Shown here one piece after another: positions 1 to 40,033 of a stretch of 40,033 nucleotides of DNA. A program made the translations under genes and the position numbers. The stretch is from Candidatus Bipolaricaulota bacterium. Its GTDB lineage: Bacteria; Bipolaricaulota; Bipolaricaulia; UBA7950; UBA9294. Below the pieces are notes generated by a model. The model worked only from the letters and a program-made list of their open reading frames with translations, had not been told where the DNA came from and ran no database searches. The stretch is taken from the NCBI GenBank assembly GCA_018817505.1, contig JAHITR010000017.1, positions 1 to 40,033 of the forward strand. The letters are read 5' to 3'. Every line of letters starts with the position of its first letter. The first letter of the stretch is position 1.

Positions 1-39
1 CGCGATATGCTGGAGAAGTTGCGTCCACGCTTGACCTAG
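1..39 (+). CDS. C-terminal tail of a truncated plus-strand CDS (...RDMLEKLRPRLT*), product unknown
   Basis: Frame +1 is open from the window edge and stops at TAG 37-39; it would be convergent with rplQ. Only 12 codons are visible. Confidence 0.3.
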   Translation, partial: RDMLEKLRPRLT

Positions 40-90
40 CACCGTCCCAGCCCAGCGCGCCCCGACTTCATTGTTCGGCAACCCCAAATG

Positions 91-130
91 CAAGAACGCC
101 TCTTGCGTGAATTTGCAAGAGGCGTTCTTG
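91..130 (-). terminator. Perfect 16-bp hairpin at the end of the ribosomal supercluster, between convergent genes
   Basis: CAAGAACGCCTCTTGC (91-106) / GCAAGAGGCGTTCTTG (115-130), 8-nt loop, about 30 nt downstream of the rplQ stop. The flanking U-tract is weak. Confidence 0.6.
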
Positions 131-161
131 ACTCATTTGCTTTCTTGACGACGACCGTCCC

Positions 162-524
162 CTATTCTCCAGACTCGACAAGCATGATCCGCGCCATCTG
201 CGCACCATCACCTTGTCGTGGTCCCAATTTGAGGACACGCGTGTATCCGCCGTTTCGATCCTTGAATCGCGGACCAAGCTCATCAAATAACTTGGTGACC
301 GCTGCCTTGTCTCGGATGCGGGAGAATGCAATGCGCCGCGCATGCAGGTCCCCACGACGCGCCAACGTAATGAGGCGTTCAGAGAACCGCTGACTCGCTT
401 TGGCCTTCGTCAACGTTGTATCCAAATGCTCATGCATGATGAGCCCGGTAGCCAAATTGGCTAGTACGCTTTTCCGGTGACTGCGCACCATGCCGAGCTT
501 ATCGACATTGTTTCTATGCCTCAT
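162..524 (-). CDS. rplQ: 50S ribosomal protein L17
   Basis: MRHRNNVDKLGMVRSHRKSVLANLATGLIMHEHL is a typical L17 N-terminus; it directly follows rpoA. Start taken at the internal Met of the 162..542 ORF. Confidence 0.95.
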   Translation of the reverse strand: MRHRNNVDKLGMVRSHRKSVLANLATGLIMHEHLDTTLTKAKASQRFSERLITLARRGDLHARRIAFSRIRDKAAVTKLFDELGPRFKDRNGGYTRVLKLGPRQGDGAQMARIMLVESGE

Positions 525-1467
525 GACGAATCTCACCTTCACTTTGTAGAGAGTAGCCCAGCTCTTCCAATCGATCTTCGACTTTGCTCAGCGTCTTGCC
601 GCCGAATCCGTGAATGTCAAGTAATTCCTCACGGGGACGGGAGATCAAGTCATGAAGCGTCACGATGTCCGCCTCTTGAAGGAGGTTACACGCACGCTGA
701 TCGATATTCAGGTCAATCAGAGAGATCGACAGCTCTTCAGCTTCGACTTCTTCTGCCTCATCCACGGAAATGCCGTACGGATGCTCAGCGAAATCACTGA
801 ACAGGTCGACGTGTCGTTTAAGAATTCGGCTCGCCTCAGACAGCGCCTCTTCAGGCTTGATGCCGCCATTGGTCTCCAACTCAAGGACAAGTCGTTCGTA
901 TCCCGTCTTGCCCCCCACTCGTGTCTCTTCACTATGGTAGTTTACGAGTCGGACAGGGGAGAAATCCGCATCGACTGGAATCACCGAAAGGGGTGAGTCC
1001 TCTAGGCTATTCATTTCTGAAGCCACATAGCCGAATCCAGTTTCTACTTCGATTTCCACGTCCAGCTCTCCGTCCTTGCTGAGCGAAGCGATATGGAGAT
1101 CCCGATTGATGATCTCGACGCCTGGAGGTGTATTGATGTCGGCAGCCGTAACTTCAGCAGGCCCCTTGATCACCAACGTAAGCCGTTGCATCTCATCGCC
1201 AGTCATTCGTAGTGAAAGACTCTTGAAATTGAGAATGATCTCCAAGACGTCTTCGCGGACGCCCTCGATCGTATCGTATTCATGATACTTTCCTGCAAAA
1301 CGGACGCGCACGACGGCAGCGCCGGGAATAGCGGAAAGCAACACCCGACGCAACGAGTTCCCGAGCGTGGTCGCAAAACCACGCTCAAGCGGCTCGATTG
1401 AAATCTTCCCGCTAGTTTCCGTTAGTTCTTCGATCTTTATCCCTTTTGGGAAGACAAGCTCGTCCAT
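514..1467 (-). CDS. rpoA: DNA-directed RNA polymerase subunit alpha
   Basis: ERGFATTLGNSLRRVLLSAIPGAAV and a C-terminal alpha-CTD (LNIDQRACNLLQEADIVTLHDLI). Confidence 0.97.
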   Translation of the reverse strand: MDELVFPKGIKIEELTETSGKISIEPLERGFATTLGNSLRRVLLSAIPGAAVVRVRFAGKYHEYDTIEGVREDVLEIILNFKSLSLRMTGDEMQRLTLVIKGPAEVTAADINTPPGVEIINRDLHIASLSKDGELDVEIEVETGFGYVASEMNSLEDSPLSVIPVDADFSPVRLVNYHSEETRVGGKTGYERLVLELETNGGIKPEEALSEASRILKRHVDLFSDFAEHPYGISVDEAEEVEAEELSISLIDLNIDQRACNLLQEADIVTLHDLISRPREELLDIHGFGGKTLSKVEDRLEELGYSLQSEGEIRHEA

Positions 1468-1475
1468 GTCGCCTC

Positions 1476-2099
1476 CTAGCGGGAGTAGAACTCAACGATC
1501 AGGTTGGTGGCGATCGATAGACCAATCTGCTCAACGTTTGGCGCTGTGACCAGTTGGAACTTCATCGCATCGACATTCTTATCCAACCACGTAGGGACTT
1601 CTCGTCCCTGGTTTGAGTCAATGATCGCTTTCATTCGACTACGGCGCCCTTCTTTGATGGCCACAAAGTCACCCTCTCTGAGGAGCATGGACGGCACATT
1701 CGACGCTCGTCCGTTCACCTCAAGATGACCGTGAACAATCATCTGTCGCGCTTGCTGGCGGGATGAGGCAAAGCCGGCTCTGTAAACGAGATTGTCAAAT
1801 CGTCGCTCCAACAAGACCAACAAGGCTTCACCCGTGACGCCCTTCCTGCGCTTGGCTTCCGCAATGTAGTTGCGGAACTGCTTCTCGCGTACGCCATAAA
1901 TCCGTCGCGCTTTTTGCTTTTCACGCAAGTGAAGAAGATATTGACTTCTTCGCGGTCGCCGTTTCTTGGGCCCTTCTCCCGGGGGTCGTGATCGCGAACT
2001 CATCGCACAAGCACGCGAATAGCAACGATCCCCTTTCAGGAAGAGTTTCTCGCCCTCTCTGCGGCACTGCTTACATTTTCCTCCAGTATCTCGACCCAT
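1476..2099 (-). CDS. rpsD: 30S ribosomal protein S4 (N-terminal zinc-binding form)
   Basis: CKQCRREGEKLFLKGDRCYSRAC and the S4 RNA-binding domain RRFDNLVYRAGFASSRQQARQMIVHGH. Confidence 0.96.
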   Translation of the reverse strand: MGRDTGGKCKQCRREGEKLFLKGDRCYSRACAMSSRSRPPGEGPKKRRPRRSQYLLHLREKQKARRIYGVREKQFRNYIAEAKRRKGVTGEALLVLLERRFDNLVYRAGFASSRQQARQMIVHGHLEVNGRASNVPSMLLREGDFVAIKEGRRSRMKAIIDSNQGREVPTWLDKNVDAMKFQLVTAPNVEQIGLSIATNLIVEFYSR

Positions 2100-2443
2100 T
2101 ATCGTCTCCCCTTGCTGTGGGAAAGCGGAGTTACGTTATTCACTTCTTCGACGCGGATCCCAGAAGACTTGATTGTCTGAATGACGGATTGCCTCCCTGA
2201 ACCTGTCCCCTTCACGAAGACAGCCACGGAACGAATCCCGACATCCTTCATTTCCCGAGACAATGACTCTGCGGCAATCTGAGCAGCGTATGGAGTACCT
2301 TTTCGAGACCCTTTGTAGCCAACAACGCCCGGCGATTTCCACATGACTGGGTGCCCGTTCATGTCGGTAATCGTAATAATGGTATTGTTGAACGAGGCGT
2401 AGATATGAACCTGGGCACGCTCAAGCTTGAAAGTTTTCGCCAT
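2099..2443 (-). CDS. rpsK: 30S ribosomal protein S11
   Basis: AQVHIYASFNNTIITITDMNG...GTGSGRQSVIQTIKSSGIRV. Confidence 0.97.
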   Translation of the reverse strand: MAKTFKLERAQVHIYASFNNTIITITDMNGHPVMWKSPGVVGYKGSRKGTPYAAQIAAESLSREMKDVGIRSVAVFVKGTGSGRQSVIQTIKSSGIRVEEVNNVTPLSHSKGRR

Positions 2444-2451
2444 AATAGCCG

Positions 2452-2817
2452 CTACCTCTTCTTACCCGCCTTCGCAGGGCGTGGTCCTTTCCACGTCCGA
2501 GCGTTGGCCCGAGTCCGCTGTCCACGCGCCGGTAGGCGCCTCGCATGTCGAGATCCGCGATACGAACTGATGTCCTTCAAGCGTTGAATGCTTGATTGAA
2601 TCCTTCGCCGCAAATCACCCTCGACCATGAATTGTTCCACTTCACGGCGTAGGTTGTTGACCTCGTTTTCGGTGAGATCCTTCACCCGCACGTCGGGAGA
2701 AATCCCTGTCTTATCGATGACCTCAGCCGCACGCGTCGAACCGATCCCGTAGATATACGTCAACGCGATCTCGATTCGCTTGTTGTTCGGCAGATTCACA
2801 CCTGCTATTCGCGCCAT
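2452..2817 (-). CDS. rpsM: 30S ribosomal protein S13
   Basis: [26 protein letters not shown]...[22 protein letters not shown]. Confidence 0.97.
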
Positions 2818-2828
2818 TGATACTCCCC

Positions 2829-2942
2829 CTACCCTTGCCGCTGCTTATGCTTCGGATTCCGACAGATCACGCGCACTCGACCCTCACGCCGGATGACCTT
2901 GCAATTGGCACACATCTTCTTGATAGAAGCTCGTACTTTCAT
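2829..2942 (-). CDS. rpmJ: 50S ribosomal protein L36 (37 aa, missing from the supplied ORF track)
   Basis: Reverse-strand translation [37 protein letters not shown]; canonical L36 between infA and rpsM. Confidence 0.95.
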
Positions 2943-2959
2943 AATGTCAAGCGTAGTTA

Positions 2960-3202
2960 TTATGACTCACGATAGACAATCCTGCCCTTGGTCAGATCAT
3001 AGGGTGAAAACTCGACGATCACACGGTCTCCGGTAAGGATACGGATATAGTGTTTTCGGATTCTCCCCGAGATATGACACAGCACGACATGATCGTTGTC
3101 GAGTTTCACTCGAAACGTTGAATTGGGAAGAGATTCGATAACCTCGCCCCGAACTCGCAGCACGTCTTTCTTTGCTCCGCGTTGTTTCTCGTTTATAGCC
3201 AC
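2960..3202 (-). CDS. infA: Translation initiation factor IF-1 (GTG start overlapping the map stop as TAGTG)
   Basis: [60 protein letters not shown]. Confidence 0.95.
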
Positions 3203-3966
3203 TACGCTTTTTCGTCACCTCCTAGCGTTACGACGACTGTTCCGTTTTCTGTCAGCACAATCGTATGCTCAAAATGCACAGACAATCCACCCGATCCCGT
3301 GACGACGGTCCAGCGATCAGCTAGGACCCGTGTTGCCATCGAATCGACCTTGATCATCGGCTCGATAGCCATCGCCATACCCGGTCGCAATCGTGGTCCA
3401 TGACCAGGCGGTCCGTAGTTGGGAATCTGCGGATCTTCGTGCAAAGCTTTCCCGATTCCATGCCCGACATATTCCTTGACTACGTAAAACCCTGCCAGTT
3501 CGACATAGGTCCCGATAGCGTGTGAAATATCGGACAAACGGTTTCCTATCTTAACTTGTTCAATTCCTTCCCACAAGCTACGTTCACCAACATCCATCAA
3601 TCGTCGAGCCGTTTGGTCGACTTGGCCGACACCCACTGTCGTGGCCATATCCACGTGCAGTCCGTCTCGCACCAGCCCAATATCGATCGAGAACACATCT
3701 CCCTCTTCGAGCCTTCGCTCCGGCGAGGGAATCCCGTGTACGACTTCTTCGTTGATTGACGCATTGATCGTCGCCGGATAGCCGGAGTAGCCCTTGAATG
3801 AGGGGATACCCCCGGCGTCTCGAATCAGTGCCTCCGCCATGTCATCGAAGAACTGGGTTGTACGCCCTGGCTGAACCTGCTTGCACAAGGCGTGCAGGGT
3901 TTGAGCCAGAAGCAAACCGTTCTCTTGCATGACGGAAATCTCGGCCGATGTCTTCAGTTCGATCAT
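3202..3966 (-). CDS. map: Methionine aminopeptidase, type I
   Basis: [23 protein letters not shown]...[18 protein letters not shown]; position between adk and infA. Confidence 0.96.
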
Positions 3967-4595
3967 GCGGTCAGAATGTCAATGATCTCCGAGAACACTT
4001 TCTCGGATCCTGCCAAACCATCCAGCGTTCGTAACACTCCCTGCCGTTTGTAGTAGTCGATCAGGGGTGCTGTCGATCGCTCGTAAATATCGTATCGATT
4101 GGCGATGACGTCGGTCTTGTCGTCATCCCGTTGATACAACTCACCGCCACACTTGGCGCAAGTCGTTTCGCCTTCTGCGAGATTAAATGTCAAGTTGTAA
4201 ATCTCGCCACAGCCTTTGCAAACCCGCCGGCTGGTGAGTCGCCGAACCACTTCATCACGAGCAAGGCCAATGTTGAGGACGACATCAATGGTAGCAAACC
4301 GGCCCAACGCCTCAGCCTGGGCCGTGGTGCGCGGAAATCCGTCCAACAGAAATCCCGCGTCCGCTGCTTCGATTCGCCCTCGAATCATATCAATGATCAG
4401 TTGATCGGGAACAAGATCGCCCCGATTCATGAATTCCTTGGCCGTTTTGCCAAGATCGGTTGCGCGGGCGACTTCGTCACGGAGAATGTCCCCTGTGGAC
4501 AGATGCGTCAGACCATATTTGTCAACGATCTGCTTTGCCTGCGTGCCCTTGCCCGCGCCAGGAGGGCCAAGTAGAACCACGTGGGTGCGTGCCAC
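3963..4595 (-). CDS. adk: Adenylate kinase with zinc LID domain
   Basis: LLGPPGAGKGTQAKQI and CKGCGEIYN...CAKCGGELYQRDDD. Confidence 0.97.
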   Translation of the reverse strand: MARTHVVLLGPPGAGKGTQAKQIVDKYGLTHLSTGDILRDEVARATDLGKTAKEFMNRGDLVPDQLIIDMIRGRIEAADAGFLLDGFPRTTAQAEALGRFATIDVVLNIGLARDEVVRRLTSRRVCKGCGEIYNLTFNLAEGETTCAKCGGELYQRDDDKTDVIANRYDIYERSTAPLIDYYKRQGVLRTLDGLAGSEKVFSEIIDILTA

Positions 4596-5872
4596 TAGCC
4601 TCTCCTTCCCAACAAGCCACCCGACTTGGTCAGCGACTCGTAGTGTCGCATGACAAGGTGCGTCTCGATCTGCATCAGCGTATCGATACCCACACCCACC
4701 ACGATGAGCAACGAGGTCCCACCAATGAGGAACATGGTTTGAGAACCACTCAGCGTCGACAGCAGGTAGGGCAGCACGGCCACTGCGGATAGAAACAACG
4801 CGCCAACCAGCAGCAACCGTCCGAGGATGCTTGAGATGTACTCGGCCGTCGGTTTGCCAGGGCGAACGCCGGGAACGAACCCGCCAGCTTCGCGAATATT
4901 CTTGGCGACGTCATTGGGATCAAACACAATGGAGCTGTAGAAGTACGTGAAGAAGAAAATCAACAGAACGTAGCAGGCGATATACAGCGGGCTTCCCTGT
5001 GCAAACAGAGCCGAAGCCCGGGCCCAACCAAAGGCGCTGAAGATCGTGATTGGGAACGTCAGCAAGGCCATGGCAAAAATGACCGGAATAACGCCCGACT
5101 GATTCACGCGCAACGGAAGATGCGACGAGTGTCCACCGTAAATTCTTCGGCCCATCGTCCGCTTGGCATATTGAATCGAAATCTTGCGCTGCCCTTGCTG
5201 CACCATCACCATGCCACCAATGACAACAATGAGCAGGACGATGAACGCGATCCCCCAATAGGCAGGAACTGAACCCGTTGAGATCTGCACCCACAGTTGA
5301 TTCAAGCTGGCCGGGAAACGAGACAGGATACTGATCATGATGATCAAGCTGATTCCGTTTCCAATACCATTTTCAGTGATACGCTCTCCCAACCACATCA
5401 GGAAGATCGTTCCCGTCGTCAATGTCACGATGGTGGTTGCATAGAACCACAGCGTCGCATCCACAGGAAACGCGTTCCGAATGATCGACGAGAAGGCAAT
5501 CGCCTGAACGATGGCCAACCCCACGGTAGCATATCGCGTGTAGGACGTGATTTTTCGACGTCCTTCTCGACCTTGTTGCTGCATTTCCTTGAGCTTGGGG
5601 ATGACCGACGTCAGCAAACTGAAGATAATCGAAGCATTGATGTAGGGCGTCACGCCCAATGCAAACAGGGAGAAGCGCTGCAATGCGCCCCCGCTGAACA
5701 TATTCATGAAGTCGAGAAGCCCGCCACTGTCAAAGGCAGTAATCGCATTCAAATTGACGCCGGGAACGGTAATGTGCGTTCCTAAACGAATAACAATGAT
5801 TGCACCCAAGGTGAACAGAATTCGCTTTCGCAGTTCCGGAACCTTGAAGAGACTCGCGAACTTCTCCCACAT
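4595..5872 (-). CDS. secY: Protein translocase subunit SecY
   Basis: LGVTPYINASIIFSLLTSVIPKL, GTIFLMWLGERITENGIGNGISLII; multi-TM protein in its usual position. Confidence 0.97.
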   Translation of the reverse strand: MWEKFASLFKVPELRKRILFTLGAIIVIRLGTHITVPGVNLNAITAFDSGGLLDFMNMFSGGALQRFSLFALGVTPYINASIIFSLLTSVIPKLKEMQQQGREGRRKITSYTRYATVGLAIVQAIAFSSIIRNAFPVDATLWFYATTIVTLTTGTIFLMWLGERITENGIGNGISLIIMISILSRFPASLNQLWVQISTGSVPAYWGIAFIVLLIVVIGGMVMVQQGQRKISIQYAKRTMGRRIYGGHSSHLPLRVNQSGVIPVIFAMALLTFPITIFSAFGWARASALFAQGSPLYIACYVLLIFFFTYFYSSIVFDPNDVAKNIREAGGFVPGVRPGKPTAEYISSILGRLLLVGALFLSAVAVLPYLLSTLSGSQTMFLIGGTSLLIVVGVGIDTLMQIETHLVMRHYESLTKSGGLLGRRG

Positions 5873-5874
5873 GC

Positions 5875-6321
5875 CTAAATCACCTCGGCCTTTCCTCCAG
5901 CTTCCTCGATCTTGCGGACGGCCTCGGCAGCAAACCGATGCGCGCGTACCACAAGCGGTTTGGTCAGTTCTCCTCGACCGAGAATCTTGACCAATTCGAC
6001 CTTGCCTCTCACCAATCCGCCTTCGCGAAGGCGATCCGGTGTGATCTCATCGTTTGCCTTGAATAGGTTGTTTAGTGTGTCCACATTGACGCAGCCATAT
6101 TCGACACGCGCATGGTTAATGAAACCACGCTTTGGGAAGCGCATCCAGATCGGTGTCTGGCCGCCTTCATATCCCAGACGGGTTCCGCCGCCAGAACGAG
6201 AGTTCTGACCGCCGTTTCCGCGGCCGCTTTCATGGCCACCTGAACCGGATCCATAACCCCGACCGATTCTCTTTCTACGATGATTGGCACCCTTGGTTGG
6301 ATGCAGATCCTCAAGTCGCAT
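5875..6321 (-). CDS. rplO: 50S ribosomal protein L15
   Basis: MRLEDLHPTKGANHRRKRIGRGYGSGSGGHESGRGNGGQNSRSGG. Start set at the internal Met of the 5875..6345 ORF. Confidence 0.95.
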   Translation of the reverse strand: MRLEDLHPTKGANHRRKRIGRGYGSGSGGHESGRGNGGQNSRSGGGTRLGYEGGQTPIWMRFPKRGFINHARVEYGCVNVDTLNNLFKANDEITPDRLREGGLVRGKVELVKILGRGELTKPLVVRAHRFAAEAVRKIEEAGGKAEVI

Positions 6322-6823
6322 TCTTGACCTCCTGAGTTTCCACACCCATGGCGAGAACCTGTTCGATCTGCTGACGACTTCGCAGTTGTCCCAATCCCTT
6401 CAGCGCTGCTTTCGATAGGGTCAATGGATTCGTCGTCCCGATGGACTTGGTCAGGATGTCTTTAATTCCCGCCAGGCGACAGATAGCCCCTACCGTTGTG
6501 CCGGCAATGACGCCGGTTCCTGGAAAGGCCGGCTTGAGCAAGACATTGCCAGCCTTGAACTTCCCGTTGATTTCGTGAGGAATCGTTCCACCGTCTAGAT
6601 TCACGGTCACAAGGCTCTTCTTGGCATCGCGAATGGCCTGTTGAATGGCAAGTGGGATTTCAGTCGTGCTTCCCATGCCCACGCCAACGTGGCCCTTTCC
6701 GTCGCCCACCACCATGGTGACGCGGAACCTAAGATTCCGTCCACCCTTGGTGACCTTGCTTACGCGGCGAATGTCGATAATTTCATTCTCAAACTCATCT
6801 TGTATACGTTGATTGCGACGCAT
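6311..6823 (-). CDS. rpsE: 30S ribosomal protein S5
   Basis: IDIRRVSKVTKGGRNLRFRVTMVVGDGKGHVGVGMG. Start assigned at MRRNQRIQDEFENE. Confidence 0.95.
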   Translation of the reverse strand: MRRNQRIQDEFENEIIDIRRVSKVTKGGRNLRFRVTMVVGDGKGHVGVGMGSTTEIPLAIQQAIRDAKKSLVTVNLDGGTIPHEINGKFKAGNVLLKPAFPGTGVIAGTTVGAICRLAGIKDILTKSIGTTNPLTLSKAALKGLGQLRSRQQIEQVLAMGVETQEVKNAT

Positions 6824-7194
6824 CAGAACTGCAATCCCCCTTTGCGACAAGCATCAGCAAAAGCCTTTATGACGCCGTGATAGACGTGCCCACCGCGATC
6901 AAAAACGACCGCCGTGACGCCTTTTTCCTTCGCACGTTCTGCCAGGATTGCGCCCAGCTTCTCAGCAGAAGCAATATTGGACCCGTGCAATTCTTCACGA
7001 AGAGCTGGCTCGAGCGTAGAGGCTTGCAGTAGCGTGACTCTAGCCTCATCGTCAATGACCTGCGCGTAAAGATGACGCAAGGTCTTGGCGATGCACAATC
7101 GCGGACGAGCACTTGTTCCGGAAACCTTCTTCCGAAGTCGCAGGTGTCGTTTCACGATGTCTGCGGCACGATTAAATCTTGCCATGTATCTCAC
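6823..7194 (-). CDS. rplR: 50S ribosomal protein L18
   Basis: RKKVSGTSARPRLCIAKTLRHLYAQVIDD...AVVFDRGGHVYHGVIKAFADACRKGGLQF. Confidence 0.95.
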   Translation of the reverse strand: MRYMARFNRAADIVKRHLRLRKKVSGTSARPRLCIAKTLRHLYAQVIDDEARVTLLQASTLEPALREELHGSNIASAEKLGAILAERAKEKGVTAVVFDRGGHVYHGVIKAFADACRKGGLQF

Positions 7195-7202
7195 TCCCCC
7201 TA

Positions 7203-7751
7203 CTATGCACCAGGGCCGCCCATCTTTCCGGCCTTCTGAATGACCTGCTCGTCTTTATAGCGAATGCCCTTGCCGTCATAGACATTGGGTTTGCGGAACT
7301 TCCTAATCTCAGCGGCCGCTTGCCCAACGCCCTGTCGATCCGCTCCACGTACGATGATTTCGTTCGGATTCGGGACTTCGACTTCGATGCCCTCGGGGAT
7401 CTCGTATTCCATGGGATTGGAGTAGCCGAGATCAAGAATAAGGGTCGAACCTTGAAGCCGGGCTCTGTAGCCCAAGCCGCGTACGACCAATCCCTTTTCC
7501 CAGCGTTCAGACACCCCGTGCACCATGTTCGCCAACAGGCTGCGATACAGCCCGTGGAAAGCACGATACTGTTTGCCCTCTTTGACGCGCGTGACAGTTG
7601 CCTGTGCGTCATCCACGGCGATCTGAACCATATCCGAACGGAACGCCTGTTCAAGACGTCCGAACTTGCCTTCGACTGCGAATCTACGACTGTCGACGGT
7701 CACTTTCACGCCATCAGGAATCGCAATAGGTACTTTGCCTACTTTAGACAT
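7203..7751 (-). CDS. rplF: 50S ribosomal protein L6
   Basis: MSKVGKVPIAIPDGVKVTV...RKPNVYDGKGIRYKDEQVIQKAGK. Confidence 0.96.
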   Translation of the reverse strand: MSKVGKVPIAIPDGVKVTVDSRRFAVEGKFGRLEQAFRSDMVQIAVDDAQATVTRVKEGKQYRAFHGLYRSLLANMVHGVSERWEKGLVVRGLGYRARLQGSTLILDLGYSNPMEYEIPEGIEVEVPNPNEIIVRGADRQGVGQAAAEIRKFRKPNVYDGKGIRYKDEQVIQKAGKMGGPGA

Positions 7752-7763
7752 CTTCGATTCTCC

Positions 7764-8168
7764 CTACCAGACTTCACAAAGGACTTCGCCGCCGATACCG
7801 CGCATCTTGGCGTCCCTGCCTGAAATAATGCCTTGCGAGGTGGAAATGATGCTGAGCCCCATTCCGCCAAGCGGTTGCGGCACATGGTCTTTTCCGACGT
7901 AGACCCTGCGGCTCGGCTTGCTGACCAAACGTATCGTGCCAATCGCACAAACTGTGTCTGCACGGTCACCTTGATACTTCAATTCGATCTTCAGCTCGGG
8001 CTGGGGATCCTTCTCCACAACTTCAAATCCGCGTATGTATCCCTCAGACTGCAAGATTTTTGCGACTGCCTCTTTCATCTTCGAATGAGGCATCGTTACA
8101 GATGAATGAAAACGCGAGTTCGCGTTTCGAATCCGTGTCAGCATGTCTCCAATTGGATATGGAATCAT
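7764..8168 (-). CDS. rpsH: 30S ribosomal protein S8
   Basis: DMLTRIRNANSRFHSSVTMPHSKMKEAVAKIL...GISTSQGI-like C-terminus (STSQGIISGRDAKMRGIGGEVLCEVW). Confidence 0.96.
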   Translation of the reverse strand: MIPYPIGDMLTRIRNANSRFHSSVTMPHSKMKEAVAKILQSEGYIRGFEVVEKDPQPELKIELKYQGDRADTVCAIGTIRLVSKPSRRVYVGKDHVPQPLGGMGLSIISTSQGIISGRDAKMRGIGGEVLCEVW

Positions 8169-8169
8169 C

Positions 8170-8355
8170 TTACCAACTCGCCTTTCTCACGCCCGGGATT
8201 TCTCCGAGATGAGCCATCTTTCGAAAACAAAGCCGGCAAATGCCATAATCGCGAATGTAGGCATGAGGGCGCCCGCACAAGGAACATCGAGTGTATCCTC
8301 GTGAACTGAACTTCGGCGTCCGCTTGGTTTTCACAATCAGTGCTGTTCGTGCCAT
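8170..8355 (-). CDS. rpsN: 30S ribosomal protein S14 (zinc-binding, 61 aa)
   Basis: [39 protein letters not shown]. Confidence 0.97.
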
Positions 8356-8364
8356 GTCGCCCCC

Positions 8365-8895
8365 TTAGTCGTTGAATGGGAAGCCTAGCGCCTTGAGCAA
8401 GGCATACCCTTCCCTGTCCGTTCTTGCCGTCGTTCCGATCGTGATGTCCATTCCCTGCGACTTCACGATCTCGTTGTAGTTGATCTCGGGGAACGAAAGC
8501 TGTTCTCGCAGACCCAACGTGTAGTTCCCTCGTCCATCGAATGCCGATGAGGACAGGCCGCGAAAATCCCGGATACCTGGCAACACAGCGTTGAACAAAC
8601 GATTCAAAAACTCATAGGCTTGGTGTCGCCGCAGTGTCACCTTGCAACCAATCGGATCACCCTGGACAAGCTTGAAATCGGAAATCGATTTCTTTGCCTT
8701 GGTGATGATCGGCTTCTGCCCTGTGAGTTTGGTCAGATTCTTGACCGCGCCCTCCAGAACTTTGGGATTGTCTTTGTCTCCAACGCCCATGTTAATGGTG
8801 ACTTTGACGACTCTTGGAATTTCCATGATGTTGGACAAGCCGAGTTCGTCCTTCAGCTTCGGAGCTATCTCTGTTTGGAAGCGTTCGCGCAACAT
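8365..8895 (-). CDS. rplE: 50S ribosomal protein L5
   Basis: LSNIMEIPRVVKVTINMGVGD...TGQKPIITKAKKSISDFKLVQGDPIGCKVTLR. Start taken at MLRERFQTE. Confidence 0.95.
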   Translation of the reverse strand: MLRERFQTEIAPKLKDELGLSNIMEIPRVVKVTINMGVGDKDNPKVLEGAVKNLTKLTGQKPIITKAKKSISDFKLVQGDPIGCKVTLRRHQAYEFLNRLFNAVLPGIRDFRGLSSSAFDGRGNYTLGLREQLSFPEINYNEIVKSQGMDITIGTTARTDREGYALLKALGFPFND

Positions 8896-8897
8896 GA

Positions 8898-9209
8898 TTA
8901 TTCGAAATTCTCCCCGCACTGCTTGCAGCGCCGCAATTTGATACCTTCTACATTCACGAAGCCGATGCGCGTTGGTTCATCACACTCTGGACAGATCGTC
9001 AGAAGGTTCGATAGATTGATCGTCCCTTCACGCTGAATGATTCCAGGCTGACGCAAGTTCTGTGTCGCTCGCTGATGCTTGGTGATCATGTGCACGTTCT
9101 CGACAATGGCACGGCCACGTTCAGGGTGTACAGCGAGTACTCGGCCGATTTTCCCTCGGTCGTTCCCTGCGAGAACCTGAACTCGATCACCTTTCTTTAC
9201 CTTTTTCAT
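8898..9209 (-). CDS. rplX: 50S ribosomal protein L24 (C-terminal Cys4 zinc-ribbon-like tail)
   Basis: KKGDRVQVLAGNDRGKIGRVLAVHPERGRAIVENVHMITKH; CPEC...CKQC tail. Confidence 0.95.
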   Translation of the reverse strand: MKKVKKGDRVQVLAGNDRGKIGRVLAVHPERGRAIVENVHMITKHQRATQNLRQPGIIQREGTINLSNLLTICPECDEPTRIGFVNVEGIKLRRCKQCGENFE

Positions 9210-9221
9210 GACCGCTATCTC

Positions 9222-9590
9222 CTATAGAACTTCTGGTGCAAGCGAAAGGATTCGCATCATCTTCTTCTCTCGAAGCTCACGAGCCACAGGACCAAAAACG
9301 CGCGTGCCAATCGGTTCGCCTGCCGGATTGATCAACACAATCGCATTGTCATCAAACCGAACGGAAGTTCCGTCCTTGCGTCGAAAGGGCCGCCGCGAGC
9401 GCACAATGACACCGCGAACGATTTCGCCTTTCTCGATGTCGCTGGTGGGAAGCCGCTTACGTACGGAGGCGACTACAATGTCTCCAATGACACCCTCGGC
9501 TCGATTCGACGGTCCGAGTACGTTGATGCAGCGTACCAGCTTCGCGCCGGAATTGTCGGCGACTTTGAGCATCGTTTGCATCTGAATCAT
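9222..9590 (-). CDS. rplN: 50S ribosomal protein L14
   Basis: [26 protein letters not shown]...[25 protein letters not shown]. Confidence 0.97.
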
Positions 9591-9592
9591 GG

Positions 9593-9838
9593 CTAGACCT
9601 CCGCTCGCTTCAGCACTTCAACCAAGCGCCAGCGTTTCAAACGGCTCAACGGGCGACATTCCTGAATCTTGACCATGTCGCCGATGGCTGCAGACTCTTG
9701 CGCATCATGCGCATGGAACTTGGTGTGCCGACTGATGTGCTTGCGATATTTCTTGTGCAAGGTGCGGTCTTCTACACGCACGACAATCGTTTGCGTCATC
9801 TTGTCACTAACAACCTGTCCAATCTTCGTCTTCTTCAT
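9593..9838 (-). CDS. rpsQ: 30S ribosomal protein S17
   Basis: [39 protein letters not shown]. Confidence 0.96.
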
Positions 9839-10038
9839 GACCTGGTCGCCCCCAGCTTGCGCTCCGAGATGATTGTCATCGCCCGTGCGATGTCCTTTCT
9901 CGTCTTCAGCAATTCTGCGCTGTTGTCGAGCTCTCCTGACGCGCGCTGGAATCGCAAATTGAAGAGCTTCCGCTTGAGTTCGGATTCGTGATGCACAAGC
10001 TCTTCGGGCGTTAACTCACGCAATTCAACAGCCTTCAT
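9835..10038 (-). CDS. rpmC: 50S ribosomal protein L29
   Basis: [39 protein letters not shown]. Confidence 0.95.
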   Translation of the reverse strand: MKAVELRELTPEELVHHESELKRKLFNLRFQRASGELDNSAELLKTRKDIARAMTIISERKLGATRS

Positions 10039-10466
10039 ACCTCTCCTCCAAGAACAATTCGCTGTTTGAGTTTCGTCCGAATGGGAAGCTTGTGACTAAC
10101 CAATTCGTGTACCCGCCTCGCTTGTCGATCCTCAAGACCGGAAATCTCAAACAGGATGGTTCCCGGTCGAACGACGGCGACCCAATGATCCACAGCACCT
10201 TTACCCTTTCCCATACGAGCTTCTGCGGGATGCTTGGTAATCGGCTTGTCGGGAAAGATACGGATCCATACGCGTGCGCCACGCTGAGTGGTTCGTGCGA
10301 TCGTTGTTCTGCACGCTTCGATCTGCGCACTCGTGATCCACGCCGCGTCCAATGATTGGATACCGTACTCGCCGAACGTGACTTGTGCGCCTCGAGCTGC
10401 CATTCCTCGGCGCTTTCCACGGAATGTCTTTCGATGTTTTGTTCGTCTTGGGAATAAAAGTGCCAT
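10035..10466 (-). CDS. rplP: 50S ribosomal protein L16
   Basis: [53 protein letters not shown]. Internal start of the 10035..10577 ORF. Confidence 0.96.
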
Positions 10467-10467
10467 T

Positions 10468-11121
10468 TTAGTTCGCCTCTTCCCTCTGGCCCTTGCGCGG
10501 ATGCTCACCACGGAAGATCCAAACCTTGACACCAATGTTTCCGTATTTCGTGCGAGCTTCCACCAAACCGTAATCAATGTCGGCTCGAATCGTCTGAAGC
10601 GGAATCCGGCCTTCCTTCATCGTAATGGAGCGAGCAATGTCAGTACCGCCAAGACGCCCGCTGATCTTGAACTTAACGCCACCTGCGCCTGCGCCCATGA
10701 CGCGCCGCATCGCTTCCTTCATGGCGCGAGCGGGTGCCGTACGATTCTCAATCTGAATGGCCAGATCCTGGCCAACCAACCGCGCTTCCAAGTCAGGGCG
10801 CTCGATCTCTTGAATGGACACTTTCACAGTGCGTCCAGTCAGATCTTCAAGTGCAGCCTGCAGCAATTCGATCTCGGAACCGCCGCGGCCAATGATGATG
10901 CCAGGACGTGCTGAACGAATGACGATCGATACACGATCCTCTTTCGACCGCTCGATATTGACTTCGGAGACAGAGGCTCGTCGATATCGTTCAGTAATCA
11001 AATCGCGAATGCGCTTGTCTTCATTAATGTATTCAGGGGCCAGTTTGGGGTTATACCAGTTGGAAACCCATTTCCGGTTGACCCCGATTCGAAAACCCAA
11101 TGGATGGATCTTCTGGCCCAT
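10468..11121 (-). CDS. rpsC: 30S ribosomal protein S3
   Basis: [25 protein letters not shown] domain [14 protein letters not shown]. Confidence 0.97.
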
Positions 11122-11462
11122 TATTCACTCTCCCTGTCGCCGACAACGATCGTGATGTGACTCGTTGGGCGGCGGATAATATCAGCCCTGCCGTATGCAC
11201 GGGGGCGGAGGCGGCGAAGCGCTCGGCCCATGTCTGCGGTTGCCTCGACCACATAGAGCGCATCTACGTCGATGTCGTAATTGTTCTCGGCATTCGCAAT
11301 GGCGGATTCCAGTGTTTTGCGAATGGGCCTTGCCGCCTTCTTGCTAGAAAGCTGCACGATACGCAAGGCGTCATTGACGTTCTTACCACGAATGGCATCA
11401 ATCACCAATCGTGCTTTACGCGTAGACATGCGTACATACTTGGCAACAGCTCGTGCTTCCAT
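11121..11462 (-). CDS. rplV: 50S ribosomal protein L22
   Basis: [56 protein letters not shown]. Confidence 0.96.
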
Positions 11463-11474
11463 GATTCGCTCTCC

Positions 11475-11759
11475 CTACGTGAGGCCCGCAGCCCTCTTTT
11501 TCTTCATTCCACTATGGCCTCGGAACGTTCGCGTGGGAGCAAATTCGCCCAGCTTGTGTCCCACCATATTCTCAACAATGTAAACGGGCAGATGTTGCTT
11601 CCCATTATGGACTCGAATCGTCAGGCCGACCATGTCGGGGATGACCATCGAAGCACGTGACCACGTGACAATGTCATCAAGCTCTCCGCGCTTGGCACGC
11701 TGAACCTTCTTGAGAAGGCTCTCCTTGACGAACGGTCCTTTGCTTGTCGATCTAGGCAT
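11475..11759 (-). CDS. rpsS: 30S ribosomal protein S19
   Basis: [19 protein letters not shown]...[50 protein letters not shown]. Confidence 0.97.
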
Positions 11760-11768
11760 ACTCTCTCC

Positions 11769-12605
11769 TTACCGTCGACCCTTGCCGGCCCGTCGCACTA
11801 TCAAGGCCGTGCTCTTCTTGCGTTTCTGACGCGTACGTCCACCCTTGGCCAGAACTCCGGTCGGGGAGACTTGCGGACGACCGACATGGGCTCGTCCTTC
11901 ACCACCACCATGCGGATGATCCACCGGGTTCATGGCAACACCGCGTACATGCGGCTTGCGACCCAGGTGCCTCACACGCCCGGCCTTTCCGTGTTTAATG
12001 TTCTTGTGATCGGGGTTGGAAACTTCCCCAATGGTTGCGCGGCAGTCTGTCATGAAAATGCGGACTTCACCCGAAGGTAGCCGGATGTGCGCACGTTTGC
12101 CTTCTTTGCCAATCAGTTTGGCAGAAGTTCCCGCTGATCGGGCAATCTTGCCGCCACTTCCAGGAGTGAATTCAAGGTTGTGGATAATGGCGCCCAGTGG
12201 GATACGAGCCAAGGGCATAGAGTTGCCGACACGAACTTCGGCGGTTTCACCCGACTCAACCATGGCGCCAATCTCCAGCTGAACTGGAGCAACAATATAC
12301 CGTTTCTCGCCATCGACGTAATGAAGAAGCGTAATCCACGCCGAACGATTGGGATCGTATTCACGCGTAGCAACGCGAGCAGGAATGCCATCCTTCCCAC
12401 GCGTAAAATCGATCATCCGATAGCGACGTTTGTGTCCGCCGCCACGGAAACGTGATGTAATTCGACCTTGGCTGTTGCGCCCCCCCGTCTTGCTATTAGG
12501 CTGCAACAGGCTTTTCTCAGGTGCGACTTTGCACAAGTCCGAAAAATCAGGAAGCTCTGCATGGCGTCGCCCCGGGGACGTTGGATTAAATCGTTTTAGC
12601 GTCAT
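11769..12605 (-). CDS. rplB: 50S ribosomal protein L2
   Basis: GRNSQGRITSRFRGGGHKRRYRMIDF; HVRGVAMNPVDHPHGGGEGRAHVGRPQVSPTG. Confidence 0.98.
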   Translation of the reverse strand: MTLKRFNPTSPGRRHAELPDFSDLCKVAPEKSLLQPNSKTGGRNSQGRITSRFRGGGHKRRYRMIDFTRGKDGIPARVATREYDPNRSAWITLLHYVDGEKRYIVAPVQLEIGAMVESGETAEVRVGNSMPLARIPLGAIIHNLEFTPGSGGKIARSAGTSAKLIGKEGKRAHIRLPSGEVRIFMTDCRATIGEVSNPDHKNIKHGKAGRVRHLGRKPHVRGVAMNPVDHPHGGGEGRAHVGRPQVSPTGVLAKGGRTRQKRKKSTALIVRRAGKGRR

Positions 12606-12608
12606 GTC

Positions 12609-12908
12609 CTAGCCTCTCATGATTTCGATCCGGTCGCCGGGTGCCAAACGAACGATTGCCTTGCGCCAGCGCGGGGTTCGCCCCTGCAATTGGCTCATAC
12701 GCTCTCGTCGCGGTTTCCCTCTGCGATTGGCTGTCCAAACCTTCTCAACTTTCACGCCGAAAAGATGCTCAACAGCTTTGCGGATCTGGATTTTGTTCGC
12801 ACCAAGCGCCACGCGGAACGAGTACTTCCGCTCTTCCATTCTCTGCCACGTCTCTTCAGTAAGAATCGGAGCGAGCAGAACGTCCTCGTGATGATCGAAC
12901 CTTGCCAT
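12609..12908 (-). CDS. rplW: 50S ribosomal protein L23
   Basis: DVLLAPILTEETWQRMEERKYSFRVALGANKIQIRKAVEHLFGVKVEKVWTANRRGKPRR. Confidence 0.95.
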   Translation of the reverse strand: MARFDHHEDVLLAPILTEETWQRMEERKYSFRVALGANKIQIRKAVEHLFGVKVEKVWTANRRGKPRRERMSQLQGRTPRWRKAIVRLAPGDRIEIMRG

Positions 12909-12910
12909 GG

Positions 12911-13540
12911 CTAAAACCTCTCCGTCAGTTCTTCTACTGCCTTCGCCGTCATCAGAAGATGGTCATGACGAAGAATGTCATAAACATTGACCCCCCCACA
13001 AGCGATGCATTTCGCTGTAGAGAGGTTGGTGAACGATTTCTTGACGGCTCGATTGTACTCGGCCGTAGCGACGACAACCAGCGTCTTGCCCGATAGCTCC
13101 ATGCGATTGAGCAACGCAACGGCTGCTTTGGTCCTGGGGGTTTCGAACCCCAGTTGGTCAATCAATGCGACATTGCCAGAACTGGCGCGATCGGATAGCG
13201 CGGCAGCCAATGCCCCAAGCTTCATCTTCTTGGTGAGTTTCGACTCATACGATCGGGGTTTAGGACCAAAAATGGTGCCGCCGCCGACCCATATGGGAGA
13301 TCGTCGCGAGCCTGCGCGTGCGCGGCCCGTGCCCTTCTGTCGCCATGGCTTGCGTCCACCGCCGCTGACTTCGCCCCGCGTCTTGGTGGAGTTCGTTCCC
13401 TGGCGACGATTGCCCAACTGCATCCGAACGACGCGATACAGAAGATCTTCGTTAACTTTAGCAGCGAACATGCGATCGTCGAGTGACGTCGTCGTCGGAT
13501 CGCTCGCGCTGGCAAATGAGTATAGTTTCGCTTCAGCCAT
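12911..13540 (-). CDS. rplD: 50S ribosomal protein L4
   Basis: NRRQGTNSTKTRGEVSGGGRKPWRQKGTGRARAGSRRSPIWVGGGTIFGPKPR. Start set at MAEAKLYSF. Confidence 0.95.
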   Translation of the reverse strand: MAEAKLYSFASASDPTTTSLDDRMFAAKVNEDLLYRVVRMQLGNRRQGTNSTKTRGEVSGGGRKPWRQKGTGRARAGSRRSPIWVGGGTIFGPKPRSYESKLTKKMKLGALAAALSDRASSGNVALIDQLGFETPRTKAAVALLNRMELSGKTLVVVATAEYNRAVKKSFTNLSTAKCIACGGVNVYDILRHDHLLMTAKAVEELTERF

Positions 13541-14156
13541 GGCATTTCCCCAATTCAAGAATGGTTCCTCGCGCGCCCGGCGTGGCCCCCTTGACAATGA
13601 TCAGGTTTCGCTCTGGGTCGACTCGGAGGACCTTGAGTCCCCGCACGGTGGTGCGCCGTGATCCCATCTGGCCAGGCAGCTTCTTTCCCTTAATAACACG
13701 GCCCGGCTTCACGCAGTTTCCTACGGAACCGGGACGTCGGTGAAAATGGGACCCGTGTGATGCTGGCCCCCCTGCGAAGTTCCATCGCTTGACAACGCCT
13801 TGGAAGCCTTTTCCTTTGGACGGGCCAGCGATATCCACTTTGCCACCTTCTTCAAACAGATCCACGCTCAGCTTGTCGCCGACCGAGTAGTCTTCTGGGT
13901 TGTCAACTCGAATTTCAAACAGGTGACGATGTGGCGCGACACCTGCCTTCCCAAAATGTCCGGCGATAGGACGGGTCACTTTCGATTCTTTGACCTCGTC
14001 GTATCCAAGTTGCAGCGCATTGTATCCATCCGTTTCCTTCGTTTTGATTTGAACGATGGTGCATGGATCCGTTTCAATGACGGTGACGCCGACAGCTTGG
14101 TCGTTAACGAAGAGCTGGGTCATCCCAATCTTTCGTCCTAGTATTCCGCGAGCCAT
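13533..14156 (-). CDS. rplC: 50S ribosomal protein L3
   Basis: GILGRKIGMTQLFVNDQAVGVTVIE...GPSKGKGFQGVVKRWNFAGGPASHGSHFHRRPGSVG. Confidence 0.97.
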   Translation of the reverse strand: MARGILGRKIGMTQLFVNDQAVGVTVIETDPCTIVQIKTKETDGYNALQLGYDEVKESKVTRPIAGHFGKAGVAPHRHLFEIRVDNPEDYSVGDKLSVDLFEEGGKVDIAGPSKGKGFQGVVKRWNFAGGPASHGSHFHRRPGSVGNCVKPGRVIKGKKLPGQMGSRRTTVRGLKVLRVDPERNLIIVKGATPGARGTILELGKCHG

Positions 14157-14173
14157 GATCCGCCAACCTCCGT

Positions 14174-14482
14174 CTACAGCTTGATCTCAATATCGATCCC
14201 CGTGGGGAGTTCGATATCCATCAAGGAATTGATTGTTTCCGAAGTCGGCTCTTTAATGTCTAGAAGACGAGTGTGAATCCGACGCTCGAAGTGCTCCATC
14301 GACCGCTTGTCAATATGAGGCGATCGCAAGACTGTATAAATTCGCCGCTGAGTGGGCAAAGGAATGGGTCCGGCAATCTTGGCGCGCGTTTCCTTTGCCG
14401 ATTCGACAATCTTGCGAATCGAGCTGTCAACGAGCTCGTGGTCATATCCCCGCAGCTTGATACGTATTTTCTCTCTTGCCAT
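14174..14482 (-). CDS. rpsJ: 30S ribosomal protein S10
   Basis: [63 protein letters not shown]. Confidence 0.97.
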
Positions 14483-14484
14483 TT

Positions 14485-16554
14485 CTAATATCCTCTGCTT
14501 CGAATAATCTTTTCTTTCAGCCCTTCGGGGACGAGGTCATATCGCTCAACACGCAACGAGTACGTCGCCCTCCCTTGGGTTAAAGAACGCAGCCGTGTGG
14601 CATATCCGAATGTTTCAGCCAGCGGCACCGCGACACGAAGTATCTGCACGGTCTCGCGTTGCTGCAGCTCTCGGATTTCCCCTCGCCTGCGAGCCAGGTC
14701 CTCCATCACCTCACCCAAATAGTCCGCTGGTGTGATCACTTCGCCTTCCATGATTGGCTCTAGAAGCGCAAATACACCTTCACTGTACGCTCGCTGCAAC
14801 GCAACAGACGTCGCTGCTCGAAACGCCAGTTCAGACGAGTCTACTGGATGAAAAGACCCACCGATTACGGTGGCGCCAATATCGGCCAGAGGATACCCGG
14901 CAACAGGCCCATTTGTCAACGTACTTCGAACGGCACTTTCGACGGCGATTTGGTACTCGCTGGGGATTTCTTCGACAGGCGCCTCAAAATGATACGAAAA
15001 GCCAGAGCCCCGCTGAAGCGGCTCCAGTTTGATTCGAATGCGTGCGAACTGCCTTTTTCCTGCTGCTTGTTTGTCGAATTGGTCCTCGACGTCGATCGGC
15101 CGAATCAGAGTCTCTCGATAGGCAACTTGCGGCTGTCCAACGTGGACTTTCATATTGAATTCGTCGCGCAAACGCCTTACCAGGACTTCAAGATGCAATT
15201 CACCCATTCCTGCAAGAATCGTTTGGTTGGTGAACTCGTCCGTTCTGACGTGAAACGTCGGATCCTCAAGAGCAAGTGAAGTCAACGCTGCCAACAAGTC
15301 GTCAAATTCGGCCTCTGTCCTCGGTTCCACCGCGATAAAGACAACGGGATCCGGAAATTCAATTTTCTCGAGAAGAATGGGCGCGTCCTTGTCCGCCAGC
15401 GTATCGCCCGTAGCGATGGTTTGTGATCCAACGATGGCGACGATGTCCCCGGCAATCGCCTGCTCGAGTGGAATGCGTTGATCGGCATGCATGCGAAAGA
15501 TCTTCGACACTCGCAACCCTTTCCCGCTGGAAACGTCAAATGCATGGCCGCCTGCAACCAATCTTCCTGAGTAGATGCGCAAGAAGACAAGTTGGCCAGC
15601 ATATCGATCAGCAACGACCTTAAATGCAAGCGCAGAAAGCGGCTCCTTGGGATCGGGTTTCCGCTGTTCGTCGGAGTCCACGCCATGGACGGGCGGAACA
15701 TCCAAAGGAGAGGGGAGGTAGCGGATGACCGCATCCATCAATAGCTGAATGCCTTGATTTTGGAATGCCGATCCGCCGACCACTGGAATCATGCCGGCGT
15801 GAATGCAGCCATTTCGCAATGCACGGTGGAATAAGTCCGAGGGAATGTCCTCTTCAGCCAAGAACAATTCCATCACTCGATCGTCCACTTCGGCAACGCG
15901 CTCGATGGCTTGTTCACGCAGCTTTTCCGCTTCATCGCGTAGCTTTTCTGGTATCTCTCGCACCTCAATGTTGGCGCCAAGCGATTCCGCGTCCCAGATG
16001 AGAAACTTCCTCTCAATGAGATCGATCAACCCTTCGGTTTTGCGCTCTTCATTGCGCACTGGAAGAATGAGCGGAACGGCTCGGACCCCCAGCCGTTCTT
16101 CGATCATCTCCACGGCTCCAATAAAATTGGATTCCACTCGATCGAGCTTGTTAATGAAGGCGATGCGTGGGATGTGGTAGCGGTCAGCCTGCCGCCAGAC
16201 GGTCTCAGATTGAGACTCAACCATCTCCACGCCTGAGAAAACGACCACACCGCCGTCAAGAACCCTCAGCGAGCGTTCTACTTCGGCGGTGAAATCAACG
16301 TGCCCAGGCGTATCGATAATATTGATGCGATGGTCAAGCCAAGAACAGGTCGTCGCAGCGGAAGTAATGGTGATGCCACGTTCGCGCTCTTGAACCATCC
16401 AATCCATTTCGGTGTCGCCTTCGTGGACTTCACCCATTTTATGGATCTCGCCGGTATAGAAGAGGATACGCTCAGTCGTTGTCGTCTTGCCCGCATCGAT
16501 GTGAGCCATGATGCCTATGTTGCGTACTTTCTCTAGGCTCACGGGTGCATCCAT
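14485..16554 (-). CDS. fusA: Elongation factor G
   Basis: [57 protein letters not shown]; position between rpsG and rpsJ. Confidence 0.97.
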
Positions 16555-16624
16555 AGCGTCCTCCCTTCAACGCGAACATCCAAACCAACGCAGAAGGGAA
16601 AGACAAGAATCCGCTTCAGTTGGA

Positions 16625-17086
16625 CTACCAGCGATAGTGTGCGAATGCCTTGTTTGCTTCAGCCATTCGGTGTGCATCCAGACGCTTGTTATAGGCTTTG
16701 CCTTCCTTGCGAGAAGCGTCCAGAATTTCACCGGCCAGCTTTCCAGCCATCGTCGTTTCCCCACGGGCACGTGCCGCGGCTACAAGCCACCGAAGGGCAA
16801 GCGCGATCTGTCGATCCTGAGGCACTTCGTAGGGAACCTGGTAGTTGGCACCACCGACTCGTCGCGTACGAACCTCAAGACGCGGGAAGCAGTTGCCAAG
16901 GCCTTCGTTGAAGACATCAAGCGCTGGCTGCCCGCTTCGCTCTTCCACGAGAGCTAGGGCATCATAAACGATCCGTTTCGCAGCCGATTTCTTGCCTTCC
17001 TGCATGATGTAGTTGATCAATTTGGCAAGAAGCTGACTGCCATACTTGATATCCGGAACTATATTGCTGCGTCCAGGTAATTTCAT
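16625..17086 (-). CDS. rpsG: 30S ribosomal protein S7
   Basis: LAKLINYIMQEGKKSAAKRIVYDAL...VRTRRVGGANYQVPYEVPQDRQIALALRWL. Confidence 0.97.
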   Translation of the reverse strand: MKLPGRSNIVPDIKYGSQLLAKLINYIMQEGKKSAAKRIVYDALALVEERSGQPALDVFNEGLGNCFPRLEVRTRRVGGANYQVPYEVPQDRQIALALRWLVAAARARGETTMAGKLAGEILDASRKEGKAYNKRLDAHRMAEANKAFAHYRW

Positions 17087-17095
17087 CGAGCTCTC

Positions 17096-17467
17096 CTAGC
17101 TTCCCTTCTTGGCGCCATACTTGGAGCGCCCTTGCTGCCGACCACTGACACCTTCGGAATCAAGCGTTCCCCGGACGATATGATACCGCACGCCAGGAAG
17201 GTCCTTGACGCGTCCGCCGCGCACCAACACCATCGAGTGTTCCTGCAGTTTATGACCTTCGCCACCAATATAGGCGGTCACTTCTCTGCCGTTGCTGAGT
17301 CGAACGCGCGCAACTTTTCGAAGTGCGGAGTTCGGCTTCTTCGGCGTTCGCGTGTAGACACGCGTGCAAACGCCTCGGCGCTGCGGGCACGAGTCAAGTT
17401 GAGGCGCCTTGCTTTTCTTACGCTTTGGCTGCCTTCCCATACGGATCAATTGGTTAATCGTCGGCAT
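17096..17467 (-). CDS. rpsL: 30S ribosomal protein S12
   Basis: [60 protein letters not shown]. Internal start of the 17096..17491 ORF. Confidence 0.97.
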
Positions 17468-17512
17468 AGTCTCTCCTAAGAATTGAATCAAATTATAGAA
17501 CCTGGCTGGACC

Positions 17513-20500
17513 TCATTCAACCTGCGACGCAGACTCCTCGCGGCTCGCGGCAGCCACTTCGGCTTTGAGCAATTCTTCTGCGCCCAAAACTTTCGGCTCA
17601 ATGAGGAGGCCAGGAATCTTGAAACCAGTACCAGATGGGATCCTCTTGCCGACAATAATACTCGGTTTGAGACCATCGAGCTCGTCAACTTCACCACGCA
17701 GTGCAGCTTCAGAAAGCACCTTCGTCGTACGCTGGAACGAGGCAGCAGAAAGCCATCCTTTCGTCTGCAAGGCCGCGCGTGAGATTCGGAGCAGTTCGCG
17801 TTCGCCATCAGGAAATGCCTTGGGAATCAACGTAACTTCAACGGATTCTTCGCCGTGCATCACGAAGACTCGTTCGAGCGCCAGTTTCGTGGCTCGAGTG
17901 ATGATCTCAAGCGTCAGCGGAGTTCCGCTGGTCGCGATCAGATGACCCCCAATGGCGACATCTTCGGCCAATGGCTCACCCAAGACATCCTGTCGGATTC
18001 GTTCGGCTTCTTGGTTCCACTTTGTGAGTTCGCGAATCTCCTTGCGGAACGCCTCAAGCGTGACGGAATCGCCAAGCAGGAAACGCGAATCACCTCGATC
18101 AATGATCCGAACGTTATTGAGGATCTGGCGAATAATGATTTCCAGATGCTTGTCGTTAATATCAACGCCCTGTTGTTTGTAAACCTTATGAATCTCATTC
18201 AGCAGGTACTGGCGCGCCTTGTTGACGCCAGCTGTTTCCAGCAGCGTGTGTGGGGCTACGACGCCCTTGGTGATCAAGTCGCCCTCTTCAACCTTGTCAC
18301 CAACGCGAACGGTCACTGCCTTGTCAATCTTGACGATACTCTTGGGCTGCAAGAGGACTGTGGCAATTCCCTTCTTCTTGGTGATGGATTCGATCATGAT
18401 TTCACCCTTGTGCGCGATCTCAAGAGCCAAGACGCTCTCGCCAGCTTTGACGGTTTCGCCGTGTTTCTTGGTGACGTACAAATCAGACGTCAAGGGCAGC
18501 CTCAAGCAATCTCCATCAGGGTTGTAGACAACAATGCGATCAGGCAACAGCAGAACTGTGCCTCCGCCTTCTGCAGCAACGAACACAGGCTTCGAGCGCG
18601 AAGTAAGCTGTTCGCCTTCTTTGACTTGAGCGCCTGCTTCCACCATCAGGCGAGCGCCAAATGGTATCTCGTATTCCGTAATCTGGCCATCCTCGTCGAC
18701 CAGAACAAAGGCTCGGTCTTCGCCTTCTGGAATCTGAACCACGGCGTCACGATCAGCTGTGATCCCTTCAATGTTGTACCGCTCAGTCAGGGCCTCGCCA
18801 TCAGCGACTCGATCGCCATTCTTCACCTTGGGGGTAGCATCCAGAGGCAAAATATAGCTACGGTCGCCAGCGGTCTTGTCAGTGATGAACAGCTCCTGAA
18901 CACCGTCCTCGTTGTCCAGGATGTAGAGCTCGCCCGCACAGGGGCTCGATGGATCGATCAACGTATCCACATCGATCTGCTCACCGGCCTCTGCCCTGAG
19001 TATGGAAACGGGTAGGCGAGCTGCTCGGATCTCTCCCGTGACTTCTACCTGATCCTCGCCTGATGCCGTAGGAAGAATGTTCGTAATGTATCCGTCGAGC
19101 GGGGAAATTCCGGCTTCGCCACTCTTCATGGTTTTTCGGGCTTCAAACAACTCCTCAGCTCGTGGCAATCCCTGCGTAATGTCGTCACCTGCGACGCCCC
19201 CGGTGTGGAAGGTACGCATGGTAAGCTGCGTGCCCGGCTCTCCGACGGATTGAGCAGCGATGACGCCAGCTGCCATTCCCAGAGCCGCTGGCTGGTGGTT
19301 ACTCATGTCATAGCCATAGCAGAGCTGGCAAACACCGTTCGCTGTTTCGCAAGTCATGGGTGAACGAATGACGATCCGCGGTCGAACTCGAACCGTCGTA
19401 ATGCGCGCTTCCTTCAGTAGCTCAAGCAGCCGCGGAGTAAGCAACTCGTCGGGCTTGATGAGAACTCGATCCGTTTCCGGATGCTTGATCTCGCCCACGC
19501 TCTTCGTTCCAATCATGCGTTCTCGTTCAGCAGGTTTCGCCATCGACAATTCGCATTCCAGTCGGCCTAGATGATCTGCAACATCCTGGGAAATCCATTG
19601 ATTGGCATCAATGAGGATCTCGCCGGAGGCAGGATCAATCACCGCCTCAGCAGATACGCGCCCGTAAATGCGTTCATCAATCGATTCCATGACATCGGTC
19701 TTGCTGAACCAAAGCGGATCGATGTCGATTCCCTGTGAGGTTTCGCAATCCAATTCGGAGATGATGGTATCTGACGAGGCGTCCACTAGTCGCCGTGTCA
19801 GATAGCCGGAGTCGGCTGTCTTTAGCGCCGTATCCGCAGCACCCTTGCGGCCGCCGTGCGTGGAGATGAAGTATTCCATCATGTCCAAACCTTCTCTGAA
19901 GTTGGAAATGACCGGGCGTTCGATAATCTCTCCAGAAGGGCCTGCCATCGGGCCACGCATACCGCACAACTGCTTGACCTGATCGGGTCCACCGCGAGCG
20001 CCCGACGTGACCATGCCGTACACAGGATTGAATTGATGCCGCTTGAGGTTCGCCATCGTCGCGTCTTCAACCTCATCGACCGTGCGTCGCCAGATACGAA
20101 TCACCGACTGCTTGCGCTCGTCTTCTGTCGACAGCCCCATGCGGTACATCGTTTCAATTCGCTGCACTGCAGCTGTTGAATTGTGAATGATGCCCTCTTT
20201 CTCCTCAGGAATGAGACAGTCCTTCAGAGAAATGGTCAGGCCCGATTGTGTTGCGTACCTAAACCCCAGATCCTTGAGATCGTCTAGGACCTCGGCTGCT
20301 TTCTGCCATCCATATTCGTGGTAGCAGGTTCGCACAACGCGCCGAATCGCGCTTCGCGTCATTTCTCGGTTGTAGTCGCGTATGGACTCAGGAAAAATCC
20401 GGTTCAGTTCCGCTCGTCCGAGCGTTGTGGCAACACGTTTGCCATCGATGCGAATTTGGACTGGGCTGTGGATATCCAGAATGCCTTCTTCATTCGCTTT

Positions 20501-22510
20501 GCGAGCCTCGTGAATATCACTGAATGCCTTGCCTGCACCCTTCCCGTCTTTCACTTCAATGGTCAGGTAGTAATAGGCATAAACTGGATCCTGCGTCGGA
20601 AGACTGATCGGCTCCCCGTCAGACGGAGATAGGATATTCCTCGGCGCTGCCATTAGCTCGCGCGCTTCCTTGATGGCTTCTTTCGACAGCGGAAGATGCA
20701 CCGCCATTTGATCGCCATCGAAGTCCGCGTTGTATGGAGGACAGATGAGCGGGTGAATGTGAATGGCTTCACCATCCACAAGCACGGGCTCAAACGATTG
20801 CATGGATAGCCGATGCAACGTTGGAGCACGGTTCAATAGAACTGGATGATCCTTAATGAGCTTGTCGAGAATGTCCCACACTTCGGGCATCTCACCGGCC
20901 AACGCCCGGTTCTTTATTTCGTCAAAATCCGAGAACGTGGTGGTCTCAAGATGATGCAGGATGAACGGTTTGAACAACTCGAGCGCCATCTTCTTGGGAA
21001 GCCCGCACTGATGGAGCTTCAGCGTCGGATCGACAACGATGACTGCTCGGCCTGAGTAGTCCACGCGACGCCCCAGCAGGTTACGACGCAAGCGCCCGTG
21101 CTTTCCATGGATACGTTCAGAAAGCGACTTCAGCGGGCGATTGTCGCGGCCGCGAATCGGACTCTCTTTTTTCTCGTTATGAATCAGGGCATCGACGGCT
21201 TCCTGCAACATCCGCCGCTCGTTTCGAAGAATAACTTCCGGTGCGCCCATGTCAATCAATTTCTTGAGTCGATTGTTGCGATTGATGATTCGACGATAAA
21301 GATCGTTGAGGTCCGTCGTAGCGAACTTCCCACCCTCGAGCTGAATCATGGGGCGCAAATCAGGAGGGAGAATCGGAATGACTTCCATGATCATATCCTG
21401 GGCGTTGTTACCAGACTGACGGACTTGGTCGACAATCTCCAGCCGACGGGTAATCCGTCGGCGGTTCCCAGCTGCAGATTCAACGTTCAATTGCGCAGTG
21501 AGCGTGTTGTGCAGTTCATCCATGTCAAGAACTTCCAGCAGACCCTTGAGGCCTGCGGCACCAGTGTCAGCGACAAACCCATCGGGATAGATCCTCTCGT
21601 AGGCGCGCTTCTCCAGATACGAGAGATGGGTTCCCAGTTCAAGTGGAATCGCCGGGTTCTTGATGCGCGTCACAATGAAGATCAGGCTGTCGAGGATTTC
21701 GCGATCCAGGACCTCCCCTTTGAGCGAAGGACCATAGCGATCAGAAAGCATTTCAAAGGCTGTCTGCGAACACAGCTCATCTACTGGGCTCTCGGCAATA
21801 ATGGTCCCCTCGTCGACATCATCGCCTTCTTCGACAAGCAGATCGATTTCACCGATCAGCGGGTATTCCACAGAACCGATGACCACAGCAACAAATTTCT
21901 CACCATTTGTGAGCTGGCGATCCTCGATCATGACGCGCCCAGCTTCGTCTGCGGCAATTCGCGGTGAGTCCTCAATGTAATAGCCAGGCTCTACTTCGAA
22001 TGTAAATTCCTGAGACAGCACATTCACTTCAGATGAATAAAGACTCTCGCCAGGACGCACTTCCTTGCAGTCAGAGGTGGTGACCAGATAAAGTGCCTCC
22101 TCCATGGGCTCCGTCTCGTAGTAGGCAATTCGCTGGAGCTCTCGCTTCTTCATTCCGAGTAGGCGGCTCAGCAAACTGGAAACACCCTTCAAGAACCAGA
22201 AATGCACGACGGGGCTCGCTAGCTGGATGTGCCCCATGTTCACGCGGCGAACCGAAGAGTCCGTAACCAGGACGTGGCACTTCTCGCAGGTGATGCCTTC
22301 GTATTTTTTGCCCTTGTACTTCCCGCAGGCGCACTCGTAGTCGTTGGCCGGTCCGAAAATTTCCTCGGCGTACAGCCCACCACGCTCCGCCCGATGCGTT
22401 CGGTAATTGATCGTTTCGGATTCCGTAATCTCCCCGTGGGACCAATTCAGAATCACCGAAGGGGGAGCGAGCTGAAGTTTGATGCGTTTGATGTCGTCAC
22501 CCGAAATCAC
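17513..22510 (-). CDS. rpoC: DNA-directed RNA polymerase subunit beta' (1665 aa, GTG start)
   Basis: Catalytic [16 protein letters not shown], zinc-binding N-terminus [25 protein letters not shown]-like bridge/trigger segments, C-terminal [21 protein letters not shown]. Confidence 0.98.
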
Positions 22511-22543
22511 TTCTCACCTCGTTTGTTTGTTGCATTCCCGCGG

Positions 22544-22877
22544 TGGAGGGCATGAAGGATCCTTCCTGGACCCATTGCCGCCATGGACAGCGCGCGCCGT
22601 AGCCTGAGCTGATCTAGCCCTCCATCTCTGCTCTCACTAAAATCAGAGACTGTCGTTTCTATTGCTGCCCTTCTATCGACGCGACCTTTGCTGCGTTGAT
22701 GGCTCGTCGCGCCCCCTTTGCATCCTCGCTAAATGTTTCTCCCCCGTTGCCGTTCCACGGCATGGATTGCACTGGGACTTCCTCATTGTTACGATTCAAA
22801 GCCTGTCGGGAATCGTAAAAAAAATCCCCGGTTCAATTGCCATAAAAGCATACCTTTCCCTGCTCCCTGCAGGGAAA
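22544..22877 (-). promoter_or_regulatory. Hairpin-rich 5' leader of rpoC (candidate cis-regulatory RNA)
   Basis: Six inverted repeats: 22544-22551/22617-22624, 22625-22630/22644-22649, 22680-22685/22706-22711, 22748-22752/22758-22762, 22789-22797/22810-22818, 22855-22862/22870-22877. No credible ORF. Confidence 0.45.
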
Positions 22878-22945
22878 TCAAGTACCATCATCTCATTTCT
22901 TCCGTTCATCGCAAATCCACGTACGGACCTGGCGAACAAACCACA

Positions 22946-22973
22946 AGTATAGCTCCAAAACGAGGCTTTTCAA
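22946..22973 (-). promoter_or_regulatory. Sigma70-like promoter for the rpoC/ribosomal supercluster
   Basis: Minus strand TTGAAA-N16-TATACT; the -35 overlaps the TGA stop of the upstream gene. Confidence 0.6.
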
Positions 22974-24034
22974 GCACCTGATATGCGCGTGATAGGTAAG
23001 TGAAGCGGGATGTGCTCCAGTCCCTCTCTCGAGATAAGGTTGTCAACAGATTCAAACGGTTCGACGTTCAGCAGCTGACGTTCGTCTTGCGACTCAAGGC
23101 GATAATAGACGGGAACGGTCGACATCCCTTCGACTCGGGCATAGGTTGCTGTGAGTCTCGCCACAAAATCGATGATGTCCGTCTTCTCCTGTTCGCTCTT
23201 GGTGTCCCAATCCGTTCGCAGAAGGGTCATGGGGCCGTGAGGAGTTGCTGGATAGAGTCTCAAATCCTGAGGGAGAAAGTAATTCTGCAATTCGCGCTTT
23301 TCTTCCTCATCCGATGCGAGGACGATCCGCAGGTCTGGATCTGCCTTAAAGTACAAAGGAAAATCCAGAAGGCACAGAGCATTCAGTGTAACCATCTCTT
23401 CCTTGAAGAGCGCCGCAACTCTCTCACCAAATCCAGGGATCATCAGCTTGCAACGGCGCCCCGCATTCACTGGATCCATCGGATGAATGTTCAATTTCGC
23501 CGCCAGCTGCAGAACAATATCAGTCACATCATCAACGATACCCGTCTGATTCGCGTGATCTGCCCAGGAAGCCAACTGCTCGGGAAGGTTGAGTGGGTCC
23601 TCCGCCAGAAGCGGGTTGAGAATTCTTCCCTCAAGTCCCACACGCGCGGCGATATCAGATGCTTCCTGCATCGCCAAGCCATGTTTACCTGGAATACATC
23701 CCGTCACAACGAAATCAGCGCCAATGCGATCCATGTATCTTGCGGTCTTCGACAGCAAAAGAGATTGGCAGCTGCGGCAGCTTTGTTCAAGGGAGAATTC
23801 GCCTTCCCGGGTCAGCGAAATGAGGTCCTGATAATCCTTCTTGATGGATTGAGTTCTGTAAGTTGCCCTTGTCCATTCGGATTTGACCAATTCGCGCAGC
23901 TCTTCACATTCACGCGAAAAAGGCGATCGGAAGTAGAGCAACTGAATGCTGCTCACGGAAGGATGGCGCTCGACGAGTCTGGTTGCGACTCGGCTCGCCA
24001 AGCTGCCCGAGAATAATGACAAGACCTTAACCAC
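22970..24034 (-). CDS. PP-loop ATPase / ThiI-MnmA-like thiouridylase homologue with degenerate motif (GTG start)
   Basis: VLSLFSGSLASRVATRLV resembles the SGGxDS PP-loop; CRSCQ...ADFVVTGCIPGKHGLAMQ...LEGRILNPLLAED...NAGRRCKLMIPGFGERVAAL is collinear with the TGEVxGQRPMSQ...ILRPLSAKLL...PAGGCLLTDPxFSxRL family pattern. Confidence 0.55.
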   Translation of the reverse strand: MVKVLSLFSGSLASRVATRLVERHPSVSSIQLLYFRSPFSRECEELRELVKSEWTRATYRTQSIKKDYQDLISLTREGEFSLEQSCRSCQSLLLSKTARYMDRIGADFVVTGCIPGKHGLAMQEASDIAARVGLEGRILNPLLAEDPLNLPEQLASWADHANQTGIVDDVTDIVLQLAAKLNIHPMDPVNAGRRCKLMIPGFGERVAALFKEEMVTLNALCLLDFPLYFKADPDLRIVLASDEEEKRELQNYFLPQDLRLYPATPHGPMTLLRTDWDTKSEQEKTDIIDFVARLTATYARVEGMSTVPVYYRLESQDERQLLNVEPFESVDNLISREGLEHIPLHLPITRISGA

Positions 24035-24056
24035 GCCCTACCCCGTCCCCGTTGTT

Positions 24057-24578
24057 CTACCGTCGCGGTTCAATCAGCCCGAAATTGCCATCTCGCCGGT
24101 GATATATGATTCCGATTTCGTCCGTTTCGACATCGACAAATACAAGGAATTCCTTGTCGATGGCATCCAGTTGCAGCGCGGCTTCTTCAGCGGTCATCGG
24201 CTTCTGAAAATAGGTTTCAGAACGGATGATCTTTTTGGCTGGAGTCTCATCTGACACGTGAAGACTCGCATCTGGATGCGTTTGATCCCGAACTCCCTGA
24301 AGCTGATCTTTGACCTTGATCAATTGCCGCTTCAGCCGATCAATCGCCGTGTCGATCGACGCGTACATATCTGTCGACTCTTCACGGGCATTGATTGTTT
24401 TTCGGCTAGTTAGGTGTGCGTGAAAATCTGCAATCTGCCTCTCCCTCTCAACGGAAAGAAAAACCTCGACGCTGACAATACGATCAAAGAAACGCTCAAG
24501 GCCCTCGGTCTTCTCGATGATGTAGTCACGAATTTTGGGACCCGCATCTGTATGATGTCCTTCGATTTTGATCTTCAT
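24057..24578 (-). CDS. hpf: Ribosome hibernation promoting factor (long form)
   Basis: MKIKIEGHHTDAGPKIRDYIIEKTEGLERFF; C-terminal domain RSETYFQKPMTAEEAALQLDAIDKEFLVFVDVETDEIGIIYHRRDGNFGLIEPR. Confidence 0.93.
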   Translation of the reverse strand: MKIKIEGHHTDAGPKIRDYIIEKTEGLERFFDRIVSVEVFLSVERERQIADFHAHLTSRKTINAREESTDMYASIDTAIDRLKRQLIKVKDQLQGVRDQTHPDASLHVSDETPAKKIIRSETYFQKPMTAEEAALQLDAIDKEFLVFVDVETDEIGIIYHRRDGNFGLIEPRR

Positions 24579-24599
24579 ATCCGCGCCTCCTTATCGTAA

Positions 24600-24628
24600 A
24601 CTATAGCATAAAAGGAGAAAGCGGTCAA
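24600..24628 (-). promoter_or_regulatory. Sigma70-like promoter for hpf
   Basis: Minus strand TTGACC-N17-TATAGT, followed by AAGGAGG Shine-Dalgarno and the hpf ATG. Confidence 0.65.
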
Positions 24629-24673
24629 TTCAGTCTACAATTGAAGAAAGGCAGACGAACTCCTGCACAGTGC

Positions 24674-26215
24674 CTAGGCAAGCATTGGCAATCGTTCGCG
24701 AAGAAGTCTTGTTACGTAATGAAGCCCATTGTCTCCGATGTCGGGCTGAAAGACTCGGAACTCTCGATTCACGAAGGTACGAAGCGCGCTCCGATAAACG
24801 ATTCCCGAAGTCCTTCGTTCACGCGCGATCAGCCCAGAAGACAAAAACCCTTGCGGTGGATCGTCATCGATGAGTTCCTGCGGACAACGCGTCCATGCAG
24901 CAATTTGGTGGGTGGAATAGGATCCTGGTGAATGCTCGATGAGAAAGGCAAGAACCCGTCGGTGGAGAATCTCTTCACGTGAAAATCGAGAAATCAAACG
25001 CTCGATATGCTCATTCACGGCGGGGGGCAATGTACGAGATACGCCTTTCACGAACGGCTCCACGGCAACGCCACTAGCATCTGCGTGGGGGGCAATGGAT
25101 GTCGCGTGGAACGATTCGATGATATCCATACTCGCGTCATCGGCTGCGACAACGAGCGGCAAGCTGTGGGCCAGTCGTGCCTCCCTCTCAGCCTGCCCAA
25201 CTGGCGGCGAGGCCCCCTCACTCACGAAGGAAGGGATTTCCAATTTGATATACCCCAAGGTTCGAGCCACATCTTCGAGCTCGGCAATCCGCTGATCCTT
25301 GGTATCCATGAGTCGCTCCATCGTCTCGATTCGACTTTCAAGTTGCTGTGTAGGGGACTTCGGCCCCTTGCCCTCTCGGGCCTTCTCGATGGTCTCAATA
25401 ATGGAGGCACTGACACTCCGCAATTCCGGAGATTTGACGGCCTCCAGAGAGGGTGTGAACCCGGCGTGAAATGTCGATCGCTCGCGCACGTAGATCGGCA
25501 AAACGTTATCGCCGTTCACATACATGCAATCTCCAACATCCAGCGCATTGATGATTTCCTTGACTTCGCTCTTCCTCCAGGGCAGAAGCTCGCTATAGAC
25601 GCGCATGTCCACTTCATGGACGACTCGGTGCAGGAACAACATGCCCGCTTGACTCAACACATCCTTGTCGACCTTGGCGCTTCGTTGGGAAACGATAATC
25701 GCACCTAGACCGCGCTTGCGCCCTCGCAAAGCCACACGAGCGATCATTTCCTTGAGTTCATTCTTTACGCCCTGAGGAATGAATTCATGCGCTTCTTCAA
25801 TTCCGATCATATAGGGCTTCCTGAGAGTGCCAGCCAGGTTCCACAATGCAGACAAGTAGGCCTTGAGAACTTCTGTTCGCTCATCAGACAGAAAGCCACT
25901 CAAATCGAACACGACAGGGACGTTCTGCTCCATACTCACTTGAGCGATCTCGCCGGCGCAGTCGGCATCGATTTCAATTTCGACACCGTCGCCCTTGCCA
26001 ACAACAAGAACCTCGTATTTCTCCTTGAGGCCAAAATACTCACCCTCGATGTCAATGATCGAGAGGGGATAGTCGTTTTGAAGGAGTTCTTCAAAGATCA
26101 CGCCGGAGGTGTTGGATTTTCCGGATCCTCTGATGCCCAGGATTGCGATGCACTGACCGATCAGGTCTTCAAGATTGATATCGAGGTCTTTGCTAATGTG
26201 TAAAGGCTTGCCCAT
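24674..26215 (-). CDS. HerA/FtsK-superfamily ATPase (DUF87) with C-terminal winged-helix-like region
   Basis: Walker A GIRGSGKSNTSGVI, Walker B LSIIDIEGEY, YMIGIEEAHEFIPQ, RGRKRGLGAIIVSQRSAKVDKDVLSQ. Start at MGKPLHISKD with GGGGGAG upstream. Confidence 0.85.
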   Translation of the reverse strand: MGKPLHISKDLDINLEDLIGQCIAILGIRGSGKSNTSGVIFEELLQNDYPLSIIDIEGEYFGLKEKYEVLVVGKGDGVEIEIDADCAGEIAQVSMEQNVPVVFDLSGFLSDERTEVLKAYLSALWNLAGTLRKPYMIGIEEAHEFIPQGVKNELKEMIARVALRGRKRGLGAIIVSQRSAKVDKDVLSQAGMLFLHRVVHEVDMRVYSELLPWRKSEVKEIINALDVGDCMYVNGDNVLPIYVRERSTFHAGFTPSLEAVKSPELRSVSASIIETIEKAREGKGPKSPTQQLESRIETMERLMDTKDQRIAELEDVARTLGYIKLEIPSFVSEGASPPVGQAEREARLAHSLPLVVAADDASMDIIESFHATSIAPHADASGVAVEPFVKGVSRTLPPAVNEHIERLISRFSREEILHRRVLAFLIEHSPGSYSTHQIAAWTRCPQELIDDDPPQGFLSSGLIARERRTSGIVYRSALRTFVNREFRVFQPDIGDNGLHYVTRLLRERLPMLA

Positions 26216-26336
26216 ACGTGCTCCCCCATTCAGCCAGTCGAAACTTCGGCACGCCAACGTGTCCGAGGTGATACAACAGACAGCCTAGAGAAGTGAGTGC
26301 TGATTCGACAGGGCGCTTGTCCCCTGTGAAATGGCC

Positions 26337-27791
26337 TTAGTTCTTATCGGACGCCGCGGCATCCTGCTCAATGAGGGATTTCACATAGACGATCGCCTCG
26401 TCGGACGTGCTGATGAGCCCAGCAAGGATGCGGTCATGCACTTGATCGAGGATGTGTCCCAATTTCGGCCCAGGCGAAAGTCCAAGCTTCTTCAGATCAT
26501 GTCCGTCCAAGATATCGCGCGCACGCTGCAAGTCGCACACCTGCTCGATGTGATCCATCACGTCGATCGTCTCGCGAAGGATGGGACTCCACCCCGACGA
26601 ACGATGTGCACTCGCTTCGCAGTCAGAAATCAGCACTTGCAGAAGGTCAAAGAACAGCGGATACCGCGTGGCGGGAGTTCGTGCTTCAGGGACTTCTCCC
26701 TCGCTCAGGAAGCGAATCTGTTTTCCCTTGCCCATTTTTGGAAAATCGGCAATGCGCATATGGTTGCGTACAAGACCGGTCAACCGTTGCGTTTGGAGCT
26801 TGCTTAGTCGCAATCTGCGTCCAATATCCTTGGCCATTCGTGCACCAATCGCGCAGTGGCCTCCCATATTGCGGCCATCATTTCGCTTCAGAGCAACAGG
26901 TTTCCCAATGTCATGAATCAAGACCGCTAGCTTGACGATCGGATCCACGACGAAACGATCGGCCACTCGCATGGCCTCGATCGTATGAACGAATACATCT
27001 CCCTCAGGATGGTATTCCTCAGGCTGCGGTACGTGATGGCAACTGGACAACTCAGGGAGGACATGCGGTAATAGGCCAAGCTCATCCAGGAGCTCGATGC
27101 CGCGTGCCGCTCGCGATGTCTCAAGAATACGCAACAATTCGCTGCCAATGCGCTCAGATGAGATCGCCAGAATGGAGGCCGCGTGCTGGCGAATCGCTTG
27201 CGCCGTCGCTTGATCGATGACTCCATCCATGCGACAGGCAAAACGAATGACACGCATCATCCGCAAATGATCCTCGCCAAATCGGATTGCCGGATCTCCA
27301 ATGGTCGTCACGCGTCGATCCACAAGATCCTTGATTCCGCCGACCAGATCGATCACTTCGCCTTCGGCATTCGCCGCAAGACCGTTCATCGTCAGATCGC
27401 GGCGGAGCACGTCTGTCTTGAGATCACGTACGAGATCGACCTTGGCTGGCCAACGTCCGTCATACTCTGATTCCACGCGAAACGTCGCCACTTCGTACGT
27501 TTGACCATCGGGGGCAACGATGAGTAGAACGCCGAATTCCTCTCCGACGCCGATAATGGGACGATCGCGAAACAGGTGCCGAATCTCTCCGGGCAAGGCG
27601 GCTGTAGCGATGTCAATATCGTGAGGCGGATAAATGACGTCCCGGTCAAGTTGCGCCTGGAGGCCATCGCGAACGACGCCGCCAATGAGCACGGCCTCGA
27701 ATCCCGACGTCTCCAATCGCGAGAGAATCTCCCGGACGAATGGATGGGCTTCGTAGATTTCATCTGTGGAGATTCGCGTCAGCTTGGGCAT
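26337..27791 (-). CDS. cca: CCA tRNA nucleotidyltransferase / poly(A) polymerase family protein with HD domain
   Basis: LIGGVVRDGL...PPHDIDIATAALP...RRDLTMNGLAAN...FGEDHLRMMRVIRFACRM; HD motif LAVLIHDIGKP. Confidence 0.9.
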   Translation of the reverse strand: MPKLTRISTDEIYEAHPFVREILSRLETSGFEAVLIGGVVRDGLQAQLDRDVIYPPHDIDIATAALPGEIRHLFRDRPIIGVGEEFGVLLIVAPDGQTYEVATFRVESEYDGRWPAKVDLVRDLKTDVLRRDLTMNGLAANAEGEVIDLVGGIKDLVDRRVTTIGDPAIRFGEDHLRMMRVIRFACRMDGVIDQATAQAIRQHAASILAISSERIGSELLRILETSRAARGIELLDELGLLPHVLPELSSCHHVPQPEEYHPEGDVFVHTIEAMRVADRFVVDPIVKLAVLIHDIGKPVALKRNDGRNMGGHCAIGARMAKDIGRRLRLSKLQTQRLTGLVRNHMRIADFPKMGKGKQIRFLSEGEVPEARTPATRYPLFFDLLQVLISDCEASAHRSSGWSPILRETIDVMDHIEQVCDLQRARDILDGHDLKKLGLSPGPKLGHILDQVHDRILAGLISTSDEAIVYVKSLIEQDAAASDKN

Positions 27792-27800
27792 AGAAGAATC

Positions 27801-27830
27801 ATTCTACAGACACAGGAATCGGGCCGACAA
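27801..27830 (-). promoter_or_regulatory. Promoter of cca, predicted leaderless transcript
   Basis: Minus strand TTGTCG-N18-TAGAAT, then 9 nt (GATTCTTCT) and ATG; no Shine-Dalgarno. Confidence 0.5.
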
Positions 27831-27850
27831 CCGTGCGGCGGCTCATCATG

Positions 27851-29584
27851 CTAACTCAAACCCTTCACAAGCCCTTCGTCATCCAAATCAATATCCATGA
27901 ACGCAGGTCTGACAGGCAGCCCAGGCATGGTACGAACGGAACCACAGAGCGGATAGATGAATCCTGCGCCTAGGCTCGCTCGAACCTCGCCAATGGGCAA
28001 CAGGTATCCCGAGGGCACACCCTTCCATTGCGCATCGTGAGAGATGGACAGCGGCGTCTTGGCCATACAGATGGGCAACTGGCCATACCCCAGCGCTTCA
28101 AATCGTGCCAATTGTTGGCTCGCTTCTGGCGTCAGATCTACGCCATCAGCTCCGTAAATACGCGTGGCAACCGTTTCGATTTTGTCTATGAGGGACATCT
28201 CCAGCGGATACAAAAATCGGAAATCAGACCTCGCCTCGCAAGCCTCGACGACGGCGTCTGCCAGGTCCGTTGCCCCTTCTCCTCCACGCTGCCAATGATC
28301 TGCGATCACAGATGATTGCGCACCGGCTGCTAGCGTCATCCTCCGGACCAGGTTCAGCTCTGCCGGAGTGTCTGTGGGAAATTTATTGATTGCCACGACA
28401 ACAGGAACGCCAAACGTTTGGGCGATTTCAATGTGTCGAATCACGTTGGCGCACCCCGCTTCGAGTAATGCCACGTTCTCCGTGGCGTATTCAGGGGGAA
28501 GCGGCTTGCCAGCAGAGACTGTTGGCCCACCGCCATGCATCTTCAGCGAGCGAACGGTTGCGACCAGGACGACTGCATCTGGAACCAGTCCGCTGGCACG
28601 GCATTTGATGTCGAAGAACTTTTCCATGCCAATGTCCGCGCCAAAGCCCGACTCAGTCACCACATAGTCCACAAGCTTCAGAGCCATTCGATCTGCGATG
28701 ATCGACGAGTTGCCATGGGCGATATTGGCAAAGGGACCGGCATGAACAAATACGCCTTGCCCTTCCAGCGTCTGAAGCAACGTAGGATGAATGGCGTCTT
28801 TCATGAGCACCGTCGCTGCACCGGCAACGCCAAGATCCTCCGCGGTAATTGGCACGCCGCTCTTTCCATAGCCCAAGACGATTCGTCCGATGCGCAGTCG
28901 TAAGTCCTTTAGGTCATCGGCAAGTGCAAGACACGCCATGAGCTCCGACGCGGCGGAGATGTCGAATCCTGAATCCCGCGGAACCCCATCACTCTTGGAT
29001 CCCAACCCAGTTCGAATGTTTCGCAAGGCGCGATCGTTGACGTCAAGCACTCGTCTCCACAGAACGGAGTCAACGTCAATGTCCAGCCGAGCCAATCCGC
29101 GTGCAGCCCAGCCCGCATCGGTGAAATCACGCTCGTGCATCATTCGCGCATCCAGCGCCGCTGCAATCAGATTGTGGGCAGCCGTGATGGCGTGCATGTC
29201 GCCTGTAAGGTGCAGATTTAGCTCTTCCATGGGGATGACCTGTGCATGGCCGCCGCCCGCTGCGCCACCCTTGATACCGAAAGTCGGTCCCTGTGAAGGT
29301 TGACGAATACAGGCCATCGTACGAAGTTGTCGCTTGGCTAGCCCCTGGACCAATCCAATAGTTGTTGTGGTCTTCCCCTCGCCCAATGGCGTTGGCGTGA
29401 TCGCAGTCACGTCAATGTACTTCCCATTGGCAGCATGCTGTCGAGCAGCCAAAGCAGAATGAAGAACCTTGGCCTTGGTCGTTCCGTACTGCCACAACTC
29501 ATCGGCATGCAATCCTAGATGTTCGGCAATGCGCGAGATAGGTTTCGGGGTCACAGATCGTGCAATGGACAGATCGCTGTTCAT
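27851..29584 (-). CDS. fhs: Formate--tetrahydrofolate ligase
   Basis: [74 protein letters not shown]. Confidence 0.96.
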
Positions 29585-29614
29585 CGTCAATTCCTTTCAC
29601 TTCAGAAGAATGGC

Positions 29615-30241
29615 TCAACTACTCAGCTGATCGCTCGCTGTCGTGCCCCGGTCGTCGGCCATTAAGTCCCCGAACCAGACGGTGACGTAGACGTTAATCC
29701 ACGCAATGAACGACGCTGAGACCAGTATTCCAATGGGGTGAATCCACCAAGCTTGAGTCGCCGGGGAGAGCAAATAATCGATCGCCAAGGGCAAACAGTA
29801 GGATACCGCGAGAAGTAGAAAGACACGAAACATGACACGAGAGTCCGCTGTAAGCTGAAAACTGGCACGAATGGCGTCAACGGGGCGGGCCTTGTGAAGG
29901 ATGATCATCTGTTTGTAGTAGATTGATCGGATACCCACATAGATCCCAGGTAGAAGAAAGATCGCGCTGCCCAAGACAACGACAGCATTGACGAGTAGCT
30001 CGCCAAGAACAAGATCGCCAAATGTCTCAAAAGGAAGCGCGTGAAGCGGGAACGATTCATGTCGGCTCATGGAGTCGACCTTCCCGATGACGAAGATATG
30101 AATCATCGGAGATAGGAGGAGCACCAGTCCAATGGACACCACCCACCATGGATCGACAATGTCGAGAAGATCGGCTCGAAGCGAGGAGAGATGAATGACG
30201 CCACTATAGACCAACGAGGCAAGGACGATGGAAGGCGCATC
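29615..30241 (-). CDS. Multi-spanning membrane protein, YciC/DUF975-like
   Basis: About six hydrophobic segments; LLPGIYVGIRSIYYKQMIILHKARPVDAIRASFQLTADSRVMFRVFLLL resembles the YciC/DUF975 signature. Start uncertain (30241 or 30289). Confidence 0.55.
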   Translation of the reverse strand, partial: DAPSIVLASLVYSGVIHLSSLRADLLDIVDPWWVVSIGLVLLLSPMIHIFVIGKVDSMSRHESFPLHALPFETFGDLVLGELLVNAVVVLGSAIFLLPGIYVGIRSIYYKQMIILHKARPVDAIRASFQLTADSRVMFRVFLLLAVSYCLPLAIDYLLSPATQAWWIHPIGILVSASFIAWINVYVTVWFGDLMADDRGTTASDQLSS

Positions 30242-30263
30242 CATGACAAGACGCGCGACCCGC

Positions 30264-30623
30264 TTACTCCGCCTGAGGTTCATCATCATCTCGGAGCAGC
30301 CTCTCTAGTCTCAAAGACCGTTCCACAGTCACGTCAATGATGAATTGAAGTTCAGGTGTATGCCGAGTGGCCAGCCGACTTGCTAGCTCGCTGCGATAGA
30401 ACCCTTGATCGCGTTTGAGTGCTTTCAGGAAGGCGTCGGAATCGATCTCAGTTCCGGCTCCCACATACACCTTGGCGTGGCGGCCGTCAATCGACAGATT
30501 GACGTCCATAACCGTCGGAAAGGCGTTGCGGACAACTGGATCGCGGCTTTCGAATTCGACAATCGATGCCAGTTCTCGCTGAATGTCCTCTTGCAGGCGT
30601 GCCAAGCGTCGTTTGCCTGTCAT
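30264..30623 (-). CDS. rbfA: 30S ribosome-binding factor A
   Basis: RLARLQEDIQRELASIVEFESRDPVVRNAFPTVMDVNLSIDGRHAKVYVGAG; adjacent to infB. Confidence 0.88.
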   Translation of the reverse strand: MTGKRRLARLQEDIQRELASIVEFESRDPVVRNAFPTVMDVNLSIDGRHAKVYVGAGTEIDSDAFLKALKRDQGFYRSELASRLATRHTPELQFIIDVTVERSLRLERLLRDDDEPQAE

Positions 30624-30904
30624 AGCATCTCCATATCCGCTTCCTCAAGTTCGTAGCCGTCTCCCCGTTCAAGCTTCAACTGCAGCTTCTGTAGGGCGGC
30701 ATCCGAGAAACGCGGGTCGTTCGATAGGTGGGCCACCCGGATGGTCATCTGCTGCAAATCGTCCTGATCATTCGCTTCACACGCTGCAAATGCCGAACCA
30801 TGCCGATGCACTTCGGCCAGTATTCGCTTCACAATCGACCGTTTCTGTTTGATGGAATCTATGCCATACAGTCGGAATCGTATCGTGAGAAGTGCCGATT
30901 TCAT
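30620..30904 (-). CDS. DUF503 family protein (YlxP-like)
   Basis: KSALLTIRFRLYGIDSIKQKRSIVKRILAEVHRH...SNDPRFSDAALQKLQLKLE; between infB and rbfA, 4-nt ATGA overlap with rbfA. Confidence 0.85.
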   Translation of the reverse strand: MKSALLTIRFRLYGIDSIKQKRSIVKRILAEVHRHGSAFAACEANDQDDLQQMTIRVAHLSNDPRFSDAALQKLQLKLERGDGYELEEADMEML

Positions 30905-30911
30905 TCGATGG

Positions 30912-32678
30912 TTAGCGTTCCACCTCTTCGAGCACAAAGGCCTGCAGGCGGTCGCCGACTTGAACGTCGTTGAAATCGCGAATTCGAACGCCACACTCAC
31001 GTCCAGATTGGACCTCACGAACGTCATCTTCAAACCGGCGCAACGATGCAATATCACCCGAGAACACCTCGGCGTTGTTCCGGATCACTCGGATTTTTGC
31101 CCTCCGCTCAACGCGCCCCTCCGTGACATAGCAGCCGGCAATCGTGCCAGATGGTGCCTTGAACAGGTTCCTCACCTCAAGCGAGCCCATGGCACGCTCT
31201 TCGTACGAAGGACCAAGCTGTCGCTTGAGAGCGCTTTCGATTTCATCCACGAGATGATAGATGATGTCATAAAGCAAAACAGGAATGCCTTCGCGCTCCG
31301 CCAACTTGAGTACCTTGGGATCCGCGCCGACCCCAAAACCTACGGCAAGACACTCTTCGGTAACCGTTGACGCAAGAACGATATCAGATTCGGAAATGTC
31401 TCCCACACCAGAAACGAGAATGTCCAACTCGACACCTTCAACATGAAGAGATGCAATCTCTCGGCGTGCTGCCTCCAATCCTCCCGTCGTTTCTGCCTTA
31501 AGGATCACCTTGAGCTTGGCTGCTTCCTCCTTGGTGGAGAACAAATCATCCAACGTTCGCGCTCGAGGTGCAGCCTGTGGGAGCTTGTCACGTTGGTATT
31601 GTTGAACGAGCTTCTTGGCCTGTCCTTGATTCTTGACGATCTCAATCTGGGTTCCCACTTCCGGAAGATCGCAAAAACCGAGAATGGAAACCGCATCGCC
31701 CGGAAGCGCTTCCTCGACTCGGTTTCCAGCTCCATCAAGAAGCGCCTTGATTCGGCCTTGTGCCACGCCTGCCACCGCCCAATCTTTGACGCGCAGTGTG
31801 CCATCACGCACAACAACAGTCGCCACAGGACCCTGGCCGACAACGAGGTGGGATTCGATAATGGCAGCCTCTACTGGATTCTTGGGATCTGCCTGCAGAT
31901 CCCCCATTTCGGCCACAAGAAGAATCATTTCCAGCAGCTCATCAATGTTCGTTCCCTGCAACGCAGAAACCTCCACACTGATGGTGTCTCCACCCCATGC
32001 TTCAGGGAGCAAGCCGTGCTGTGCAAGGTCATTGATCACTCGACCCACATCGGCATTGGATTTGTCGATCTTGTTGATGGCAACGATGATGGGGACCCCT
32101 GCCGCCTTGATATGATCAATCGCTTCGACAGTCTGCGCCATCACTCCGTCATCCGCTGCGACCACCAAGATGGCAATATCTGTCACCTGAGCGCCGCGAG
32201 CACGCATGCCGGTAAACGCCTTGTGCCCTGGCGTGTCGATGAATGTAATTTTTTGTCCGTGCAGTTGTGCTTGATAGGCAGCAATCCCCTGCGTGATCCC
32301 GCCCGCTTCTTTGGCAGCAAGGTGGGATTTGCGGATGGCATCCAGCAACGTCGTCTTGCCATGATCAATATGCCCCAGGACAGAAACAATTGGAGGCCGA
32401 GTGCTTCCTCTTGGTTTGGCTGTCGACGCCGACGCCTTTCTTGTAGCAGGTGCTGCAGGTTTTGTGGACGGCTTGATGGGCGACTCAGTCTCTGTAGGCG
32501 TCTGATCTTTGTCAGCTTGCCCCTCTTCATAGAGGTGCACGATCAGAGAGGATTCCTCGTCGTCTACGGAATTGGCCGCCTTGAGTCCAGGCATGCCCAG
32601 TTCTTCAAGTTTGTCTATCAGTTCTTTGCTCGATACGCCAAGCTCGCGAGCAATTTCGTAGATTCTTTTCTTTGACAA
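30912..32678 (-). CDS. infB: Translation initiation factor IF-2 (588 aa, TTG start)
   Basis: VLGHIDHGKTTLLDAIRKSHLAAKEAGGITQGIAAYQ, FIDTPGHKAFTGMRARGAQVTDIAILVVAADDGVMAQTVEAI, NKIDK. Confidence 0.96.
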   Translation of the reverse strand: MSKKRIYEIARELGVSSKELIDKLEELGMPGLKAANSVDDEESSLIVHLYEEGQADKDQTPTETESPIKPSTKPAAPATRKASASTAKPRGSTRPPIVSVLGHIDHGKTTLLDAIRKSHLAAKEAGGITQGIAAYQAQLHGQKITFIDTPGHKAFTGMRARGAQVTDIAILVVAADDGVMAQTVEAIDHIKAAGVPIIVAINKIDKSNADVGRVINDLAQHGLLPEAWGGDTISVEVSALQGTNIDELLEMILLVAEMGDLQADPKNPVEAAIIESHLVVGQGPVATVVVRDGTLRVKDWAVAGVAQGRIKALLDGAGNRVEEALPGDAVSILGFCDLPEVGTQIEIVKNQGQAKKLVQQYQRDKLPQAAPRARTLDDLFSTKEEAAKLKVILKAETTGGLEAARREIASLHVEGVELDILVSGVGDISESDIVLASTVTEECLAVGFGVGADPKVLKLAEREGIPVLLYDIIYHLVDEIESALKRQLGPSYEERAMGSLEVRNLFKAPSGTIAGCYVTEGRVERRAKIRVIRNNAEVFSGDIASLRRFEDDVREVQSGRECGVRIRDFNDVQVGDRLQAFVLEEVER

Positions 32679-32721
32679 CGGTATCCTCTCTCTTTTGAAA
32701 TCTGCGGTAAGTACGATCCAG

Positions 32722-32750
32722 ACTATACGGAATCACTCAGATTGCGTCAA
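32722..32750 (-). promoter_or_regulatory. Sigma70-like promoter for infB
   Basis: Minus strand TTGACG-N17-TATAGT about 40 nt upstream of the infB start. Confidence 0.65.
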
Positions 32751-32779
32751 ACGCGGGTACCAAAGCTATGTGCGGCCTA

Positions 32780-33256
32780 CTAGCGTAATAACAGCCAAAT
32801 GATCAGCACAATGAAGCCCGCTCCACCGAACAACCACATGAAAACTATGCGGCTCACGCCGCGTATCTTCTTCTTTTCGTCGGGATTGAAGTTCGTCCTG
32901 TGGGGATTGCTTATCGAGAGGCGTTGAGATTTTTTGTAGGTCTTGACGTACAGCGACATTTTCTTTTGTCGGCGATAGACCACGGCCAGATTGTGCATGG
33001 CATTGATGAACTTGGGTTCCATTTCCAAGGCTCGATTGTAGGCATATTCGGCTCTCGCCAAATCGTTGCCGTCGATGTAGATATTGCCCAATCGATAATA
33101 AATCTGCGCCTTCTCGAGACCATACTGAAGCGCTTCCACAAGCAACGAAATGGCCTCTTTGTATTCCTTGTTCTTGCGCAGAGCTTCTGCCTTCTCTAGA
33201 GATTCGGTGACGAAGGCAATTTGCTCTTCATGCGTTCTTCGCTCTTCGGTACTCAT
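32780..33256 (-). CDS. TPR-repeat protein with C-terminal transmembrane helix
   Basis: LEKAQIYYRLGNIYIDGNDLARAEYAYNRALEMEPKFINAMHNLAVVYRRQ TPRs; C-terminal IVFMWLFGGAGFIVLIIWLLLR. Confidence 0.75.
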   Translation of the reverse strand: MSTEERRTHEEQIAFVTESLEKAEALRKNKEYKEAISLLVEALQYGLEKAQIYYRLGNIYIDGNDLARAEYAYNRALEMEPKFINAMHNLAVVYRRQKKMSLYVKTYKKSQRLSISNPHRTNFNPDEKKKIRGVSRIVFMWLFGGAGFIVLIIWLLLR

Positions 33257-33842
33257 CGATCCATTTACTCACTTTCTGGATATCCAACCAGGTCAAGTAT
33301 TTCGGACTGCCTTTCTCTCGAGAGGGATTGCGCAACAAGTAGCTCGGATGAAACATCGGGAACAACAGAATATCCCCTCGCCAAGAGAAGAAACTACCAT
33401 GGGATTTCGTAATGCCAGGAATATCAGGCTTCAGCCATTGTGTCGACGTATTCCCAAGCGTAACAATCAATGCTGGCTTGATTAATGCGATCTGAGATTC
33501 AAGATAGGGGAAGCAAACCTCCATCTCCGAATGTGAAGGAACGCGGTTGCCGGGAGGGCGGCATTTCACCACATTGCTGATGTAGACATCTTCGCGCCTG
33601 ATTTGAACTGAATTGAGAACCTCATCCAGCTTCTGTCCTGCAGGTCCCACAAATGGGCGCCCCGATCGATCCTCCTCTTCGCCTGGCCCTTCTCCGATGA
33701 AGAGCAGGTCTGCAGAACGATTTCCTTCTCCAAATACGACACTCGTTCGCGTTTGAGCCAGCGGGCACAGCACACAAGAGCGGACGCGCAGCTCAAGTGC
33801 ATCAAGAGACAGCGCATTGCTGGATGGGCTCGTTTCCTGCAT
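33228..33842 (-). CDS. Uracil-DNA glycosylase, family 4 (Fe-S type)
   Basis: CVLCPLAQTR, FIGEGPGEEEDRSGRPFVGPAGQKLDEVL, NVVKCRPPGNR, CFPYL, MFHPSYLLRN; four conserved Cys. Confidence 0.9.
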   Translation of the reverse strand: MQETSPSSNALSLDALELRVRSCVLCPLAQTRTSVVFGEGNRSADLLFIGEGPGEEEDRSGRPFVGPAGQKLDEVLNSVQIRREDVYISNVVKCRPPGNRVPSHSEMEVCFPYLESQIALIKPALIVTLGNTSTQWLKPDIPGITKSHGSFFSWRGDILLFPMFHPSYLLRNPSREKGSPKYLTWLDIQKVSKWIDEYRRAKNA

Positions 33843-33895
33843 GTCGCTCCTTGTTCATTGACACTGCAGCGCGAGAACGATTCGACGCAATCAAA

Positions 33896-33967
33896 AGCGG
33901 GCAACGGGATTCGAACCCGCGACCCTCAGCTTGGGAAGCTGATGCTCTACCACTGAGCTATGCCCGC
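33896..33967 (-). tRNA. tRNA-Gly (anticodon CCC), no encoded CCA
   Basis: Reverse complement GCGGGCATAGCTCAGTGGTAGAGCATCAGCTTCCCAAGCTGAGGGTCGCGGGTTCGAATCCCGTTGCCCGCT folds as a cloverleaf with anticodon loop TTCCCAA. Confidence 0.95.
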
Positions 33968-33978
33968 ACAATCAACGT

Positions 33979-33984
33979 ATTATA
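33979..33984 (-). promoter_or_regulatory. -10 element for tRNA-Gly
   Basis: Minus strand TATAAT 11 nt upstream of the tRNA 5' end; the -35 is unclear. Confidence 0.45.
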
Positions 33985-34007
33985 CCCAACACCAAGTTCA
34001 GACGAAA

Positions 34008-35189
34008 TCAGGCCCGCAAGGCTTCCAGCGCGGGCATCGTCTTGCCTCGCAGCAATGCAAGGCAGGCTCCGCCCCCCGTAGAGACGTAAGACGCGTGTTC
34101 GGATAGGCCGAACCGATCCATCGCCTCTCCGGTCTCTCCGCCACCAATGACGCTATAGGCTGAAGACTTGGCGACTGCTTCACCCAGCGCTTTCGTGCCA
34201 ACGGAGAAGGGCTCGTGCTCATAGGCTCCCATGGGCCCTGTCCAGATCAGCGATTTCGCTTGGATGATCCGTTCGCTGAAGATGCGACTTGTTTCAGGTC
34301 CAATGTCAAACGCATGCCAGCCATGCGGTATCTCGTTCACCGAACACGTCACTGTTTCCGACTCATCGGACAACTCCGCAGCAGCCACGACATCGACAGG
34401 CAGAAGCAAAGTCGTTCCATTCTCCTCGACAATCTGTTGAATCGCCCGCACCTCTTCAACGACCTTGTGATCCACGTCAGAAGCGCCAACATCGACTCCC
34501 ATGGCGTGAAGAAACGTCATGGCAACGCCTCCCCCAATCAAAACCTCGTCCACTTTGGTGGCCAAATCATGCAACGGTCCTAGCTTGCTCTGAGCCTTTC
34601 TCCCGCCAACGACAGCAACATAGGGATGTTGGGGGCCATTGAGCAAGGGATTCAGCGCGGCAATTTCTGCTTGAACGAGGAAGCCCGCATAGCTTGGCAG
34701 AAGATCGGCAATCCCCACAGTCGAGGCATGCGCTCGGTGCATCGTTCCAAACGCATCATTCACAAACAAGTCTCCGAGATTTGCCAACTCGTGAGTGAAC
34801 GTGGGCTCGTTGAGTGCCTCTTCACGATGGAAACGCACGTTCTCCAGCACGAGAACATCGCCATTGGATGCATCAGCAACAGCCCGCGAGACTTCATCTC
34901 CCACGCAGTCAGCAAGCTTCAATACGCTCTTGCCCAAGACTGATTCGAGCCGCGTTGCCACTCGATCAAGCCGCAGTTCGTCGACGACTTTGCCCTCAGG
35001 CCGTCCCAAGTGGGAGATCAGAACAACTTTCGCGTGGTGATCCAGTAGCCATTGGATCGTGGGCAGCGATGCCTGGATCCGGCGATCATCCAGCACCTCA
35101 CCCTCGAGCAATGGAACATTGTAGTCCACCCTTACCAGTACCGTCTTCCCCTCTACGTCGGCATCTTGTACTTTGCGAAGTTCCACCAC
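34008..35189 (-). CDS. pgk: Phosphoglycerate kinase (GTG start)
   Basis: VLVRVDYNVPL, KVVLISHLGRPEGK, VLENVRFHREE, FVNDAFGTMHRAHASTVG, WTGPMGAYE, STGGGACLALL. Confidence 0.97.
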   Translation of the reverse strand: MVELRKVQDADVEGKTVLVRVDYNVPLLEGEVLDDRRIQASLPTIQWLLDHHAKVVLISHLGRPEGKVVDELRLDRVATRLESVLGKSVLKLADCVGDEVSRAVADASNGDVLVLENVRFHREEALNEPTFTHELANLGDLFVNDAFGTMHRAHASTVGIADLLPSYAGFLVQAEIAALNPLLNGPQHPYVAVVGGRKAQSKLGPLHDLATKVDEVLIGGGVAMTFLHAMGVDVGASDVDHKVVEEVRAIQQIVEENGTTLLLPVDVVAAAELSDESETVTCSVNEIPHGWHAFDIGPETSRIFSERIIQAKSLIWTGPMGAYEHEPFSVGTKALGEAVAKSSAYSVIGGGETGEAMDRFGLSEHASYVSTGGGACLALLRGKTMPALEALRA

Positions 35190-35229
35190 GAGCCTCCAAT
35201 CAGACGATATTTCCCAGTTGTGAACCTTA

Positions 35230-35258
35230 TTGAATGCCCATCAGAAGGCGATTATAAT
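35230..35258 (+). promoter_or_regulatory. Promoter of the LolA-like gene, predicted leaderless
   Basis: TTGAAT-N17-TATAAT; ATG at 35267 lies 8 nt after the -10; no Shine-Dalgarno. Confidence 0.6.
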
Positions 35259-35278
35259 GCCCATTGATGAACAATCAA
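35251..35278 (-). promoter_or_regulatory. Candidate pgk promoter overlapping the divergent -10
   Basis: Minus strand TTGATT-N16-TATAAT; its -10 (35251-35256) overlaps the plus-strand -10 (35253-35258). Confidence 0.45.
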
Positions 35279-36199
35279 AGCCTCATACTTCTTGCCATCG
35301 GTGCGTTTGTCGCACTCATCGTCACTGTGGCTGCAGTGGATCAATACCTCCTAGACGAGCACCCGCCAACAGAAGTCGAAGGACTCATGTGGCGTGTAGA
35401 AAATGCCTTCAACCGAGTCCAGGATCTTGAAGCCACACTACAGATCACTGACGAATCGCAGCCAGCCGAAAACGTACGAATGAAGGTAAAGTACGTCAAG
35501 GGCCCCCCTCCCGTGTTGTCAATGCGCTATGTTCCACCCCAAGACGCGAGTGAGGATCTGTTCATCTCTTCTGTACGAGATGAAACGTTTACCATCCAGA
35601 ATGACCAGCTATTCCATTACATTCCGAGTGAGGATGTGGTCGTAAGCAAACGATGGCCTGGCGTACCACTGGTCATGGTCGGGCTAGGTGTTTTTGACAT
35701 GTCGCAAGTTCGTTCAGACTGGTCTGCCGGCAGGACAGAAATCAAAATCCTCGAAGACATATCTGGATTCTCTGGTATTGCGTTCGCGTCACCGATGTCG
35801 ATTTCCGAGTCATTTAGTCACACGCTAGCGCCATTCGCGCTCTTTTCCAGACTGGATCTCAAAGCGCTTCAGGACTACGCCCTCTCGTTTTCTTTCAATC
35901 CGGATGCCCAGACCGACGAGGCCCAGCCCCATGTTGCACTGGCCAATTCCCTCTTCTCAGACGGCGGAATTTCTCTTCCAGGCAGCTACATCCTTGAGGT
36001 TCGCGACGCGAAATCCAAGAACCTGTTGCGGATGATCTGGATTGACCGTGAGACCTATCTTGTGCAGAAGGCCGTAACTTTCACGAACGGTCAGCGAAGT
36101 GCGACGCTGTTGATCCAGTTGATTACGGTTGACCAGGGATTGTCAGAAGCCGATGTGATCCCTCCACTCCAAGTCGGAGTAGAGAATATCCGAGGCTAG
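35267..36199 (+). CDS. Outer-membrane lipoprotein-sorting (LolA-like) family protein with N-terminal signal/anchor
   Basis: Hydrophobic N-terminus LILLAIGAFVALIVTVAAV; beta-rich body MWRVENAFNRVQDLEATLQITDES...LRMIWIDRETYLVQKAVTFTNGQRSATLLIQLITVDQGL resembles LolA/DUF4292-type folds. Confidence 0.5.
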   Translation: MNNQSLILLAIGAFVALIVTVAAVDQYLLDEHPPTEVEGLMWRVENAFNRVQDLEATLQITDESQPAENVRMKVKYVKGPPPVLSMRYVPPQDASEDLFISSVRDETFTIQNDQLFHYIPSEDVVVSKRWPGVPLVMVGLGVFDMSQVRSDWSAGRTEIKILEDISGFSGIAFASPMSISESFSHTLAPFALFSRLDLKALQDYALSFSFNPDAQTDEAQPHVALANSLFSDGGISLPGSYILEVRDAKSKNLLRMIWIDRETYLVQKAVTFTNGQRSATLLIQLITVDQGLSEADVIPPLQVGVENIRG

Positions 36200-36702
36200 G
36201 ACTCTTCAGATTCTGCTTCTGCCCATTCTTTCCATTTGCGAAATTCACCCAAATCCAAGTCATCGTCCACGAAATCATGGAATTCATCTTCCTCGGCAAA
36301 TGGAGATTCAATCGCCTCAGAGCTGAAAACGTCGTCTGCGACGAAGATTTGGCAACCAGATCTCAACGAAAGCGCGAGTGAATCCGAAGGGCGGGCATCA
36401 AATTCCATGACATCCCCTTGGGCATCGCGAACGTAAATCGAGGCAAAAAATGTGCCATCTTGCACGGCCTTGATGATGACTTTGTCGATCTTTGCATCAA
36501 GGTATTCAATCATCTTCTTCATCAGAACATGGGTGAGTGGTCGTGGAAAATCTTCGTTCTGGAGCCCAAAGGCGATTGAAATAGCCTCAGAGTCGCCAAT
36601 CCAAATTGGCAGAGCCTTTCGAGATGCGCGATCCTTCAGTAGTACCACGGGAGAGTTGTTCGAGGGATCGACCAACAGCGCTTTGATCACGACTTCTCGC
36701 AT
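36196..36702 (-). CDS. Bifunctional nuclease domain (DUF151) protein
   Basis: VVLLKDRASRKALPIWIGDSEAISIAFGLQNEDFPRPLTHVLMKKMIEYLDAKIDKVIIKAVQDGTFFASIYV...DARPSDSLALSLRSGCQIFVADDVF. Confidence 0.93.
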   Translation of the reverse strand: MREVVIKALLVDPSNNSPVVLLKDRASRKALPIWIGDSEAISIAFGLQNEDFPRPLTHVLMKKMIEYLDAKIDKVIIKAVQDGTFFASIYVRDAQGDVMEFDARPSDSLALSLRSGCQIFVADDVFSSEAIESPFAEEDEFHDFVDDDLDLGEFRKWKEWAEAESEES

Positions 36703-36742
36703 GTCTAGCTCCTTTCATCATGATAGGCCGAACAGCTACGGC

Positions 36743-36771
36743 ATTATAGCCACTTGCTCGGTACGCAACAA
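36743..36771 (-). promoter_or_regulatory. Promoter of the DUF151 gene
   Basis: Minus strand TTGTTG-N17-TATAAT, with AAAGGAG Shine-Dalgarno before the ATG. Confidence 0.6.
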
Positions 36772-36783
36772 TCCTTATGGGCA

Positions 36784-36812
36784 TTGGCGATAGTCCGCTC
36801 ATTCGCTACACT
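36784..36812 (+). promoter_or_regulatory. Promoter of glmS
   Basis: TTGGCG-N17-TACACT, followed by AGGAGGT and the ATG at 36836. Confidence 0.5.
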
Positions 36813-36835
36813 TCTCGCTTGTTCAGGAGGTCAAT

Positions 36836-38647
36836 GTGTGCGGAATCATAGGAATGATAGGCCGTGAACCCGTAATCCCTCTGCTGCTTGAGGGATTATC
36901 CAGGCTCGAATACCGAGGCTACGATTCTGCGGGCATTGCCACCCTTCAAGATGGCAAGCTGAGTCGATTTCGTAGAGCGGGCAAAGTGCGCGACTTGGAG
37001 GCATTACTACGAGGGATATCGTCTGATGCAACGATCGGAATTGGTCACACGCGTTGGGCCACGCACGGTGCCCCCAGCGAACTGAATGCACATCCCCACT
37101 TTGATTGCCACGGAGAAATCGCGCTCATTCACAACGGCATCATCGAGAACTATCTACTGCTGAGGGACGAACTTATCGCGGACGGACATCAATTTGCCTC
37201 AGACACGGATACTGAAGTCCTCGCGCATCTCATCGAGCACTACTTTGATGGAGATCTGCTCCAAGCCGTCTCGGCAGCCGTACGGCGTGCTGATGGTGCG
37301 TTCGCCCTGGCCGTTCTCTGTTCGAAAACGCCGGATCGCATCGTCGCCGCTAGGCGCGGTAGTCCGTTGGTCATCGGGCAAGCGCATGGAGCCAACTACG
37401 TGGCTTCAGATATTCCTGCCCTACTAGGCAAAGCCGATTCAGTCATCTTCCTTTCAGACGACGAACTCGCCGAAATCACGCGAGAATCGGTCCGCATTGT
37501 TGACCTTGAGGGGGCAGAAGTCGTACGCCCCTCTCACCGCGTTCGCACAGATCAAGTGTCAATTCAGAAAGGCGGATACAAGCATTTCATGCTCAAGGAG
37601 ATCCACGAGCAAGATCGTTCTGTGGGTGAAACTATTCGAGATCGGTCTGCGGGCAAGCGCTCACACCATACCATGCTCGAAGCTCCGATCGCTCCGTTCG
37701 ATCACATCTACCTCATTTCCTGCGGAACGGCCTTTCACGCCAGCCTAACTGCCGAGTACCTATGGGAACGCTACCTTCATGTGCCCATTCAATCCATCAT
37801 TGCGTCGGAATTCCGCATGCGTTCGCCTCATTTGTCCAAACGGTCGCTCGTGATCGCCGTCTCCCAATCCGGGGAGACGATCGACACGCTGATGGCCCTT
37901 CGAAGTGCCAAAGCAGCAGGCGCGCAAGTCATCGCGCTGGTGAATAGCGAACAATCCACGATTGATCGAGAAGCGGATGCCTCATTCTATACTCACGCAG
38001 GCATCGAGATTGGCGTGGCTGCCACCAAGACGTTCACCGCGCAAATTGCTGCTCTCGGATTGCTCGGACTTCAGTTGGCAGGCGAACACCTATCTGAGCA
38101 GGAGATCCAATCTGAACTCGACAATCTCGCTCTTCTACCCGGCCGGATCAATGAGGCATTGAAGATGGAAGAGCACGTTCGAGCTATCGCAGAGAAGATT
38201 CATCACGCGACCGACGTCCTATTCCTAGCGAGAGGAGAGCTATTCCCCATCGCTCTTGAGGGGGCGCTCAAGCTGAAAGAGATCTCCTATATCCATGCTG
38301 AAGGCTATCCGGCTGGCGAGATGAAGCACGGACCGATTGCCCTCATTGACGAAGCAACCCCCGTTGTCTTTCTGCTGTCTCGCGGAATCGCATTTGAGAA
38401 AGTGCTGTCCAATATGGAGGAAGTGAAGGCGCGGAATGGGCAGATCGTCGCAGTCACGGATGCACCGAAAGACCCTGGTGTCATTCGTTTGGCCGATTTT
38501 GTCATTCCTGTTCCGGTTGTCCGGGGAATCTCCCGCCCCATTCTATTTACGATTCCTCTTCAGTTGTTGGCCTATCACACGGCCGTGTGGCGTGGCACAG
38601 ACGTCGATCAGCCTAGAAATCTGGCCAAGACAGTCACTGTTGAGTAG
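36836..38647 (+). CDS. glmS: Glutamine--fructose-6-phosphate aminotransferase (isomerizing)
   Basis: MCGIIGMIGREPVIPLLLEGLSRLEYRGYDSAGIA, GHTRWATHGAPSELNAHPH, SQSGETIDTLMALR, AEGYPAGEMKHGPIALID, AKTVTVE C-terminus. Confidence 0.98.
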   Translation: MCGIIGMIGREPVIPLLLEGLSRLEYRGYDSAGIATLQDGKLSRFRRAGKVRDLEALLRGISSDATIGIGHTRWATHGAPSELNAHPHFDCHGEIALIHNGIIENYLLLRDELIADGHQFASDTDTEVLAHLIEHYFDGDLLQAVSAAVRRADGAFALAVLCSKTPDRIVAARRGSPLVIGQAHGANYVASDIPALLGKADSVIFLSDDELAEITRESVRIVDLEGAEVVRPSHRVRTDQVSIQKGGYKHFMLKEIHEQDRSVGETIRDRSAGKRSHHTMLEAPIAPFDHIYLISCGTAFHASLTAEYLWERYLHVPIQSIIASEFRMRSPHLSKRSLVIAVSQSGETIDTLMALRSAKAAGAQVIALVNSEQSTIDREADASFYTHAGIEIGVAATKTFTAQIAALGLLGLQLAGEHLSEQEIQSELDNLALLPGRINEALKMEEHVRAIAEKIHHATDVLFLARGELFPIALEGALKLKEISYIHAEGYPAGEMKHGPIALIDEATPVVFLLSRGIAFEKVLSNMEEVKARNGQIVAVTDAPKDPGVIRLADFVIPVPVVRGISRPILFTIPLQLLAYHTAVWRGTDVDQPRNLAKTVTVE

Positions 38648-38743
38648 CCGGAGGCAGGCCAATGCGAGCTGTTGCGCTACTACGAATGGGCCAGCTTCGA
38701 CCCGAGGTGGTGAAGATCTGGCGCTGTGTTCGGTCCTTGGCTG

Positions 38744-39733
38744 CTAGTGGGCAACGATATCTGCAAGCTTCAGGATATTGGGGTTCACATTTGTGCACGG
38801 TTCATCCAGTGCGGTAAATGGGATGGGGACAATGCCTTGACCATCGTAGCTCATCATTGCCGACGGGGCTACGCTGGCAAATGATTGGATTGCCGCCTCG
38901 CCGAATCGGCTAGCCAGGATTCGATCGAATGCTGTGGGAGAACCTCCCCGCTGCAAGTGCCCCAGAATGGTGAGCCGACTCTCCACATCGCCCAACGCGT
39001 CAAGATGATTGCAGATCGCGCGAGCCGATGATCCCAAGTGTGGCAGTGTATCGCTTGGCCTGAACCCTTCTGCAACTACAAGGATGGAATGGCGCTTGCC
39101 GAGGCTGTTACCGTCCCGGACGCTACGTGCGATATCGGCTAGTGAGACAGGCAACTCAGGCAGGAGAATGATTTCTGCCCCGCCAGCCAATCCCCCCATC
39201 AGAGCAATGTAGCCCGACTCTCTGCCCATCACCTCAACCACAAATGCCCGCTGATGGGAAATCGCGGTATCTCGAATACGATCAAGACACTCCACGACCG
39301 TGTTCAGCGCGCTGTCCACGCCAATAGCCATCGATGATCCAGGAATATCATTATCAATCGACGCAGGTATCCCAACCGTCGGTACACCGTGCTCGCTCAA
39401 CCACTGTGCCCCCCGTAGCGAGCCATTCCCCCCGATGACAATCAGTCCGTCCAATGCATGATCGCGAATTGCAGTTAGCGCCCGTTGTTGGCCATCGGAA
39501 GTTCGAAACTCTTGGGAACGTGCCGTTCGGAGCATCGTTCCTCCACGCTCGATAATCCCTCCAACTGCCCGGTTGTCCAATGCAACCATGTCCCCATCAA
39601 TCAGGCCGGCATAGCCCCTGTCGATGCCGAACATGTTGAATCCCCGGTGTGTTCCGCAACGAACTACTGAACGAATTGCCGCATTCATCCCCGGCGCATC
39701 GCCACCGCTCGTAAGGACGCCTATTCGTGCCAT
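38744..39733 (-). CDS. pfkA: 6-phosphofructokinase
   Basis: MARIGVLTSGGDAPGMNAAIRSVVR, ASIDNDIPGSSMAIGVDSALNTV, VVEVMGRESGYIALMGGLAGGAE. Start at the internal Met. Confidence 0.93.
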   Translation of the reverse strand: MARIGVLTSGGDAPGMNAAIRSVVRCGTHRGFNMFGIDRGYAGLIDGDMVALDNRAVGGIIERGGTMLRTARSQEFRTSDGQQRALTAIRDHALDGLIVIGGNGSLRGAQWLSEHGVPTVGIPASIDNDIPGSSMAIGVDSALNTVVECLDRIRDTAISHQRAFVVEVMGRESGYIALMGGLAGGAEIILLPELPVSLADIARSVRDGNSLGKRHSILVVAEGFRPSDTLPHLGSSARAICNHLDALGDVESRLTILGHLQRGGSPTAFDRILASRFGEAAIQSFASVAPSAMMSYDGQGIVPIPFTALDEPCTNVNPNILKLADIVAH

Positions 39734-39762
39734 GGTTATCTCCATCGTGTGCTTGTCGCCAT

Positions 39763-40033
39763 CTACTCTCGAGCCCCATTGGTTGTCGGCGACTGTGCAC
39801 AATATACAAGATCTCCGCCCACCCAGGTCATGCGAATGGAGCGGTCGGATACGTGTCCGGGATTCACGCGAGGATCTTCATCGAGGATCACCAGATCGGC
39901 CAATGCTCCGGGCTCTAGCTGCCCCTTTACCGCTCCTTCAAATCCCAATCGAGCTCCTGCACCCGTGTAACAGAAAATCGCCTCTTCCACCGTGATCCGT
40001 TGTCCTTCATAGGCACCATGCAACGCTCCATGA
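39763..40033 (-). CDS. Amidohydrolase-family protein, C-terminal part (truncated by the window edge)
   Basis: Open to the edge; ITVEEAIFCYTGAGARLGFEGAVKGQLEPGALADLVILDEDPRVNP is a typical amidohydrolase C-terminal signature. Confidence 0.75.
   Translation of the reverse strand, partial: HGALHGAYEGQRITVEEAIFCYTGAGARLGFEGAVKGQLEPGALADLVILDEDPRVNPGHVSDRSIRMTWVGGDLVYCAQSPTTNGARE

Follow-up and report, generated by a model that had tools for sequence, protein, structure and literature searches.

What is the long stretch of apparently noncoding DNA that precedes rpoC in a lineage of Candidatus Bipolaricaulota (Acetothermia), and where does it come from? We analyzed a 40,033-nt stretch of DNA, hereafter the window (assembly GCA_018817505.1, contig JAHITR010000017.1, positions 1–40,033), in which about 430 nt lie between a predicted transcription start and the GTG codon of rpoC at 22510. 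An earlier note on this DNA had correctly given this distance and had suggested that the leader is a hairpin-rich RNA of an autoregulatory or attenuation type. We conclude, with a probability of roughly 0.8, that an ancestral fmdB-rpoC-rpsL-rpsG-fusA-S10 operon has lost its first cistron and that the leader is the remnant of this gene. Features of the locus are compiled in Table 1.

Table 1. Features of the rpoC leader and its flanks in the window.
Feature	Positions	Strand	Evidence or remark
NFACT-R_2 domain protein gene	22970–24034	−	precedes fmdB/rpoC in most family members
Sigma-70-type promoter TTGAAA-N16-TATACT, overlaps NFACT-R_2 gene stop codon	22946–22973	−	conserved position
5′ leader block, former fmdB 5′ UTR	22845–22939	−	conserved above fourfold-site rate
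Initiation hairpin TTTCCCTGC-AGGGA-GCAGGGAAA, just 5′ of old fmdB start codon	22855–22877	−	9-bp stem in window; persists in its genus
fmdB zinc-ribbon gene relic, old start codon 22851–22849	22668–22851	−	position, flanks, alignment
Island of ~40 nt within relic	22765–22805	−	nucleotide-level conservation; 74%, 67%, 67% identity
Structured domain, three hairpins in genus consensus	22511–22667	−	alifold, pair changes, model search
Hairpin P1	22622–22652	−	genus consensus; also in window's own predicted fold
Hairpin P2	22588–22611	−	genus consensus; low probability in window's own fold
Hairpin P3	22540–22584	−	genus consensus; two pairs broken in window copy
rpoC ribosome-binding site GAGGTGAG, 3′ end of structured domain	22520–22513	−	sequence
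rpoC, GTG start at 22510	17513–22510	−	first intact gene after leader

Results

The leader and its promoter

Downstream of rpoC, the minus strand continues with rpsL, rpsG, fusA, rpsJ, rplC, rplD and rplB, i.e., the genes for S12, S7, EF-G, S10, L3, L4 and L2, in agreement with the earlier note, which had placed the leader before rpoC and the ribosomal genes. On its upstream side the leader is bordered by the NFACT-R_2 gene, with an S30AE-type (ribosome hibernation) gene next beyond it. The usual rplJL-rpoB context is absent at rpoC, again as the note had stated. We found rpoB on another contig of the same metagenome-assembled genome (locus L179 on contig C130), as the last gene of rplK-rplA-rplJ-rplL-rpoB, with a NUDIX gene next to it downstream; the window genome hence has split rpoB and rpoC. 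The sense strand of the leader holds no intact open reading frame of credible length, as noted before.

TTGAAA-N16-TATACT at 22973–22946 (minus strand), which had been proposed as the promoter, was the sole promoter-like site in the region (one found, 0.4 expected). Four of the five genomes in the window's genus have a promoter at the equivalent site, as do most family members; at some family loci it takes the form TTGACA-N16-TATACT, and one genus member, G004, has a weaker version. Since it recurs at the same spot in most of the family, the leader of about 430 nt is probably real. Judged from sequence, transcripts would start near 22939 and carry the rpoC-proximal fold described below.

Comparison of the leader with Rfam covariance models gave no match at the gathering threshold and none at E values up to 5. 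RNase P RNA (RF00010) was considered at the leader because of its purine-rich strand and was rejected; the RNase P RNA of this genome lies on contig C185 (E 9.6e-91). The six consecutive inverted repeats of the earlier note are not in excess of chance, i.e., we counted three perfect hairpins (stem at least 5, loop 3–12) versus 3.0 ± 1.6 in dinucleotide shuffles. Folded as a single sequence, the whole leader had a modestly low energy (z −2.55, with 1 of 100 shuffles as low).

The suggestion of attenuation was not supported either, as the lone terminator-like site in the leader is the old fmdB initiation hairpin and does not go beyond what shuffles give. Within the window's genus, a search of the ~208 nt that immediately precede rpoC revealed no intrinsic terminator. 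In genera g3 and g10 of the family, a terminator-like hairpin followed by TTTTT, e.g., GGTCCCGTTGCTGGCGGGACCTTTTTG, separates rpoC from an fmdB that may be intact or dead, at most ~150 nt upstream of rpoC (L051–L053, L055, L065, L068, L071, L072). Together with L074, L077 and L078, these make up 11 of 35 scored loci with such hairpins, versus 0.35 in shuffles. The g3/g10 hairpin is a candidate for an attenuator of an essential operon.

An fmdB gene precedes rpoC in relatives

We counted the linkage of fmdB and rpoC from the coordinates of rpoC and of PF09723 matches. In 23 of 32 family genomes, the NFACT-R_2 gene and rpoC are separated by an intact FmdB-type zinc-ribbon gene (PF09723); at class level, fmdB stands upstream of rpoC at 32 of 36 loci. 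The small ORF reads MPFYRYEC..C...LLPRIGVIYKGNGYYTTDYR in relatives, and the L051 copy matched Pfam PF09723. The class-level exceptions among the fetched loci (L165, L167, L168, L176) all belong to family f7; two f7 genomes, G057 and G059, are without a PF09723 match, G040 has a weak one and G061 has one elsewhere. A search of a limited set of papers yielded none on the linkage of fmdB and rpoC.

Nine family genomes have no intact linked fmdB, namely all five members of the window's genus, three of the four g3 genomes and G005. An unlinked fmdB is present in eight of these nine, the exception being G001, a genome that is 56% complete. In G029, a linked and an unlinked gene coexist. All unlinked copies fall into a single clade (support 0.97). 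Their neighbourhoods are conserved, with one arrangement in the window's genus and another common to g2 and g3. This second lineage (L123:1779–2219, minus strand, with counterparts in L124–L131), found where the rpoC-linked copy died, is marked by the motif V.[VI]QFKGSG[YF]YKTD and by a long polar tail rich in Ser and Lys.

Intact, half-decayed and long-dead copies of the linked gene occur within the one family, which reveals decay in stages. The half-decayed copies (L071, L072) match an fmdB DNA profile across most of its length, with frameshifts. Within the window's genus, the frameshifted relic of G003 (L047) still matched fmdB at both the DNA level (E 3.5e-15) and the protein level (E 7e-14), and that of G001 gave a weak match. 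For the window's own leader, no similarity to the fmdB profile was detected directly. It aligns, however, with the G001 leader over its full length (69%, E 1.3e-42) and with the G003 leader in its blocks; the fmdB homology of the window relic therefore rests on this chain and on its position. The relic has the marks of a pseudogene, i.e., an intact homologue at the same position in relatives, a disrupted frame and a neutral rate of change. Stops and indels in the relics differ from genome to genome, and the leader of G004 has already lost about 100 nt.

Conserved blocks in a decaying leader

As a neutral yardstick we used the fourfold-degenerate sites of rpoC, at which the window is 44%, 34% and 41% identical to G001, G002 and G003, respectively; identities below are given in this order. 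Two stretches of the relic have evolved at about this pace: the values for 22844–22806 (42%, 28%, 42%) and 22764–22668 (34%, 26%, 35%) lie at, below or close to those of the fourfold sites. Three blocks are conserved above this rate, namely the promoter with the old initiation hairpin, the island of about 40 nt and the ~157 nt adjoining rpoC. The 5′ part, measured across 22982–22845 with the promoter included, was 73%, 64% and 63% identical, the 3′ part (22667–22511) 75%, 57% and 71%; both far exceed the fourfold-site rate, with P down to 1e-15.

The initiation hairpin recurs throughout the family. We scored it with a per-sequence stem test, as a plain MAFFT alignment left the hairpins out of register, and obtained a mean best stem of 5.1 bp over 29 loci, compared with 1.76 in shuffles (highest of 200 shuffle means, 2.66). 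In the window's genus the hairpin persists despite the death of fmdB. Consensus folding of the 5′ part gave an alifold z of −1.8 (column shuffles).

The island likewise exceeded the fourfold-site rate in all three comparisons (P 2e-5 to 6e-4). Reading the alignment of window and G001 in the old frame, we found third codon positions no less conserved than the others; the island is thus apparently not kept as protein. No stem of more than 4 bp between the island and other leader blocks was kept in four sequences. The island sequence (22805–22765, minus strand) begins GAATCGTAACAATGAGG; its motif TCGTAACAA is shared with a site close to the 3′ terminus of 16S rRNA, presumably by chance.

A genus-specific fold before rpoC

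Alifold values were compared with column shuffles preserving gaps and conservation. The 3′ part reached z −4.8 on five sequences, below all 200 shuffles, and −5.3 on four, likewise below every shuffle; the whole leader reached −4.0 on four sequences, and the relic region lacked a conserved fold (z +0.1). Nine pairs of the 3′ part had changed on both sides versus 4.1 ± 1.6 after partner shuffling, and 90.8% of cells could pair versus at most 57.8% with slid partners, a control that by construction favours the derived structure. The covariation is significant but thin, since the genus offers five genomes. Conserved structure with covariation upstream of an operon, as in a regulatory leader, was accordingly found at 22667–22511, within the genus and on five sequences.

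A model built from the four other genus members found the window copy at its exact place (E 1e-39), a score much of which is owed to sequence and not to structure. Model R1 had convincing matches in the five genus genomes only, once in each and always before rpoC. Outside the genus it gave one weak match, in G045 (E 0.001).

Single sequences folded less uniformly. G001 and G004 gave P1–P3, G003 gave P3, most of P2 and a variant P1, and G002 departed from the genus consensus. The predicted minimum-energy fold of the window copy contains P1 and an alternative GGAGGGC/GCCCUCC stem that replaces P2 and P3. Taken singly, sequences of the 3′ block folded no better than shuffles (z −0.5 to −1.0).

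Covariation in orthologous upstream regions, the check proposed in the earlier note, is seen within the genus in the ~157 nt closest to rpoC and not in the middle of the leader. The note's view of the leader as a regulatory RNA fits about a third, where the fold is conserved; the middle is a neutrally evolving dead fmdB.

Discussion

We propose that the leader arose by the death of a gene. The sigma-70-type promoter that overlaps the NFACT-R_2 stop codon was retained while the rpoC-linked fmdB decayed in the window's genus, apparently because a separate second fmdB had taken over its role. This presumed takeover and the decay of the linked copy would have turned the fmdB message into a 5′ UTR. 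Its middle is by now mostly free-evolving filler, with selection acting on the old initiation hairpin and above all on the ~157 nt before rpoC, kept as a genus-specific fold. With the upstream cistron no longer translated, this fold may set translation initiation at rpoC or mRNA stability. Such control of rpoC-rpsL-rpsG-fusA-S10 is the role that we consider most likely for the fold, and we put it forward tentatively, at somewhat below even odds. That the fold is a protein-binding autoregulatory switch appears doubtful to us; autoregulation by a product of the operon, e.g., β′ or a ribosomal protein, is possible as a model. We likewise think it rather unlikely that the initiation hairpin, the 40-nt island and the old intercistronic stretch jointly form a new genus-specific feedback leader, made by gene death and controlling β′ and much of the ribosome.

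Other readings of the leader have to be weighed against this origin. Were the entire ~430 nt a single autoregulatory or attenuation-type RNA, the low energies of the whole leader (alifold z −4.0 on four sequences; single-sequence z −2.55) and the conserved blocks at both of its ends would follow readily. The signal, however, stems from the 3′ block, which lacks a terminator, whereas the middle, a dead gene, has z +0.1 and changes mostly at the fourfold-site rate, and we regard a single RNA as very unlikely. Somewhat less improbable is a passive long 5′ UTR whose blocks are leftovers without present function: gene death made the leader, and G004 has already shed about 100 nt of it. Leftovers of this kind are hard to reconcile with 5′ and 3′ blocks conserved so far beyond the fourfold-site rate (P down to 1e-15), or with pairs in the 3′ block that were kept through changes on both sides.

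The relic itself could still be translated in one of two ways. The old fmdB start could drive a short leader peptide that controls the operon, as it opens a 20-codon frame in three of the five genus members, the window genome, G001 and G003. Their sequences share the start codon, the initiation hairpin and the position of the stop, and the hairpin is conserved. Yet the frame ends after six codons in G002 and after three in G004, the peptide sequence is not conserved and the first stretch of the relic changes at the fourfold-site rate, which leaves a leader peptide with a slim chance. Finally, fmdB might be alive and read through a programmed frameshift, given that in G003 homologous residues continue in another frame. 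We give this next to no credence in view of stops and indels that vary among genomes, the neutral rate and a window copy in which no similarity remains.

In E. coli, the rplJL-rpoBC intercistronic region contains an attenuator and an RNase III hairpin. The locus described here resembles it in having intercistronic RNA structure ahead of an RNA polymerase subunit gene. It differs in that rpoC is separated from rpoB and was instead preceded by fmdB, and in that the genus shows no terminator-like site near rpoC. With respect to the FmdB zinc-ribbon family (PF09723), the relic sits where relatives have an intact member and no longer codes for one in the window's genus.

Leaders of bacterial ribosomal protein operons include those of L10(L12), S10, S4 and S15, and 20 candidates have been presented (PMC7247131), in a study whose main text mentions neither rpoC nor rpoB. 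Like these leaders, the rpoC-proximal RNA is structured, restricted to a lineage and found once per genome directly before a ribosomal protein operon. Unlike them, it has no Rfam match, is followed by rpoC as the first gene, contains no recognised ligand site and is confined to five genomes.

The case shows the stepwise birth of a 5′ leader of an essential operon: the leading gene is lost in genomes that have another copy of it, its promoter is retained, and some of the old transcript survives as structured RNA. Should the fold next to rpoC prove regulatory, this lineage, in which rpoB and rpoC are split, would control its RNA polymerase and ribosomal proteins at a point not described before.
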